In this document: positions 1 to 64,000 of the stretch, in pieces
Layout of the letters: every line of letters starts with the position of its first letter
Position numbering within the stretch: position 1 is the first letter of the stretch
Source: Parapedobacter pyrenivorans
GTDB taxonomy: Bacteria; Bacteroidota; Bacteroidia; Sphingobacteriales; Sphingobacteriaceae
Direction of reading: 5' to 3'
NCBI RefSeq assembly: GCF_014636865.1
Contig: NZ_BMER01000004.1
Coordinates: 248,001 to 312,000, forward strand
DNA length: 64,000 nucleotides
Position numbers and translations under genes: made by a program
Notes under the pieces: generated by a model
What the model was told of the DNA's origin: nothing
Databases searched by the model: none
What the model saw: the letters and a program-made list of their open reading frames with translations, nothing else

Positions 1-252
1 GGGGATGTGCAGGTCGCTAAGGTGAGGAACCAAGTGTTGACGGACATTGCCCCGGAGGTCGGCGACGCCACCGTAGATCATGCTGTCGTTGACGTTTTCG
101 AGCATCTGACCATAGATCATGGGGTCAATCTGGACGGGTACGTCGGGGATGTTGAGTTTTACGGTGGTAACCTGCGCGTGTACGAATAGCCCGCTGATGA
201 CCAAGGTGAAACATGGAACAAAACATTGGAAAGTAAGCGTGTGATTTTTCAT
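1..252 (-). CDS. GH51-like alpha-L-arabinofuranosidase, second tandem copy (3' end outside window)
   Basis: Only the first 84 codons are present; the gene runs off the left edge. The start ATG (250-252) overlaps the stop TGA of the upstream copy as ATGA, so translation is probably coupled. Residues 1-26 look like a signal peptide ending in VHA-Q. From the shared TTVK motif, 48 of 56 residues equal the neighbouring GH51 protein, while the signal peptides differ completely. By family it should release arabinofuranose from side chains of arabinan or arabinoxylan in the periplasm, but the catalytic residues lie outside the window and cannot be checked. Certain as a paralogue of the neighbour, less so as an active enzyme. 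Confidence 0.85.
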   Translation of the reverse strand, partial: MKNHTLTFQCFVPCFTLVISGLFVHAQVTTVKLNIPDVPVQIDPMIYGQMLENVNDSMIYGGVADLRGNVRQHLVPHLSDLHIP

Positions 253-1847
253 TTTTTGGGAATAAATTGGATAATATGTAATCCCCCAGGAGGAATTTCT
301 GTTCTAACGTGGCTGTGATGACCAACCACTGGCTCGATCCGGGGGGCGACTTCGCTGCGGTGATCACTGCTGTTGGCCGCATTGATGTTTTCGTGACTTA
401 GCATCCAGATGGATTGGGCGGTATAACCCTCTGGCGCATCGACGGTGACCGAATGTGCCGTGGCATGCGACCGGTTTACCAGCGACACCTGAAGGTGACG
501 GTTACCGGTCAGTACGGCGGCCGCGTCGATGTATGTCAGCGAATCAACAGTAAATTCCGCTTCGCGGCTGTCACCGTCTATGGTGGGTTGAATATCCATT
601 GTGGCGATGGATGGTCCGTTTACGGTGGCCTCGACCTTCATGCCTACGAGGTGCTGGCGGTAGTGCTTGAAGACGTGGTAAATCGGTGTCTGATAAGCAT
701 CGGTATCGCCCACCGTGCGGATGAGGCCATGGGCATTGACCGGAAAGATGTAGTTGGCCATGCCGACGTGGGGGCTCTGGCGGATGAAGGCATTGAGCAT
801 GCCAGCTACTACGGCGACATCAAATTGACGGCGGGGCGACTGCCGCGTAAACTTGAATGTGGTTCCTTCGTTGACGGAGTGCCGGTTGTTCCATTCGTCC
901 ACACTGAGCCGGATGGGGCGGTCGGCCCGTCCTAACTGTTCGTTCACGACGGCCAGTTGATTGCCGAGCAAGGCAAGGTGGGCTTCCATCTTAGCTGGGG
1001 CAAAGAGGGTACTGGCCGGTTGTTGGATTTCGCCGTCTTTCACCTTCGAATTGACGTAGTAGTGCTGCGTCAGGAAGTCGATCAGCCGACCGCAGGTATC
1101 CAGCACGGTTTGGTTCCACGGAATGGAACGGCCGATGCTGAGCAGTTGAAGATCGGGGTGTTGTGCGCGGATGGCGCCGGCCCAGTATTTTAACCGTGTG
1201 GCGTATTGTTCGGCGGTTTCTTTGATCCGGCCAGCCCGGCTATCGAGGTAATTTTCGTTGCCAATGCCCCAAAACTTCACGTTATAGGGTTCGGCATGGC
1301 CGTTTTGGATGCGCAATCGACCATAGGGTGTATCGGCACTGCCATTGACGTACTCGATCCAGGCAAGCGCATCGGCCACAGTAGCCCGGAACTCGGGATG
1401 CAGGCTCATGTTTAAATTGACGTAGGGTACCGTGCCCACCGCTTGGCACCATTGCAAGAACTCGTCGGTGCCGAACTGGTAGTTTTCAATGCCACCCCAG
1501 GCGAGGTTGGGCACAGTAGGACGCTTTTCCTTCGGCCCGATGCCTTTTTCCCAGTGATACTCGTACACTACTGTGCCACCGGGCCACCGCATCACGGGGA
1601 TATCTAAGTCGACCAGTTGTGGAACCAAGTGCTGACGTACGTTGCCCTGTAGGTCGGCTATGCCGCCGTAGATCATGCTGTCGTTGACGTTTTCGAGCAT
1701 TTGGCCGTAGATCATCGGATCGACCTGGACCGGCACGTCGGGAATCTCCACCTTCACGGTAGTGCGTTGTGCCTGCGCCGGCTGGCAGCCCCATAGGCAG
1801 GCCAACACGGCGAAATAGCGGATGATCGGATTGGATTTCTGTTGCAT
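249..1847 (-). CDS. alpha-L-arabinofuranosidase, glycoside hydrolase family 51
   Basis: A 532-residue protein with an N-terminal signal peptide (about residues 1-27) and a TIM-barrel followed by a beta-sandwich, as is usual for GH51. The retaining mechanism is supported by the acid/base Glu in WGIGNEN (E198) and the nucleophile Glu in VDEWN (E318). It should cleave terminal alpha-L-arabinofuranosyl groups from pentose-rich plant polysaccharide fragments, probably in the periplasm. It is the fifth gene of the operon, 26 bp after the SusD gene, and is followed by a near-identical copy through an ATGA overlap. The substrate is inferred from the family; other GH51 members include endoglucanases, but the operon gives no sign of that. 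Confidence 0.92.
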   Translation of the reverse strand: MQQKSNPIIRYFAVLACLWGCQPAQAQRTTVKVEIPDVPVQVDPMIYGQMLENVNDSMIYGGIADLQGNVRQHLVPQLVDLDIPVMRWPGGTVVYEYHWEKGIGPKEKRPTVPNLAWGGIENYQFGTDEFLQWCQAVGTVPYVNLNMSLHPEFRATVADALAWIEYVNGSADTPYGRLRIQNGHAEPYNVKFWGIGNENYLDSRAGRIKETAEQYATRLKYWAGAIRAQHPDLQLLSIGRSIPWNQTVLDTCGRLIDFLTQHYYVNSKVKDGEIQQPASTLFAPAKMEAHLALLGNQLAVVNEQLGRADRPIRLSVDEWNNRHSVNEGTTFKFTRQSPRRQFDVAVVAGMLNAFIRQSPHVGMANYIFPVNAHGLIRTVGDTDAYQTPIYHVFKHYRQHLVGMKVEATVNGPSIATMDIQPTIDGDSREAEFTVDSLTYIDAAAVLTGNRHLQVSLVNRSHATAHSVTVDAPEGYTAQSIWMLSHENINAANSSDHRSEVAPRIEPVVGHHSHVRTEIPPGGLHIIQFIPKK

Positions 1848-1873
1848 CTGTTGCTAAGTTAATGGTTCGTACC

Positions 1874-3508
1874 CTAATACCCGGGATTCGGTGTCAGGTT
1901 TTTGTTGGTCTGCAACTCGATATCCGGTATGGGCCACAGGTAGTTTGCGGCGGGATTAAACAGCCGGGTCTGGATAATGCGCATTTCGCCGGCATTGGCT
2001 ACGTGGCTATAGTCGGGCGTGCCGTTTTCATCGGTGGCTGGTGCCGACGCCAAGAATCCACGGGGAATCCGGCCATAGCAAGGGCCGTTGAGTACCTGAT
2101 TGGCGATTTTCCAGCGGATGATGTCAAAATACCGTGCGCCTTCGCCAGCGAGCTCGACTTTGCGCTCCTTGCGGATGATGGTACGTAATGCCGAGGTTGT
2201 TTGGCCGGATGCGATTTCGGGCATGTCTACCCGCCGGCGTATTTTGTTGAGGGCCGCATAGAGGCGATCATCGATCTCGCCGTTTTCGAGCTTGGCTTCG
2301 GCGTAGTTGAGCAGTACCTCTGCGTACCGGATGATGATGGGGTTGATGTCCGAGCGGGTGGCATGTTCCTCGGTGGGATCGGCATACTTCCGCCAGCAAT
2401 AGCCCGAGAAACTCGCAAAGGTATGGGTGGCATCCAGGTTGGGTACACGCGTGGCGGGCGAGACGTTGTAGTTCCAGCATTCGAGGCTGTCTTTGTGGGT
2501 CTCGAACTGGTAGCCATAGTATACCGAGCCGGGCAGGGCGATACTCATAGCCAGCCGGGGGTCGCGGTTTTCAAACGGATGCGCTGGATCATACCGGGGC
2601 GATTCATCAATAGGGAGTCCATCGGTGCAATCGTACGAGTCGATGAGTGTCTGCACGGGCATGCGGTTGCTATAGCCACCCGACATCCGGGAGCGGTAGG
2701 ACACTGGTGTTTCATGGAAGACGTCCGTGTAGTTGAACTGAATGGCCCAGATGATTTCCTTGGAGGTTTTTCCGGACCGGTGGGTGATGTCGCCATAATC
2801 GGGGTGTAGCTGGTACTGTACGCCTTCCTGCGCCATAACTTTCTCTGCGGCGGCGATGGCTTCGTCCCAACGCTCATTGTACAAAGCAACGCGCGATGCA
2901 AGCGCCCAGGCGGCGCCCTGCGGGATGGTCATCGTATTGGGCGCATTGTCTACGGGTAGCAGCACGGAGGCGGCTTCGAGTTCGTCGAGGATGAAGTCGA
3001 CCACGGTGCTTTTTGCATCGCGCGATACGTAGGCGTCGGCGAGATCCAGTGTGGTGGTGACCAGCGGTACGTCTCCATAAAATTGCGATAGGACGGCGTA
3101 GGCGTAAGCCCGGAGAAACCGTGCTTCGCCCGTGGCGCGGTCGATGACGGCCTCATTGGCCGATTCGACACGGCCGATATTGTCCAATACGAAATTGCAG
3201 CGGGCAATGACGGTGTACATCGTATTCCAGATGCTGTTTACCTGGCTTGCCGTGGGTGTTCCCCATAATGCATGTGGGGTGACATCCCGATTGGCAGCGA
3301 TATCGGAATACATGTCAAAGACAATGACATAGGGGTTTTCGCCAAACCGGAGGTTCAGCGGGCTCAGGCAGCCAACGATGGCGGCCTGCAGCTCGGCCTC
3401 GGTTTTCAGGAAGGTATCGGTAGACGGCGCGTCCAATGGGAATTTCTCCAGGTCTTTGCTACATCCGAATAGCAAGACGGTGATGAGGATAATGCATATT
3501 TTTTTCAT
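1874..3508 (-). CDS. SusD/RagB family nutrient-binding outer-membrane lipoprotein
   Basis: A 544-residue protein. The N-terminus is a lipoprotein signal with lipobox LLFGC (Cys16), so it should be anchored in the outer membrane facing outward. The helical TPR-like SusD fold is supported by the pattern ARFLRAYAYAVL near residue 130 and by the C-terminal NLTPNPGY ending common in this family. SusD proteins cap the SusC pore and bind the incoming oligosaccharide. The gene begins 10 bp after the SusC stop, and the two form one transport pair. The GH51 genes downstream suggest that the ligand is an arabinose-containing glycan. Confidence 0.95.
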   Translation of the reverse strand: MKKICIILITVLLFGCSKDLEKFPLDAPSTDTFLKTEAELQAAIVGCLSPLNLRFGENPYVIVFDMYSDIAANRDVTPHALWGTPTASQVNSIWNTMYTVIARCNFVLDNIGRVESANEAVIDRATGEARFLRAYAYAVLSQFYGDVPLVTTTLDLADAYVSRDAKSTVVDFILDELEAASVLLPVDNAPNTMTIPQGAAWALASRVALYNERWDEAIAAAEKVMAQEGVQYQLHPDYGDITHRSGKTSKEIIWAIQFNYTDVFHETPVSYRSRMSGGYSNRMPVQTLIDSYDCTDGLPIDESPRYDPAHPFENRDPRLAMSIALPGSVYYGYQFETHKDSLECWNYNVSPATRVPNLDATHTFASFSGYCWRKYADPTEEHATRSDINPIIIRYAEVLLNYAEAKLENGEIDDRLYAALNKIRRRVDMPEIASGQTTSALRTIIRKERKVELAGEGARYFDIIRWKIANQVLNGPCYGRIPRGFLASAPATDENGTPDYSHVANAGEMRIIQTRLFNPAANYLWPIPDIELQTNKNLTPNPGY

Positions 3509-3518
3509 GACCAGTCGA

Positions 3519-6500
3519 TTAGAATTTGAGGTTCAGCCCGATGTTGTACGTGGTGACCTGTGGATAATAGGCACCGTTGCTGGCGGCGGAAATCTCCGGA
3601 TCCCATCCGGGCCAGAAGCTGTCGAACGTAAAGAGGTTTTCTCCGGAAATGTACAGCCGTGCACCCTGCACGCCGATGCGCTGGATCGCTGCCTTGGGCA
3701 GGCTATAACCCAGCTGCAGATTCTTGACGCGGAGGTACGCGGCACTGCGCATCCAGAAATCGGTGTTTTGGTGATTGTGGTTTTCACCGAAGGCATACCG
3801 CGGGAATTCGGCGCTGGGCGTTTCGGGTGTCCACCGATCTTTCTGGTATTCATACGCCGTGCCACCTGCGAGAAAGGGGAGGATGGCACTGCCAGTGAGG
3901 TAGCCGTCGCGTTTGCCAACGCCCTGGAACAGTCCCGAGAGGTCGAAATTGCCGTAACCGATCGAAAGGTTGAGGCCGTAGGTGTACCGAGGGATCGTAC
4001 TGCCCAATACCTGGCGGTCGTTGTTGTTGACGATGTTGTTGCCGTCGATATCGAGGTAACGGATATCGCCCGGGGCAACCACACCGAATTGGGGCTGGGC
4101 ATGCAGGTAGTTGCCGTCGGCATCAAAATCAGCCGCTGAAAGCAGGCCCTGCGAGCGGAGCAAGAACAATGAGTTCATTGCATAGCCTTCGCGGTTGACG
4201 AGGGTGCCTGTTTGCTGGATGCCCTTGAGGTCGACCACTTTGTTGCGCACGTCCGACAGGGTGAAGGTGGCCGCGTAGCGGAATTTGCCATGGCTGTTGC
4301 CGTAATCGACTTGGAGGTCCCAGCCTTTGTTTTCGACGACACCGGCATTCTGGAATGGTGCGCCAACGCCCATGGTCTTCGGGATGCTCAGTTCGAGGAG
4401 GATGCCCCGTGTGGTTTTCTGGTAATAGTCAAACGTGACCGACAGGTTGCGGAACAATCGCACGTCCAACCCATAGTTGGCCATTTCGGTTGTTTCCCAA
4501 GAAATGTTGGTGTTGGCCAGGCTCATGATCGCTGCGCCGTTGCGCACCTCGTCGCCGGAGATGTACCGCGGATCCAACGATACGGTGGGGGCAAATGGAT
4601 AGTTGCTGCCGATTTCCTGATTGCCGAGCCTACCCCAGGAAACACGCAGTTTCAGGTCGTCCAGATAGCTTTTGGTGCCTGCCATGAAGGATTCTTCGGA
4701 TAACCGCCACCCCACGGAAAACGAAGGGAAGGTGCCCCACTTGTTGCCCTGCGCAAAGCGGGAAGAACCGTCATACCGGATGTTGGCTTCAAACAGGTAC
4801 TTGCCGAGGTAGTTGTAGTTGACCCGGCCGAAGTACGAGATTAATGTCCATTCGGTGGCTGAGCCGCCGTTGCGCATATTCTCCGAGGAACCTGCGGAAA
4901 GCACGGGATAGTCCGGGAAGAGAAAATTGTCGCGGAAGGCATTGAATACCCGGTTGCTACCGGTGAGGTACTGGTAACCGCCCAGCGCTGAAAGAGAATG
5001 CCCACCGAAATCTTTCGAATACGTAAGGGTTGCTTCGACTTGGTCCAGCCGGTCGTTGGAGGCGTCTTCGTTGAGCTCATTCAATGCGGGTACGGAAAAG
5101 CGGAGCGTTCCATTGGGATCGTAGGTCTTCACGACATTGCTGAATGAACGGGTCGTTGGCTGTTCGTACGTCGGCGCATAAGCCACGCGCGCTGTCAGTG
5201 CTTCAATGGGCTTGTACTCGAGCGAGAAGTTACCTGCGATTGGGGTACTCCGCTGCTGCCACCAACCGCCATCATAGATTATGGCGGCGGGGTTGGCTCC
5301 ATTTTGCCCCTCGGCCCACTGGCCGTTGGTGTACCGTGCGGCTTGTGTAGCCGGAAGTTTGTTCATCAGGCCGAAAACCATCCCCGTAGAGGTGCCAGCG
5401 GAGAAGGCCGCTGGACCGGCAAAATGCGAGCCGTCGGCGATGGTCTTTCGGTTGTTGTTGCGCACGTACAGGTCAAAAGAGCCACGTAGTTTGGGATTGA
5501 TCTGCACATTAGTGTTCAGGCGGAAATAATACCGCTCGAAGTTGACGTTGTCAATGAGGCCGGACTGATTGAGGTAGCCGAAGGACCCGAAAAACTGAAG
5601 TCGCTCGGTGCCGCCGGTGATGCCCAACACGTGGTTTTGCTGGATACCGCTGCCCCGCAGCACTTCTTCCTGCCAATTCACATCGGGGTAGTGGTCCGGG
5701 TCGGTAGCCTTGTTGGCGATATAGTTCTGGATATCCGTCTCTGAAAATAGGGGCGAACGACCTACATTGGTGTGGGCTTCGTTGATGAGGTTCATGTGGT
5801 CTAGTCCGCTTACGATCTTGGGCAAGTCGGTGGCTGCTTGTTTACCGACATAGGCATCGTACGACAGGGCGAACTGTCCGGACTTGCCACGTTTGGTCGT
5901 AATCAGGATGACCCCGTTGGCGGCACGTGATCCATAGATGGCCGATGAAGCGGCATCCTTCAGTACCGAGATGGATTCGATGGAAGATACATCGATATGG
6001 TCGAGCGACATCACCACCCCATCCACCAGCACCAGCGGATTGGAGTTGTTAAGTGTGCCGATACCGCGGACGCGGATCGTTCCGGCATCTACGCCAGGCT
6101 GTCCGCTGCTTTGGGTCACGGTGACACCGGGCGCCATGCCCTGCAGGGCCATGGAGGTCTGTCCGACCTGGCGTTTTGCGATTTCTTCGCCGGATACGGC
6201 CGTGACCGCACCCGTGAGGTTTACTTTCTTGGTGGTGCCGAAACCGACCACAACGACTTCATCGAGGTTGGAGACGACTGGCGTAAGCACAACCTGTAGC
6301 TGGCGGTTGCCTGTCGTGTTGACTTCTGCTGCGGCATAACCGATGAGCGAAAAAATCAGTCTCGCGTCGTCGGCGACGGTCACTTGGAACCTGCCCGACT
6401 CATCAGTGGTGGTTAAAGCTTGAGTGCTTCCCCCAAGGGTGACCGTGACGCCGGCAAGCGGCTGTGCTTGGTCGTCGGTGACCACGCCGCTTACGGGCGT

Positions 6501-6608
6501 GCGTTGCTGGGCAAACAATACCTGTAGGCTTGCTGATAGTAACAGCAAGCTGCATAGCCCGAACCGGCATATGCGTGTACGAATGGGTTTACAAATGGGT
6601 TTACTCAT
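3519..6608 (-). CDS. SusC/RagA family TonB-dependent outer-membrane receptor
   Basis: A 1029-residue transporter. The start ATG at 6608 precedes a signal peptide ending in LFAQ. The open frame continues to 7187, but that extension lies inside the MFS gene and has no protein character, so it was excluded. Domains in order: CarboxypepD-reg-like sandwich (about 38-110), TonB box and plug starting at LDEVVVVGFG (about 113), and a 22-stranded barrel ending in the aromatic residue F. It imports oligosaccharides captured by the adjacent SusD, powered by TonB/ExbBD. It sits between the MFS permease and SusD in a five-to-six-gene operon. Confidence 0.96.
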   Translation of the reverse strand: MSKPICKPIRTRICRFGLCSLLLLSASLQVLFAQQRTPVSGVVTDDQAQPLAGVTVTLGGSTQALTTTDESGRFQVTVADDARLIFSLIGYAAAEVNTTGNRQLQVVLTPVVSNLDEVVVVGFGTTKKVNLTGAVTAVSGEEIAKRQVGQTSMALQGMAPGVTVTQSSGQPGVDAGTIRVRGIGTLNNSNPLVLVDGVVMSLDHIDVSSIESISVLKDAASSAIYGSRAANGVILITTKRGKSGQFALSYDAYVGKQAATDLPKIVSGLDHMNLINEAHTNVGRSPLFSETDIQNYIANKATDPDHYPDVNWQEEVLRGSGIQQNHVLGITGGTERLQFFGSFGYLNQSGLIDNVNFERYYFRLNTNVQINPKLRGSFDLYVRNNNRKTIADGSHFAGPAAFSAGTSTGMVFGLMNKLPATQAARYTNGQWAEGQNGANPAAIIYDGGWWQQRSTPIAGNFSLEYKPIEALTARVAYAPTYEQPTTRSFSNVVKTYDPNGTLRFSVPALNELNEDASNDRLDQVEATLTYSKDFGGHSLSALGGYQYLTGSNRVFNAFRDNFLFPDYPVLSAGSSENMRNGGSATEWTLISYFGRVNYNYLGKYLFEANIRYDGSSRFAQGNKWGTFPSFSVGWRLSEESFMAGTKSYLDDLKLRVSWGRLGNQEIGSNYPFAPTVSLDPRYISGDEVRNGAAIMSLANTNISWETTEMANYGLDVRLFRNLSVTFDYYQKTTRGILLELSIPKTMGVGAPFQNAGVVENKGWDLQVDYGNSHGKFRYAATFTLSDVRNKVVDLKGIQQTGTLVNREGYAMNSLFLLRSQGLLSAADFDADGNYLHAQPQFGVVAPGDIRYLDIDGNNIVNNNDRQVLGSTIPRYTYGLNLSIGYGNFDLSGLFQGVGKRDGYLTGSAILPFLAGGTAYEYQKDRWTPETPSAEFPRYAFGENHNHQNTDFWMRSAAYLRVKNLQLGYSLPKAAIQRIGVQGARLYISGENLFTFDSFWPGWDPEISAASNGAYYPQVTTYNIGLNLKF

Positions 6609-6613
6609 TGGAT

Positions 6614-7882
6614 TTATGATTTGGTTAATGCAATTATTTCTCCCAGCCGGCCTGTAAGCAGTTGCACACAGAGCAGCGTAAATAAGTAGGCGATACCGAT
6701 GCCGATAAATATGGGTGCATAGGAAAGGTGCTGGACGGTCCAGCCGACTGATAGCTGCGAAAGGATGCCGGCAATGCCGCCCAGGGTACCGCCGATGCCG
6801 GTCAGTGTGCCCTGCACATGCCGTGGAAACACTTCGGCCGGAATGGTAATGTTGCCCCAAAGGCCGTGTCCAAGCATAACACCGGCGATGGCAACAATGG
6901 CGACGGTCATCCCTGGTGCATGGAACAGCACGGCGCAGCAGACCGGTATCAGCAGCGAAGCAAACAGCATGACGCTTTTGCGAGATCGGTTGAGTGACCA
7001 GCCCAGGTGGGTGATGAACCACCTGGGGATGATGCCGCCCAGCAACGTGCCAATCGCAAGGATGACAAAAGGAATCCAGGCAAAAAGGCCCATCTGATCG
7101 AGCGTAAGCCCTTGCTGCTCTTGAAGGTATTTGGGTATCCAGAAAATCAGAAAGTAGGTGATTGGATCGATGAAGATCCGCGCGCATAGGCAGCCCCAGG
7201 CCTGGCGCATGCGCAGGAGCTGCCAGATGCTGGTCTTGACGTCTTCCTGCGGTTGTGCCGGCTGGCCATCCAGGATGAGTTCACGTTCCTCGGGCGTGAT
7301 GCGTGGATGGTGTTGCGGAAGGACATACAGTCGTTTCCAGAACAACATCCAGATCAAGCCGAATAGTCCGGTGACTACAAAAGCGGCCTGCCAACTGAAT
7401 TGTACGGCGATGACTGACACCAGGGGGATGGCGATGGCCGCGCCTGCGGAAGAGCCTGCGTTGAGCATACCGATGGCCAGTGCGCGCTCGCGGAGCGGAA
7501 ACCACTCGGACGCCGCCTTGACACCAGCCGGGAAATTCGCTGATTCGGCGATACCCAGCAGGAACCGGAATACGGAAAACTGCATCGCTGTCTTGGCAAG
7601 GGCATGTAGGAGATTAGCAATCGACCACCCGCCAACGGCCCAGAGAAAGCTTCTGCGGGTGCCTAGCCGGTCTACCAACGTACCGCTGATGGCGTACATG
7701 ACCGTATAGCTCAGTAGGAATGACGAGGTGATATACGAATAGTCGACATCCGTGAGGTTTAGCTCGGCCTGGATCGTAGGCGCAAGTACAGAAAGCACCT
7801 GCCGATCGAGGTAGTTGAGCGTGGAGGCGAAAAAGAGCAGCGTCGCGATTCCCCAGCGGATATTACCCCTTGAATTAGCCAT
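6614..7882 (-). CDS. MFS transporter, anion:cation symporter (hexuronate transporter-like) type
   Basis: 422 residues and about twelve membrane spans. The start [11 protein letters not shown] at 7882 was chosen because the frame upstream of it (to 8029) is in the reading region of the FAD gene and lacks membrane character. The N-terminal pattern [10 protein letters not shown] and the loop motif DRLGTRRSF are typical of the ACS branch, which moves sugar acids and related anions by proton symport. It overlaps the FAD oxidoreductase gene by 8 bp and stops 5 bp before SusC. In this operon it probably takes the product of the periplasmic enzymes across the inner membrane. The sugar-acid substrate is a family expectation only. 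Confidence 0.88.
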
Positions 7883-9371
7883 GGCTGCGGTCTTTAAATG
7901 GATTGAAATGGGATGCGCTGGCTCCCGAACCTTCCCCTTTGTTGAGTACGAGTGCCGGGTCCGCGGATTGCTGGTCGGGCATGCCGAGCAGGTATTGGCC
8001 CTGTGCGATGAGCTGTTGCCTGAGCGCAACAGTGTCTACACTGCGTACTGTACCGCCGCCCTGGTGGATGAGATTGGCCATGGCCAGCCCAGCACCTTGG
8101 CCGATGGCCATGCAGGTGGCCATGACACGGGATGAACCGAATGCAGCGTGGGTAGCCGAAATGCTCCGTCCGGCCACCAAGACGTTGTCTAACCCTTGCG
8201 GCAGCAGCGTGCGGTAGGGGATTTCGTATACGGCCTTGCCGGATCCGGTAAAGATCTGCTGCTCGCCTTCCGGCGGATGGATGTCGATGGCGAATGTGCC
8301 GCACGCAATCCCGTCGTCGAACGCGCGGTTGGCTAGCACATCATCTTCGGTGAGCTGGTAGTCGCCCCGGATGTGTCGCGTCTCCCGTACACCGACCTGC
8401 GCGCCGGTATCGAGGATGTAGGATCCTTCGAAACCGCCAACGTATTTCTGCAGGAACTTGTGGATTTCCCAGGCTTGTACGCGGGTTTCGTGTTCCGCCC
8501 GTGTGAGGTCTGCCGCATTGGTGCCATCGATACCCTGCAAGCGGGTGGCATTGACGGCAATCTGACCGTCTTGGGGCAGCTCGTAAAACAGGATGCGCGG
8601 TGCGGCGTCTTTCGGGAACTCGCCGTTTTCCATGCCTTTCTTGACCAGTTGCTTCAAACCGAGGAACGCGATGGCCCGGCTGGAATCGATCTCTTCATCG
8701 GTAGGAGCATCTTTCAGCAAATCGCGATTGTTTTTCATCCAGTTGCGGAGATTTGCCATATTGATGCCGCCGATGCGGAAAAACAAGGTCACGGGCTGCA
8801 TCGCGCCGTCTTCTTCACGCCCCTTGACAAACGGTGCACCTGCCATAGCAGCGACGTCGGCGTCCGCAGAGCAGTCAATCACGTATTTCGGGGTGATTGC
8901 CTGCCTGCCCGATTTGTTCTCGATGATGACGGAAGTGAGCTGGTTGCCCTCGCGGGTGGCGCCCACTGCCCAGGTGTGGAGCAATAGGTCCACGCCGGCC
9001 TCGTGTACCATGCGAAAGAGCAAGTACTTCATCCCCTCCGGGTCAAATGGCGTCATGGAGGCGTTGTCGAACGTCAAATCGGTGACGTGGCCCTGTGAAG
9101 ACTTGAGGTCGACCAGTCGATCGACCAGCTCCCCAGCAATGCCTCGGATAACCTGCCTGCCCTTGATGTCGTGAAAGGTAAACATCGGGTTGACCATGGC
9201 GATGGTCAAGTTCCCGCCTAGAAAACCATAGCGTTCTACCAATAATACCCGTGCGCCGTTGCGCGCCGCGGAAATGGCTGCCCCGATACCTGCTGGGCCT
9301 GCGCCCACCACCAAGACGTCTGGTGCGGCATAAACCGGAATCTGTCGTGTTGCTTCTTCAATAAATTTCAT
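7875..9371 (-). CDS. FAD-dependent oxidoreductase (FAD_oxidored, PF12831-type)
   Basis: 498 residues. An N-terminal Rossmann dinucleotide site reads [12 protein letters not shown] (GxGxxG at residues 23-28), followed by the ERYGFLGGN motif usual in this family. A C-terminal FAD-contact region reads [25 protein letters not shown]. There is no signal peptide, so it should be cytoplasmic. These enzymes are common in polysaccharide-utilisation operons, but few have an assigned reaction. It is the first gene of the operon and is joined to the MFS gene by an 8-bp overlap, so it probably acts on the imported sugar or sugar acid. The substrate is unknown. Confidence 0.85.
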
Positions 9372-9375
9372 ATAA

Positions 9376-9531
9376 CTAATTTGATAAAATACATCTTAAT
9401 ACCCGACCCACGATGACGTAGCTTTCGGCGTTGATGGAAACACGGCCAATGGCACGGTTACCGAACAAAAACCTAGAATTGAAATTACCTGATAATTGCT
9501 TTATAGTTTCATAATCTGGGGCTAAACTATA
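9376..9531 (-). pseudogene. possible 3' remnant of an unidentified gene
   Basis: A 51-codon open frame without a usable start codon, ending in TAG only 4 bp before the ATG of the FAD gene. The translated centre (FGNRAIGRVSINAESYVIVG) looks protein-like, and bases 9400-9465 are G+C-richer than both flanks. This would fit the tail of a gene that once headed the operon. I do not recognise the family, and it may be chance. Confidence 0.3.
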
Positions 9532-9586
9532 TTATTTACTATTGAAAAACAAAGGTTTATAATGAGATATTTCCCAATATTTGATT

Positions 9587-9598
9587 GGGAACATTCCC
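9587..9598. promoter_or_regulatory. LacI-type operator candidate upstream of lacI gene and FAD operon
   Basis: GGGAACATTCCC is palindromic except for its two central bases, and a half site CGTTCCC follows at 9604-9610. The same core recurs upstream of susC at 20344-20359. The site lies about 50-60 bp upstream of both candidate transcription starts of this divergent region. The binding protein is inferred to be the LacI-type regulator at 9674. Confidence 0.55.
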
Positions 9599-9673
9599 GC
9601 AACCGTTCCCATATGGTGTTTTTTTTTCTGTTTTTTTTCTACATTTTTGTACCACCTAAGGATAGCACCAACT

Positions 9674-10687
9674 ATGAAGGGACACCAGGTTACAATTATC
9701 GACATCGCGAAGAAGCTGGGGATTTCCAAATCTACCGTTTCGAGAGCGCTGACCAACAATCCAAACGTCAATCCGGAAACCCGAAAAGCGGTCTTGGAAA
9801 TGGCGAAAACACTGGACTATCAACCAAACATGCTGGCATTGGGCCTGATCAAGAATGAAACCCGGATGCTGGGCGTCATTATCCCGGATATCCAAAAGCC
9901 ATTTTTCGCGGCCATTGTGAGCGGCATCCAGCACGCGGTAGGCCGTATGGGCTACCGAACCATCATCGCCCAGTCGGACGAATCGCCGCAAATCGAAAAG
10001 GAAAACATCCAGGCTTTGATGCTGAGCCGAGTAGATGGGTTTCTGATTTGCCATACGCGCGATACGCGAAATTTTGACCAGATCAAGCTATTGTACCAAA
10101 AGGGATTCCCGCTGGTATCGTTTGCGCGGATTTGCCAGGGGCTCCCCATCCCGAAAGTGGTGGAAGACGATTTCAACGGTTTGTACACCACTACACAGCA
10201 TTTGATTGAACGGGGACGCAAGCGCATTGCCCTGCTGGCAGGCCCAAAGCACCTGCAGGCCAGTAAATTGCGGCAGCAGGGATACCTATCGGCATTGCGG
10301 CAGAATGGAATCGGGTTTGATAACGAACTGGTGGCCCATACCCGCTTTCTTGCCGACGACGTGGCGGTGGCTGTAAACCGATGGTTGGCTTTGGCCGAGC
10401 CCCCGGATGCAATTTGCACGATCTACGATGGCGGGGCAGTGCAGGTGATGCAGCTGTTGAAAAGCAGGGGGGTGAATGTGCCCGGCGATATTGCAGTCGC
10501 TGGCTTTGGCAACGATCCGGCTTCGGGGTTAGTGGAACCGGGGTTGACCACATTCGAACAGCGACCCTATGAAATCGGACAGGCCGCCGGTAAGCACATG
10601 CTGGATATCCTTAAAAAGCGCTTTGGGGATGTACCACCCGAAATCACCATTTCCGAAGGCCGGCTGGTGGTGCGGGGTTCCACCTGA
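9674..10687 (+). CDS. LacI-family transcriptional regulator
   Basis: 337 residues starting at MKGHQVTIIDIAKKLG. The frame is open to 9581, but the helix-turn-helix pattern (TIIDIAKKLGISKSTVSRAL) fixes the start at 9674. Residues 1-60 are the DNA-binding and hinge region, and residues 65-337 a periplasmic-binding-protein-like sensor (MLGVIIPDIQKPFF onward). It should bind a sugar or sugar phosphate and control nearby operons. Its own upstream region carries the palindrome GGGAACATTCCC, also found upstream of susC, so it is the best candidate for local regulator of the starch locus and for autoregulation. It diverges from the FAD/SusCD/GH51 operon. Confidence 0.94.
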   Translation: MKGHQVTIIDIAKKLGISKSTVSRALTNNPNVNPETRKAVLEMAKTLDYQPNMLALGLIKNETRMLGVIIPDIQKPFFAAIVSGIQHAVGRMGYRTIIAQSDESPQIEKENIQALMLSRVDGFLICHTRDTRNFDQIKLLYQKGFPLVSFARICQGLPIPKVVEDDFNGLYTTTQHLIERGRKRIALLAGPKHLQASKLRQQGYLSALRQNGIGFDNELVAHTRFLADDVAVAVNRWLALAEPPDAICTIYDGGAVQVMQLLKSRGVNVPGDIAVAGFGNDPASGLVEPGLTTFEQRPYEIGQAAGKHMLDILKKRFGDVPPEITISEGRLVVRGST

Positions 10688-10776
10688 TCTTAGTGGCGAC
10701 ATTGGCTGAAGTTTACATGCTTAAAGTCACCCTCGGTCTTCAAGAAACAATTATTAACAATAAAACTGCTTTAATT

Positions 10777-11361
10777 ATGAACTGGCGTATTTTGATAGTT
10801 ATTTTTTTTGGCACGTTCATCGGCGTTGGATGCGGCCCTCGACCGAAGCCGGTAATGGTGCAAACCATTGGAGATCGATCGGATTGGAAGCGAATCCTGG
10901 CTGAGCAACTGCCTTTGTTGGGACATCGCAACTGGATATTGGTTGTCGACAAAGCGTTTCCATTGCAAACATCCACTGGGATGACTTATGTTGACAGCGG
11001 ATCGGACTTACCTACAGTGCTTTCGCATGTATTGACGTCGGTAAATGGTTCTTCTCATGCCAGATCCATCGTATACCGTGATGCGGAGATGGCCTTGCTT
11101 GACGAGCAGCTCGTGCCGGGTGTGGATCGTTTCAAGGCGCAGATCGATTCGATTTTGGGGAATTTACCTGTACAGCAGGTACCGCACGAGGCGGTATTCC
11201 GCAAGATGGACGAAACGACGAAACTGTTCCAGGTGTTGGTGATCAAGACCGAAGGAACCATTCCGTATTCTTCGGTATTTATCGAGCTGGATTGCGCGTA
11301 TTGGAATGCCGGTCACGAAAAGTTGTTGAGAATAAAAGAACAAAACGGAAATGAAAATTGA
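10777..11361 (+). CDS. RbsD/FucU-like lipoprotein
   Basis: 194 residues. A hydrophobic N-terminus ends in lipobox VGC (Cys19), so the product should be a membrane-anchored lipoprotein. The rest resembles the RbsD/FucU sugar-mutarotase fold: LGHRNWILVVDKAFP (H50, D58) matches the family GHGD..ADA motif, and IPYSSVFIEL matches the family PYANIIL segment, although the Asn expected there is Ser. RbsD and FucU are cytoplasmic decamers that interconvert ring forms of ribose or fucose; an exported version is unusual. It lies between two LacI genes, 89 bp after the first. Family assignment by eye; activity is not assured. Confidence 0.65.
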   Translation: MNWRILIVIFFGTFIGVGCGPRPKPVMVQTIGDRSDWKRILAEQLPLLGHRNWILVVDKAFPLQTSTGMTYVDSGSDLPTVLSHVLTSVNGSSHARSIVYRDAEMALLDEQLVPGVDRFKAQIDSILGNLPVQQVPHEAVFRKMDETTKLFQVLVIKTEGTIPYSSVFIELDCAYWNAGHEKLLRIKEQNGNEN

Positions 11362-11414
11362 TATTGCCAAATCGAATTATTCGCTAACTTCGCATCGTAT
11401 TATGGATGTTCAGC

Positions 11415-12419
11415 ATGGATATAATCAAGTTAGCTGAGGTTCTGAACCTATCGAAATCGACGGTTTCGAGAGCGTTCAGGGATAGCAGTGATATCAGCGC
11501 CGAGACCAAACAGCGTATTTTAGCAAAAGCCCGAGAACTTAATTATCACCCCAACCATTACGCCAGTAATATGCGCGAGCAGAAGAGCATGACCATAGCG
11601 GTGGTGGTGCCCGAGCTTGCCAATAATTATTTTACGCAGATCATTCAGGGGGTAGAGAAAGTGGCCAAAACCAGTGGCTATCACATCTTGATTTATGTGA
11701 CGGATGATGATATTGCCAGGGAACAGGAATTTATACGGGGTGTGTCAAACGGTCGGGTGGATGGTATCGTGATGTCGGTTTCGGGCGAATCCAAAGACCA
11801 CAGTTACCTGGCGCATGTGGATGTTGATCGCCTGCCGATTGTTCTGTTCGACCGGATATACGACGATATCGATTTACCGAAGATCGTTACCGATGATTAC
11901 GACAGCAGCTTCCGCTCCACTGAACACCTCATCCAGCAGGGATGTTCCCGTATCGCTTACCTCGTGGTCAATAAAGAACAGTCTATCGGTAAGGTGCGGA
12001 TGCAGGGATACATGGATGCGCTGAGGAAGTATCGCATCCCGTTGCGCAAGCGGCTGATTGTGGATTGTACCAACTCGTATGACGAGAATGCCGGAATCAT
12101 TGAAAACGCAATCCAAAAACAACGGCCGGACGGTATCCTAGCATCCGTGGAGCGGCTGGCTTTTTCTACATATTATGCGTGTGGCAAGCTTTCCGTGCGG
12201 ATTCCGGACGATCTTAAAATTGTAGCATTTTCCAGCCTGGAGATCGCTTCATTGCTCAGTCCGGCACTAACGACCGTTACACAGCCTGCTATCCAGATTG
12301 GCGAGCGCGCCGCTGCCTTGTTGTTGAAAAAACTGCAAGGTACGCCCATCGATGACACCGAGCGGTTGATTACGATGGAGTCTGAATTGGTTATCCGCGC
12401 GTCGTCGCTGCCGGCATAG
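11415..12419 (+). CDS. LacI-family transcriptional regulator
   Basis: 334 residues from MDIIKLAEVLNLS; an ATG three codons upstream (11406) is the alternative start. The helix-turn-helix occupies about residues 2-22 (NLSKSTVSRAFRD), followed by the hinge and a periplasmic-binding-protein-like effector domain (TIAVVVPELANNYFTQII onward). It is a second, divergent paralogue of the regulator at 9674. Its 3' end overlaps the convergent MFS sugar-transporter gene by 29 bp. A LacI gene beside an SLC45-type transporter is a common arrangement in maltose loci of this phylum, which suggests control of that transporter or operon. A palindrome CGAATTATTCG (11373-11383) lies just upstream. Confidence 0.92.
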   Translation: MDIIKLAEVLNLSKSTVSRAFRDSSDISAETKQRILAKARELNYHPNHYASNMREQKSMTIAVVVPELANNYFTQIIQGVEKVAKTSGYHILIYVTDDDIAREQEFIRGVSNGRVDGIVMSVSGESKDHSYLAHVDVDRLPIVLFDRIYDDIDLPKIVTDDYDSSFRSTEHLIQQGCSRIAYLVVNKEQSIGKVRMQGYMDALRKYRIPLRKRLIVDCTNSYDENAGIIENAIQKQRPDGILASVERLAFSTYYACGKLSVRIPDDLKIVAFSSLEIASLLSPALTTVTQPAIQIGERAAALLLKKLQGTPIDDTERLITMESELVIRASSLPA

Positions 12420-13776
12420 GTTGCTCTTCCCGAAGGAATAGTGTCGCAATGGCAGCAGCGAACATCAACACCCCCGAGAGTACTAAGCAATAGATGGCTT
12501 GGTTGTGGAACAGGTATTTCATGATCCAAGCGCCTAAAAAGCCGTTGACCAGCTGGGGCAGGGTAATGAAAAAGTTGAACAACCCCATATACAGCCCCAT
12601 CTTATGCGCGGGCAAGCTACCCGAGAGCAAAGCATAGGGCGTGGCCAGGATGCTGGCCCAAGCCATACCGACCGCGATCATGGGGATAAACAGGAAATTC
12701 TCGTTCTGGATAAAATAGAAAGATAGGAAACTAATCCCGCAAAGCGTCAGTACGGCGATATGGGTGCCCTTCCGGCCGATCTTGCGGTAAAGGAACGGCA
12801 ATACCAACGCAAACAGTGTGGCCACCAGGTTATAGACCCCAAACAATACGCCGGTGAGATTGCCGGCATCGGCATAAGCAGCGGAAGTCGTGTCGTTGAC
12901 TGGCAGGTCGTAAATGTGTTGTGCCAATGCAGGCGTAGTATAGACCCACATGGAAAAGAGCGCAAACCAAGAGAAAAACTGCACCACGCCCAGCTGCTTC
13001 ATGGTCTTTGGCATATTGCGGAAGTCTTTGAAAATGGACCAAAACCCCGGTGATTCTGGATGTTGGCCGGTGTCTTCGGTATCAGCAAATGACCGCATCT
13101 CGGCAGGTGAGTATTCGCTGGTGGTGATGACGGTGTATAATAAGGCGAGGACCAATACTGCAGCACCGATATAGAACGACCAAGTGACGTTGGCCGGCAC
13201 ATGGCCTTCGGCCGCTGTTTTGTCAAAGCCGAAATAGGTAGTCAAGACATAGGGCAGGAAAGAGCCGATGATGGCCCCGGTGCCGATAAGGAATGTCTGT
13301 ACCGAAAAGCCAGTACCGTGTTGCTCATTCGGCAGCTTATCAGCCACCAAGGCGCGGAAGGGCTCCATAGACACATTAAAGGCGGCGTCCATCATCATGA
13401 GCATACCGGCGCCGATGAGTAGGGGCGGCAATACGGCTGTGAATAGCGACGCGTTGGGCATTAATGCCAGCGCGGCGGCGGCGACCAGTGCGCCGGAAAG
13501 GAAAAACGGCCGCCGCCGACCCAAACGGGTCCATGTGCGGTCACTGTAATAGCCCACAATGGGCTGGACGATCATGCCGGTGATCGGTGCCACCAGCCAG
13601 AACAGCGAGAGGTGCTCCACATCAGCACCGAAGGTCTGGAGGATGCGTGAGGCATTGCCGGTTTGTAACGCGAAACCGAACTGGATGCCCAGGAAGCCGA
13701 AGCTCATGTTGAAGATTTGCGTATTGCTGAGCCGTTGTTTGGTTCGTTTGGCAGGGACGTTCATGAGGTCATTCAT
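12391..13776 (-). CDS. MFS sugar transporter, SLC45/GPH-like (maltose/maltodextrin type)
   Basis: 461 residues with about twelve membrane spans. The start at 13776 was chosen because its ATG overlaps the stop of the upstream esterase gene (ATGA) and because the longer frame to 13842 is within that gene. FGIQFGFALQ-type residues in the first helix and the loop motif RRRPFFLSG resemble SLC45/GPH sucrose-maltose carriers. The last gene of the minus-strand arm, it should bring maltose or short maltodextrins across the inner membrane for the cytoplasmic phosphorolysis enzymes. Its tail overlaps the convergent lacI gene by 29 bp. Confidence 0.88.
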   Translation of the reverse strand: MNDLMNVPAKRTKQRLSNTQIFNMSFGFLGIQFGFALQTGNASRILQTFGADVEHLSLFWLVAPITGMIVQPIVGYYSDRTWTRLGRRRPFFLSGALVAAAALALMPNASLFTAVLPPLLIGAGMLMMMDAAFNVSMEPFRALVADKLPNEQHGTGFSVQTFLIGTGAIIGSFLPYVLTTYFGFDKTAAEGHVPANVTWSFYIGAAVLVLALLYTVITTSEYSPAEMRSFADTEDTGQHPESPGFWSIFKDFRNMPKTMKQLGVVQFFSWFALFSMWVYTTPALAQHIYDLPVNDTTSAAYADAGNLTGVLFGVYNLVATLFALVLPFLYRKIGRKGTHIAVLTLCGISFLSFYFIQNENFLFIPMIAVGMAWASILATPYALLSGSLPAHKMGLYMGLFNFFITLPQLVNGFLGAWIMKYLFHNQAIYCLVLSGVLMFAAAIATLFLREEQPMPAATTRG

Positions 13777-14582
13777 GGATTGGTTGCAATGGTGTTGAAA
13801 AATTGCAAGGTACGCATAATCTGCTTTTCCCAATAACGCCATTCGTGTGCGCCCGAATACTCGAAGAAATCATGTGGTATCTGCTGTTCCCGGAGTTGGT
13901 GGTGCAGCTCGCGGTTGGCACCGATCAGCAGGTCGTCGCACCCGCAATCGAACCGGAATGGGCGTAGTGTATGGCGGTTGGCACTGAGCAGCTGGATGAG
14001 GTCGCGCTCGTTGGGCGGCGGCAGGTATGCCGTAAGCGGCTCCTCGACAAAATGTGCCATGTCATCGAATACGGTAATGGACGAAAGGCCCGAGAAGCCG
14101 GCGAAGGTATCGGGGTATTTGGCGCCTAACCGCATGGCTCCATAGCCGCCCATCGAGAGTCCGGCAATGAAAAATGGTGATTCGACAGACACCTGCACAG
14201 GAAGCAAGCGTCGGATGGCGGCCGGCACGTCTTCGGCTATCCACCGCTCAAAATCCGGCATAGGATGAGGGATGTAAGCCGACCCGTCGCCCCATAGGCC
14301 GTCAGACGGCATGGCCAGTACCATAGGGGATAGTTTGCCTTGCTGGATGGCGGCTTCGGCTTGCAGGTGTACGCCTGCGGAAAAAGCCCAGCTCCAGGCG
14401 CTGCCATAAACGCCATGCAACAGCACAGCGACCGGTACATTGGCCGGGCAATCGGAGGGTATATATACCACGATGTCGCCGCGGCCGCGAAGGTTGTTGG
14501 ATTTGACGGTCATGAATCGCAGATTGTCCCGCTCAAACCGCGGGTTAGATTGCTCTAAAGTCCGGAAGGAGGTCGTAGCCAT
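13773..14582 (-). CDS. alpha/beta-hydrolase, esterase D / S-formylglutathione hydrolase-like
   Basis: 269 residues with no clear signal peptide. The nucleophile elbow is GLSMGG (S143), with an oxyanion segment LLHGVYGS (about 55-61) and a likely catalytic His in the C-terminal GAHEWRYW. The fold belongs to the esterase-D/tributyrin esterase group, whose members include S-formylglutathione hydrolase. It starts 3 bp after a zinc alcohol dehydrogenase with class III character and overlaps the MFS gene by ATGA. The pairing of these two enzyme types resembles a formaldehyde-oxidation pair, but deacetylation of a carbohydrate is equally possible. Confidence 0.8.
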   Translation of the reverse strand: MATTSFRTLEQSNPRFERDNLRFMTVKSNNLRGRGDIVVYIPSDCPANVPVAVLLHGVYGSAWSWAFSAGVHLQAEAAIQQGKLSPMVLAMPSDGLWGDGSAYIPHPMPDFERWIAEDVPAAIRRLLPVQVSVESPFFIAGLSMGGYGAMRLGAKYPDTFAGFSGLSSITVFDDMAHFVEEPLTAYLPPPNERDLIQLLSANRHTLRPFRFDCGCDDLLIGANRELHHQLREQQIPHDFFEYSGAHEWRYWEKQIMRTLQFFNTIATNP

Positions 14583-14585
14583 GGG

Positions 14586-15707
14586 TTAAACGTGTTTGAA
14601 TTGGATGATGCCTTTGGCATTCTTGCCGCTCAGCAGGTCGTCGAATGCTGCGGGCAGCTGATCAAGGGTGTAGCGTGCGCTGATCATCTCGTCGAGCAGC
14701 AATTCGCCCCGGAGGTAATGCCGGATAATTTTGTCGAAGTCTTCATAGGGATTGCACTGGCCATAGAGCGGGTTGATATACACTTTGTCCCATTCGAAGA
14801 GGTTCATGTCAAACGGGATGACCTGCTCGATACCGCTCACCTGCACAGCCATGCCGGCATTGCGTACCATGGCTAGTGGCGCAGCACCCAATTCAGGCTT
14901 CGCGGTGCACTCAAACGCATAATCTGCGCCTCTACCACCGGTGAGTTCACGTACTTTTTCGGCCATAGCCAAGAGTCCTTTATCATTGGGATCGGCGCGC
15001 AGGCAGGTGGTAGCTCCGAAGCGTTCGGCTATGGCCAGCCGCTGGGGGTTGATGTCAATAGCAATCCGCTGTGCGGCACCAGCGATTCGTGCAGCTTGCA
15101 ACACGCTGAGGCCTACGCCACCCGTGCCAAGCACTACCACGGAGCTGTCCGGTTTGACTTTGCCGGCATTGATGACTGAACCGTAACCGGTCATCACCCC
15201 GCAACCGATGATGGCCGCGCATTCCATAGGCAGCTCTTCGGCTGTGATTTTGGTGACGGCAGCCTGCTTCACTAAGGTGTACTCGCTCAACGTGCCGAGG
15301 TTGAACGACCGTGATATCGGTTGGTTGCCACTTCGCGAACCCATCGCGTGTGCATGCCCCAGGTTCGTACCGTGCAGCCCACCGGTGACCGGCGATGCGT
15401 TTTCGCAAATGTGATAGTTGGTTTCGTTGCACTGGAAACAATGGTTGCAAGGAATAGCCCAGTTCAATAGCACACGGTCGCCTTCGTTGACGTGAGATAC
15501 GTGGCTCCCTTTCTTGACGACAATGCCGGCACCTTCGTGGCCGAGGATCAGTGGGGTATCCCAATGGAGGGAATCGTAGTCTGTATGACATACGCCGGCG
15601 GCTACGAGTTGTACCAGTACCTCGTCTTCACGAGGTGACGCTACGGTGATGGATTCGATCCCGAAATGACCCTTGCCATCGGTAATGGCAGCTTTGCAAA
15701 CAATCAT
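14586..15707 (-). CDS. zinc-dependent alcohol dehydrogenase (medium-chain, class III-like)
   Basis: 373 residues. Catalytic zinc ligands are C40 (GVCHTD), H57 with E58 (LGHEGAG) and a later Cys in IGCGVMTGYG. The structural zinc is bound by C87, C90, C93 and C101 (CNHCFQC...C). The nucleotide-binding turn reads VLGTGGVGLS. It oxidises an alcohol or hemithioacetal with NAD(P), or the reverse. The start codon overlaps the stop of the upstream esterase gene (ATGA), and the next gene follows after 3 bp, so it belongs to a tightly packed operon. An alcohol dehydrogenase is not part of a standard starch locus, and its substrate is unknown. Confidence 0.9.
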   Translation of the reverse strand: MIVCKAAITDGKGHFGIESITVASPREDEVLVQLVAAGVCHTDYDSLHWDTPLILGHEGAGIVVKKGSHVSHVNEGDRVLLNWAIPCNHCFQCNETNYHICENASPVTGGLHGTNLGHAHAMGSRSGNQPISRSFNLGTLSEYTLVKQAAVTKITAEELPMECAAIIGCGVMTGYGSVINAGKVKPDSSVVVLGTGGVGLSVLQAARIAGAAQRIAIDINPQRLAIAERFGATTCLRADPNDKGLLAMAEKVRELTGGRGADYAFECTAKPELGAAPLAMVRNAGMAVQVSGIEQVIPFDMNLFEWDKVYINPLYGQCNPYEDFDKIIRHYLRGELLLDEMISARYTLDQLPAAFDDLLSGKNAKGIIQFKHV

Positions 15708-16846
15708 AGTTCGTTGTTGAATAAGAATTTAAGCGGAATATGTAAGCGATTTGACCAGGCATTTTCATTGTGGTCGTCTTCGGGGAACACCTCGTAGCGG
15801 AGCTTAATCTGCAGATTACCGGACAATAGGCTGTTCATCGCATCGTTGGCCGGCAGGAAGTCGTAATCCAGCCCCTTCCCTCCACAGTCGAGGTAAATGA
15901 CGGTGTTGTTGAGGGGCGTGCTATCGTTATGCAAGGCCGTCAGGATGTCGCCGTCATCAAAGTAAAATCCACTGGATAAGCATGCGGCCTTCGAAAAGAC
16001 TGCCGGATAGGTCCACAGCATATACAGTGAAATCAGACCACCCATCGAAGAGCCGATGATGGCTGTATTTTCCCGCGTGGGTTTGGTGCGGTATGTACGG
16101 TCGATGAAGGGCTTGAGCTCTTCAGCGATAAATGTGAGATAACGGTTGCCCTCAGGTGTACCGGAATATTCAACCCAGCGGTCGGCCGAATTGGCGATGG
16201 CCACGATGATGAATTCTTCGACGGCATCAGCTTTCATGAGACTGTCGGCCACCTCATCCATCCGCCATTCATTGCCACTTAGATTTGGATGATGGTCAAA
16301 AAGGTTCTGTCCGTCGTGCGCATAGAGCACGGGGTAGCGTTTCCCGGGTTGCGCATCGTAGGAGGGCGGCAGCCATACGACGACATTCCGCGTATGCCTG
16401 AGGATTGTGCTGCTGAACTGGTGGTGGTAGCGCACCGTTCCAGTGATGCTGCGTTGGTAGTAATCGTTCCACGCGGTCGGTGCGATCAGCACGGTAGTAT
16501 CCCCGTTTAGCGTGAATTCGATGGCGGGAGGTGGATGGCCGTTGTTGTTGTATAATGCTTCTTTATAATAGGAACCCCGTGTGATTTTAAACGCTATATC
16601 GGTGCCGATGGGTAGCTGGAATGTGCGCTCCCAGGTGGTTCCGGCAACATGCTTCAGTGCAGGGCTTTTGGGATAAATCCAATAACCCCATACGGGCTGG
16701 TTACCGATAACCAAGAGCGAATCTCCCGGCGGCGTGTCAGCGGGCGCTTCCACGTGGATCGTAAGCGTGGCATCCCGTACGTCTTGGGCTTGCGTCCACA
16801 CCCCAATGACTAGGTACAGGAGAAGCAGAAATATCGGTTTTATCAT
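15704..16846 (-). CDS. secreted esterase with N-terminal CBM20-like starch-binding domain
   Basis: 380 residues. A signal peptide (1-20, ending WTQAQ) is followed by a CBM20-like beta-sandwich (about 25-122, with GNQPVWGYW and WERTFQLP). The C-terminal part (about 133-380) is an enterochelin-esterase-like alpha/beta hydrolase with nucleophile S267 in GSSMGG and a His in EDDHNENAW. CBM20 binds starch, which agrees with the flanking amylase genes. The hydrolase might remove acyl groups from modified starch or act on an unrelated ester. It diverges from the AraC gene with 52 bp between them and overlaps the alcohol dehydrogenase gene by ATGA. Confidence 0.85.
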   Translation of the reverse strand: MIKPIFLLLLYLVIGVWTQAQDVRDATLTIHVEAPADTPPGDSLLVIGNQPVWGYWIYPKSPALKHVAGTTWERTFQLPIGTDIAFKITRGSYYKEALYNNNGHPPPAIEFTLNGDTTVLIAPTAWNDYYQRSITGTVRYHHQFSSTILRHTRNVVVWLPPSYDAQPGKRYPVLYAHDGQNLFDHHPNLSGNEWRMDEVADSLMKADAVEEFIIVAIANSADRWVEYSGTPEGNRYLTFIAEELKPFIDRTYRTKPTRENTAIIGSSMGGLISLYMLWTYPAVFSKAACLSSGFYFDDGDILTALHNDSTPLNNTVIYLDCGGKGLDYDFLPANDAMNSLLSGNLQIKLRYEVFPEDDHNENAWSNRLHIPLKFLFNNEL

Positions 16847-16898
16847 ATTGGTTTATTTTGGAAATATATTCCTATTTTTAGCTTTTATAAGATAATAT

Positions 16899-17747
16899 AT
16901 GCAAAAGGCTACACCAGAAATCCTGCCCAATGGAAACCGACAGTCTTTTCTATTCCGGAAGTTTGGGAACGAGGCATTCTTGGCACCGTTCCATTACCAC
17001 CAGGAATATGAACTGACATGGATAGCCCGTGGGTGGGGTAAGCGCTTTGTCGGCAACCGGATGGAGGATTTCAGCGATGGCGATTTTGTGTTGATTGGCC
17101 CCAACCAACCACATTGCTGGAAACTCGACCCCAGTGTGCGATCAGCCAAAGCAATCGTCATCCAATTTTCGCACAGTTTTCTCGGTACGGATTTTTTCGA
17201 GCGGCCGGAGCTGGAACTTATCCGATCCATGTTACAGGCGAGTGTTTCGGGCTTAAAATTCACCGTGGATAAAAAGCCTGAACTGGCTGGTCTGAAAGCC
17301 ATTGGCAGGGCGGATGGGGCCCGACGTGTGCTGCTGCTACTTGACCTCCTAGATATGCTGAGCTTGAAGCCGTATAAGACAATCGGCGCCGCAGCCATGT
17401 ATGACACCGCGGCCGATCCCGCCGATACCAAACGCATCAACGTAGTGATGGCATACATCGTGGAGCACTTCAAAGACGACATCTCGCTGGAAGAGGTGGC
17501 GGACATCGCAAGTCTGACGCCGAATGCCTTTTGCAAATACTTCAAACGGGTAACCCGCAAGACGTTTATGGACACGGTAATCCAATACCGGTTAAACCAC
17601 GCGAGCCAACAATTGATCCATACCGAGGACTCCGTTTCTGCTATTGCGATTGCTAGTGGATTCAATGACCTATCGTATTTTTATAAAATGTTCAAAAGCA
17701 AGCTGGGTATGAGCCCGTTAGCCTACCGTAATTCATTCAATCACTGA
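16899..17747 (+). CDS. AraC-family transcriptional regulator with cupin sensor domain
   Basis: 282 residues. The N-terminal cupin has FHYHQEYELTWI (about 28-39) and a second motif IGPNQPHCWK. The C-terminal double helix-turn-helix starts near residue 185 (ISLEEVADIASLTPNAFCKYFKRVT), with the second helix-turn-helix at SVSAIAIASGFNDLSYFYKMFK. Sugar-sensing AraC proteins of this build usually activate carbohydrate genes. It lies alone on the plus strand inside the minus-strand arm, diverging from the CBM20-esterase gene (52-bp gap) and overlapping the GH13 gene by 7 bp at the 3' end. It probably controls the esterase-ADH-esterase-MFS operon. Confidence 0.92.
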   Translation: MQKATPEILPNGNRQSFLFRKFGNEAFLAPFHYHQEYELTWIARGWGKRFVGNRMEDFSDGDFVLIGPNQPHCWKLDPSVRSAKAIVIQFSHSFLGTDFFERPELELIRSMLQASVSGLKFTVDKKPELAGLKAIGRADGARRVLLLLDLLDMLSLKPYKTIGAAAMYDTAADPADTKRINVVMAYIVEHFKDDISLEEVADIASLTPNAFCKYFKRVTRKTFMDTVIQYRLNHASQQLIHTEDSVSAIAIASGFNDLSYFYKMFKSKLGMSPLAYRNSFNH

Positions 17748-19306
17748 TTAAGCAGCCACACCTGTGTTTCATAGCCAGTTAAGGTACTGGTTAGCTGACT
17801 GCCTTCGATTCGACCTTCACCGTTGCCGTATATCGTGCGCCCCCCTTTTGCGGTCAGGGACACGGAAAGTTGCTCCGGGGTCGCGGAGAAATTGACTGCC
17901 ACCAACGCCTGTTGTTGACCATCGGTGCGCAGGAATGTGAAGATGTCGTTGCTCGTGTTTTCCAAGGGCTCGTAATGCCCGCTGATAAGCACCGGATGTT
18001 GTTTCCGCAGCGCAATGAGAGTGCGATAGGTGTTCCAAAGGGAATTCGCATCGGCCTTTTGCTCTTCGTATGAAATACCGTCATTGCTTTTTACGGTAGA
18101 GGTATCCCACCAGGGCCCTGAGCCGCGGTACCAGTAAGCCATGCCCTCGCCGTCTTTATCGCGATGCCATTCAAACGCTTCGCGATACGGGATTTCATTG
18201 GCATCGGTGATGCCGCCGTATTTTCCAAAGTAACTATCACCTAACATGCCGATTTCCTGGCCGTAGTACAGGGAGGGAATCCCGCCCAACAGCAGGTTCA
18301 GTGTAGCACCTACCTTTTCCTTGCCTTCATCTTGGGCCATCGCTGTGGCAAACCGGGGAATATCGTGGTTTTCGATAAATATAACCTGATTTTTGCCTTG
18401 TGGGGTACGGGCGAAGGTCGTGTCTGCGTAGGCCGCGACCCGGTCCTTATCAAACGATCGGATGGCCTGCTGGATGCGGAAGCCGAATACCCAGTCCACA
18501 CCGGCGTTTTCCAGGTAATCGATGCCGTATGATCCCCAATCGGCTTGTTCTGCCATGATGGTAATCGCTGGGTTGATCGATTTCAGGCTGTCGATAAGCG
18601 GCACCCAAAAGTCCTTGAAAAGGTTGGTAAGCCGGCGCTTATTGTCCAAATCGTCCATCATGTGGTCCAAGCGGAAGCCGTCCACGCCATCGTCGAAGTT
18701 ACCATCTTGGTTGGGATCGAGCCAATAGCTGAAAAGCGAACGATTGTACTGCTTTACTTTTTCGCTCAGGAGATTTACGGTAGTGATTTTGCGGACGGTA
18801 CCGTCATAGCCTTTGAGGTCATGGATGTCGAAAACAATACTCGAAGGCTTGCGTTGCTCCGCATCGTCGTAGAGGATGTACTCCGAATAGGACGATGACG
18901 GGTTACCATAGGAATCCTTGTACCACGTATGGTCTTCGGTGACATACTGGGTTTCCATATCCATGTAGATTTTCATGCCGCGGCGGTGTATCTCCCTGAC
19001 CAACTGGAGGAACTCTTCTTCCGTGCCGTAGGTCGAATCTATGGCGCTGAAGTCGCTCGAGTAATAATTATGGTAATAAAAGGACTCGTAAAGCGGCGTC
19101 ATTAGGATGGACGTAACCCCCAGCTCCTGCAGGTAATCCAATTTCATACGGAGGCCGTTGAGGTCGCCATGCTGATCGCCGTTGCTGTCGTAGAAGCTGC
19201 GCTGGAATACATGGTAGATAATTTCATCCTTCACAGCGGCCTCTTGGGCCGGATTACAGGCAATGAGCGATCCGGCCATACAGGCACCCAAAAAGAATTT
19301 ACGCAT
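17741..19306 (-). CDS. GH13 alpha-amylase-family lipoprotein with atypical region I
   Basis: 521 residues. Lipobox LIAC (C17) predicts a lipoprotein, possibly on the cell surface. GH13 catalytic residues are D214 (GFRLDH), E253 (MAEQADWG) and D315 (IENHD). Conserved region I is unusual: the classical DxxxNH reads DMETQY (116-121), so the usual Asn and His are Gln and Tyr. The C-terminus forms the usual beta-domain. It should cut alpha-1,4 glucans or a related alpha-glucoside outside the cell. The gene is 11 bp after the dioxygenase gene, and its 3' end overlaps the convergent AraC gene by 7 bp. Substrate range is uncertain because of the altered region I. Confidence 0.88.
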   Translation of the reverse strand: MRKFFLGACMAGSLIACNPAQEAAVKDEIIYHVFQRSFYDSNGDQHGDLNGLRMKLDYLQELGVTSILMTPLYESFYYHNYYSSDFSAIDSTYGTEEEFLQLVREIHRRGMKIYMDMETQYVTEDHTWYKDSYGNPSSSYSEYILYDDAEQRKPSSIVFDIHDLKGYDGTVRKITTVNLLSEKVKQYNRSLFSYWLDPNQDGNFDDGVDGFRLDHMMDDLDNKRRLTNLFKDFWVPLIDSLKSINPAITIMAEQADWGSYGIDYLENAGVDWVFGFRIQQAIRSFDKDRVAAYADTTFARTPQGKNQVIFIENHDIPRFATAMAQDEGKEKVGATLNLLLGGIPSLYYGQEIGMLGDSYFGKYGGITDANEIPYREAFEWHRDKDGEGMAYWYRGSGPWWDTSTVKSNDGISYEEQKADANSLWNTYRTLIALRKQHPVLISGHYEPLENTSNDIFTFLRTDGQQQALVAVNFSATPEQLSVSLTAKGGRTIYGNGEGRIEGSQLTSTLTGYETQVWLLNQ

Positions 19307-19317
19307 AGCGGTCTCGT

Positions 19318-20136
19318 TTAAAGTAGAGCAGGGTTCAATTCGGAATCAGCAAGCGAGCCAGCGGATTTGCCCATCAACCATTGCTGCCGGTCATTTTCCT
19401 GCCATTGGTGTTGGGGGGCGGTAACCCGTGCGCCGTCCGCAAAATAAATGACGGTCATTACTTCTCGCATCCTGTTTGAGGAATTGCCGGGGGCATTATG
19501 GATGGTGTACCCATAGTGCCAGGTGGCATCGCCGGCTCGCATATGGCTGGGACGGGAAATGGGGAACCCTTTTTCTTCCACATATTTCGAGAATTCCGCT
19601 TCGGATTCATCGGAAATAACATGTCCGGAAGCATTGCCGGCACGGTGCGAGCCCGATGCAAAGGTGAGCATGCCCATATCCGCATTGGGGATATCTACCA
19701 GCGGCATCCACATCGTAACGGTGTTGGTGGTGTCTAATGGCCAATAATTTTGGTCTTGGTGCCAGGGCGTGGGACCGCCGCCGGGTTCCTTAAATAGTGC
19801 TTGATCATGGTATAGTCTGACATTATCCACACCAAGCAGATCTGCGGCGATCTTGGCGAAGCGTTTTGCCAGGACAAAGCGTTTCACCTCCTCGTCTGTG
19901 CGCCAGAGATTCATGATTTGGAGGAAGGCCTTGCCATAGGTATCACGGTCCTGAATCTTACGCTTCTCTTCATTGTGTTGGTGTGCAGCCTTGCCGATGA
20001 CCTGTTGGAAATAGGGCATGGCTTCGGTAGCCAAGACGTTTCGGATTAAGGTATGGCCGTTTTCACGGAATTCCTGTTTCTGTTCATCGGAGATCGGCAC
20101 GAAATCGTTTAGTGCACTCGCATGTATTGTCGTCAT
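19318..20136 (-). CDS. phytanoyl-CoA dioxygenase (PhyH) family Fe(II)/2-oxoglutarate oxygenase
   Basis: 272 residues with no signal peptide. The iron-binding facial triad is H126 and D128 in WHQDQNYW, with H213 in TIHNAPGN; a nearby Arg (R222 or R224) would hold 2-oxoglutarate. PhyH-family enzymes hydroxylate varied small molecules, and several act on sugars or natural products. A perfect minus-strand -7 box at 20162-20169 gives a short leader of about 20 nt. It is the first gene of an arm encoding amylase, esterases, alcohol dehydrogenase and a sugar transporter, where an oxygenase is unexpected. The substrate cannot be deduced. Confidence 0.85.
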   Translation of the reverse strand: MTTIHASALNDFVPISDEQKQEFRENGHTLIRNVLATEAMPYFQQVIGKAAHQHNEEKRKIQDRDTYGKAFLQIMNLWRTDEEVKRFVLAKRFAKIAADLLGVDNVRLYHDQALFKEPGGGPTPWHQDQNYWPLDTTNTVTMWMPLVDIPNADMGMLTFASGSHRAGNASGHVISDESEAEFSKYVEEKGFPISRPSHMRAGDATWHYGYTIHNAPGNSSNRMREVMTVIYFADGARVTAPQHQWQENDRQQWLMGKSAGSLADSELNPALL

Positions 20137-20161
20137 GATTTAACAAGTTGGTTATCGTTTA

Positions 20162-20169
20162 CAAAGGTA
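20162..20169 (-). promoter_or_regulatory. -7 promoter element of the dioxygenase-GH13 arm
   Basis: CAAAGGTA on the plus strand reads TACCTTTG on the minus strand, a full match to the Bacteroidota -7 consensus TAnnTTTG. The leader to the ATG at 20136 would be about 20 nt. Confidence 0.6.
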
Positions 20170-20343
20170 TTGTGTGCCAGTGGGCGGTGTAGGGTAAATG
20201 TAGGCCGGTTACTGGTTTATTTTATCCAAATATAGCCTAATAATCTTATTGAATGATAAGATAGGCATATTGTAACGGCATACGCACGTTGGTCGGCTAC
20301 GGGAGGCTAATGGTGTGTTTTGGGAAGAAATTCATTCAAATTA

Positions 20344-20359
20344 ACGAGAACGTTCCCGT
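20344..20359. promoter_or_regulatory. LacI-type operator upstream of susC
   Basis: ACGAGAACGTTCCCGT is a 16-bp palindrome with one mismatched pair and the central CG typical of LacI/GalR operators. It shares its core with GGGAACATTCCC upstream of the LacI gene at 9674. It is centred about 55 bp upstream of the predicted susC transcription start, so it could serve activation or upstream repression. Confidence 0.6.
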
Positions 20360-20370
20360 AAAATAAACTG

Positions 20371-20409
20371 ATTTACGACCCAACCGGATAGAATATTTTT
20401 GTCGTAAAT
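20371..20409. promoter_or_regulatory. inverted repeat enclosing the susC -7 box
   Basis: Nine-base arms ATTTACGAC (20371-20379) and GTCGTAAAT (20401-20409) are perfectly complementary across 21 bp. The -7 box TATTTTTG lies at 20394-20401 against the right arm, and the predicted transcription start falls inside that arm. A bound dimer here could block initiation. Confidence 0.45.
20394..20401 (+). promoter_or_regulatory. susC promoter -7 element
   Basis: TATTTTTG fully matches TAnnTTTG. Transcription should start near 20406, giving a leader of about 155 nt before the susC ATG at 20561. No convincing -33 TTTG was seen. Confidence 0.55.
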
Positions 20410-20459
20410 TATTTATAATAAGATAGATATATTAAATTTAATTAATGAAAAATATTTTC

Positions 20460-20489
20460 GGCAGTTTTATTTTTTTTATAAAAACTGCC
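20460..20489 (+). promoter_or_regulatory. hairpin in susC mRNA leader
   Basis: GGCAGTTTT (20460-20468) pairs with AAAACTGCC (20481-20489) around a 12-nt U/A-rich loop. It lies 71 nt upstream of the start codon, inside the predicted leader. It lacks a following T-run, so it is not a normal terminator. Confidence 0.45.
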
Positions 20490-20560
20490 CACTATCTTCG
20501 TTGAGCAGCCAATTGATGATAAATCTATTCGGCCAATTATAACATAAACACGCATAATAA

Positions 20561-23518
20561 ATGGTACGTTTTTTTACAAACGCATTTGGGGTAATTATCA
20601 TGTACTTGATTTGCCTACAAGGGGCGAACGCCCAGACCTATCGGCTAACCGGAAAAGTTGTCGATGACTCCAATGTTCCGTTGGCCGGTGCGACGGTAAC
20701 ATTAAAAGGTACAACACAGCAGGCGCTAACGGATGAATCGGGCAACTACGTACTCAATGACATTGCTCCGGGAAAATACGTCATCGTTGCGTCGTATTTG
20801 GGTTATTTTCCTTCGGAACATGCGGTTTCGCTGACGGCTTCGCAAATGCTTGATTTTACGCTGTCTTCTAATGCGGAAGAATTGGGTGAAGTGGTGGTGA
20901 TCGGCTACGGTACCGTAGAACGGAAGCACCTCACAGGGTCTGTGGCCGCCGTGCAGTCGAAGGATTTTCAGAAAGGTACGGTCGTTTCGCCCGATCAGCT
21001 GATCCAGGGTAAGGTGGCTGGTGTTTCCATTACTTCGAATGGTGGGGCGCCGGGAGCGGGGAGCACCATACGCATTCGGGGCGGTGCTTCGCTTTCGGCA
21101 AGTAATAATCCGCTGATCGTGATCGATGGCAACCCGCTGAGCGGTGATGGCATGACCGGAACGGCTAGCCCATTAGCAACGATCAATCCGAACGATATTG
21201 AGTCGATGACGGTGCTCAAGGACGCTAATGCTACAGCGATTTACGGTTCGAGGGCTTCGAACGGTGTGATCCTAATTACAACGAAATCGGGCAAGATCGG
21301 CCGCCCGAGATTAGATATCTCATCGGTCAATTCGGTAGCCACGGTTGCCAACACCGTTGACGTATTGTCTGCGGACCAAATCCGCTCGTTTGTAAACCAG
21401 CAGGGCACGGATGCGCAGAAAAGCTTGCTTGGACAGGCAAACACCGATTGGCAGGACCTGATCTACCGGTCGGCTTTCACCTCGGATAATAACTTTACAC
21501 TTTCCGGTGGACTGTCCAACATGCCCTACCGGCTGTCTGCGGGGTACCTCGAGCAACAGGGTGCGCTAGATAGTGACCTCATGCGGCGGGGTACGGCGGG
21601 AATCAACCTGTCTCCGCGGTTCTTTGGGAAGCACTTGAAACTGGACCTGAACGTGAAGGGCACCCTCACCAACAATGACTTCGCGAACACAGGTGCCATT
21701 GGTTCGGCCATTGCATTTGATCCTACCCAAGTGGTACGTGATGTGGATGGTCCTTTCGGTGGTTACTTTGAATGGATGGAGGGTGCCGTGCCTGATCCGC
21801 TTTCGCCGCGAAATCCCCGGGCGCTACTCGACCTCTATGATAACCGTGGAAACGCCAATCGTAGCTTTGGGAACCTGCAGGCAGATTATGCATTCCATTT
21901 CCTGCCCGATCTCCATGCCAACGTTAATATCGGCTATGACGTATCCCGGGGGTGGGGTGCGACGTTCATTCCAGAATATGCGGCGTCTAACGTTGCAAAT
22001 AAGGGCTTTTTCCAGCGTTATAAGGGTTACCAGAACAACACGTTTATCGAGGCATACCTGAACTACGTAAAAGATATTGAAAGCATCCGGAGCAATATCA
22101 ATGTGACGGCGGGGTATGGGTATTACGACAATAAGGTGACGACACAGAATTTTGCGAGCTATAATGCGCTCGGCGAGGTGTTGTCTACACCCAATTTTCC
22201 AGACAACCCGCAGCAGAACCGTTTGCTTTCGTACTATGGCCGGTTGATTTACTCGATCGCCGATCGGTACATCCTGTCGGGAACCATCCGGACCGATGGC
22301 TCGTCGAAATTCAATCCGGACGGCCGCTGGGGGATTTTTCCTTCCGCGGGCCTTACTTGGCGCATCAAAGGGGAACGTTTCTTGGCTGATGTGGACGAAA
22401 TTTCTGATCTCAAACTCCGTTTGAGCTATGGCGAGACGGGCAATAAGGATGGAATCTCCAACTACGGTTACATACCCAGCTACTACTACAGTGTGAACGA
22501 AAGCCAGTACGGCATAGGCAATCAGTTCTACCATGTGTACTCGCCGATTGCCTACGATAGCAGTTTACGCTGGGAGTCGACCGAAACGACCAATATTGGA
22601 CTGGATTATGGCTTCTGGGGCGGGCGTATTTCGGGCAGCATCGACGCGTATGTCAAGAAAACCAAAGACCTCCTTGCTACGGTTGAAATCCCTGTGGGAA
22701 CCAACTACAGCAACCAATTGCTGACCAATGTGGGTAATATGGAGAATCGGGGCATCGAGGGGAGCATCAACATACAAGCGGTGAGGACTGAACATTTCAA
22801 CTGGGACTTCGGTTTTAATATCACCGTAAACCGGAGCAAAGTGACCAACCTGACCCTCAACGATAACCCGGGATATCAATTGGCAGCGGGCTGGATTACC
22901 GGCGGCACCGGTAACATCATCCAATACCATACGGTAGGGTTGGCTCCCTATCAGTTTTATGTGTACAAACAGGTGTATGACCAATCCGATATGCCGTTGG
23001 AAGGGGTTTACGAAGATTTGAATGGTGATGGGGCCGTTAATTCTTCCGACCGGTATTATTACAAGACGCCAGCTGCTGATTATTACATGGGATTCTCCAC
23101 GTCCCTCAGTTATAAACGCTTCACATTGAATACGGTACTCCGAGCGAGTGTAGGTAATTACCTCTATGATAACATATCGGCTAATTTCGGCGTGGCCAGG
23201 AACATCTTGAATCCGTCGGGGTTCATCAACAATGCAACTACCGATGTTTTTAATACAGCTTTCGTGAATAATCAATATTACAGCGACTATTATGTGAAAA
23301 ATGCCTCGTTCCTGAAAATGGATAACATCGGCCTGACGTATGATGTGGGCAACCTGGACGCCTTGGGTAAGGTGACAATGATGATCCAGGCAAACTGCCA
23401 GAACGTGTTTGTAATCTCGAAGTATAAAGGGATCGATCCGGAGATCTACAACGGCATCGACTACACGCTTTATCCGCGTCCGCGTATCTATTCACTGGGG
23501 TTACAATTCGGTTTTTAA
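20561..23518 (+). CDS. SusC family TonB-dependent receptor of the starch/maltodextrin locus
   Basis: 985 residues. The signal peptide ends in GANAQ (about residue 25), followed by a CarboxypepD-reg-like domain (about 27-105), a plug beginning at LGEVVVIGYG (about 109) and a barrel ending LGLQFGF. It imports maltodextrins across the outer membrane with the SusD protein 17 bp downstream. It heads a plus-strand operon of SusD, SusE-like, GH13, beta-phosphoglucomutase and GH65 genes. The long leader with operator, inverted repeat and hairpin suggests tight control. The substrate is inferred from the enzymes in the operon. Confidence 0.96.
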   Translation: MVRFFTNAFGVIIMYLICLQGANAQTYRLTGKVVDDSNVPLAGATVTLKGTTQQALTDESGNYVLNDIAPGKYVIVASYLGYFPSEHAVSLTASQMLDFTLSSNAEELGEVVVIGYGTVERKHLTGSVAAVQSKDFQKGTVVSPDQLIQGKVAGVSITSNGGAPGAGSTIRIRGGASLSASNNPLIVIDGNPLSGDGMTGTASPLATINPNDIESMTVLKDANATAIYGSRASNGVILITTKSGKIGRPRLDISSVNSVATVANTVDVLSADQIRSFVNQQGTDAQKSLLGQANTDWQDLIYRSAFTSDNNFTLSGGLSNMPYRLSAGYLEQQGALDSDLMRRGTAGINLSPRFFGKHLKLDLNVKGTLTNNDFANTGAIGSAIAFDPTQVVRDVDGPFGGYFEWMEGAVPDPLSPRNPRALLDLYDNRGNANRSFGNLQADYAFHFLPDLHANVNIGYDVSRGWGATFIPEYAASNVANKGFFQRYKGYQNNTFIEAYLNYVKDIESIRSNINVTAGYGYYDNKVTTQNFASYNALGEVLSTPNFPDNPQQNRLLSYYGRLIYSIADRYILSGTIRTDGSSKFNPDGRWGIFPSAGLTWRIKGERFLADVDEISDLKLRLSYGETGNKDGISNYGYIPSYYYSVNESQYGIGNQFYHVYSPIAYDSSLRWESTETTNIGLDYGFWGGRISGSIDAYVKKTKDLLATVEIPVGTNYSNQLLTNVGNMENRGIEGSINIQAVRTEHFNWDFGFNITVNRSKVTNLTLNDNPGYQLAAGWITGGTGNIIQYHTVGLAPYQFYVYKQVYDQSDMPLEGVYEDLNGDGAVNSSDRYYYKTPAADYYMGFSTSLSYKRFTLNTVLRASVGNYLYDNISANFGVARNILNPSGFINNATTDVFNTAFVNNQYYSDYYVKNASFLKMDNIGLTYDVGNLDALGKVTMMIQANCQNVFVISKYKGIDPEIYNGIDYTLYPRPRIYSLGLQFGF

Positions 23519-23535
23519 CCAAAAAAAGTCTGAAA

Positions 23536-25113
23536 ATGAAAAGTATTATTAAAAACGCATATGTAGCGCTACTGGCACTGGCAGTCACGTCGTGCAGCGA
23601 AGACGTGTTAAACTTGGCACCGAAGAATGACATCACGGCCGATCAGGTATACAGCTCCGAGCAGGGTTATAAAGAGGCCTTTTTGAAAACTTATGCCAGC
23701 CTGGCGATGACGGGTGGTGGCGGCGAGGGAAGTAGTGACTTGGCTGGCATTGACGCGGGGCAGTCAGACTTCCTACGGCTGTACTGGAATATCCAGCAAC
23801 TGACGTCGGACGAGACGCTTTGCGGCTGGAACGACCCAGGTGTGCCGGATATGGTTTACGGTACGCCGGACGCGGACAACATCATGGTGAAAGGGATATA
23901 TGCGCGCTCGCTGTACACCATCACCTTGGTCAACGAGTTCCTGCGCGAGAGCACTCCGGAGAAACTGTCAGCGCGGGGCATCACGAATACGGCCGTGATC
24001 GAATCGTACCGGGCAGAAGCTAGATTCCTCCGGGCGTACCAATATTGGGTGCTACTCGATTTGTTCGGCAACCCACCATTCATCACTGAGGAAAACACCA
24101 TTGGCAAGGTGGCACCCGAACAAATACAGCGGGCTGAGCTCTTTACCTACATCGAGTCTGAACTGTTGGCCATTGAGCCGCAGTTGGCCTTACCAAGGCA
24201 AAATGAATACGGCCGTGCGGACCAGGGTGCACTCTGGACGTTGTTGTCCCGGCTCTACCTCAATGCGGAGGTGTATACCGGCTCCCCGAAATACACAGAA
24301 GCAGTAACGTACGCCAAGAAGGTAATCGACGGAGGATATGCGCTCACGACCAGCTATGCTAACCTGTTCTTGGAAGATAATTACGAGACCAGCAGCAGTG
24401 AATTGATCCTGACCATCAACTACGATGGTTTCTATACGAAAAATTATGGAGGCACTACATTTTTGATTAACTCTACGATTGATGGCGCCATGTCGCCCGC
24501 TTCATTTGGAGTGCCTACGGGCGGCTGGGGTGGTAACCGGACCACCAGCGCACTGCCCGCGGTTTTCGATGACTATAGTGGCGAAACAGACAAGCGCGCA
24601 ACGTTTTTCGGTGATAAGCTCGCTAATGACGATCTTGGGGTGTTTACCGATGGACTGCGGATCACCAAGTTCAAAAATATCAAATCCACCGGCGAGGCTG
24701 GCGCATCGCAGGGCGGCACCTTCAGTTCACTGGATTTCCCGCTTTTCCGGTTGGCAGATGTATACCTGACGTTTGCTGAAGCGGTATTGCGGGGTGGGAA
24801 TGGTGGAACGGCGGCGGAAGCGCTGGCCTATGTCAACCAAATCAGGCGCCGTGCTTATGGAAATACCAGTGGCGACCTGACTTCACTAACCTTGGACGAA
24901 ATCCTTGACGAGCGGAGCCGCGAATTGTATTTCGAGGGTTATCGCCGGACAGACCTGATCCGCTTCGGAAGGTTTACAGGTGGCAATTACATCTGGCCGT
25001 GGAAAGGTGGTGTAAAGGATGGACGGTCTATTGAAGAGTTCAGGAATTTACTACCATTGCCTACCTCCGATGTAATCGCTAATCCCAACCTGACACAAAA
25101 CAACGGGTACTAA
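23536..25113 (+). CDS. SusD family starch-binding outer-membrane lipoprotein
   Basis: 525 residues with lipobox VTSC (C20), so it should be an outer-membrane lipoprotein. SusD/RagB features include EARFLRAYQYWVLLDLFG (about 157-174) and the C-terminal NPNLTQNNGY. It forms the lid of the adjacent SusC and binds helical maltodextrin. It is in the same operon, 17 bp after susC and 17 bp before the SusE-like gene. The only unrelated SusD in the window belongs to the arabinan-type operon. Confidence 0.95.
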   Translation: MKSIIKNAYVALLALAVTSCSEDVLNLAPKNDITADQVYSSEQGYKEAFLKTYASLAMTGGGGEGSSDLAGIDAGQSDFLRLYWNIQQLTSDETLCGWNDPGVPDMVYGTPDADNIMVKGIYARSLYTITLVNEFLRESTPEKLSARGITNTAVIESYRAEARFLRAYQYWVLLDLFGNPPFITEENTIGKVAPEQIQRAELFTYIESELLAIEPQLALPRQNEYGRADQGALWTLLSRLYLNAEVYTGSPKYTEAVTYAKKVIDGGYALTTSYANLFLEDNYETSSSELILTINYDGFYTKNYGGTTFLINSTIDGAMSPASFGVPTGGWGGNRTTSALPAVFDDYSGETDKRATFFGDKLANDDLGVFTDGLRITKFKNIKSTGEAGASQGGTFSSLDFPLFRLADVYLTFAEAVLRGGNGGTAAEALAYVNQIRRRAYGNTSGDLTSLTLDEILDERSRELYFEGYRRTDLIRFGRFTGGNYIWPWKGGVKDGRSIEEFRNLLPLPTSDVIANPNLTQNNGY

Positions 25114-25130
25114 CTGAAAAGATCAAAGTC

Positions 25131-26150
25131 ATGAACACATTATCAATAAAACAATTGCCCATATTGTTTCTGGGTATGCTGCTATTGCTGGCATGTGAGA
25201 AGGATGAAGTAAAAACGGTGGCGACGGAGGGGGTATCTGGCACCTTATCCGGCAGCGCTGCGTCGGTGGCGCTATCACGGGATAAGCTGGATGAGGAAGC
25301 CATTACCTTTTCGTTTACACCCAGCGATTTCGGCTATCCCGCAGGTATCATTTATTCCTTGCAGTTTGCATTGAAAGGATCGGATTTCGCGTCGCCGCGC
25401 GAAATAGTATTGGAAAATGGTATTTCGTCCTCGTCGTATACCGGGCTGGCACTCAATAACCTGCTGTTGGCCATGGGGTTGCCGCTGGAAACCGAATCCG
25501 ACCTGGAAATCCGGTTAAAATCGGCGCTTTCGCCCACGATGGCGATTTACAGTAATGTAGTGACCGTACGGTCCAAGCCGATTCCGCTGACGTCGTGGAT
25601 TTATGTGCCAGGGGGATACCAAGGGTGGAATCCGGCCTCGGCGGATAGTCTGGTTTCGCTTACAGGCAATGGGATTTATACAGGTATTATTGCCTTTCCG
25701 GCAGATAACCTGGAGTTTAAAATAACGCCCGCCAAATCGTGGGACGTTAACTACGGTGACGCTGGCGACGGGAAACTCAGTCCGACGGGTGGCAATTTCA
25801 AAGCACCCGCCGGCGGCTTGATGCAACTGACGGTGGATATGAATAGTAGCACATGGACGATTGAACCTGCTCCGGTGTGGTCGATCATTGGTAACGCGAT
25901 ACCGGGCAGCGAGTGGGTGGTGGATACCGACCTGAAATACGTCAACGACGGGGCCGGTAACTGGAGCGTCACGCTCGATCTTTCGGCCGGCATGTTTAAG
26001 TTCCGAAGAAATCACGATTGGGGCACCAATCTCGGCGGTAGCGGCGGTATGCTTACGCTGGGCGGTAGCGATATTCAGATCGATGCCCCTGGTAACTATA
26101 CGCTGGTGATGAACCCGGATGAATTGACGTACCAACTGACGAAAAACTGA
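25131..26150 (+). CDS. SusE/SusF-like surface starch-binding lipoprotein
   Basis: 339 residues with lipobox LLAC (C22). An Ig-like N-terminal domain (about 35-145) resembles the SusE N-domain. Two carbohydrate-binding modules follow: SWIYVPGGYQGWNP (about 155-245) and IIGNAIPGSEW to the end (about 250-335). Their exposed Trp residues suit binding of glucan helices. It has no enzymatic motif. It probably holds starch at the cell surface and assists SusCD. Its gene is followed by the GH13 gene after only 1 bp. Confidence 0.85.
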   Translation: MNTLSIKQLPILFLGMLLLLACEKDEVKTVATEGVSGTLSGSAASVALSRDKLDEEAITFSFTPSDFGYPAGIIYSLQFALKGSDFASPREIVLENGISSSSYTGLALNNLLLAMGLPLETESDLEIRLKSALSPTMAIYSNVVTVRSKPIPLTSWIYVPGGYQGWNPASADSLVSLTGNGIYTGIIAFPADNLEFKITPAKSWDVNYGDAGDGKLSPTGGNFKAPAGGLMQLTVDMNSSTWTIEPAPVWSIIGNAIPGSEWVVDTDLKYVNDGAGNWSVTLDLSAGMFKFRRNHDWGTNLGGSGGMLTLGGSDIQIDAPGNYTLVMNPDELTYQLTKN

Positions 26151-26151
26151 T

Positions 26152-27990
26152 ATGCGGATAGTAGGAATCGGATGTTGCTGGCTGTGGATGGTCCAGTTGG
26201 TGGCTGCCCAGGTGGAGCGGGTTGAACCGTTACATTGGTGGGCGGGGATGAGTAACCCGGATGTGCAATTGTTGGTGTATGGTGAACAGCTCGCTGATAA
26301 AGTGGTATCGATTGATTATCCAGGCGTGCAGTTGATAAAGACACATCGTCCGGAAAACCCGAATTACCTGTTCCTGGACCTCCGAATAGCGACCGCCGCA
26401 AAGCCGGGTGTTTTTCCCATCCGGTTTACTGAAACTGGCACCGAAGCGATCGTCTATCACTATGAGTTAAAGGCTAGGGATCCGGAACTTCATCGTTTGC
26501 AGGGTGTTAATACATCCGACTTGATCTATTTGATCATGCCCGATCGGTTTGCCAATGGTGACGATGGCAACGACATCGTACCCAACCTGCACGAAACAGC
26601 ACTTAACCGTGATAGCCTATATTATCGGCATGGAGGAGATTTGCAAGGGATCATCGACCATTTGGACTATCTCGAAGAACTCGGGGTGACGGCGCTGTGG
26701 CTGAACCCTGTATTGACAAACGACCAGCCCACGACCTCATATCATGGCTACGCGAACACAGAGAATTATGAAATCGACCCGCGGTTTGGGGGGAACGAGG
26801 CATACCGGAAGCTGATTGACGCCTGTCACAACCGTGGCATGAAGGTAGTGAAGGATTTGGTACACAATCATTTCGGTACGAATCACTACACTGTGCGTGA
26901 TTTGCCAATGCCCGATTGGGTGCATGAATGGCCGGCCTATACCAAAACCAATTACCGCGAACAGGTACACATGGATCCATATGCGTCCAAGGCAGACCGC
27001 GTTGTGATGGTGGATGGGTGGTTCGACAAGCAGATGGCGGATATGAATCACCAGAATCCTTTTGTACGTAATTACATCACGCAAAGCCATATTTGGTGGA
27101 TCGAGGAAATGGGAGTCGACGGATTCCGTTTGGACACCTATGCATACAACGATTTGGACTATATGGCTGAATGGGCGACAAAGATTACGGAAGAATATCC
27201 ACGTATGACCTTTTTCGGCGAAACATGGGTGCACGGAGTGCCCAACCAGGCATTTTTCACCACGGGTAATCGTATCAATCAGGGTGTCGATACCGGTTTG
27301 CAGGGCGTAACGGATTTCCAGGGACTGTGGGCAATATATGAGGCGCTTAATGGCAAGTTTGGGTGGATGGATGGTGTCGTAAGGCTGTATAACACATTGG
27401 CGAATGATTTTATGTACGAGGATCCAAGTCGTAACGTTGTTTTTCTGGACAATCACGACCTCAGCCGGTTCTATTCGGTGGTGGGTGAGGACGATCTGAA
27501 ATTCCGGTCGGGTATCGCTTGGTTGCTGACCACCCGCGGTATCCCCCAATTGTATTACGGTACCGAAATCCTGATGAAGAATTATGCCAATCCGGATGGG
27601 TTGGTGCGTGAAGACTTCCCTGGAGGCTGGAAGGGCGACCGAGTGGATAAATTTACTGCATCGGGTCGGTCAGCTGCTGAAAATGAAGCTTTCGATTACG
27701 TGAAGAAACTCGCAAATTACCGGAAGCAGCATGCGGTGCTGCACACCGGGAAGCTTTTGCAATTCATTCCGGAAAACGGCGTTTATGTCTATTTTCGGTA
27801 TGATGAGCAGGCCACTGTAATGGTGATAATGAACAGCAACGCCGAGGCCGTGACGTTGGATACGGAACGCTTTGCCGAAGGTCTGCGGGGAAGACGGGGA
27901 GCGGTAAATGTGGTCACGGACGAAGTACTGACTGATATCGGGCGGATTGCCGTACCGGCGACAACGACGATGGTACTGGAATTACGGTAG
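26152..27990 (+). CDS. GH13 cyclomaltodextrinase/neopullulanase, SusA-like
   Basis: 612 residues with a signal peptide (about 1-20, VAAQ), so periplasmic. The N-terminal beta-sandwich (about 22-108) resembles the cyclomaltodextrinase N-domain, followed by the GH13 barrel. Region I DLVHNH is canonical; the nucleophile is in GFRLDTY, the acid/base in FGETW and the transition-state stabiliser in LDNHD. A C-terminal beta-domain of about 85 residues follows. It should reduce imported maltodextrins to maltose and glucose. The stop codon TAG touches the GTG that could start the next gene, so the two are tightly coupled. Confidence 0.93.
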   Translation: MRIVGIGCCWLWMVQLVAAQVERVEPLHWWAGMSNPDVQLLVYGEQLADKVVSIDYPGVQLIKTHRPENPNYLFLDLRIATAAKPGVFPIRFTETGTEAIVYHYELKARDPELHRLQGVNTSDLIYLIMPDRFANGDDGNDIVPNLHETALNRDSLYYRHGGDLQGIIDHLDYLEELGVTALWLNPVLTNDQPTTSYHGYANTENYEIDPRFGGNEAYRKLIDACHNRGMKVVKDLVHNHFGTNHYTVRDLPMPDWVHEWPAYTKTNYREQVHMDPYASKADRVVMVDGWFDKQMADMNHQNPFVRNYITQSHIWWIEEMGVDGFRLDTYAYNDLDYMAEWATKITEEYPRMTFFGETWVHGVPNQAFFTTGNRINQGVDTGLQGVTDFQGLWAIYEALNGKFGWMDGVVRLYNTLANDFMYEDPSRNVVFLDNHDLSRFYSVVGEDDLKFRSGIAWLLTTRGIPQLYYGTEILMKNYANPDGLVREDFPGGWKGDRVDKFTASGRSAAENEAFDYVKKLANYRKQHAVLHTGKLLQFIPENGVYVYFRYDEQATVMVIMNSNAEAVTLDTERFAEGLRGRRGAVNVVTDEVLTDIGRIAVPATTTMVLELR

Positions 27991-27998
27991 TGCCGGTG

Positions 27999-28652
27999 AT
28001 GAAACTGAAGGCGTGTTTATTTGATCTGGACGGCGTGTTGGTCGATACGGCACAATACCATTACCAAGCTTGGAAAAAGCTGGCCAATACATTGGGATTC
28101 GATTTAAGCGCACAGCAGAATGAACAATTGAAGGGCATCAGCCGGACGGAGAGCCTAAATAAAGTGCTGGCTTGGGGGGGCTTGTCGCTGCCGGCAGACG
28201 TGCAGGTACAACTGGCGGAACGTAAGAACGCATGGTATGTCGAAATGATTTCGGCGATGACGCCTGCAACGCTATTGCCCGGCGCAGCGGCACTGTTGAT
28301 CGAACTTCGCCGTGAGGGAATCAGTATCGCGCTGGGCTCTGCAAGTAAAAATGCTCGGCTTATCCTCGAAAAAACCGCGCTGCGTGACTATTTTGATGCC
28401 GTTGTGGACGGCAACATGGTTATCCGATCTAAACCTGATCCGGAAGTCTTTCTTGCCGGTGCGGAAAAACTGCGGGTTTCTGCGGCGGAATGTGTGGTGT
28501 TAGAAGACGCAGCAGCGGGGGTGGAGGCGGCTAGGCGCGCAGGGATGAAAGCCGTGGGAATAGGCAATCCGGCCGATTTAATTGAAGCCGACTGGGTCGT
28601 TCCGGACTTGGCTGCTGTGACTGTTGAAAGGCTTGATGAATTGTTTTGTTAA
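27999..28652 (+). CDS. pgmB: beta-phosphoglucomutase
   Basis: 217 residues from MKLKACLFDLDG. A GTG at 27990 (adding MPV) is an alternative start that overlaps the upstream stop. This HAD-superfamily mutase has nucleophile D9 and general acid/base D11 in FDLDGVLVDT, a helical cap (about 15-90) with the family segment GISRTESL, motif II Ser in LGSASKNA and motif IV VLEDAAAG. It converts beta-glucose-1-phosphate to glucose-6-phosphate in the cytoplasm. Placement between the GH13 and GH65 genes fits this exactly, because a GH65 phosphorylase makes its substrate. Confidence 0.93.
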   Translation: MKLKACLFDLDGVLVDTAQYHYQAWKKLANTLGFDLSAQQNEQLKGISRTESLNKVLAWGGLSLPADVQVQLAERKNAWYVEMISAMTPATLLPGAAALLIELRREGISIALGSASKNARLILEKTALRDYFDAVVDGNMVIRSKPDPEVFLAGAEKLRVSAAECVVLEDAAAGVEAARRAGMKAVGIGNPADLIEADWVVPDLAAVTVERLDELFC

Positions 28653-28705
28653 ATGAAATCGGCATGTACAAGCTTCATTGCCATTAAAATGAGTAGACTA
28701 CGCTA

Positions 28706-31015
28706 ATGAAAAATTATATCGAAGTGGACGAGTGGAGAATCGTCGAATCGGGGTTTGACCCAACATTGAACCGGGTGTCGGAAAGCTTGTTCAGTATCGG
28801 TAACGGGAAAATGGGCCAGCGCGCCAACTTCGAGGAAACGTATTCCGGGGCCTCCTTGCAAGGAAGTTACGTGGGAGGGGTCTTTTGCTCGGATAAAACA
28901 CGCGTGGGCTGGTGGAAGATTGGTTATCCGGCGACTTTGGACAAGGTAGTCAATTCGACGAATTGGATCGGCATCCGGCTGTTGGTGGATGACGTAGAGC
29001 TGGATCTGGCCATGGGCGAGGTGCTGGAATTTGAGCGGGTTCTCCACATGAAGGAAGGGTATTTGGAACGAAGTTTTCAGGTGAAGCTTGCTGGTGACCG
29101 TGTGATTGCTGTGCGTGCCGTTAGGTTCTGTAGCATCGTAGACGATGAGATTGGGGCGATTCGGTATGTGGTAAAGCCTTTGAATTTTGAAGGTCGGTTC
29201 CGCATCGTATCCTACCTTGATGGGGATATCAGGAATGAAGACAGCAATTATGACCTCAAATTTTGGGACCCTGTGACTGACGCAGCCAAGGAGGATGGTA
29301 TCTACCTCCAAATGCGGACGGTGAAAACTGGCTTTGACCTCGGTGTTTACGCGCACACCCGAATCCTGAAGGGCTGCGACGAGGTGCAGGTCGCTCCGCG
29401 GATTACCCGGGCGACGAAATGGATAGGGCAGGAATTTGAATTGATTGTACGTGAAGGTGAGGAGGCAGTGATCGAGAAGACCGTGGCGGTGCTTTCGTCA
29501 TTGAATTACCACCGCGACGCCTTGCAGGCAGCGGGTCTAACCAAACTGCGTGCTGCCGTTGACAAAGGTTTTGCACGACTGAAAGCCGAACAAGCAGACG
29601 CCTGGGCTGAAAAATGGCGGTACAGTGATGTCCGAATTGAAGGGGATGCTAAGGCACAGCAGGGTATCCGGTTCAATATTTTCCAGCTTTTCCAGACGTA
29701 TACCGGAACAGATCCACGATTGAATATCGGGCCGAAGGGATTCACAGGTGAAAAATATGCGGGCGCGACATTTTGGGATACAGAGGCTTATTGTGTGCCC
29801 TTTTACCTCGCTACCGCACCGCAGGAGGTGAGCCGGAACCTACTCATTTACCGGCACCGTCAGCTTGGCAAAGCCATCGAAAATGCAGCAATGCTGGGCT
29901 TTACGGGCGGTGCTGCCCTCTATCCGATGGTAACGATGGATGGCACGGAAAGCCATAATGAATGGGAAATTACCTTTGAGGAAATCCACCGGAACGGGGC
30001 CATTGCGTTGGCCATCCGTAATTACATCCGCTACACTGGCGATGATGCATATCTGGCGGAATACGGGGCGGAGGTGTTGGTGGCTATTGCGCGCTTCTGG
30101 GCGCAGCGCGTAAATTGGAGTGAGGCCAAGCAACGCTATGTGATCATGGGTGTGACGGGCCCGAATGAATACGAGAACAATGTGGATAACAACTGGTATA
30201 CCAATACCATAGCGGCATGGTGTCTCAACTATGCGAAATGGGCATTACAGCAGGTACGGGAACATCACGAGGCCCGCTACTTGGAAATCGTGAACGCAAT
30301 TGCTTTCGACCCGGAAGAAGTGTTTCGCTGGGACGAAATCGCCACGAAGATGTATTATCCAAAGGACGACCGACTGGGGGTCTTTCTCCAGCAAGACGGT
30401 TACTTAGATAAGGAACAACGTTCGGTTGCAGACCTCAATGTGTCCGAGCGGCCGTTGAATCAGCATTGGAGCTGGGATCGGATTTTACGTTCCTGTTTCA
30501 TCAAACAGGCGGATGTGCTGCAGGGATTTTATTCTTTTGAAGACCGGTATGAAGACGCTACGTTACGGCGGAACTTCGATTTTTATGAGCCCCGAACCGT
30601 TCATGAAAGTTCATTGTCGCCTTGCATCCATAGCATATTGGCCGCTAAGTTAAAAGAGGAACAGCGCGCTTACGAGTTTTACTTACGGACAGCCCGGCTG
30701 GATTTGGACGATTATAACAACGATACGGAGGATGGTTTGCACATTACCTCGATGGCCGGTACATGGATGAGTATCGTGGAGGGGTTCGGCGGAATGCGGG
30801 TGAAGGATGGACGGCTTTCATTCGACCCATTCGTTCCCAGTTCGTGGCTTTCCTTTAGCTTTTCCATCAGGTTTAGGGGAACGCGGCTAACCTGCAAAAT
30901 CTCAAAAGGAAAAATGGAGGTTATCAACCATTCCACCACTCCGATACGATTTTATGTGAAGGGCGAAATGTGCCAAGCAGAAGCTCATGCCACCTCCATG
31001 CTGGATTTATTTTAA
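28706..31015 (+). CDS. glycoside hydrolase family 65 phosphorylase, probably maltose phosphorylase
   Basis: 769 residues with no signal peptide, so cytoplasmic. An N-terminal beta-sandwich (about 1-265, with FSIGNGKMGQRANFEE) is followed by a linker and an (alpha/alpha)6 barrel, then a small C-terminal sheet. The catalytic acid is E488 in GPNEYENNVDNN, the sequence usual in maltose phosphorylases. It should split maltose with phosphate into glucose and beta-glucose-1-phosphate, which the adjacent mutase consumes. Trehalose or kojibiose phosphorylase are alternatives within the family, but the amylase context favours maltose. Last gene of the plus-strand arm; no terminator was seen. Confidence 0.92.
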   Translation: MKNYIEVDEWRIVESGFDPTLNRVSESLFSIGNGKMGQRANFEETYSGASLQGSYVGGVFCSDKTRVGWWKIGYPATLDKVVNSTNWIGIRLLVDDVELDLAMGEVLEFERVLHMKEGYLERSFQVKLAGDRVIAVRAVRFCSIVDDEIGAIRYVVKPLNFEGRFRIVSYLDGDIRNEDSNYDLKFWDPVTDAAKEDGIYLQMRTVKTGFDLGVYAHTRILKGCDEVQVAPRITRATKWIGQEFELIVREGEEAVIEKTVAVLSSLNYHRDALQAAGLTKLRAAVDKGFARLKAEQADAWAEKWRYSDVRIEGDAKAQQGIRFNIFQLFQTYTGTDPRLNIGPKGFTGEKYAGATFWDTEAYCVPFYLATAPQEVSRNLLIYRHRQLGKAIENAAMLGFTGGAALYPMVTMDGTESHNEWEITFEEIHRNGAIALAIRNYIRYTGDDAYLAEYGAEVLVAIARFWAQRVNWSEAKQRYVIMGVTGPNEYENNVDNNWYTNTIAAWCLNYAKWALQQVREHHEARYLEIVNAIAFDPEEVFRWDEIATKMYYPKDDRLGVFLQQDGYLDKEQRSVADLNVSERPLNQHWSWDRILRSCFIKQADVLQGFYSFEDRYEDATLRRNFDFYEPRTVHESSLSPCIHSILAAKLKEEQRAYEFYLRTARLDLDDYNNDTEDGLHITSMAGTWMSIVEGFGGMRVKDGRLSFDPFVPSSWLSFSFSIRFRGTRLTCKISKGKMEVINHSTTPIRFYVKGEMCQAEAHATSMLDLF

Positions 31016-31042
31016 TAGTGCCATGAATGGAATGACAGACAC

Positions 31043-31843
31043 TCAACACTTAACAGCGACAAGCGAATAAACCAGCGGAATTTTACTTCCCATTTTCTTG
31101 ACTCGGAATTTACCTTTCTCAACTTCTACGGAGCCCGCAAAAATATTGTAGGGTGAGTAATCAAACTCTTCAAACGAATTAATTCTTAAGCCGTTGTCGA
31201 TTAACGAGTTGATTACTTCGCTTAGGCTATGGTTCCATGAAACGTCTTCTGTTTTCTCACTGAGTTTTCCATCGGTGTAAGACGTGTCTTTGAAATCAAT
31301 AATCGGTCCTTCTTTGAAATAACTATATCTGATTTCGTTCAGGTCATCATCGAACATCCAAATGTAGGGGTGAAATTCCACAAAGACGAACCTGCCGTCT
31401 GCTTTCAGAAAATTGGAGACGATGTTTGCCCACCTGTCCAGGTCTGGAAGCCAACCAATCGTTCCGTATGATGTAAAAACGATATCGAACTTTTCAGTTA
31501 GGTAATTGGGCAAATCGTAAATGTCGCAACAGATGAATGTTGAATCCTGTTGCATGGTATGAGCGAGCTCGTGGGCATACGCAATTGCCCTGTCGGATAA
31601 ATCGATACCGGTGACCTGTGCGCCCATCCGCGAGAGGGAAAGGGAATCTTGCCCAAAATGGCATTGAAGGTGTAAAATCGTTTTGCCCCGAATATCGCTC
31701 AATAATTTCAGTTCTATTGGCTTCAAAGACGTTTTTCCCTCCAGGAAGCTCTTTACATCATAAAACTCGGAGCCGAAATGGAGTTCGGCTCTTTTGTTCC
31801 ACGAAGTGCGGTTCTTTTCCAAATAATGTTGATGCATGGACAT
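31043..31843 (-). CDS. class I SAM-dependent methyltransferase
   Basis: 266 residues. The SAM-binding region reads TILHLQCHFGQDSLSLSRMGAQVTGID-like (about 55-82), with the acidic GIDLSD at strand 2 and FDIVFTSYGTIGWLPD (about 120-135) as motif post-I/II. No membrane span. The target molecule is unknown. It converges with the GH65 gene (27-bp gap) and is followed upstream by an ASCH-domain gene in the same direction, 24 bp away. The region is visibly A+T-richer than the starch locus, which suggests separate ancestry. Confidence 0.88.
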   Translation of the reverse strand: MSMHQHYLEKNRTSWNKRAELHFGSEFYDVKSFLEGKTSLKPIELKLLSDIRGKTILHLQCHFGQDSLSLSRMGAQVTGIDLSDRAIAYAHELAHTMQQDSTFICCDIYDLPNYLTEKFDIVFTSYGTIGWLPDLDRWANIVSNFLKADGRFVFVEFHPYIWMFDDDLNEIRYSYFKEGPIIDFKDTSYTDGKLSEKTEDVSWNHSLSEVINSLIDNGLRINSFEEFDYSPYNIFAGSVEVEKGKFRVKKMGSKIPLVYSLVAVKC

Positions 31844-31867
31844 TTTATTGATCTTTATAGTTGCTCA

Positions 31868-32455
31868 TTAGGCTTCGATCTGCAGTTTTTTAACAACTAG
31901 TTTGCCGAACGGCGACAGTTCATAACCGACATCATGACTAATGGTTAATCCTAGATTTTTTAGTTTGCGAATGTTTAATTTCAACCACTCTTTCTCAAAT
32001 CCCGTCAGTTTTGCGATTCCGATCGCGTGTAAATGTGGGTTTTCTTTTATGGAAAATAGTACTTTTTTTGTCCAATATCCTTTTTTGCTGTAGTTGTCCA
32101 AACGCTCCATTTTCTGTTTCAAAGCCGAGAATTGTTCGTCTGTCAGCGTAGTTCGTTCCCGTAGTTTTACTCTCGGGTCTTCGGCGTAATAACTGATCGA
32201 TATTTTGAAAATTTTTCCTGTATTGTGTTGGCTAAGCGAATTTAGCAATTGTTTCTTATCGGCAAAACCTGCTTTGATCGCATCAGATTTGGTGATCGTG
32301 CTTTCATCCACGATTTCAATAGCGTTTATTTTAACCAATCCAATAGCGGTATGGATATGGCTTCCGTTTTGTAAAGCCGTCTTTTGCCACTTTCGGAAAG
32401 CCAAGGATATTTTTCCCGACTTTATACCTTGCAGGTGTATGTTCTTGAATAGCAT
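31868..32455 (-). CDS. ASCH-domain protein with C-terminal winged-helix-like region
   Basis: 195 residues from MLFKNIHLQGIKSGK. The frame extends to 32512, but the ASCH domain begins at this Met. Residues 1-90 match the ASCH (PUA-like) pattern: IKSGKISLAFRKW, then a KINAIEIVDESTIT strand and KSDAIKAGF. Residues 125-195 look like a winged helix (HAIGIAKLTGFEKEWLKLNIRKLKNLGL). ASCH domains are thought to bind RNA or modified nucleotides; the role here is unknown. One counted 60-base line of this gene (31921-31980) has 18 G/C against 32 in a line of the GH65 gene (29281-29340), so it may be acquired. Confidence 0.75.
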   Translation of the reverse strand: MLFKNIHLQGIKSGKISLAFRKWQKTALQNGSHIHTAIGLVKINAIEIVDESTITKSDAIKAGFADKKQLLNSLSQHNTGKIFKISISYYAEDPRVKLRERTTLTDEQFSALKQKMERLDNYSKKGYWTKKVLFSIKENPHLHAIGIAKLTGFEKEWLKLNIRKLKNLGLTISHDVGYELSPFGKLVVKKLQIEA

Positions 32456-32569
32456 CTGTTTTAATTTCAAACGCGAAGATACCGTTTCTATACTACGTAT
32501 CGGTAGCCCCACATACCCCGTATTTCGATAAGGGAGAGGAGGGCACCCGATAGATGTGGCGCGTGTTAT

Positions 32570-34261
32570 TCAGAATGATAATGCAGCAGCTGAGAGTCTT
32601 TCCAAAAGCTGCTTTCTTTTGTTTCTGAACGAGCGGACATCCACGTCATAGTGGTCAAAATTGTAAATCATACCATTAATCAATGAATCGGCCATATCCG
32701 GATCAATATTTTTTAATTGCTGCAACAATTCGTAGTCATTTATGCCGTCGCGCATGGCTTCCAGTCTCAATGATGAATATAATTTGTTGAACGTTGGATA
32801 AACCAGGTAACTGTCGCCGCCGGGCAGTACGTTGCCATCAGCAAACATACCGGTTACATCCTTATACACATCCGATCGGTAGGGCATATGCCATGCCGTA
32901 AACCCCCAGTGAAGATAGCCTGTAATGCCGTATTTATAATTTATCCAATGGATAAGGCGCGGGAAAATCAGTGGCTGCTCAATAAAGCGGTTTGCGTAGT
33001 TGCCCTGTGGCCCTAAGCATGTATAGAACCATACTTCATCACCAGCTTCTTGCCGCTCTTTATAGAAATCATACTCTTTATGCAGGAAATCAAGTACGGG
33101 CACCCATACGTCAATACTGCCTACCAAATCCGAACCGATTGTTGCATCGATAATTTTCGTATCCGGCATGTATTTTTTGACCACTGTTGCGATGGCTTTA
33201 TAGGAACTTACGTTTTCCGGAATAGGTTCATCGGCCACATGCTGCAAATAATGCTCACCCAATCCCCGGGATTTCAGATAGGCAAGGAGTTCGGGGATAA
33301 ACTGCCTCAAAAAGTTTTCCGAACGTTCGTCGCTCAATGGCAATATTTCCGTAACCACTTTGTTTCCGGATTTTACGGGAACTTCTACACCAAATTGACT
33401 GTACCAATCGCCCATGCGATAGCCGATATGGCTTCCTGCTAGTCGTTTCATTACACCAGCCTTTTGATAGATCGCAATGGACTTGTCGAGGTTCGTGAAA
33501 TCGAATTGATAACGATCGCCGTCAATCTTATATTGAACCAGTTTTTGAACAGGCAACATAATCACATTCTGTCCGGTACCCTTTAAGCGTTCCGCGAAAA
33601 GCGTGATCAATTCCCAGTATCGTGTTGAAAAAAAGGGAACGTTTACCCCGTTATTCAAGAACGACAGACTTTCAGGCGTATGATGGATCCAATTGGTTAC
33701 CCATAAGGACGTGTTTTCAATAACGGGCGGATAAACACGTATAGTGAAACCCCGCGATAGCCTTTCGTCTTGGCCATGGATGGAAGCCGAAACTTCAAGT
33801 GTTCCATGATAAATGCCGGGCTTTGTATCAACGGGAATGGGCACGGTGATCCACACAGGCTGAGGCTCATTGGGAACCAAGTTTAACGTAGTATCCGTAA
33901 ATATCGGATCGGGATAATAACCTGATGGCGATATGATTTGATCACGCCCCGGTGAAGGGGTTAGCCTGCCTAACTCCACATAGCCTACAAAACCGACTTG
34001 GGATACTGCCAAGGAGATCCCTTCACCGTGTATTGCTGGGACGTCAGCCTGCAGGTTTTCGACGAATTCCGGTGATTTGAGTACAAATTGGAGCGTTGCA
34101 TATTCACCTCGTGCTACGCGGATGGTGTCTGATTCATCTACGAAGTATTGCCTATCCTTGAGCACCTTCTTTAAGGGGTCAATCTGGTAAATTTGTAGGT
34201 TGCCTTGGCCCCGTAAGTCAGAGAAGATCATAATAAGGCATAAAAAGAGGCTTGTTCTCAT
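32570..34261 (-). CDS. DUF4091 / GH123-like secreted glycoside hydrolase
   Basis: 563 residues with a signal peptide (about 1-18, ending RGQG). An N-terminal beta-sandwich (about 20-190) is followed by a DUF4091 TIM-barrel. The adjacent acidic pair in QHVADEP matches the Asp-Glu pair used by GH123 enzymes in substrate-assisted N-acetylgalactosaminidase catalysis. Later motifs GYLHWGFTAWHMPY and SLRLEAMRDGINDYELL are typical of DUF4091. The function in this organism is not known; it may act on N-acetyl-hexosamine glycans. It stands alone, 114 bp upstream of the ASCH gene, in A+T-rich DNA. Confidence 0.82.
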   Translation of the reverse strand: MRTSLFLCLIMIFSDLRGQGNLQIYQIDPLKKVLKDRQYFVDESDTIRVARGEYATLQFVLKSPEFVENLQADVPAIHGEGISLAVSQVGFVGYVELGRLTPSPGRDQIISPSGYYPDPIFTDTTLNLVPNEPQPVWITVPIPVDTKPGIYHGTLEVSASIHGQDERLSRGFTIRVYPPVIENTSLWVTNWIHHTPESLSFLNNGVNVPFFSTRYWELITLFAERLKGTGQNVIMLPVQKLVQYKIDGDRYQFDFTNLDKSIAIYQKAGVMKRLAGSHIGYRMGDWYSQFGVEVPVKSGNKVVTEILPLSDERSENFLRQFIPELLAYLKSRGLGEHYLQHVADEPIPENVSSYKAIATVVKKYMPDTKIIDATIGSDLVGSIDVWVPVLDFLHKEYDFYKERQEAGDEVWFYTCLGPQGNYANRFIEQPLIFPRLIHWINYKYGITGYLHWGFTAWHMPYRSDVYKDVTGMFADGNVLPGGDSYLVYPTFNKLYSSLRLEAMRDGINDYELLQQLKNIDPDMADSLINGMIYNFDHYDVDVRSFRNKRKQLLERLSAAALSF

Positions 34262-34400
34262 ATCGAAAAATAGTAGTTATTACGCTTCAATAAAATCAAT
34301 AGTCTAATAAACACAATTCAATCGAATGCTCAAAACGGAAGTGCGATTATCGAAGGGACGAGTACGTTGATGAGATGCGGTGTTATTACCTCGCTATCGT

Positions 34401-34408
34401 TATATTTG
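34401..34408 (+). promoter_or_regulatory. promoter -7 element of the OYE gene
   Basis: TATATTTG fully matches TAnnTTTG. Transcription would start near 34413, which supports ATG 34432 over the upstream in-frame ATG at 34375. Confidence 0.55.
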
Positions 34409-34431
34409 CAGAATATAAAACCCTTACGTTT

Positions 34432-35505
34432 ATGTCCTCACTTTTCAGTGCCTTGACCATAAAAAGCATTACCTTGAAGAACCGTCTAGTCGTATCACCG
34501 ATGTGTCAATACTCGGCTGAAGATGGATTTGCAAGCGATTGGCATTTGGTACATCTGGGGAGCCGGGCGGTCGGCGGGGCATCCCTGGTCATTTCTGAAG
34601 CCACGGCTGTTTCTCCGGAAGGCCGGATATCTCCGGATGACTTAGGTATTTGGAAAGGCGGACATATCGAAAAGCTCACGCAGATCACCGCTTTTATCAA
34701 GGAGCAAGGATGTGTTCCAGGCATCCAACTGGCACACGCGGGTAGGAAAGCCAGTACGGCTGCTCCTTGGAAAGGTAGAGGTGTAGTGGTCGAAAAAGAG
34801 GGAGGGTGGGTGCCGGTAGCACCGTCAGCATTACCATTTGCCGACAATTATCCCATGCCCGCCGAATTGGATGCAATGGGTATCCGGAAAGTGATCTCCG
34901 ATTTCGCTGCAGCGGCGCAACGCGCACTCCGAGCGGGCTTTCTCGTAGCCGAAATCCATGCAGCGCACGGTTACTTAATTCATCAGTTCCTTTCCCCATT
35001 AAGCAACATACGGGTGGATGAATACGGAGGAAGCTTCGAAAACCGAATCCGCCTGCTATTGGAGGTCATTGATGGCGTAAAGGCGGTATGGCCGGGCGAT
35101 TTGCCCTTGCTGGTCCGTATTTCGGCAACAGACTGGGCACCGGGCGGATGGGATGCCGACGATTCGGTGCGCTTGGCGGGCATTTTGAAAATTGCTGGGA
35201 TAGATTTGATCGACGTATCAACCGGCGGGTTGGTAAATCACCAGAAAATACCATTAAGCCCCGCGTATCAGTTGCCCTTCGCCACGCGGATAAAAAGGGA
35301 AACTGGAATTCTGACTTCCACGGTAGGACTGATCACCGATGCCATACAGGCAGAAACGATATTGGCCAACGGCGAAGCCGATATGGTGATGATGGCCCGC
35401 GAACTTCTTCGCAATCCCTATTTTCCATTACAGGCAGCTGCTAGCTTGGGTGAGGAGTTAGCTTGGCCAGTCCAATACGAACGAGCAAAGGCAGCAGTGG
35501 TGTAG
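34432..35505 (+). CDS. NADH:flavin oxidoreductase, old yellow enzyme family (YqjM-like)
   Basis: 357 residues from MSSLFSALTIK. FMN-binding TIM barrel of the YqjM class: the regulatory Cys is C25 in SPMCQYSAEDG, the substrate-binding His lies in QLAHAGRKAS, and the family signature reads HAAHGYLIHQFLSPLSN followed by DEYGGSFENR. It reduces activated C=C bonds of enones or related electrophiles with NAD(P)H in the cytoplasm. A perfect -7 box at 34401-34408 fixes the start. It converges with the membrane-protein/MarR operon, with only 4 bp between the stop codons. Confidence 0.95.
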   Translation: MSSLFSALTIKSITLKNRLVVSPMCQYSAEDGFASDWHLVHLGSRAVGGASLVISEATAVSPEGRISPDDLGIWKGGHIEKLTQITAFIKEQGCVPGIQLAHAGRKASTAAPWKGRGVVVEKEGGWVPVAPSALPFADNYPMPAELDAMGIRKVISDFAAAAQRALRAGFLVAEIHAAHGYLIHQFLSPLSNIRVDEYGGSFENRIRLLLEVIDGVKAVWPGDLPLLVRISATDWAPGGWDADDSVRLAGILKIAGIDLIDVSTGGLVNHQKIPLSPAYQLPFATRIKRETGILTSTVGLITDAIQAETILANGEADMVMMARELLRNPYFPLQAAASLGEELAWPVQYERAKAAVV

Positions 35506-35509
35506 CTGT

Positions 35510-36016
35510 TTAGTTGGATCGTAGGTTCATAACATTGATACATAGTGGTATGAGTCCGAATGATAGGGCTATGAAAATGCCGACACGGAGGTAATTAAGG
35601 GTCTGCCATAGTTTCGTTCGGCTCAATAAGTCGTTGTCGAAGGTGCCTGATTGAGCTATTTTCTGGAAGTCGATGATGTTGGGTGCGAAATAGGCGAGTG
35701 TCCAAACCCGTACGGCGATGTGCAGTACAAGCAGGATCAGCAGCCAATTGCGTACCGGATCGATCTTCCAACAATAAATCAGGGCCAGCAAGAAGGTGAT
35801 CTCGTGCAACGAATGGGTGATGATCCAGAATAGCTTGAAATCGAGTCCATACTTCCCGCTGAACATTGCCAGCGATTCGGGTGGTGATGCCGTCCACTTG
35901 GGAACAATCACCACGGTTTCAAACAACTGCGCGCCATTCATCATGAAGTAGGCAAGGGTTGTAACGAATAGCCAAATCTCGGCCCTTGTTAAGTAGCTGG
36001 AAGTGAGTTGTTCCAT
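35510..36016 (-). CDS. four-span membrane protein of unknown function
   Basis: 168 residues with about four hydrophobic spans (near 14-33, 60-84, 88-109 and 142-160). The first span is followed by a conserved-looking VVIVPKW segment, reminiscent of DUF1772/anthrone-oxygenase-like membrane proteins, but I cannot confirm that. The gene begins 1 bp after the MarR stop, so the regulator and this protein form one operon, probably with MarR controlling it. The neighbouring flavoprotein gene is convergent and not part of the operon. Possibly involved in response to a small lipophilic compound. Confidence 0.7.
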   Translation of the reverse strand: MEQLTSSYLTRAEIWLFVTTLAYFMMNGAQLFETVVIVPKWTASPPESLAMFSGKYGLDFKLFWIITHSLHEITFLLALIYCWKIDPVRNWLLILLVLHIAVRVWTLAYFAPNIIDFQKIAQSGTFDNDLLSRTKLWQTLNYLRVGIFIALSFGLIPLCINVMNLRSN

Positions 36017-36017
36017 T

Positions 36018-36476
36018 TTAGTCGTTGTTTAGTTCTTTCGTGGTTTCTTCCATAATTTGCAGCGCAGATTGGAAGTAACGTTCTAGTACCTCTAAATCGC
36101 TGTTGGAAAATGAAGCGACAAGCGCCGTGGTTTTTTGATCCAATGCTGAGAAAATTGGTTTTAGTAACTTCATGGCATTTTCCGTATCGGGAGCAATAAT
36201 TACTTTGCGCCTGTCATTCCGATCAAACAGCCTTTTGGCCAGTTTCCTTTTTTCGAGCCGATCGACCAAACCGGTTATGGCTCCGGTAGTAAGGCCGGTC
36301 AATTTGGAAAATTCACCTGCAGTCATGGCCCCGTGTTGGATCAGTAGCCCGAGGTACTTGTGGTCTGTGCCGGAAAGCCCTGCCTTGCGTGCAATGGCCT
36401 CGTGCATCAGCATGGAAATGTCGGAATACTGTCTGGTCAATGCACGGAACGATTGCTGCATTGTATTTTTGCTCAT
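36018..36476 (-). CDS. MarR-family transcriptional regulator
   Basis: 152 residues. Winged helix centred at residues 50-100, with GAMTAGEFSKLTGLTTGAITGLVDRLEKRKL and the wing FDRNDRRKVIIA; N- and C-terminal helices form the dimer interface. It should bind a palindromic operator and be released by a phenolic or similar ligand. A perfect -7 box (36496-36503) lies upstream, and an inverted repeat TATCTT-N7-AAGATA (36485-36503) covers the box and the predicted start, as expected for autoregulation. It is followed after 1 bp by the membrane-protein gene. Confidence 0.92.
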   Translation of the reverse strand: MSKNTMQQSFRALTRQYSDISMLMHEAIARKAGLSGTDHKYLGLLIQHGAMTAGEFSKLTGLTTGAITGLVDRLEKRKLAKRLFDRNDRRKVIIAPDTENAMKLLKPIFSALDQKTTALVASFSNSDLEVLERYFQSALQIMEETTKELNND

Positions 36477-36484
36477 CGTCTAAA

Positions 36485-36503
36485 TATCTTAGATGCAAAG
36501 ATA
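36485..36503 (-). promoter_or_regulatory. MarR-gene promoter with overlapping operator
   Basis: CAAAGATA (36496-36503) reads TATCTTTG on the minus strand. TATCTT (36485-36490) and AAGATA (36498-36503) form an inverted repeat with 7 bp between arms, and ATCTTAGAT (36486-36494) is itself palindromic. The layout suits a MarR dimer blocking its own promoter. Confidence 0.55.
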
Positions 36504-36665
36504 AATAAAATGATTGATACCTTTCAATTTTTTGAGCATTTGATGGAAGGGCATAAACGGAAGGTAACACGGGCATTCACAACGTGTCGGCCGGTAAACG
36601 TGCAATAAAAACTGGCCTCGTTTTTGCCTCAAAGTCATTAACAATAATTAGAGGAGTTTTAGGAT

Positions 36666-37499
36666 ATGGAAATGAAGCACTATTTTATGATTCCCGCATT
36701 GGCGGGGGTATTGATTACCGGGTGTACGGATGATGACAACGTTGCACCGGAAAACCGCGCACACGACACATTCCGGGAAATGTACCCGGATGTGACGGCG
36801 GTGGAGTGGGAGCGCGAAAACAGTTATTACGTAGCGGAATTCCGGGTAGGAAGCCATGATAAAGAAGCATGGTTTGACGGGACTGGTAATTGGCAGCTCA
36901 CGGAAACCGAACTTCCTTACGCAGATCTTCCAGAGGCGGTAAGACTGGCGCATGAAGCGAGCGATTTCGCTGATTGGGTAGTGGATGATGTGGATTTCGT
37001 GGAACGCAAGGATCGCGAAACAATTTATGTGCTGGAAGTGGAGCGTGGAAATACCGAGTATGACCTCTATTACCTCGCCGATGGCACGTTGGTGAAGGCA
37101 TTCCCCGATAACGACAATGATAATGACTACCTTCCGATTACACTTCCCAACGGCGTTTCGCAGTTTCTTGCTGAGCGTTATCCAGATTACAGGCTGGTCG
37201 ATACCGATGTCGATGACGGACGTATTGAAGTGGAGCTGATCCATGGGAAATTCAAGCGTGAAGCACAGTTTACCACGGAAGGTGATTGGGTTTACACGGA
37301 GACTGAAGTTGGCTTGAATGATGTGCCTGAAGCGATTACCGACGTATTGAGCGAATCGGAATACAGTACCTACGACGTAGACGATATTGACTTCATTGAA
37401 ACACCGGAAGGTGCCTATTACCATTTTGAGCTGGAGCTTGGCAATGATGATGTAGAGATCCGGATTCATGAAAACGGTGAGCTGGAGGTATTGAACTAA
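36666..37499 (+). CDS. PepSY-like (DUF2874) tandem-repeat lipoprotein
   Basis: 277 residues with lipobox ITGC (C20). Two similar PepSY-like modules: about 30-140 (FREMYPDVTAVEWERE...GNTEYDLYYLADG) and 155-275 (QFLAERYPDYRLVDTDVDD...GNDDVEIRIHENG). Both are rich in Asp and Glu. Such proteins are secreted or periplasmic in Bacteroidota and are often compared with beta-lactamase-inhibitor folds; their role is not established. The start could also be Met3 (36672). A purine-rich GAGGAGTT lies 15 bp upstream. It stands alone and ends at a strong terminator (37526-37557). Confidence 0.82.
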   Translation: MEMKHYFMIPALAGVLITGCTDDDNVAPENRAHDTFREMYPDVTAVEWERENSYYVAEFRVGSHDKEAWFDGTGNWQLTETELPYADLPEAVRLAHEASDFADWVVDDVDFVERKDRETIYVLEVERGNTEYDLYYLADGTLVKAFPDNDNDNDYLPITLPNGVSQFLAERYPDYRLVDTDVDDGRIEVELIHGKFKREAQFTTEGDWVYTETEVGLNDVPEAITDVLSESEYSTYDVDDIDFIETPEGAYYHFELELGNDDVEIRIHENGELEVLN

Positions 37500-37525
37500 G
37501 ATCTGCCGCGGATCATCGAACCGTA

Positions 37526-37557
37526 AACGGGAACAATTACTTGTTCCCGTTTTTTTT
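37526..37557 (+). terminator. rho-independent terminator of the PepSY-like gene
   Basis: AACGGGAACAA (37526-37536), loop TTAC, TTGTTCCCGTT (37541-37551), then a T-run to 37557. The stem is perfect over 11 bp and lies 27 bp after the stop codon. Confidence 0.9.
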
Positions 37558-37663
37558 GCCGCTGCACGGGGATATTGGCTCGTTGAATATATCGCCGTTA
37601 GTTTGGCCCTTTATATCCTGATGCCGGGGAAACTGTTGGCTAAGTAAAGTGCGGTGACCGTAA

Positions 37664-37819
37664 TCGGATGAGGATTGTTTGTCGGGGGTGACGTCGGCTG
37701 AGCCGCTCTCAGCCACTTTAATTGCCGTCTTATGGTTGGATGTTTCATTCCAAATGATGGATTGGTTGGGCGCGTCGCTTATTATTTTGACGGTATTCCT
37801 ACTATCCCGCCGAACTTAA
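37664..37819 (+). pseudogene. C-terminal remnant of an EamA/DMT-family transporter
   Basis: A frame from 37664 to a TAA at 37817-37819 encodes about 51 residues. Its core, EPLSATLIAVLWL followed by MMDWLGASLIILTVFLL, matches the last two membrane helices of EamA drug/metabolite transporters (glutamate-proline before the ninth helix, then W-G-A before the tenth). Stops interrupt the frame upstream and the other eight helices are missing, so this is a truncated pseudogene. The hydrophobic stretch at 37570-37647 is in another frame and could be an upstream piece of the same gene. Confidence 0.6.
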
Positions 37820-38008
37820 TTACGTTGCCCCGCTAGCCCCGTTTCCAACTTCAGCTTTTTGCGCTTCTTTGAATGTTGCTATCAAGTGAGCGATAACGGC
37901 TTGGCTACAGCGAATATAGGAAGATACTAAGGTTAAATAAAATTTGCTAGTAATAGATCTAATATTTTCTACATATCTACTAAGAATTTATTCGTAGTAA
38001 ATACCTAA

Positions 38009-38041
38009 AAAACCCCTAGAAAACCCCTAGAAATCCCCTAT
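38009..38041. repeat. three tandem 11-bp repeats
   Basis: AAAACCCCTAG occurs at 38009-38019 and 38020-38030 exactly, then as AAATCCCCTAT at 38031-38041. A weaker unit may precede at 37998-38008. The 11-bp period is close to one turn of DNA. It lies 60 bp beyond the stop of the convergent hydrolase gene. Confidence 0.75.
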
Positions 38042-38100
38042 ATAATATAAGTTTTTTGTTGACAAATTTTGGGTGGTACCTGGTCCCTTGCATTATCCAA

Positions 38101-39393
38101 CTAGTCATCCAGAAAATCCAATACGACTTCATTAAAAGCCGAGGGATTATTTACCGGGAAATAGTGGTCTTCACCTGCTGCAATATGCAGTGTGCCATTG
38201 GGTAGATGCGCAACGATACCCCGGGTATGGGCCTCCTTGATGATGTCGTTTTCGCCGGCCATTACTAACACCGGACAATGGATAGCCCGGAGGTCTTCAT
38301 ACACCCGGTTTGGTTCGGTCAGCAAGAGGGCCATCAACCGCGCCGCATTTTGCGCAGCCCGGCTGGTATCTGCCGCAAGGGCTTCTTGGCGTTGCACAAC
38401 TTCTTTACGTACACTTTTGTCTATTACACTGTTGTTGATGTAGATATTGGCACCCATAGTCACCAGCTTCCTGACCTTGGCAGGGTATTTCATTGCGAGC
38501 ATCAGCCCGGTATTTCCGCCATCGCTCCAACCGACGACATTGACGCTGTCCAACCCGAGTTCATCGAGGAGCGCTTTCATGTCTTCGGCAAATAGTTCAT
38601 AGGTATACCGCTGACCATCTTCCGTTGATTTGCCCTGTCCGCGAGTATCTACAGCGATAACACGGTAATGTTTTTCAAACTCGGGGATTTGATGGGTAAA
38701 GGCGAGGATGGATTGTGAGTTGCCGTGCAACAGCAGTAATGGCTCACCTTCCCCGTACGTTTCGTAATACAGTTCGATACCATTGACGGTGGCAGTACGC
38801 CCAGCGCTGACGTTATTGCCGTAGGTGGGAGGTTTCACGAAACCAGAACCATCGACCAATGCGGAACGTTTACCGTGGTAGGGCGCCTGGCTGGTCGCAG
38901 TGAGGGCAAAGCCCTCGCGTTGCTTGAGGTAACCCCAGTGGCTGGCAACACTGTCGCCCTCGAAATCTCCAGATGGAATCGGAATCCGCTCGAGCTGCCC
39001 ACCGTCGTTTTCCACGAAGAGCTGGAAATCGTCGAAGTAAAACCGCCCTTGTCGACTGTATAGTCCGCCGAAGGCGAGGTGTTCGGCACCACGGTCTATT
39101 GTTCCTTCGATGACATATACCTGCCACCGGTCGGACCGGATTGGCTTATCCATCATATTGTAAAAAAAACCGGCACGATTGTCTTTCTTATCGACCCGCG
39201 CCCAGATTTCGGCCTCGGCCGTGGAATCGACGACTTCCACTTTCACCGCCGCCTGGAGCCGGAAGTTTTTCCCTTGGTGTGCCTCGATCGGGATACGCTG
39301 GATGAACGCTCCCCAGTCATCGGCAGGCTGAGCCAATAAAAAAAGAGGTAGAAAGAGCAGCCAGCCGATGGCTATGAGCATGTAACGTGTCAT
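38101..39393 (-). CDS. secreted two-domain alpha/beta hydrolase
   Basis: 430 residues from MTRYMLIAIGWLL. The frame extends to 39474 but enters the intergenic region. A signal peptide (about 1-22) precedes a beta-sandwich (about 25-180) that resembles a galactose-binding-like or carbohydrate-binding domain. An alpha/beta-hydrolase domain (about 200-430) follows, with nucleophile S290 in GWSDGG, an acidic residue in AGENDI and His in GEDHYF. It is probably an esterase or peptidase of the cell envelope; the substrate is unknown. A perfect -7 box at 39399-39406 lies so close that transcription would begin at the ATG or just before it, so Met5 (39381) is an alternative start. Confidence 0.85.
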   Translation of the reverse strand: MTRYMLIAIGWLLFLPLFLLAQPADDWGAFIQRIPIEAHQGKNFRLQAAVKVEVVDSTAEAEIWARVDKKDNRAGFFYNMMDKPIRSDRWQVYVIEGTIDRGAEHLAFGGLYSRQGRFYFDDFQLFVENDGGQLERIPIPSGDFEGDSVASHWGYLKQREGFALTATSQAPYHGKRSALVDGSGFVKPPTYGNNVSAGRTATVNGIELYYETYGEGEPLLLLHGNSQSILAFTHQIPEFEKHYRVIAVDTRGQGKSTEDGQRYTYELFAEDMKALLDELGLDSVNVVGWSDGGNTGLMLAMKYPAKVRKLVTMGANIYINNSVIDKSVRKEVVQRQEALAADTSRAAQNAARLMALLLTEPNRVYEDLRAIHCPVLVMAGENDIIKEAHTRGIVAHLPNGTLHIAAGEDHYFPVNNPSAFNEVVLDFLDD

Positions 39394-39398
39394 ATCCG

Positions 39399-39406
39399 CA
39401 AAGATA
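39399..39406 (-). promoter_or_regulatory. promoter -7 element of the two-domain hydrolase
   Basis: CAAAGATA reads TATCTTTG on the minus strand. It lies 5 bp upstream of the ATG at 39393, which suggests a leaderless transcript or a start at Met5. Confidence 0.5.
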
Positions 39407-39470
39407 GTTAGCTTGCGCCGATGTGATTTTTTTTTAACATTCGTTAACGGTGGGATAATTTCCTTGTGCT

Positions 39471-40751
39471 TCAAAATGTAATCTGCAACGCTGCCTCACA
39501 CCCGCCGTTTCTACCGGGTTTCCAATGTGGCCCGTTGAGTACGATAGCGACCGCTAAGGAATTTAAGTTCTCGTTGTTGGTTTTGACTACCTTAATATCG
39601 GTCGGACGCCCGTCTTTATCCACGATGAATGTTAGGTCAACCGTGCCTTTTTCTCCGTCAGCTCGCTTTTGTTCGTCTTTCAAATACCGTCGATAGGCAC
39701 GCCAACCGTCCTTGGGCTCGGGATTGCCGGCGCTTTTGGCTTTGCCGTAGCCGGTCACAACCACTTCGCTGAGCGAAACGGCCGAGGGTTCCATAATTAG
39801 CAGAATCGTATCCTTCCCGACCACTTCTACCGACTGAAGCTCATAGCCGATGAGCGAAGCGCTTTGTATAAGCTCCGGATCTGCAACGACGAACCGACCG
39901 GAAGAGTCTGTGACGACCTTATGCCCATCCGAGAGCTGTAATGCCACACCCGACAACGGCTCCTGTGTTTGGCCATCCACAATCTTACCGCTTACAACAG
40001 GTTGGTTCACATGCTGACTCACGCCGCGTATACGGATGCCAGGCGCACGCCCAGCTAAGGCTTGCTCACTTTCTTTTACCGGCGTGTCTATTAGTACATT
40101 GGCGGCTACCGCGCCGGTGAGGTCTGCTTTTTTCTGAGCACCATAACCCACCACTACGGTTTCGTCCAACGTATCCATGGATTGCGTTTGCTTCGCAGCG
40201 GTCTGCCGGTCCGTTGAGCCAATTGCTTCAGCGGAGCCCTCCGCACTTTCGCGCAAAGGCACCGTTGGGGCGGCGGCCAAGCGTTGCTGGCGCTGGTCTG
40301 CCAGCGGCACCTTGGATTGAGGCGATTGCACGGCTGCAGCGCCTTCTGAAGCAACTCCCTCTTCAGGTGTGACAGGTTGTTCGAGACGAGGTGTTTCCGC
40401 TTCGATGGGCGCCGATACGAGTTCCGCTTGGCTTTGTTCTGGTGCGCGCCACTCTGTGAACCATAAGGCGCCAAGGGTGAAGGCGACCAATACGGTTGCC
40501 GCTATGGCCCAGCGCTGTGCGGTAGCTAACCGTCGTGTACCGCCACGCCTGGTACGCACCGCAATACGGTTGCGGATAGCCGCAAGGTTAGCTTCATGCA
40601 CTTCTTCGACTTCATTTTCCATCCCCAAGATGACGTCCATCAACGCAGGGTCGTCTTGCGCTTGCCGCTCCAACGTATACATCTCGCGGGGACTGAGTTC
40701 CCCACGGACATACCGTTTGATCAATTCCATATCCACCTTACCCTTTTCCAT
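39471..40751 (-). CDS. anti-sigma factor fused to SusC-plug fragments and a TonB C-terminal domain
   Basis: 426 residues. Order: cytoplasmic anti-sigma region (1-78), one membrane span (about 80-98), a Pro/Glu/Gln-rich stalk (100-190), a shrunken TonB-receptor plug (DETVVVGYGAQKKADLTGAVAA, then APGIRIRGVS; 196-245), a CarboxypepD-reg-like sandwich (251-320), a second plug-like start (LSEVVVTGYG, 327-336) and a TonB C-terminal domain (347-426). It overlaps the sigma gene by 14 bp. By context it holds the ECF sigma factor at the inner membrane and senses the envelope through its periplasmic part. Fusion of TonB-like and plug-like pieces to an anti-sigma factor is unusual. The 3' end is at 39471, 77 bp before the hydrolase start. 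Confidence 0.85.
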   Translation of the reverse strand: MEKGKVDMELIKRYVRGELSPREMYTLERQAQDDPALMDVILGMENEVEEVHEANLAAIRNRIAVRTRRGGTRRLATAQRWAIAATVLVAFTLGALWFTEWRAPEQSQAELVSAPIEAETPRLEQPVTPEEGVASEGAAAVQSPQSKVPLADQRQQRLAAAPTVPLRESAEGSAEAIGSTDRQTAAKQTQSMDTLDETVVVGYGAQKKADLTGAVAANVLIDTPVKESEQALAGRAPGIRIRGVSQHVNQPVVSGKIVDGQTQEPLSGVALQLSDGHKVVTDSSGRFVVADPELIQSASLIGYELQSVEVVGKDTILLIMEPSAVSLSEVVVTGYGKAKSAGNPEPKDGWRAYRRYLKDEQKRADGEKGTVDLTFIVDKDGRPTDIKVVKTNNENLNSLAVAIVLNGPHWKPGRNGGCEAALQITF

Positions 40752-41316
40752 GGTTGGCCTCCATGCACAATTTTAAGTTCCGTTTGCCATTCTGGATGTA
40801 GCTTTTTACTTCTTTCAGGCTATACCCAGTCATGTCGACGATTTCCTTATAACACTTTTCATTCAAAAAAAACAAATCGACACTGCGTTTTTGTTTTTCG
40901 GGGAGCCGCTCCATGCAGCGTTCTAATACTGTGAGCAGCTGTTCTTTTTCCCCCGCGTCGTCCTCCGGATGCACGGACAATGGAAATTCCACAAATTCAT
41001 CGATGGAAATTTGCTGTCTGTTTTTCTCGGACCGCAGCTGCATGAGGCAATGGTTGCGGCTAAGTACGTATAACCAGCTGCCGAATTTTTGGATTTCCTG
41101 CTTATTGACCTTACCGATAAGCTCCTCGAAAATCTGCATGACGGCATCCTTGCTCCGCTCGCTATCTTGTAGGTAGCGCATGCATACGTAATAGACCATT
41201 TCTGCATGGACATCAAATAACTCACCCAATGCAGCCAGATCGCCAGTATCGCGATAGCGCCGTAGGAGTATATCGTCGTCATCGACGTTTTTTTTGGACT
41301 TGCTAAACCAACCCAT
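40738..41316 (-). CDS. RNA polymerase sigma factor, ECF type
   Basis: 192 residues. Region 2 (about 25-95) includes FDVHAEMVYYVCMRYLQD and FGSWLYVLSRNHCL. Region 4 (about 130-185) includes LPEKQKRSVDLFFLNEKCYKEIVDMTGYSLKEVKSYI. Region 1.1 and region 3 are absent, as in ECF factors. It overlaps the anti-sigma gene by 14 bp, so the pair is co-transcribed and coupled. It diverges from the VWA gene with 79 bp between, so that gene is a likely target. The intergenic region has no Bacteroidota -7 box, consistent with use of its own promoter type. Confidence 0.93.
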   Translation of the reverse strand: MGWFSKSKKNVDDDDILLRRYRDTGDLAALGELFDVHAEMVYYVCMRYLQDSERSKDAVMQIFEELIGKVNKQEIQKFGSWLYVLSRNHCLMQLRSEKNRQQISIDEFVEFPLSVHPEDDAGEKEQLLTVLERCMERLPEKQKRSVDLFFLNEKCYKEIVDMTGYSLKEVKSYIQNGKRNLKLCMEANHGKG

Positions 41317-41395
41317 TGCTCGGTGAAAATAATTTTTTTTTCCGGTTTATGGAAATTCGGGAATTCACGCATCCTTCGCGAAAAAATTGACAGTT

Positions 41396-43273
41396 ATGAA
41401 AGCTATTTTCTTTGCAACGGTGCTGATGTTATCCCTGGTGGGATACCGGAGTGCCACACCGTTTAATATCAGCGGTACGGTGTATGATCAATCGAGTGGA
41501 AATGCCCTGGTTGGCGTACAAGTGTCGGTTGAGGGGGCTGGGACCGCTGTGGCTACCGACGCCAACGGTCACTATGCGATTAGCGCAGAAAAAGGCAAAT
41601 ACCTTGCGTTTCATTTCATCGGCTACGAAAGTAAACGGGTCAAAGTCGGAAAGGACAGTGTGATTGATGTTAAATTGAACCCCATAACCGAAAACCTTGA
41701 GGAAGTAGTGATTGTGGGACACGGCGTGCAGGCAAAATCCGAATTAGTGGGAAGTGTTGCCGGTATCCGTATCCGAGGCATGTCACGAACCGGGTATAGC
41801 TCCCAAGTATATATGCCGCAGCCTATAAACACCGAATCCTATAAAGGGGTTACAGAAAATCGCTTTTTTAATCCTTTGGATGAACCGCTATCAACCTTTG
41901 CAATCGATGTGGATGCGGCCTCTTACAGTAACTTCCGACGCTTCATCAACAATGGGCAGCTCCCGCCTATAGATGCGGTACGGATTGAAGAGCTGATCAA
42001 CTATTTCCAATATGATCTCAAAGGACCGTCTGGCGGTGAGCCTGTGGCGATCCACACGGAGCTGGCAGTAGCACCCTGGAATCCGGAACACCGCTTGCTG
42101 CGTATCAGCCTGAAAGCGAAATCGGTACCGACCGATAAGCTGCCAGCGTCAAACTTGGTTTTCCTTATCGACGTTTCGGGATCCATGATGGGGGTAAACA
42201 GGCTACCACTCGCGCAGGCATCGATGAAGATGTTGGTCGACCAACTGCGCGCGAATGACCACGTGGCAATCGTAACCTATGCCGGGTCTGCCGGCGTGGT
42301 ACTCGAAAGTACGCCGGGCAGCCAGAAGACCAAAATAAAGGATGCTATTGATGCACTGCATGCCGGCGGGTCTACCGCAGGCGGGGCTGGCTTGCAGCTG
42401 GCCTACCGCATCGCCCGTCAGCATTTCATCAAAGGGGGTAACAACCGCATCGTCCTCGCCTCTGACGGCGACTTCAACGTCGGTTCGGCTAGTGACGGCG
42501 ACATGGAACAACTCATCGCCAAAGAACGGCAGAGCGGTGTGAGCCTCTCCGTACTGGGCTTTGGCATGGGTAACTTCAAGGACAGCAAGATGGAACTGCT
42601 AGCCAATAAGGGGCATGGTAACTATGCGTACATCGACAATATCACGGAAGCCCGCAAGGCGATGGTCACGGAGTTCGGCGGCACCTTGTTTACCGTGGCC
42701 AAGGATGTGAAGGTACAGGTGGAATTCAATCCCGGCAAGGTACAGGCATATCGTTTAATGGGTTATGAAAACCGGCTGTTGGAAAAAGAAGATTTTAACA
42801 ACGATGGAAAGCTTGGCGGCGACATGGGCGTTGGCCATACCGTAACCGCCCTCTACGAAATCGTGCCGATGGGGGTGAAAAGCACCTATCCTGGCGACGT
42901 GGATCCGCTGAAATACCAACCTGTTAAAGAACGGCCCGAGGTGAGAATCAGCGACGAGATAGCAACGGTCAAATTCCGCTACAAGGATACAGAAGGCGAC
43001 AAAAGTCGGTTGCAACAGATGACCGTGGCGGGCAAGCCGCAGGAGCTATCGGAAGCTAGCGCGGATTTCCGGTTTGCTAGTGCAGTAGCTGAACTGGGTA
43101 TGTTGTTGCGCAACTCGGACTACAAACAACAAGCAGACTATGACCGGCTGATCGCTCGGGCGAAGGGTGCAAAGGGAATCGATGATGAAGGATACCGTGC
43201 AGAATTCATCCGGTTGGCTGAAAGTGTCAAATTGCTGGCCAAAAGCAATGAATTGGCGGCAGAAAGTGATTAA
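41396..43273 (+). CDS. VWA-domain protein with CarboxypepD-reg-like domain and plug fragment (YfbK-like)
   Basis: 625 residues from MKAIFFATV; a TTG at 41387 is in frame. A signal peptide (about 1-22) is followed by a CarboxypepD-reg-like domain (24-97) and then a mini plug, LEEVVIVGHG...VAGIRIRGMS (101-130), which is too short to be a working plug. A VWA N-terminal region (150-250), a VWA domain with MIDAS DVSGSM (D259, S261, S263) and a DUF3520-type C-terminal region (about 440-620) complete it. It lies divergent from the ECF sigma gene and shares the unusual plug piece with the anti-sigma factor. It probably works in the envelope as a metal-dependent adhesion or scaffold protein. Confidence 0.88.
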   Translation: MKAIFFATVLMLSLVGYRSATPFNISGTVYDQSSGNALVGVQVSVEGAGTAVATDANGHYAISAEKGKYLAFHFIGYESKRVKVGKDSVIDVKLNPITENLEEVVIVGHGVQAKSELVGSVAGIRIRGMSRTGYSSQVYMPQPINTESYKGVTENRFFNPLDEPLSTFAIDVDAASYSNFRRFINNGQLPPIDAVRIEELINYFQYDLKGPSGGEPVAIHTELAVAPWNPEHRLLRISLKAKSVPTDKLPASNLVFLIDVSGSMMGVNRLPLAQASMKMLVDQLRANDHVAIVTYAGSAGVVLESTPGSQKTKIKDAIDALHAGGSTAGGAGLQLAYRIARQHFIKGGNNRIVLASDGDFNVGSASDGDMEQLIAKERQSGVSLSVLGFGMGNFKDSKMELLANKGHGNYAYIDNITEARKAMVTEFGGTLFTVAKDVKVQVEFNPGKVQAYRLMGYENRLLEKEDFNNDGKLGGDMGVGHTVTALYEIVPMGVKSTYPGDVDPLKYQPVKERPEVRISDEIATVKFRYKDTEGDKSRLQQMTVAGKPQELSEASADFRFASAVAELGMLLRNSDYKQQADYDRLIARAKGAKGIDDEGYRAEFIRLAESVKLLAKSNELAAESD

Positions 43274-43284
43274 TCGGAATTTTA

Positions 43285-43321
43285 ACAGGTCACCGACGGA
43301 CGCTATCCGTCGGTGACCTGT
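43285..43321. terminator. bidirectional terminator between VWA and isomerase genes
   Basis: ACAGGTCACCGACGGA (43285-43300) pairs perfectly with TCCGTCGGTGACCTGT (43306-43321) around a 5-nt loop. T-rich sequence follows on the right and A residues precede on the left, so it can serve both convergent genes. Confidence 0.88.
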
Positions 43322-43341
43322 TTATTGCAATGTTGCCAATG

Positions 43342-44223
43342 CTAAAGAGCGGCTATCATGCGATCGAAAACTGCCCGTTGTTCCCGCATGGATTGCACTT
43401 TATCGGCGGGGTCGGTGTGGCATTCCAACAGGATCCAGCCGCTGTAATCCATGGTAGCTAGGTTTTTCAGAAGGGCGGGGTAGGGGTAGTCCGTGCGGTC
43501 CAGTTCGCGTACGTGAACCGTGTCACCGAAACGATCTTTCACCAAATCAAAATTATATTGGAACCCTTGGCCGTCTAAATCCTGCGGATTGCAGTTCCAG
43601 CAAATCGTGGCGTTGGGATGATCGGCATGATCCATGATGGTCTTGATATTGGGCAGATTCTGGGTTTCATTTCCGTGTACCTCCAAGCGGAGCTGCTGCC
43701 CGAAGTCTGCAGCGTAGGCTGCCAGCTCATTCAATGCTGCTCCGATTTGCGCCATCGTCTTTTCACGGGGTACATCACGATGAAAAGCATTCGGTTTTAC
43801 TTTTACGCCCGTTCCGCCGATGTCGGCACTCAACTGGATAAAAGCCTTGGTACGCGCAATAGACGTCTGCAGTTTGTGCTGATCCGGAAAATCGTACTGC
43901 TCATTGGTACCCATGCCTACACACTGCACCGCACTGGCTTCAAATTGTTCTTTTACGCGTTGCCGCTCGCGGTTGCTCATCTCCGGGCTGACGTGGTGAG
44001 CGTGGTCTACACGCAATTCAACGCCGTGTATACCCGTATCCGTACAATTTTTGATCAGGGTGGGTACGTCCCAATCCTTACCCCAGAGGTAAGTGACCAG
44101 TCCGAGCTTCATTTGGGTTGCAGGCTGATGATGGGCAGCTGCCCAGGTGGCAGCGGGAAACAATGGCACACCTGCAAGCAGTGACATCGTTTTCAGGAAT
44201 TGCTTTCTATTGATGTTGTACAT
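43342..44223 (-). CDS. sugar phosphate isomerase/epimerase-like TIM-barrel protein
   Basis: 293 residues. The N-terminus (about 1-30, INRKQFLKTMSLLAGVPLFPAATWAA) is an export signal, so the protein is probably periplasmic. The rest matches the xylose-isomerase-like TIM barrel (AP endonuclease 2 family): KLGLVTYLWG, GIHGVELRVDHAHH, KVKPNAF, LRLEVHGNET, ILLECHTDP. His and Glu residues in these segments would bind a divalent metal. The substrate is unknown. It has its own promoter (44249-44256), and its 3' end faces the VWA gene across a shared terminator. Confidence 0.85.
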   Translation of the reverse strand: MYNINRKQFLKTMSLLAGVPLFPAATWAAAHHQPATQMKLGLVTYLWGKDWDVPTLIKNCTDTGIHGVELRVDHAHHVSPEMSNRERQRVKEQFEASAVQCVGMGTNEQYDFPDQHKLQTSIARTKAFIQLSADIGGTGVKVKPNAFHRDVPREKTMAQIGAALNELAAYAADFGQQLRLEVHGNETQNLPNIKTIMDHADHPNATICWNCNPQDLDGQGFQYNFDLVKDRFGDTVHVRELDRTDYPYPALLKNLATMDYSGWILLECHTDPADKVQSMREQRAVFDRMIAAL

Positions 44224-44248
44224 CGCATGTTATAATTGGGTACAGCTA

Positions 44249-44256
44249 CAAATGTA
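44249..44256 (-). promoter_or_regulatory. promoter -7 element of the isomerase-like gene
   Basis: CAAATGTA reads TACATTTG on the minus strand, a full consensus match. The leader would be about 20 nt. Confidence 0.55.
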
Positions 44257-44265
44257 TCAAAAAAT

Positions 44266-46251
44266 CTAAAACTTCATCCGCTGTATGCGGATTGCATTGC
44301 CAATAGCCAATAGCGCCACACCGACATCGGCAAACACCGCCTCCCACATGTTGGCCAGTCCGCCAGCACCTAGAATAAGCACGACGGCCTTTACCGCAAA
44401 TGCCAGGGTAATGTTCTGCCAGACAATACGGCGAGTTGACTTCCCGATGCGGATAGCCACGGGAATCTTACCGGGCCGGTCATCTTGGATGACGACATCT
44501 GCGGTCTCGATGGTCGCATCGCTACCGAGCCCGCCCATGGCAATACCCACATCGCTCAACGCGATCACAGGGGCATCATTCACACCATCTCCAACGAAAG
44601 CAACAGTTATATTTGACGCTTTCATCTCCTTGATTTTATTTGCTTTATCTTCTGGTAGAAGATCACCGTAGGCGTCGGTGATTCCAAGTGTATCGGCCAC
44701 AGCTCTCACAACAGCGGAGCGATCGCCACTCAGCATGGTAGGAGTTATACCTAGGGCTTCTAACTGAGTAACGGTCTCGGCAGCATCCGGCTTGAGTTGA
44801 TCGGCAATAGTCAAATAGCCAGCAAATCGCCCGTCGTAGCCAAGGGCAACCACCGTAGCGGTTATTGAATTGGCATCCACATCATATGCGATACCGAACC
44901 GGTCGAGCAGCTTGAAGTTGCCGACTAACAGGGATTTGCCATTTACCACCGCCCGCAGCCCGTGACCGGCAATTTCCTCAACTTGCTCCAGCTGCAGGCT
45001 TTCATCCACAGGCCCCACGTGTGCATGGATGGCCGTAGCGACCGGATGGGTACTGTTGCTTTCCAATGCGTTGGCAAGACGGAGTACCTCAGCTCCGTTG
45101 AATCCTTCGGAAATAACGACTTCCTGTACCTTGAAGACCCCTTGGGTTAATGTACCGGTTTTGTCCATCACGACATGCCGGATATTGGCCAGTGTATCCA
45201 GGAAATTGCTGCCTTTGAAAAGAATGCCGTGGCGGCTAGCAGCGCCGATACCACCGAAATAGCCGAGTGGAATAGAGATGACCAATGCGCATGGACAGGA
45301 AATAACCAGAAAGACCAATGCGCGGTACAACCAGTCGTTAAACACGTAGTCGACTACAAAGAAGGCCGGGAGTAACGTAATAAGCAACGCCAACAGCACC
45401 ACGATAGGCGTGTAAATCTTAGCGAACCTACGGATGAACAATTCGGTAGGTGCCTTCTGCGCAGTGGCATCCTGTACCAAGGAAATAATCCGGCTTAGCT
45501 TGCTATCCGTATAGGCGGTGGTGATGCGTACCAGCGCCACGGTATTCAGATTGATCATACCCGCGAGTACGGTATCGCCCTGCATCTTTGTATCCGGTTT
45601 GCTTTCTCCGGTGAGCGCCGCGGTATTGAAAAAGGCACTTTCTGACAGTAGTTCACCATCGAGGGCAAGCTTATCCCCTGGCTTGAGCTGTATGATCTGG
45701 CCGATGGTGGCCTGCTCGGCTTTGACAATTCGCGGACTTCCATTGTCCAAGATGGTCACTTCGTCGGGCCGTTGGTCCAACAGCGCCTTGATATTGCCCT
45801 TGGCGCGGCGTACGGCCATGCTTTGGAAATTCTCGCCGACTGTATAAAATAGCATGACAGCGACACCTTCCGGGTATTCGCCGATAAAGAAAGCCCCCAA
45901 CGTAGCGATGGTCATCAGCGTGAACTCCGAGAAGATTTCTTTGTTGGAGAAGGCTTGGAACATTTCACGGATAACCGGGAAGCCCACAGGAAGGTATGCT
46001 GCGGCATACCAAACCAAGCGCACCCAGTGGTCCGAAAATGCCTGTACAGGGAACCACGCATTGTCAATGGCGAGTCCCAGTAGCAAAAGGATAAGGCTCA
46101 CGAAGGCCGGAAGAAAAAGCTTAAAAGTAGATTGGCCTGCACCGTGGTTGTGATCTTCGCCATGATCGTGCGAATGGGAACAGGTGGTGCAGCCGGCCAC
46201 GTGGCTATGCTCGCCAACGGTATCAGCACGGATTGAATCATGGTTTATCAT
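44266..46251 (-). CDS. P1B-type heavy-metal-transporting ATPase (Zn/Cd/Pb)
   Basis: 661 residues from MINHDSIRADT; the frame reaches 46305, but the promoter lies within that extension. A His-rich N-terminus (HSHDHGEDHNHG) replaces the usual HMA domain. Key motifs: SCPCALVIS in the metal-binding helix, phosphorylation site DKTGTLT, the HP locus STHPVATAI, hinge GDGVNDAP, and DVGVALLAIGN in the last helix, which is characteristic of the Zn/Cd/Pb subtype. It pumps divalent metal out of the cytoplasm. The Fur-family gene lies 67 bp upstream in the same direction, with a promoter and an inverted repeat between. Confidence 0.95.
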   Translation of the reverse strand: MINHDSIRADTVGEHSHVAGCTTCSHSHDHGEDHNHGAGQSTFKLFLPAFVSLILLLLGLAIDNAWFPVQAFSDHWVRLVWYAAAYLPVGFPVIREMFQAFSNKEIFSEFTLMTIATLGAFFIGEYPEGVAVMLFYTVGENFQSMAVRRAKGNIKALLDQRPDEVTILDNGSPRIVKAEQATIGQIIQLKPGDKLALDGELLSESAFFNTAALTGESKPDTKMQGDTVLAGMINLNTVALVRITTAYTDSKLSRIISLVQDATAQKAPTELFIRRFAKIYTPIVVLLALLITLLPAFFVVDYVFNDWLYRALVFLVISCPCALVISIPLGYFGGIGAASRHGILFKGSNFLDTLANIRHVVMDKTGTLTQGVFKVQEVVISEGFNGAEVLRLANALESNSTHPVATAIHAHVGPVDESLQLEQVEEIAGHGLRAVVNGKSLLVGNFKLLDRFGIAYDVDANSITATVVALGYDGRFAGYLTIADQLKPDAAETVTQLEALGITPTMLSGDRSAVVRAVADTLGITDAYGDLLPEDKANKIKEMKASNITVAFVGDGVNDAPVIALSDVGIAMGGLGSDATIETADVVIQDDRPGKIPVAIRIGKSTRRIVWQNITLAFAVKAVVLILGAGGLANMWEAVFADVGVALLAIGNAIRIQRMKF

Positions 46252-46279
46252 TTCATGGATTGCCTTTGTCCTATACCAA

Positions 46280-46315
46280 CAAAGGTAACGGCAAAAGCCA
46301 TGCAACCGATTTGCA
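46280..46315 (-). promoter_or_regulatory. promoter and candidate metal-regulator operator of the P1B ATPase gene
   Basis: CAAAGGTA (46280-46287) reads TACCTTTG on the minus strand; the leader would be about 22 nt. TGCAA (46301-46305) and TTGCA (46311-46315) form an inverted repeat with 5 bp between, overlapping the likely -33 region. Binding by the adjacent Fur-family protein is inferred. Confidence 0.5.
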
Positions 46316-46318
46316 AAG

Positions 46319-46735
46319 TTATGTTGAGCAGTCCTCGCAAAGTCCCTTCATCACCATGTTCATCTCTTTCAATACGAATTTCTGTGGCAAATTTACGGCA
46401 GGAATGGTATAATCTGTAAGGCAGAATGTGCGTTTGCAGAGCTGACAATGGAAGTGTACATGCAAATCTCCGGGATTGCACTCACATCCCTCACTGCAGA
46501 GCGCATATTTGGCAGAACCCGTACCATCGTCGATACTGTGAATGATTTTATGCTGCTCGAATGTCTTTAGCGTGCGGTAGAGCGTTACCTTGTCTACTTT
46601 ATCGAACTGTTCCTCTAGATCCGAAAGGCTGATGGCGGTTTCCTGCTGAGCCAGCATGTCCAAAACCAACAACCGCATGGCCGTCGGTTTGACGGAACGC
46701 GCATGGAGTATGGTTATCAACCGCTGATCATTCAT
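46319..46735 (-). CDS. Fur-family metal-responsive repressor (Zur-like)
   Basis: 138 residues. The N-terminal winged helix (about 12-75) includes AISLSDLEEQFDKVDKVTLYRTLKTFEQHKII. The C-terminal metal-binding dimerisation region has HVHFHCQLCKRTFCL (two Cys in CxxC spacing) and a second CxxC in CEDC near the C-terminus, which form the structural zinc site of Fur proteins. Directly upstream of the Zn/Cd ATPase gene, it is more likely to sense zinc than iron. Its own promoter has a perfect -7 box (46763-46770). Confidence 0.92.
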   Translation of the reverse strand: MNDQRLITILHARSVKPTAMRLLVLDMLAQQETAISLSDLEEQFDKVDKVTLYRTLKTFEQHKIIHSIDDGTGSAKYALCSEGCECNPGDLHVHFHCQLCKRTFCLTDYTIPAVNLPQKFVLKEMNMVMKGLCEDCST

Positions 46736-46762
46736 GGTATATTGCTATACAGGTAACGTATT

Positions 46763-46770
46763 CAAAGATA
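46763..46770 (-). promoter_or_regulatory. promoter -7 element of the Fur-family gene
   Basis: CAAAGATA reads TATCTTTG on the minus strand. The leader to the ATG at 46735 would be about 22 nt. Confidence 0.55.
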
Positions 46771-46847
46771 AGCAAATTTTCAGTCGGTTGAGGGGCGTCG
46801 GCATGTATTAACCAAATTTAGTAGACCGTCTCGGAACCAGATATCCC

Positions 46848-47603
46848 TTAAAATAGCAGAATCAATGTCGATATCACCGTCAGCGTAATCATTGCGGTTT
46901 TGAATTGTCGCTCGGGAAGAACGTGTACGATCCGGATACCGAGCAGGCCCCCAAGCAGGATAACGGGCAGTGCCGTCAGATCGAGCAAGAGGCTATTCCA
47001 GGACAGGTTGTCCCAAACGAAAGCTTGTAATGGTATCTTGGCGTAATTCAGTATCATGATGAACCATGCTCCAGTAGCCACAAAGGCAAATTTGGGAAGT
47101 CGCATGGAGAGCAGGTACACCGTGAGGAGAGGGCCGGCAGCATTGCCAATCATGGTGGAAAATCCCAGAATGAAGCCCATAGCCGGAGCAAACCAAAGCG
47201 ATTCGGTGATGGCAGCTGCGCTTTCGGAGCGATGGGTACCAATCATCGTGATAATCCCCAACAGGATGCACCCAGCCATTATCACCTTAAAGCCCGATTC
47301 AGGAACGAGGTGTCCGACGGCCAGCGCAACGGCTAAGCCAAGTAAAGCCCAGGGCATAGGCTTGATGACCAAATCGCGATGGAACTTCTTGCGGTAATAA
47401 ATGACTGCCAGCAGATCAGCCATGCAAAGCAATGGCAATACAATGCCCGTGGAATGCTTGGCACCGAAGAGCAACGCAAATAAGGGAACGGTGAGTGTGC
47501 CGATATTGGGAATGCCGGTTTTTGACATACCGATAAGCAGGGCACAGGAAAAGAAAATGGCCCATTCGAACGGCCCATCCAACAGACCGGAGAAATCAGG
47601 CAT
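46848..47603 (-). CDS. TauE/SafE-family sulfite/organosulfonate exporter-like membrane protein
   Basis: 251 residues with about eight hydrophobic spans. The family repeat is visible as FFSCALLIGMSKTGIPNIGTLTVPLFALLFG near the start (about 16-45) and GFILGFSTMIGNAAGPLLTVYLLSM in the second half (about 142-166); both have the small-residue and Pro pattern of TauE. It should export sulfite or another small sulfur anion. The gene overlaps the upstream HAD gene by 8 bp, so they are co-transcribed. The export substrate is inferred from the family only. Confidence 0.9.
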   Translation of the reverse strand: MPDFSGLLDGPFEWAIFFSCALLIGMSKTGIPNIGTLTVPLFALLFGAKHSTGIVLPLLCMADLLAVIYYRKKFHRDLVIKPMPWALLGLAVALAVGHLVPESGFKVIMAGCILLGIITMIGTHRSESAAAITESLWFAPAMGFILGFSTMIGNAAGPLLTVYLLSMRLPKFAFVATGAWFIMILNYAKIPLQAFVWDNLSWNSLLLDLTALPVILLGGLLGIRIVHVLPERQFKTAMITLTVISTLILLF

Positions 47604-48264
47604 CGGTGTGGGCTAATAGTTGCTTGATGCGGTTTACATCAATATCAAGGTAATCGTGGATGTAGTATTGGCAGGGAGGAAGTTCGTCCTTGGTATGGGA
47701 GGTAAGCACTCCTACCACCTTGGCACCGGCATTGATACCAGCGGATACACCGGAGAAGGAATCTTCAAAGACCACGCAGTCTCCCGGTGCAACGCCCAGC
47801 TTTCGGGCCGATTTCAGGTAGACTTCGGGGTTCGGCTTATGTATATGTACATCTTCGCTGGATAAAGCGGTGTCCATGAGCGAACGCAGGGAAAGCCCGT
47901 CTATGATGAAATCGAGGTTAGCCCGAGGTGCCGAAGTAGCTACACCTATTCGGAACCCCTCGGCCTTGAGCGCTGAAAGAAACTCAGGAAGCCCCACAAT
48001 GGGCATGATATGGCCGGCATAAATCTCGCGGAAAAGTGCTTCTTTTTCTTCCGCGAGGCGCTTGATTTCCGAGCCAGTCAGTTCGCGTCTGAAAAAGTGA
48101 CGCATGATGTAATCATTATGTTTTCCATACATATGGTCCTCGAATTCCTGCTCGGTATAGGGGACTTTATAGTTGTCGAAAAATTGTTTAAATGCTTCGG
48201 AATGGTAGGGATTGGTATGTGCGATGACCCCATCCATGTCAAAAATGACTGCGTAATTATTCAT
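47596..48264 (-). CDS. HAD-superfamily hydrolase, beta-phosphoglucomutase-like
   Basis: 222 residues. Motif I FDMDGVIAHT (nucleophile D9, acid/base D11), helical cap (about 15-85), motif II TSAPRA, a Lys in HKPNPEVY and motif IV VFEDSFSG. It should dephosphorylate a small metabolite or isomerise a sugar phosphate. Unlike the pgmB in the starch locus it has no glycan-related neighbours; it is coupled to the TauE-type exporter gene by an 8-bp overlap. A perfect -7 box ends 5 bp before the start codon, suggesting a leaderless transcript. Confidence 0.9.
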   Translation of the reverse strand: MNNYAVIFDMDGVIAHTNPYHSEAFKQFFDNYKVPYTEQEFEDHMYGKHNDYIMRHFFRRELTGSEIKRLAEEKEALFREIYAGHIMPIVGLPEFLSALKAEGFRIGVATSAPRANLDFIIDGLSLRSLMDTALSSEDVHIHKPNPEVYLKSARKLGVAPGDCVVFEDSFSGVSAGINAGAKVVGVLTSHTKDELPPCQYYIHDYLDIDVNRIKQLLAHTDA

Positions 48265-48268
48265 GCTG

Positions 48269-48276
48269 CAAAGGTA
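48269..48276 (-). promoter_or_regulatory. promoter -7 element of the HAD-TauE operon
   Basis: CAAAGGTA reads TACCTTTG on the minus strand. Transcription would start at about 48264, the first base of the ATG. Confidence 0.5.
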
Positions 48277-48375
48277 GCTTTTTTATCATACGCAAATGTC
48301 AATCCGTCGTCTTCCATATGAAGACACCTGCATCGGCCTGCGCAAGGGCGTTGCTATCCACGTCAGTATGGATGT

Positions 48376-48834
48376 TTACGGTTTACGGCTTGGTTCGTAA
48401 GCTCTGCGGGCCATGTAATAAAGGGGAATACCGATACAGGCGATCAAAATTGCGTTCGCAATGGCTACATTGGCAAAACTAAGTGGAGAAACGCTCGAAA
48501 TTCTGGACAACGGGATAACGACAAACTGGATAACAATCCACATAAAGGGAGCATAAAGTATACCGGAAAGAAGGCCTATACGGCGGACGGATGCTAGCGA
48601 ACGAAACAGCGCAAAGAATAGGGTGGTAAATGCAAAGGCAATGACAAAATGAAACAGCAGGCCCCATCCGGCCATGAGGATACCTCCCTTGTATGCACCG
48701 TCTCCAAATACGCCACTGGCAATGTAGTGCAATACCACAACGGGATTATTGTGCGTTGTGAAGTAGAATTGCAGGAACGCTGCCAAAATGTCCAGCGTTC
48801 CTATGATTAATCCTGCACGTACAACGGCTCTCAT
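48376..48834 (-). CDS. four-span membrane protein of unknown function
   Basis: 152 residues from MRAVVRAGLIIGT; the ATG overlaps the stop of the VOC gene (ATGA), which fixes the start although the frame continues to 48888. Four hydrophobic spans lie near 5-22, 50-72, 80-105 and 118-140. A conserved-looking stretch SGVFGDGAYKGG sits between the first two spans. I do not recognise the family. It is the second gene of a two-gene operon with the VOC protein, an arrangement that gives no clear function. Confidence 0.7.
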   Translation of the reverse strand: MRAVVRAGLIIGTLDILAAFLQFYFTTHNNPVVVLHYIASGVFGDGAYKGGILMAGWGLLFHFVIAFAFTTLFFALFRSLASVRRIGLLSGILYAPFMWIVIQFVVIPLSRISSVSPLSFANVAIANAILIACIGIPLYYMARRAYEPSRKP

Positions 48835-49220
48835 TGCGATACAGCGGTAATCCACCAGGTATTGCCAAAGGGGTCTTTGACCCCGCACGTCCTGCCATAA
48901 TCCTTATCCGACGGCTCCTGCCCCGGTACGGTTTTCGCTCCGGCTTGGAGGGCTTTTTCGTACGTTGTGTCGGCGTCTTCCACATGGATGTATAAACCGG
49001 CATTCATAACCGTAAACTGATCGCTCGCCTCCGCGAACATGATGACCGTATCATCACCGATGCGGAGTTCACCGTGCATGATGCCGCCATTTTCTCCGGG
49101 CACGATCAATTGCTCCTGTGCATCGAATACCCTTTCCATAAACCGCAAGAAATCGCGGGCATCCTTAAGGATCAAATAAGGCATAATCCTGTTGTACTGT
49201 TTTGGAATGTTTGTAGCCAT
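48831..49220 (-). CDS. VOC-family (glyoxalase/PhnB-like) protein
   Basis: 129 residues, one pair of beta-alpha-beta-beta-beta modules: PYLILKDARDFLRFMERVF (14-32) and GLYIHVEDADTTYEKALQAGAKTV (74-97), ending in the family motif KDPFGNTWWI. The likely metal site is incomplete, as in PhnB-type members. The function cannot be specified; the superfamily includes glyoxalases, dioxygenases and resistance proteins. A perfect -7 box lies at 49244-49251, and the gene is coupled to the membrane-protein gene by ATGA. Confidence 0.88.
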   Translation of the reverse strand: MATNIPKQYNRIMPYLILKDARDFLRFMERVFDAQEQLIVPGENGGIMHGELRIGDDTVIMFAEASDQFTVMNAGLYIHVEDADTTYEKALQAGAKTVPGQEPSDKDYGRTCGVKDPFGNTWWITAVSQ

Positions 49221-49243
49221 AAATTTTAGTTTTAATTACCTGT

Positions 49244-49251
49244 CAAAATTA
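49244..49251 (-). promoter_or_regulatory. promoter -7 element of the VOC operon
   Basis: CAAAATTA reads TAATTTTG on the minus strand. The leader would be about 19 nt. Confidence 0.5.
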
Positions 49252-49291
49252 GCAGATCGCTACGCGGAAAAATTGTAAAAAACCGACAACT

Positions 49292-50086
49292 TCAATCTCT
49301 CCATGAGGTTGCGTCAGTATCACCCGTAAAAAACTGCCGCGGATGGCACCCCGAAAAATGTTTGAAATCATGGATGAAGTGCGATTGATCATAATAGCCG
49401 CATTCGGCTGCTATATCTGTAAGCTTGATTTTCCGGCCGCCGTAATATGACATCGCCCAATGAAAGCGCGTTATCCGGCAAAATAACTTGGGTGGCATAC
49501 CCGCAAATTGTTGGAACTGCCGCTCAAACTGTCGTTCAGATAGGCAATAGTTAGCGGCTAATTGCTTTACATTGGTCTTGGGTTGGCAATGAATGATGTC
49601 ATTTATGGCTTGGAAGACAGGTCGTTTCGGGCTATGATGCCGTGCTAATCGCCCCACCACAAAATCTGAAAGGATTTTTATCCGCTCGGCATTATTTGCA
49701 GCTTCCATTACACGGCTTTCAAGCATGGAACCCCAATTTCTTGACCATGTATCCAGACTAACCATTTCGCCAGTAAATTCTACGGTCGGAACATCGAACA
49801 CCAATGGGATTGCGTGCGGGTAAAAGTAGACCCCGAAAATACCAAACGATCGATTGATCTGGAATTTCCGTGTTTGGCAACATTGACCTTGGATGCCTGA
49901 AATGAATGACTTTTCGGTGATACCCCCCTCGAATATTTCATCAAAACGACCGCGGTAATGGAATAACAGTTCCGGGCAAACGTCGGCCATCGAATGATGA
50001 GTATAAGGAGATTCGCTCTCAAGGACCCAAAAGTACCTGATAAAATCGCTTAGTTTTTTGCCGGGAGGTATGGAATGGTACCGCAT
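49292..50086 (-). CDS. AraC-family transcriptional regulator
   Basis: 264 residues. The N-terminal domain (about 1-150, starting MRYHSIPPGKKLSDFIRYFW) is of the type found in many Bacteroidota AraC proteins without a cupin His cluster. The C-terminal double helix-turn-helix (about 165-262) reads TNVKQLAANYCLSERQFERQFQQF and KLTDIAAECGYYDQSHFIHDFKHF, ending CHPRQFF. The ligand is unknown. It lies next to the VOC operon in the same direction (71 bp gap), which may be its target. A -7 element with one mismatch lies just upstream. Confidence 0.92.
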   Translation of the reverse strand: MRYHSIPPGKKLSDFIRYFWVLESESPYTHHSMADVCPELLFHYRGRFDEIFEGGITEKSFISGIQGQCCQTRKFQINRSFGIFGVYFYPHAIPLVFDVPTVEFTGEMVSLDTWSRNWGSMLESRVMEAANNAERIKILSDFVVGRLARHHSPKRPVFQAINDIIHCQPKTNVKQLAANYCLSERQFERQFQQFAGMPPKLFCRITRFHWAMSYYGGRKIKLTDIAAECGYYDQSHFIHDFKHFSGCHPRQFFTGDTDATSWRD

Positions 50087-50168
50087 GTAAGAGCGAAGTT
50101 AGGAAATTTGAAGTAACTTATATTTGCTGATTACATGATTTGCCTTATAGACCTGAAAAAAATATTGC

Positions 50169-50176
50169 TACTTTTG
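50169..50176 (+). promoter_or_regulatory. promoter -7 element of the M16 protease gene
   Basis: TACTTTTG matches TAnnTTTG. Transcription would start near 50181, which favours the ATG at 50229 over the in-frame ATG at 50181. Confidence 0.55.
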
Positions 50177-50228
50177 GCTTATGCTGCTGAGAGGCGGCTT
50201 ATTATCCGCTTTTACTAGATTGTCATTT

Positions 50229-53078
50229 ATGCATTTCCACCAACGAATTACCTGCGCTGCAACATTGTCATTCCTGTTCCTATCGCTGTTTTTTGCCGGT
50301 CATGGATCAACGATCGCCTTTAGGGGTATACACCAAGACAGCCTTCGACTCATGGATACGCTGCTTATGGATACCAGCGTGCTCCGCGGTAGGCTCCCCA
50401 ACGGATTTACGTACTACATACGCCACAATGCGGAGCCCAAAGATCGAGTGGTGATGTATTTAGCTACGAAAGTGGGCTCTATCCTTGAAACCGATAACGA
50501 ATTGGGGCTGGCGCACTTCTTAGAACATATGCAGTTCAATGGCACCAAAAACTTCCCCAAAAATGAATTAGTAGACTACCTGCAAAAAGCGGGCGTGCGT
50601 TTTGGCGGAGACCTCAACGCCTATACCTCGTTTGACGAAACGGTATATCAACTGCCCATCCCCTCCGACGACCCAGAATTGCTTCAAAACGGATTGAAGG
50701 TAATGCGTGATTGGGCACAGGATGCCCTGCTCGACGACGAAGAAATAGACAAGGAACGCGGGGTCGTACTAAACGAGTTACTGGGTGGACGGGGAGCGCA
50801 ACAGCGGATGCGCGACCAGTATTTTCCCATGGTTCTCAATCAATCACGCTACGCACAGCGTTTACCAATAGGCACCAAGGAAAGTATCGAAGGATTCAAC
50901 CATGAAACGTTGCGTGATTTCCATCGAAAGTGGTATCGCCCGGACCTTCAGGCGCTTATTATTGTAGGCGATATCGATGTAGCAGAAATGGAAAAACAGG
51001 TAAACATTTTGTTTGCCGATCTCGAAAATCCGGATGATGCCCCAAATCGCGAAGAATATACGATTCCGCTAGCCGGCAAAAACCAATTTATAGCTGTAAC
51101 GGATGCAGAAATGCCGCAAACTGTTATGCAATTGATCATCAAACACCCAGAGGCAGACATAAAAACGGTGGCCGACTACCGCATGCAGTTGATCAAGTCG
51201 CTATTCAATCAGATGGCCGGATCGCGTTTTGCTGAGCTTACCCGTCAATCTGACCCACCGTTTATTCAAGGGGGAGGCAGTATCGGCGGCTTTCTGCGGG
51301 GTTTGGATGCCTTTACGATGTATTTTGCTGCAAAGCCCGGTGAAATCGAACGGGGGTTCGAAGCGGTGGTAACGGAGTTTGAACGGATTAAACGCCATGG
51401 CTTCACAGCTACTGAACTGGAACGGGCCAAGGAAAACTTCATCACCAGTGTGGAGTCGTCATATGCCGAACGCGATAAGCGAAAGTCGGAAAGCTACGTG
51501 GAAAGCTACCTCAATCATTTCCTTGAAGGGGAAAATAGCCTGGGCAATGAAGATCGATACCAATTGGGTAAATCACTTATTGGCACCATTACACTGGAGA
51601 ACATCAATGCCCTGGCCCGCCAATACTATACCGATAGCAACCGCGATATCCTCATCATGGCTCCTGAAAAAGATAAAGACACGTTACCCAATGAAAACAC
51701 CGTAAATAACTGGATGGAGGCCATAAAAGTATCCGACATTATGCCTTATGACGACAATATACAAGAAGAGCCGCTCTTGGATGAACTGCCGCAAGCGGGC
51801 ACGGTGATCAGTCGGCAGGATAAGCCCGAATTGGGCGTTACGGAACTGACGTTAAGCAACGGTATGAACGTGGTACTGAAACCAACGGATTTCAAGAACG
51901 ATGAAATCAGCATGACGGCATTCAGCCAGGGGGGTACGTCGCTTTACGATGATGAAGATTTCCTTTCGGCTGCCTATGCGGCGACCGTTGTGGGTGGTAG
52001 CGGCCTTGGGCCACATAACGCGACCCAGTTGACCAAATATTTGAGTGGCAAGAAAGTATCCGTAAGGCCATATATCGCCGAACGGTCTGAGGGCTTCAAT
52101 GCCTCCAGTGGCAAGAAGGACCTTCAACTGGCTTTCGAACTCATTTATGCTTACTTTAAGGTGCCACGGCTGGACATGGATGTATTTGAGGGATATATGC
52201 AGCGGATAAAGGCGTCACTGGCTAATAGGCTGGATGACCCCGATGCTGTTTTTTCGGATACGATAAACGCGGTACTTTATAATCACAATATCCGCCGAAC
52301 AAGCATGACCATAGCGCAAGTGGATCTCATCGATCCGCAACGGGCCTACGACATCTATAAAGAACGATTTGCCGATGCATCGGATTTTACGGTGACCATT
52401 GTGGGCAGCTTTACGGAAGATGAACTCATGCCTTTTGTCCTGCAATACCTAGGTGGATTGCCGGCAACGGATAGGGGAGAGCAGGCCCGCGACTTGGGTA
52501 TTTATCCGCCTGAAAAAGGATTGCAACGTACCGTGCATGAAGGGCAGGAACAGAAATCGAGCGTACGGCTATACTATTTTGGAGATTATGACTATTCAGA
52601 ATACGAGAATATGCAGCTCGATGCGTTGGAAAGCATTCTGAACATCAAGTTAATCGAACGATTGCGGGAGGCCGAAAGCGGCGTCTATGGCGTATCTGCA
52701 AGTGCATCGTATGCCAAGTACCCGCGCCATCGGTATTCTTTCGGTATTGCCTATGGCACCAGTCCGGATATGGTAGCACCGCTAATGGCCTCAGTATTTG
52801 ATGAGATCAATAAAATCAAACAAAATGGGCCGGAACAAGTGGATATCGCGAAGTTCGTAAGCGAACAGCGGCGTATGCTCGAAGTGCAACTGCGGGAAAA
52901 CGGCTTTTGGTTGAGCCATCTTTCTGGTTCGTATCAAAACCATGAAGACCCTGCGTATATCTTAAAATACCTCGATGAACTAAACAAGGTAACGGCCGAA
53001 AGTGTTAAAGCGGTTGCCAACAAATACCTTCTCGAGGAGCGACTTTTCGAATTTGTGCTCATGCCTGACGCACAATAA
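50229..53078 (+). CDS. M16-family zinc metallopeptidase (pitrilysin-like, two-module)
   Basis: 949 residues with a signal peptide (about 1-24), so periplasmic. The inverted zinc motif HFLEH (H96, E99, H100) is followed by a second Glu about 75 residues later. The first M16 module (about 45-470) is active; the second (about 520-949) lacks the motif and forms the other half of the peptide chamber. A middle linker is rich in acidic residues. Family members degrade peptides. An in-frame ATG at 50181 would add 16 residues, but the promoter position argues against it. It ends at a strong bidirectional terminator. Confidence 0.93.
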   Translation: MHFHQRITCAATLSFLFLSLFFAGHGSTIAFRGIHQDSLRLMDTLLMDTSVLRGRLPNGFTYYIRHNAEPKDRVVMYLATKVGSILETDNELGLAHFLEHMQFNGTKNFPKNELVDYLQKAGVRFGGDLNAYTSFDETVYQLPIPSDDPELLQNGLKVMRDWAQDALLDDEEIDKERGVVLNELLGGRGAQQRMRDQYFPMVLNQSRYAQRLPIGTKESIEGFNHETLRDFHRKWYRPDLQALIIVGDIDVAEMEKQVNILFADLENPDDAPNREEYTIPLAGKNQFIAVTDAEMPQTVMQLIIKHPEADIKTVADYRMQLIKSLFNQMAGSRFAELTRQSDPPFIQGGGSIGGFLRGLDAFTMYFAAKPGEIERGFEAVVTEFERIKRHGFTATELERAKENFITSVESSYAERDKRKSESYVESYLNHFLEGENSLGNEDRYQLGKSLIGTITLENINALARQYYTDSNRDILIMAPEKDKDTLPNENTVNNWMEAIKVSDIMPYDDNIQEEPLLDELPQAGTVISRQDKPELGVTELTLSNGMNVVLKPTDFKNDEISMTAFSQGGTSLYDDEDFLSAAYAATVVGGSGLGPHNATQLTKYLSGKKVSVRPYIAERSEGFNASSGKKDLQLAFELIYAYFKVPRLDMDVFEGYMQRIKASLANRLDDPDAVFSDTINAVLYNHNIRRTSMTIAQVDLIDPQRAYDIYKERFADASDFTVTIVGSFTEDELMPFVLQYLGGLPATDRGEQARDLGIYPPEKGLQRTVHEGQEQKSSVRLYYFGDYDYSEYENMQLDALESILNIKLIERLREAESGVYGVSASASYAKYPRHRYSFGIAYGTSPDMVAPLMASVFDEINKIKQNGPEQVDIAKFVSEQRRMLEVQLRENGFWLSHLSGSYQNHEDPAYILKYLDELNKVTAESVKAVANKYLLEERLFEFVLMPDAQ

Positions 53079-53105
53079 GTGGTGCAGCCAACAACATTTA
53101 CCCAT

Positions 53106-53139
53106 AAAAAAAGGCCCCGTACAACACGGGGCCTTTTTT
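53106..53139. terminator. bidirectional terminator between the M16 gene and rpoD
   Basis: AAAAAAAGGCCCCGT (from 53106), loop ACAAC, ACGGGGCCTTTTTT (to 53139). A G+C-rich stem with A and T runs on both sides serves both convergent genes. Confidence 0.92.
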
Positions 53140-53154
53140 AACAACGATAGTTTG

Positions 53155-54015
53155 CTAACCTAAATAAGATTTCAAAATCCTGCTACGGGAAGTATGGCGT
53201 AGCCGTTGTAACGCTTTATCTTTGATCTGTCGTACCCGCTCACGGGTAAGATTGAATTTCTCGCCGATTTCTTCTAAGGATAATTGGTGATTAGATCCCA
53301 AGCCGAAGAACAAGACAATGATTTCGCGCTCCCGTTCGGTAAGGGTGGCCAATGATCTTTTGATCTCTTCGGAAAGTGATTCATCGATCAATGTACTGTC
53401 CGTATCGGGGTCACTGTTTTCCAAAACGTCCAATAAGGTGTTTTCCTCACCTTGAACGAAAGGTGCATCCATGGAAACATGGCGTCCAGAATTACTCAAC
53501 GTATCGGAAACTTTGTCTACCGTCGTTTCCAGGATGTCTGCCAATTCTTCAGGTGATGGTTCCCGTTCATACTCCTGCTCCAATCGGGAGAAGGCTTTGC
53601 TGATTTTGCTTAACGAACCTACCTGATTCAATGGAAGACGTACGATGCGCGATTGCTCGGCAATAGCCTGCAGAATGGATTGTCGAATCCACCACACCGC
53701 ATAGGAGATGAATTTAAAACCTTTTGTTTCATCAAAGCGTTTTGCGGCCTTGATTAAACCAAGATTTCCTTCGTTAATCAAGTCTCCAAGGGTGAGTCCC
53801 TGGTTTTGATATTGCTTGGCTACGGAAACTACGAAACGTAAGTTTGTCTTTGTCAACCGCTCCAAAGCCGCTTGGTCTCCTTCTCTGATTTTCTGAGCGA
53901 GGACAACCTCTTCTTCAGCAGTGATTAAGTCTACTTTACCAATCTCGTGCAAGTATTTGTCTAACGACTGCGACTCGCGATTGGTAATGGATTGTGTAAT
54001 TTTGAGCTGTCTCAT
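53155..54015 (-). CDS. rpoD: primary sigma factor RpoD (Bacteroidota type)
   Basis: 286 residues, the short form of RpoD in this phylum. Region 1.2 (about 17-48), region 2 with [19 protein letters not shown] and [17 protein letters not shown], region 3 (about 130-190) and region 4 with [16 protein letters not shown] and the -33 reader [25 protein letters not shown]. It directs transcription from TTTG / TAnnTTTG promoters, the type seen throughout this window. Its own upstream region carries a perfect -7 box (54052-54059), giving a leader of about 32 nt. It is convergent with the M16 gene across a bidirectional terminator. Confidence 0.96.
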
Positions 54016-54415
54016 TTAATCTATTAAGTACCTTCCTCTCTAAAAAGTGTGCAAAAATACGATTTTTCTAATCATATAAACTGATTTTCTTGGAAAAAGT
54101 TGTCTGATTTAGAGGAAATTATCCGATATTTTTACTAAACATTCTTCATCAAAAAGTGTTCCAAACATTCAAACGGCTGTTTTAGCTTTAAAATATTGAT
54201 ATAAAATCAATAATTATTTAATATCAATAAAAATAGGTTGATTATCAATATGAACCGGTTAGCATTGTTGATTGAATATGAGAGAATTGTGACAGAGCAG
54301 ATTTGATGCAATCGGTCTAATTAATTGATAATGAAGATCCAACGTGTATATTGTCAAATATAACGATATCTATCATAGGCGGTTTAGCGGTGATGATGCA
54401 AGCTATCGCTGGTGA
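54016..54415. other. A+T-rich control region upstream of rpoD
   Basis: 400 bp with no gene. It contains the rpoD promoter (54052-54059) and, at 54194-54250, four copies of an 8-bp motif TATCAATA: inverted at 54194-54201, with one mismatch at 54205-54212, exact at 54222-54229 and 54243-54250. No terminator for fmt was seen. Confidence 0.6.
54052..54059 (-). promoter_or_regulatory. rpoD promoter -7 element
   Basis: CAAAAATA reads TATTTTTG on the minus strand, a full consensus match. Transcription would start near 54047. Confidence 0.6.
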
Positions 54416-55333
54416 TTAAAACCGGAATCCCCGGAGGAATTCTTTGACATCCATCCGCTTTTTCCCTTCCAGCTGCAGCTCTTTTACCGTGATGTAACCA
54501 TCCTGACAGGCAAATTTTAAAAACGACTTGCCATCGGTGTAAGGGGTTCCTGGTTCATGTTGCGTTGGCATCTCGTCTTTTTCGGCCTTAAAAAGCTTTA
54601 AGGTTTTTCCATCCAATAACGTGTATGCGGTGGGATAAGGACTGAGCCCCCTAATCAGGTTGTAGACCACAGCGATGGGCTTATTCCATGTTATCAGGCA
54701 GTCTTCCTTAAAGATTTTTGGTGCGTGTTTGAGTTCGGTACCTGCCGCTGCTCGATCCTGCGGAATGGGTTCGATTTTGCCCTGTGCAATAGCCCTAACC
54801 GTTTTGACCAGCAAATCGGCCCCCACTACCATAAGCCTATCATGTAAATCACCTGCGGTATCGTCGGGGCCGATGTTCACCTTTTCGGAAAAAAGAATAT
54901 TTCCAGTATCGATTTCGTGTTGGAGGAGGAAGGTGCTGACCCCACTCTCCGTTTCGCCGTTGATGAGGGCATGGTTGATCGGAGCGGCCCCGCGGTATTG
55001 GGGCAGGAGGGAAGCATGCAGATTCACCGTGCCCGCAGGCGGCATATTCCAAACGACTTCCGGAAGCATCCGGAAAGCGACCACCACCTGTAAATCGGCA
55101 TCTAGTAATTTCAAATGGGCTAGAAAATCGGGATCACGTAATTTTTCGGGTTGCAAAACCGGTATTCCGTTCGCATCGGCATATTGCTTTACTGCAGACT
55201 GTTGTAGGTGCCTCCCGCGCCCGGCGGGCTTGTCGGGTGCTGTGATCACCGCCACAATATCTTCGCCTGCATGGATTAATGCTGCTAAAGAAGCCACGGC
55301 GAATTCGGGAGTACCCATGAAGATGATGCGCAT
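54416..55333 (-). CDS. fmt: methionyl-tRNA formyltransferase
   Basis: 305 residues. The N-terminal Rossmann domain begins MRIIFMGTPEFAVASL and contains the formyltransferase signature VNLHASLLPQYRGAAPI (about 110-126), with the catalytic Asn/His/Asp set of this enzyme class and the SLLP motif. The C-terminal OB-fold (about 205-305) binds tRNA. It adds a formyl group from 10-formyl-tetrahydrofolate to initiator Met-tRNA. It shares a palindromic divergent promoter with the permease gene on the other strand. Confidence 0.96.
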   Translation of the reverse strand: MRIIFMGTPEFAVASLAALIHAGEDIVAVITAPDKPAGRGRHLQQSAVKQYADANGIPVLQPEKLRDPDFLAHLKLLDADLQVVVAFRMLPEVVWNMPPAGTVNLHASLLPQYRGAAPINHALINGETESGVSTFLLQHEIDTGNILFSEKVNIGPDDTAGDLHDRLMVVGADLLVKTVRAIAQGKIEPIPQDRAAAGTELKHAPKIFKEDCLITWNKPIAVVYNLIRGLSPYPTAYTLLDGKTLKLFKAEKDEMPTQHEPGTPYTDGKSFLKFACQDGYITVKELQLEGKKRMDVKEFLRGFRF

Positions 55334-55370
55334 CAGTTGTTTCTAATTTCGTATTTCTAATCTCGTATCT

Positions 55371-55386
55371 TACCTTTGCAAAGTTA
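55371..55386. promoter_or_regulatory. palindromic bidirectional promoter (two back-to-back -7 boxes)
   Basis: TACCTTTG (55371-55378, plus strand) is directly followed by CAAAGTTA (55379-55386), which reads TAACTTTG on the minus strand. Both are full TAnnTTTG matches with no base between. Plus transcription would start near 55383 towards the permease gene, and minus transcription near 55374 towards fmt. Only one polymerase could occupy the site at a time. Confidence 0.65.
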
Positions 55387-55404
55387 TAAATTATATCGAG
55401 AGGC

Positions 55405-56625
55405 TTGAACTTCCCATATTTTTTAGCGAAACGGATTGCCATTGACGGTAAGCGGACCTTCTCTGGACTCATTGTGCGGGTTGCCATCGGTGCCATTGCT
55501 ATTGGCGTGGCGGCGATGTTGCTTTCCATTGCGGTGCTGCGAGGTTTTAAGGGCGAGGTAACGGCAAAACAACGGGGCTTCTTCGGTGACATCATCCTCA
55601 GTAATTACGACCTGAATACCTCGTATGAACCGTTCCCTTTCCGTCTCACCGCAGCCGAAATCGACACATTAAAAGCGATTCCCGGCCTATTATCCATTCA
55701 CTATTTTGCCGCCAAGGCCGGTATCATCAATGTGAATGACGAAGTGGAAGGCGTGCTCTTCAAAGGAATAGACAGTGCATATAACCAACATTTTCTCGCG
55801 AGCACATTAGTGGATGGGTATCCGATTGATTTTACCGATAGTGCAAAGGCCATCGGCCAGATTTTAATATCGCAACATACCGCCAGCCGGCTAAAGTTAT
55901 CCGTTGGTGATGATTTCATCATGTATTTTGTGCAAGAGCCTGTCAGGCGGCGCAAATTCGAGATCAAGGGTATTTATCATACCGGTGTAGAGGAACTAGA
56001 CAACACCTATGTGATTGGTGCACTGCCCTTGATTCGACGACTGAACGGATGGAACTCCGGTGAGGTAGGGGGGTATGAATTGTCCATCACTGATTTTGAT
56101 AAACTGGCGGCGATCACCGCCGATGTACACGATAAACTCCCGATCGATGTGGAAGCGGTAAGTGTGCGCGACCAATTGCCTGAGATCTTTCAGTGGCTCG
56201 ATCTGCTTGATGTCAATACCGTGATTATCTTGATTTTGATGATAATGGTTGCGGTCGTGAATATGATATCGGCATTGCTCATTATCATTCTGGAGCGGAC
56301 GCCCATGATCGGTATATTGAAGGCATTGGGCTACACAGATGGTGGTATCCGTAAGGTGTTTTTGTATCAGGCGGGATATTTGATTAGTTTGGGCCTGCTC
56401 CTTGGCAATGTCCTAGGCCTTGGATTATATTGGTTTCAACATAAAACCCATTATTTTAAACTGGATGAAACGTCTTACTACGTTTCTTACATCCCGGTGA
56501 ACATCAGTGTGTTTGAGGTGATTTCGCTCAATGTCGGCATCGCGGCAATTGCCTTGGCTGTCTTGCTGATTCCATCGTATCTCATCAGCCGAATCAGCCC
56601 CATTAAGGCAATTCAATTTCAATAA
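55405..56625 (+). CDS. ABC transporter permease, LolC/LolE-FtsX type
   Basis: 406 residues, starting with a TTG codon at 55405 (MNFPYFLAKRI is the usual beginning in this phylum; no ATG gives an equal start). One N-terminal span (about 22-48), a large periplasmic MacB-like domain (about 60-270) and three C-terminal spans (about 272-300, 320-345, 372-398) form the FtsX arrangement. The cytoplasmic loop RTPMIGILKALGYTDGGIRKVF is the contact to the ATPase. It probably releases lipoproteins from the inner membrane, with an ATPase encoded elsewhere. Confidence 0.9.
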   Translation: MNFPYFLAKRIAIDGKRTFSGLIVRVAIGAIAIGVAAMLLSIAVLRGFKGEVTAKQRGFFGDIILSNYDLNTSYEPFPFRLTAAEIDTLKAIPGLLSIHYFAAKAGIINVNDEVEGVLFKGIDSAYNQHFLASTLVDGYPIDFTDSAKAIGQILISQHTASRLKLSVGDDFIMYFVQEPVRRRKFEIKGIYHTGVEELDNTYVIGALPLIRRLNGWNSGEVGGYELSITDFDKLAAITADVHDKLPIDVEAVSVRDQLPEIFQWLDLLDVNTVIILILMIMVAVVNMISALLIIILERTPMIGILKALGYTDGGIRKVFLYQAGYLISLGLLLGNVLGLGLYWFQHKTHYFKLDETSYYVSYIPVNISVFEVISLNVGIAAIALAVLLIPSYLISRISPIKAIQFQ

Positions 56626-56662
56626 ACTGACAGACGATCCCGAAAGGAACCGCTAATTTTGT

Positions 56663-56670
56663 TATCTTTG
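56663..56670 (+). promoter_or_regulatory. promoter -7 element of the antiporter-icd operon
   Basis: TATCTTTG matches TAnnTTTG. The leader to 56716 would be about 41 nt. Confidence 0.55.
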
Positions 56671-56715
56671 GGGCAGGTTTGACAAACCAACGAACGAATA
56701 TTTTAAAATAAATCT

Positions 56716-58848
56716 ATGGCCAAAAGTATTTTCGACCAGTTAAGCCATGCATTTGAAATACCGCTGAGCAATCCTGTGCTCATTTTCGCACTGATCCTGT
56801 TCATCATCCTTTTGTCGCCCATTTTACTACGCCGGATTAAAATCCCGGGCATTATCGGGCTTATCCTTTCAGGGGTTGCCATCGGTCCTCATGGATTGAA
56901 CCTGCTCGAGAAAAGTTCGGCGGTTGATCTTTTTTCTACCATAGGGCTACTGTATATCATGTTTATTGCCGGTTTGGAGTTGGACATGAACGAATTTCGG
57001 AAAACCCGTCACAAAAGCCTCTTATTCGGTTTCTTGACCTTCGCTATTCCCATTGGCATCGGCTACCCCGTGTGTTATTACGTTTTAGGATACGATATGC
57101 TCGCGAGCATCATGATTTCGAGCATGTTTGCTACCCATACACTGGTAGCCTATCCGGTTGTAAACAGTTATGGTATTTCCAAGAATGAGGCGGTTGCCAT
57201 TACTATTGGGGGGACTATCCTAACGGACACTGCAGTGCTGATTATACTCGCGGTCATTATTGGGGCCTCCCAAGGCCAGCTCGATCAACAGTTTTGGCTG
57301 ACACTCGGTATTTCTTTTGCGATTTTTCTGCTGATTATGTTCGGTATCGTGCCGCGCGTGGCCAAATGGTTTTTTCAGAAGGTAGAAGGTGAAAAAACGG
57401 CACACTATATTTTTGTGCTTTCGGTCGTGTTTTTCGCTGCGTTTTTGGCGGAAATAGCCGGGCTGGAGCATATTATCGGTGCGTTCGTTGCAGGATTGGC
57501 GCTCAACAAACTAATTCCGCATTCTTCTGCATTGATGAACCGGATTGAGTTTATCGGCAACGCCATATTCATCCCTTTTTTCCTCATCAGCGTGGGTATG
57601 ATCGTCGATGTAAGCGTGCTGCTCAATGGTCCGCTGGCACTGATTATTGCAGGCACGTTGACTGTTGTCGCTATTTTCAGCAAGTGGGTAGCGGCTTGGT
57701 TTACCCAATTGCTATTTGGCTATTCATCGTCGCAGCGACAAGTGATTTTTGGACTTAGTAGTGCACATGCCGCTGCTACGTTGGCAGTGATCATGGTGGG
57801 GTTCCGATATGAGATTATCGATGAAAATGTGCTCAATGGCACCATAGTACTTATTTTAGTCACCTGTATCGTAGCCACACTTGCTACAGAAGCTGCATCC
57901 AAAAAAGTCGTGCTAGCAGGTGATCAGGATGCAATGCCCAGCGAAAAGAACATCGCTCGGGAAGAACAGTTGGTACTACCGATTGCGAATCTGAACAACA
58001 TGGAATCGTTACTGGATTTCGCAACGTTAATTAAAAGTAAGCATTCTCCCCATCCGATTACCGTACTGACAGTGGTACCCAATAATGAAATGGCTGAGCA
58101 AAACCTGCAACGCGCCAGAAAGAACCTTGATTCGACAGCGAAATACGCTTCAGGCAGTGAAACGGAGGTGAATATGATGGCAACGATCGACCATAATATC
58201 GCTAGCGGTATCAGCAGGGCCGCGCGCGAGGTGATGGCTGATGGGATTTTATTGGGCTGGCCGAGCCGCCCAGGCATCATTGAAAAGATGGTGGGGGAGA
58301 AAACGGAAAGCATCCTAAACCAAACGGATACGAATCTATTCATGTGTCACGTTGACAAGCCGCTGGTCTTACAGAAGCGCATTGTGGTATGCTGTCCGCC
58401 GCTGTCCGAATCAGAACTCGGTTTTGACTATTGCGTCGAAAAGATAATGCGTCTTTCACAGGAATTGACCATTCCTATTCAATTCGTTTGCGACGTGCGG
58501 ACAAAGCAAGCTGTCTCCTTATATATCGAACGGAACAAAAACAGTACACGTGTGTTATTTACTGACCATAACGAGTGGGACGACTTGGCTACATTGAGAA
58601 GCGCTATAAAAGACAATGATCTCATCGTATTTATTTCTGCAAGGCAAGGGGAGGTGTCGTATCGCCATTCGTTTGACGGAATCGCAAAAAAGCTTGGAAA
58701 GGTATACGTTCAGCACAGCCGGATATTGATATTTCCAAGTCGGAGAGCTGGCTACTCGCTGGATGAATACGAAGACGTATCGGCCGCGCCGATCTTGCAA
58801 CGTATCGGTAGGGGTATTGGAAATATGTTTACTAAGGATCGACGTTGA
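56716..58848 (+). CDS. CPA2-family cation:proton antiporter with C-terminal universal-stress-like domain
   Basis: 710 residues. The membrane part (about 15-400) has twelve to thirteen spans and Kef/CPA2 features: [26 protein letters not shown] and [16 protein letters not shown]. The cytoplasmic part (about 420-700) resembles one or two UspA-like domains ([19 protein letters not shown]...) rather than the TrkA-N domain of KefB/KefC. It should exchange Na+ or K+ for protons. The icd start follows 14 bp after its stop, so the two are probably co-transcribed. Confidence 0.92.
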
Positions 58849-58862
58849 TACCTCATTACAGA

Positions 58863-60149
58863 ATGACAAGAATCACAAAAAAAGAAGACGGTACGCTGCT
58901 TGTACCACATCATGTGGACATCCCGTTTATTGTCGGTGACGGCATCGGTCCGGATATTTGGCGTGCCTCAGTGCGGGTATTTGATGCGGCTGTAGAAAAA
59001 GCGTATGATGGTAAACGTGGCGTGAATTGGAAAGAAATCCTAGCCGGCGAGAAGGCTTTCCAATTAACGGGCGAGTGGTTGCCAGAGGAAACGCTAAATA
59101 CAATCCGTGGACATCTAGTTGGTATTAAAGGACCACTTACTACGCCCATTGGCGGAGGTATACGCTCGCTCAACGTGGCGATACGTAAGGCGCTCGACCT
59201 GTATGTTTGCCAACGGCCCACACGTTGGTTTGATGGCGTCCCCTCGCCTGTGAGACATCCCGAACATGTAGACATGATCATGTTCAGAGAGAACACCGAA
59301 GACATTTATACCGGTATCGAATTTCCCGCTCATTCCGTCGATGGGGCCCGCGTCAAGGACTTTCTTCAACATGAACTGGCTGTGGATTTCGATTTTACGG
59401 CAGATACGGCCATCGGCATAAAAACAGTTTCGGAACATGGGTCGAAGCGGTTGGTTAAGGCCGCCATCGAGCACGCCGTGCAGCATAAGCTCCCGTCGGT
59501 CACTTTGGTGCATAAGGGAAACATCATGAAATATACCGAAGGAGCGTTCAAAAATTGGGGATATGAGGTGGCGGAAACGGAATTTACAGACAGCACGTAC
59601 ACGTGGTTGCAATGGGAAAGGACGAAATCAACGGAAGGCGAGCAACGGGCCAACGATGAAATGCGTGCCGCTGAAGCCACAGGCATGGTGATCATCAAAG
59701 ACGTCATTGCCGACAATTTCCTGCAGCAGATTTTATTGAATCCGAAAGATTACTCCGTTATTGCTACGTTGAATTTAAATGGAGATTACATCTCCGACGC
59801 TTTGGCCGCCATTGTCGGTGGAATTGGCATTGCACCGGGAGCCAATATCAATTACAATACCGGTCATGCCGTGTTTGAGGCTACCCATGGTACAGCACCG
59901 CGATTTGCGAATACCGACAGCATGAATCCTTCATCTGTGATCCTTAGCGGTGTGATGTTATTTGAATACATTGGTTGGAGGGAGGCCGCTTCGTTGATTG
60001 TTTCGGCATTACGGGAAACCATTTTGCAGAAAATGGTTACGATCGATTTCTTCAACCAGATGAAGGGAGCAAAATTGCTGAAAACAAGCGAATTTGCCAC
60101 AGCCGTCATCGACAAAATAAAATCCGGTTTTGACCGTTCGATATACTAA
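58863..60149 (+). CDS. icd: NADP-dependent isocitrate dehydrogenase
   Basis: 428 residues from [10 protein letters not shown]; a TTG at 58845 lies inside the end of the antiporter gene. Isocitrate-binding motif [13 protein letters not shown], with S102 corresponding to the Ser that AceK phosphorylates in Escherichia coli, then [17 protein letters not shown], Mg-binding [11 protein letters not shown] and nucleotide-binding [11 protein letters not shown]. It oxidises isocitrate to 2-oxoglutarate with NADP in the TCA cycle. The NADP preference is inferred from family similarity. It lies 14 bp after an ion antiporter gene and 33 bp before a response regulator. Confidence 0.95.
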
Positions 60150-60182
60150 AACAGGCATCCAATTTTATTAATCGCTTACTCC

Positions 60183-61550
60183 ATGGCCAATATTCTTTTG
60201 GTAGAAGATGATACCACATTTGCCACAATACTTGAAAACTTCCTAAAAAAAAAGGGATTCGAGGTTGTGGTGAAATACAGCGTAAAAAGCGGCATCGAGG
60301 CGCTTAGAAACGATACATTCCATCTAATCTTATTGGATTATCGATTGGGAGATGGTATCGGCCTCGATGTGGTAGATGCGCTCCGTCGGCAGGGCAAGGT
60401 AATTCCCTCCATTATTATGACGAGTTTCAATGATGTCCGGACAGCGGTGAAAGCCATCCGACAAGGTGTATTTGACTACATCACCAAGCCGGTAAATCCC
60501 GACGAACTATTGATGGTGGTCAATGAAGCATTGGAAGGAAAATCTGCCGAACGCATTACCACTGTTTCACGCATTCGCGAAGATAACGCAGATGCCAAGG
60601 ATTTGGATTTCGTCGAAGGGACGAGCACGGCGGCACGTAAGCTGCATGAGTACATTGCTTTAGTGGCTCCCACAGATATGTCCGTGCTTATCCGTGGCGA
60701 AAGTGGTACGGGAAAGGAATACGTGGCGCGTGCCATACACCAAATGAGTATGCGGGCTGATAAGCCCTTCGTTTCCATCGATTGTGGAACGTTGTCCAAG
60801 GAGTTGGCATCGAGTGAACTTTTTGGCCACATCAAAGGATCGTTTACGGGAGCGTTGAATGACAAGACAGGCCAGTTTGTTGAGGCCTCTGGTGGTACCC
60901 TGTTTTTGGATGAAATCGGCAATCTTTCTTACGATGTACAAGTGAAGCTCTTAAGGGCCTTACAGGAAAGAACGATACAGCCGGTTGGAGCAAACAAGAC
61001 AATAAATGTCGATGTGCGGGTGATTGCCGCGACCAATGAGGATCTTTTGGGCTCGGGCAAGTTTAGGGAAGACCTCTATCACCGTATCAACGAGTTCGAA
61101 ATTATCGTTCCGGCCCTTCGGGATCGGCGTGGTGATTTCCAGCAGTTCGTCGATTTTTTCGTAATGAAAGCAAATAACGAGCTGGGTAGGGAGGTGAATG
61201 AATTGGCCGACGAGGTGGATGAGATTTTCAATGCCTATGATTGGCCGGGCAATTTAAGAGAACTGAAAAATGTGATCAAGCGCATGGTGCTGCTGTCGCC
61301 CGGAAGCAGGGCCGAGGCATCGGCATTACCGCAAGAAATGGTATACGTCATCAAGAATCCCATCACGATAACGGACCAAGTGCCGTCGGCAGATAACCCC
61401 GACCTGCGCCTACACAGTGAGGCGCATGAGCGGAAGCTGATTTTGGATGTATTGCAAAAAGCGAAGTATAACAAAAGCAAAGCCGCACAGATGCTCAATA
61501 TAGATCGCAAGACGTTGTACAACAAGATGGAAAAGTACGGCATAGAATGA
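60183..61550 (+). CDS. NtrC-family sigma-54-dependent response regulator
   Basis: 455 residues. Receiver domain (1-120) with phosphorylation site D52 (LILLDYRLG), acidic pocket ED at 8-9 and Lys in YITKP. AAA+ domain (about 145-375) with Walker A GESGTGKE (172-179), sigma-54 contact loop GSFTGA (219-224; the usual GAFTGA with Ser for the first Ala) and Walker B GGTLFLDEIG. A Fis-type helix-turn-helix lies at the end (NKSKAAQMLNIDRKTLYNKM). It activates RpoN promoters after phosphorylation. No histidine kinase gene is adjacent; the only coupled frame is a 33-codon ORF. Confidence 0.94.
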   Translation: MANILLVEDDTTFATILENFLKKKGFEVVVKYSVKSGIEALRNDTFHLILLDYRLGDGIGLDVVDALRRQGKVIPSIIMTSFNDVRTAVKAIRQGVFDYITKPVNPDELLMVVNEALEGKSAERITTVSRIREDNADAKDLDFVEGTSTAARKLHEYIALVAPTDMSVLIRGESGTGKEYVARAIHQMSMRADKPFVSIDCGTLSKELASSELFGHIKGSFTGALNDKTGQFVEASGGTLFLDEIGNLSYDVQVKLLRALQERTIQPVGANKTINVDVRVIAATNEDLLGSGKFREDLYHRINEFEIIVPALRDRRGDFQQFVDFFVMKANNELGREVNELADEVDEIFNAYDWPGNLRELKNVIKRMVLLSPGSRAEASALPQEMVYVIKNPITITDQVPSADNPDLRLHSEAHERKLILDVLQKAKYNKSKAAQMLNIDRKTLYNKMEKYGIE

Positions 61551-61648
61551 AACTGTTTGACCTGCTTAACACATTCATTGGCGACAGCGCCACCTTACAC
61601 CGACACCTACATCATAGGGCGGCCGAACTACTTGATGAAGGAGGGTAG
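61547..61648 (+). CDS. 33-residue ORF coupled to the NtrC-type gene
   Basis: The ATG at 61547 overlaps the regulator stop as ATGA. The predicted peptide begins MKLFDLLNTFIGDS and continues with a His-rich stretch (LHRHLHHRAAELLDEGG) to TAG at 61648. After the TAG the same frame stays open for another 14 codons. It may be a small partner protein, the remnant of a lost sensor kinase gene, or chance. I do not recognise it. Confidence 0.3.
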   Translation: MKLFDLLNTFIGDSATLHRHLHHRAAELLDEGG

Positions 61649-61754
61649 CCGAAGCCTGGAAACTGCTATTACCGGCTTAACGAACAATAGATTTTTATTG
61701 AATTATTCGCAACAAATTATTAGAATTATTGAATGAATCTCAATGAATAATTGC

Positions 61755-61762
61755 TATTTTTG
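61755..61762 (+). promoter_or_regulatory. serC promoter -7 element
   Basis: TATTTTTG matches TAnnTTTG, with TTG at 61729-61731 as a possible -33 element. The leader to 61802 would be about 35 nt, and the upstream in-frame start at 61751 would not be transcribed. Confidence 0.6.
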
Positions 61763-61801
61763 CGGCGAATTAAAAGGATACACCTTTCAGACAAAATAAA
61801 T

Positions 61802-62869
61802 ATGAAACATAATTTTGGAGCGGGGCCCTGCATATTACCTCAGGAGGTTTTCCAGGAAGCATCCCAAGCCGTATTGAATTTCAATGATACCGGATTGTCT
61901 ATCCTGGAAATATCTCACCGAAGCAAAGAATTCGAGGCGGTGATGAACGAGACCGAGCGTTTGGTGCGTGACTTGCTTTCCGTACCCCAGGGTTATTCGA
62001 TCCTGTTCCTGCAGGGAGGGGCGAGCACGCAGTTTGCCATGGTTCCGTTGAATCTATTACCGGAAGGTGGTAAGGCCGCCTATTTGGATACGGGAACCTG
62101 GGCTAGCAAGGCTATAAAAGAAGCAAAGAAATTGGGTGAAGTGACGGTCGTAGCATCCTCGGCTGATGCCAATTATTCATACATTCCGAAGGTCTATGAG
62201 GTTCCGACTGATGCCGCATACTTCCATTACACAACAAACAACACGATCTTTGGAACGGAAGTTTTTGATGTTCCCAAAACGTCCATTCCCTTGGTGTCCG
62301 ACATGTCATCAGATATCCTGAGCCGCAAAATAAACGTTGCGGACTATGGGCTTATCTATGCGGGTGCACAAAAAAATATGGGCCCAGCAGGCGCAACCCT
62401 GGTCATTGTAAAAGACGAGCTGTTAGGAAAAACAGGTCGCACGCTGCCTACCATCTTTGATTACCAACCGCACATTGCAGCTGGGTCTATGTACAACACG
62501 CCTCCCGTGTTTTCGATTTATGTGTCGATGCTTAACCTCCGTTGGTTGAAAAGCAAGGGTGGGGTAGCGGTAATCGAACAGGAAAATATCATTAAGGCGC
62601 GCGCGCTTTACGACGAGATCGATCGAAACCCGCTATTCAAAGGCACGGCTGCGCCGGAAGATCGCTCACGCATGAATGTAACATTCGTGACAGAAGACAA
62701 AGCTCATGAAGCCGCGTTTTTAGAATTGGCAAAAGAACGTGGTCTTATAGGCTTAAAAGGACATCGTAGTGTTGGTGGATTTAGGGCATCGATTTACAAT
62801 GCATTGAGCATTACCGGTGTAAATGCGCTTGTGGATACGATGCAGGAATTCAAAGAAAAAAACAAATAG
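61802..62869 (+). CDS. serC: phosphoserine aminotransferase
   Basis: 355 residues from MKHNFGAGPCILPQ, the usual N-terminus. PLP fold type I; the Schiff-base Lys lies in LIYAGAQKNMGPAG, and substrate-binding segments include ISHRSKEF and LQGGASTQFAM. It converts 3-phosphohydroxypyruvate and glutamate to phosphoserine in serine biosynthesis and can serve pyridoxal synthesis. The gene for the preceding step, serA, follows 9 bp downstream, so both belong to one operon with a perfect -7 box at 61755-61762. Confidence 0.96.
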   Translation: MKHNFGAGPCILPQEVFQEASQAVLNFNDTGLSILEISHRSKEFEAVMNETERLVRDLLSVPQGYSILFLQGGASTQFAMVPLNLLPEGGKAAYLDTGTWASKAIKEAKKLGEVTVVASSADANYSYIPKVYEVPTDAAYFHYTTNNTIFGTEVFDVPKTSIPLVSDMSSDILSRKINVADYGLIYAGAQKNMGPAGATLVIVKDELLGKTGRTLPTIFDYQPHIAAGSMYNTPPVFSIYVSMLNLRWLKSKGGVAVIEQENIIKARALYDEIDRNPLFKGTAAPEDRSRMNVTFVTEDKAHEAAFLELAKERGLIGLKGHRSVGGFRASIYNALSITGVNALVDTMQEFKEKNK

Positions 62870-62878
62870 ACGTCAGAC

Positions 62879-63826
62879 ATGAAGATTTTAGCTAACGACG
62901 GAATAGACCCATTGGGTAAACAATTACTTGAAAGCGCCGGATTTACCGTCGATACCACTCATATATCACAAGATGAGCTTTCTGAAAAACTGCAGGCGTA
63001 CGATGCAATCACAGTGCGTAGCGCCACCAAAGTCCGTAAAGAACTAATAGACCGTTGCCCCGGTTTGAAATTGATTGGTAGGGGCGGGGTAGGCATGGAC
63101 AATATTGATGTGGAATATGCCCGCTCCAAAGGTATTGTCGTGGTCAATACGCCGGCGGCGTCTTCGTTGTCCGTGGCAGAACTTGTATTTGCTCATTTAT
63201 TGGGCGGCGTCCGCTTTCTATACGATGCCCAACGCAAGATGCCCATCGAAGGTGACACGAATTTCGGCGGCTTAAAAAAGGCTTACGCCAACGGAATTGA
63301 ATTACGGGGTAAGACACTCGGGATTGTGGGGATTGGGCGGATCGGACGTGAAACCGCAAAAGTAGGCTTGGGCTTAGGTATGGACGTTATTGTGAGTGAT
63401 TTATTTGACGCTCCTACAAGCCTTCCCGTTGAACTTTCCGGCGGTATTACAGTCGATGTACCCATCCAGCAGGTGGAAATTACAGAATTATTGCAGCGTT
63501 CGGACTTCATTTCAATACACGTTCCATTTACAGATAAACCGATCATTGGAAAGGACGAATTTGCCTTATTAAAGACGGGGGTAGGTCTAGTAAACGCGTC
63601 ACGTGGTGGTGTTATCGATGAGTTAGCACTTATCGACGCGCTTAATAGTGGCAAGGTGGCGTTCGCTGGCATTGACGTGTTCGAAAACGAACCCACTCCG
63701 CGTAAGGAACTACTTACCCATCCCAAGGTATCGCTCACACCGCATATCGGTGCAGCTACTGGTGAGGCGCAAGAACGTATTGGAGAGGAACTGGCCAGTT
63801 TGATCATCGAGCATCTAAAGAAATAA
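62879..63826 (+). CDS. serA: D-3-phosphoglycerate dehydrogenase, short form without ACT domain
   Basis: 315 residues. Substrate domain (1-95 and 285-315) and NAD domain (about 96-284) with the dinucleotide motif GIVGIGRIGRETAK, catalytic Arg in NASRGGVID, Glu in DVFENEP and His in TPHIGAATGEAQ. It lacks the C-terminal ASB and ACT domains of long SerA enzymes, so serine feedback of the Escherichia coli type is not expected. It makes 3-phosphohydroxypyruvate, the SerC substrate, and lies 9 bp after serC. Other 2-hydroxyacid dehydrogenases are the alternative, but the neighbour decides. Confidence 0.92.
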   Translation: MKILANDGIDPLGKQLLESAGFTVDTTHISQDELSEKLQAYDAITVRSATKVRKELIDRCPGLKLIGRGGVGMDNIDVEYARSKGIVVVNTPAASSLSVAELVFAHLLGGVRFLYDAQRKMPIEGDTNFGGLKKAYANGIELRGKTLGIVGIGRIGRETAKVGLGLGMDVIVSDLFDAPTSLPVELSGGITVDVPIQQVEITELLQRSDFISIHVPFTDKPIIGKDEFALLKTGVGLVNASRGGVIDELALIDALNSGKVAFAGIDVFENEPTPRKELLTHPKVSLTPHIGAATGEAQERIGEELASLIIEHLKK

Positions 63827-63864
63827 ATTCAATACCTTAATTATGGCATGAAGGGCTATTTAGC

Positions 63865-63872
63865 TATCTTTG
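63865..63872 (+). promoter_or_regulatory. promoter -7 element of the aspartokinase gene
   Basis: TATCTTTG matches TAnnTTTG. The leader to 63942 would be about 65 nt. Confidence 0.55.
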
Positions 63873-63941
63873 TGCCTTAATTTTTAAGTGATTATCCGAC
63901 CAGATCGCGAGTTCGAATAGTCCTAATCCATAATACCATCG

Positions 63942-64000
63942 ATGAAAGTATTAAAATTCGGGGGAACTTCCGTAGGAAGTGCAACACGCATCAAAGCACT
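63942..64000 (+). CDS. aspartate kinase, probably bifunctional with homoserine dehydrogenase (5' end only)
   Basis: The first 19 codons begin MKVLKFGGTSVGSATRIK, the ATP-binding KFGGTSVG signature of aspartate kinases. The rest lies outside the window. In this phylum the enzyme at the head of a thr operon is usually the aspartokinase/homoserine-dehydrogenase fusion, but the window cannot show this. It has its own promoter (63865-63872), separate from the serCA operon. Confidence 0.8.
   Translation, partial: MKVLKFGGTSVGSATRIKA

Follow-up and report, generated by a model that had tools for sequence, protein, structure and literature searches.

The stretch of DNA analysed here, a window of 64,000 nucleotides from Parapedobacter pyrenivorans, contains an exact 16-letter palindrome, TACCTTTGCAAAGTTA, between two divergently oriented genes (Table 1). 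The gene on the minus strand is fmt, whose closest named matches are to P. soli and P. composti. The gene on the plus strand (lolC) encodes a permease whose best NCBIfam match, lolCE, scores below the equivalog cut-off, and its name therefore stops at 'LolC/E-type'. Each half of the palindrome corresponds to the -7 box TAnnTTTG of the Bacteroidota housekeeping (sigma-A) promoter (PMC9723704, PMC7366714), and each has a usual spacing to its start codon, 34 nt for the permease and 53 nt for fmt, counted from the beginning of the box. The letters confirm the report of the earlier note that two full matches stand on opposite strands with no spacer between them. A core promoter element with dyad symmetry thus stands between two divergent genes, which is one feature of prokaryotic bidirectional promoters.

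Table 1. Features of the fmt/permease intergenic region and its flanking genes (window coordinates)
Feature	Position	Strand	Remarks
fmt, methionyl-tRNA formyltransferase, 305 aa	54416..55333	-	ATG at 55333; NCBIfam fmt above cut-off (equivalog)
-7 box TACCTTTG, permease gene	55371..55378	+	predicted -12 to -5; half is TANCTTTG in nearly all fmt-neighbour relatives
Predicted fmt transcription start, G	55374	-	leader 41 nt; placed from the box at -12 to -5 (PMC9723704)
-7 box of fmt	55379..55386	-	plus-strand letters CAAAGTTA, i.e. TAACTTTG on the minus strand; abuts the permease box head to head
Predicted permease transcription start, G	55383	+	leader 22 nt; placed from the box at -12 to -5 (PMC9723704)
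A/T-rich stretch adjoining the fmt-side box, early permease leader	55387..55396		A-run at +6 to +10 family-wide (profile, alignment)
LolC/E-type (FtsX-like) ABC permease, 406 aa	55405..56625	+	TTG start; best NCBIfam match lolCE; Pfam FtsX, MacB_PCD

The TTG start codon of the permease gene is conserved: of more than 100 relatives almost all have it, GTG or ATG being rare. Retention of such a weak codon suggests that translation is deliberately kept low. The fmt leader contains an imperfect 14-bp tandem repeat, TTTCTAATTTCGTA TTTCTAATCTCGTA, at 55340-55367; a similar repeat with changes is seen in some Parapedobacter, and it is absent from the sampled parts of two other genomes. At the other end of fmt, a 400-bp A/T-rich spacer (54016-54415) separates the gene from one for a sigma-70 (RpoD-type) factor, and short pieces of this spacer, AAAAAGTGTTCCAAA and ATTGTGACAGA, are found again at the corresponding position of several Parapedobacter.

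The Bacteroidota -7 box occupies positions -12 to -5 (PMC9723704). Transcription starts predicted from this position diverge and are 9 bp apart, each lying within the box of the other gene; the earlier note had the starts crossing over, which is wrong. Leader medians of 24 and 32 nt have been reported for two Bacteroidota. Warman, Grainger and colleagues have described bidirectional promoters in E. coli and in other prokaryotes, with 18, 10 and 23 bp as common start spacings (PMC12825309), and the predicted 9 bp fits the 10 bp class when small shifts are allowed. A -33 element (TTTG or TTG at about 19-21 bp) is absent on both sides, with only a TTC at 19 bp on both strands. Since the -33 motif also escaped identification in F. 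johnsoniae (PMC7366714), its absence is weakly diagnostic. Because the two polymerase positions overlap fully, one orientation would be bound at a time. The earlier note had described the promoter as mutually exclusive, with the two genes competing for one polymerase. The overlap of the sites holds and makes mutual exclusion a steric expectation, while competition between the directions is unproven. In E. coli, the two directions of such promoters do not compete at basal activity, which is too low for it, and begin to do so only upon activation (PMC12825309); 'mutually exclusive' should therefore not be read as 'competing'.

The properties of ordinary -7 boxes were determined in 864 kb of the window genome and 400 kb of each of two relatives, with gene calls from a home-made program that overlooks some genes. 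In the three genomes TAnnTTTG is strongly directional: co-directional upstream regions contain 95 sense versus 18 antisense matches. The boxes cluster 20-60 nt before start codons, a range into which both window boxes fall. A or C at -6 is a weakly tolerated variant (43 sense versus 22 antisense pooled, ∼2-fold), and changes at -7 are avoided. The ordinary boxes of these genomes have no mirrored half downstream and no AAnnTA; an ortholog comparison of the sequence downstream of them covered 9 pairs only, which is too few. Among 176 divergent spacers in the three genomes, the perfect zero-gap arrangement is found once, at the lolC/fmt locus of the window genome; with the -6 and -12 variants allowed, the one further case is the same locus in genome G023.

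Boxes placed back to back with a 2-bp gap, CAAANNTANNTANNTTTG, were also observed. There are three in 864 kb, more than for any other gap; each of them (G000:C4:30225, G000:C1:318316 and 329981) is intergenic, with a gene following 23-37 nt away. In G006, several back-to-back sites resemble CAAACTTAGATAAATTTG. The CAAANNTANNTANNTTTG form is possibly a regulator site or another form of two-way promoter.

We read ∼110 permease upstream regions of Sphingobacteriaceae. The earlier note had made its proposal depend on conservation of the palindrome upstream of fmt in relatives, and the proposal passed that test: the head-to-head element is present in 28 of the 31 genomes with a divergent fmt, representing 5 of 6 genera and all nine Parapedobacter, at 30-36 nt before the TTG start of the permease gene. 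The three exceptions are the only g19 genome, a g16 genome with a core of TGT for TGC in an otherwise intact palindrome, and a g20 genome showing a shift of one base. On the fmt strand, the nine Parapedobacter spacers read TACCTTTGCAAAGGTA, TACCTTCGCAAAGGTA, TACTTTTGCAAAGATA/GTA or the form of the window. All named loci with lolC directly divergent from fmt (Parapedobacter, Olivibacter, Sphingobacterium) carry the element. This conservation in relatives is beyond chance and confirms that the element is real.

The constant part of the element is the permease half, which is TANCTTTG in nearly all fmt-neighbour relatives. In the fmt-side half, TA is kept in 28 and TT in all of the 29 scored fmt-neighbour relatives. 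Across these relatives the fmt side does not follow the sigma-A consensus TAnnTTTG as a rule: the box is perfect at 6 of the 29 loci, all in Parapedobacter (6 of the 9 in the genus), and the remaining boxes have TTCG or TTAG, i.e. C or A for T(-6). Since A or C at -6 is weakly tolerated, the fmt-side half of the relatives looks weaker, not dead. Immediately upstream of the palindrome, some Sphingobacterium carry a perfect TAAWTTTG box that could provide an alternative fmt start.

In other lineages the divergent gene is namZ (Pfam NamZ_N, NamZ_C), with fmt next in line. Most of these carry GCAnnTTTGCnAAnnTACAAAA, with C in place of T at -12 of the permease half and TAnnTT[AC]G as the other half. 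In genera g4, g13 and g18 the lolC half is mostly kept and the reverse half is lost. Both fmt and namZ neighbours occur within g15 and within g20, with the element present, and consequently the adjacent gene has been exchanged and the element retained. It may at first have served lolC and namZ-fmt, with fmt taking it over in lineages that lost namZ, if we read the polarity of the change correctly.

A profile anchored on the permease half only, genus-weighted and built from 105 loci in 18 genera, describes the eight bases that follow the permease box. The mirrored G, TT and TA positions carry 1.24, 1.22, 1.32, 0.86 and 1.10 bits, and the mirrored -6 and nn positions carry 0.42, 0.48 and 0.35 bits. 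The -7 mask ranks first among the 56 choices of five from eight positions. The profile supports the view that the conserved positions are those of a second -7 box in reverse orientation, and profile and conservation together are those of a symmetric element under selection rather than a chance match. The bidirectional promoter proposed in the earlier note gains from both; its full double consensus does not extend beyond the six Parapedobacter, the TTCG or TTAG of the others standing against it.

The serious rival is a one-way permease promoter, in which the mirrored half would be the first transcribed bases and early leader, kept for promoter escape or translation, with fmt starting elsewhere. 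Such a promoter would account for the constancy of the permease half, for a fmt half that mostly lacks T(-6) and has been lost in three genera, and for the A-run at +6 to +10, which in the 105-locus profile extends conservation into the permease leader. It does not account for the exact match of both the free positions (nn, -6) and the conserved ones to a reversed -7 box, or for the lack of AAnnTA at that place in ordinary promoters. The fmt strand of the window spacer, moreover, has no TAnnTTNG box besides the half at 55379..55386, and thus no other near-consensus box from which fmt might start. We regard the one-way promoter as unlikely, though it deserves to be taken seriously; lolC loci with another divergent partner or none are too few to separate these two main readings.

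The frequency of the palindrome was compared with that of control sequences. In the 5.9 Mb genome of the window, TANNTTTGCAAANNTA occurs once and its mirrored control three times; since the control outnumbers it, the match in this one genome does not exceed chance. The phylum-level search that the earlier note had suggested gave no over-representation either: in 149 Bacteroidia genomes there are 308 palindrome sites versus 288 and 280 per strand (∼284) for a composition-matched control, the same pattern with the reverse TA swapped to AT. A twofold excess suggested by a mirrored-sequence control was discarded, as that control contains CpG and is not promoter-like. Taken by themselves, the counts in the window genome and in Bacteroidia are those expected if a lone permease -7 box stood beside a meaningless mirror match. 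However, several genera have this head-to-head arrangement at the corresponding position, with permease and fmt proteins that share only ∼50-80% identity with those of the window, and chance is strongly disfavoured, to the point of being very improbable.

The Bacteroidia palindrome sites are mostly intergenic, as promoters would be. In a non-random sample, 33 of 77 palindromes lie between divergent genes and 16 of 77 have both start codons within 70 nt, compared with 7 and 2 of 30 controls, respectively. This context is suggestive, not decisive; it hints at further bidirectional cases, and no class is proven. Candidates for further two-way promoters are the TAnnTTTGCAAAnnTA sites in L354, L361, L370, L371 and L372 (near position 1500), which belong to other Bacteroidia families and have both divergent start codons 22-49 nt away. 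Perfect palindromes TACCTTTGCAAAGGTA or TAACTTTGCAAAGTTA were also seen elsewhere in relatives, at G014:C1:2729199, G070:C5:187945, G022:C86:45018 and G090:C3:291829.

Near-perfect dyad symmetry is also what the operator of a dimeric regulator would have, here overlapping the permease promoter and controlling one or both genes, and the nn bases are symmetric at many fmt-neighbour loci (CC/CC at 12 and AC/AC at 11 of 29). However, the symmetry ends at the ends of the boxes, and the nn bases are mostly asymmetric where namZ is the neighbour. Within the family, TAMCTTNGCNAAGKTA is essentially confined to the lolC/fmt locus, which holds 25 of the 47 sites; because the remaining 22 are matched by the mirrored control (21), there is no regulon. 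A regulator regulon was accordingly rejected, as the genomes do not have several sites each above control. We consider an operator improbable. A structured RNA was rejected as well, with no Rfam match.

We believe that the palindrome is probably the core of one bidirectional housekeeping-sigma promoter made of two abutting -7 boxes. One box would start the permease gene at ∼55383 (+) and the other would start fmt, elsewhere the namZ-fmt unit, at ∼55374 (-), the overlapping polymerase positions leaving a single orientation bound at a time. From the sequence, its conservation and the conserved positions we infer both starts, use in two directions and steric exclusion. A stronger claim must be called doubtful, namely that this is an ancient Sphingobacteriaceae bidirectional promoter with two facing -7 boxes and a distance of ∼9 bp between the starts, and that strict either-or binding of one polymerase links the outputs of a lipoprotein-export-type permease and, through namZ-fmt or fmt, of the initiator-tRNA formylase.

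As a bidirectional promoter, the element would belong to a known kind and differ in its geometry, that of two abutting -7 boxes. It resembles the E. coli promoters (PMC12825309) in its short symmetric core, in its predicted divergent starts at a spacing of ∼10 bp and in opposing polymerases that would be unable to bind together. The E. coli promoters share one -10 element, whereas the lolC/fmt site has two whole eight-base -7 boxes with no shared bases; divergent transcription has been measured in E. coli (PMC12825309) and is predicted at lolC/fmt. The second promoter motif of B. thetaiotaomicron, PM2 (PMC7366714), is likewise near-palindromic, lies upstream of starts and belongs to the same phylum. 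PM2, compared here by its description, has elements at -10 and -30 and is associated with lowly expressed genes (PMC7366714). In the literature searched, we found no description for Bacteroidota of two facing TAnnTTTG copies at one site.

Prokaryotes of all kinds are said to have bidirectional promoters, and the literature searched contained none built on the Bacteroidota -7 box. At this locus, comparative genomics shows an element that several genera have retained through changes of the adjoining gene. A -7 box with TTTGCA at its end contains the palindromic core TGCA from the outset, and therefore few further changes would make a two-way promoter; this overlap suggests how such an element can arise. 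The relatives, with one or two perfect halves, form a small natural set of promoters that would suit the measurement of polymerase competition.
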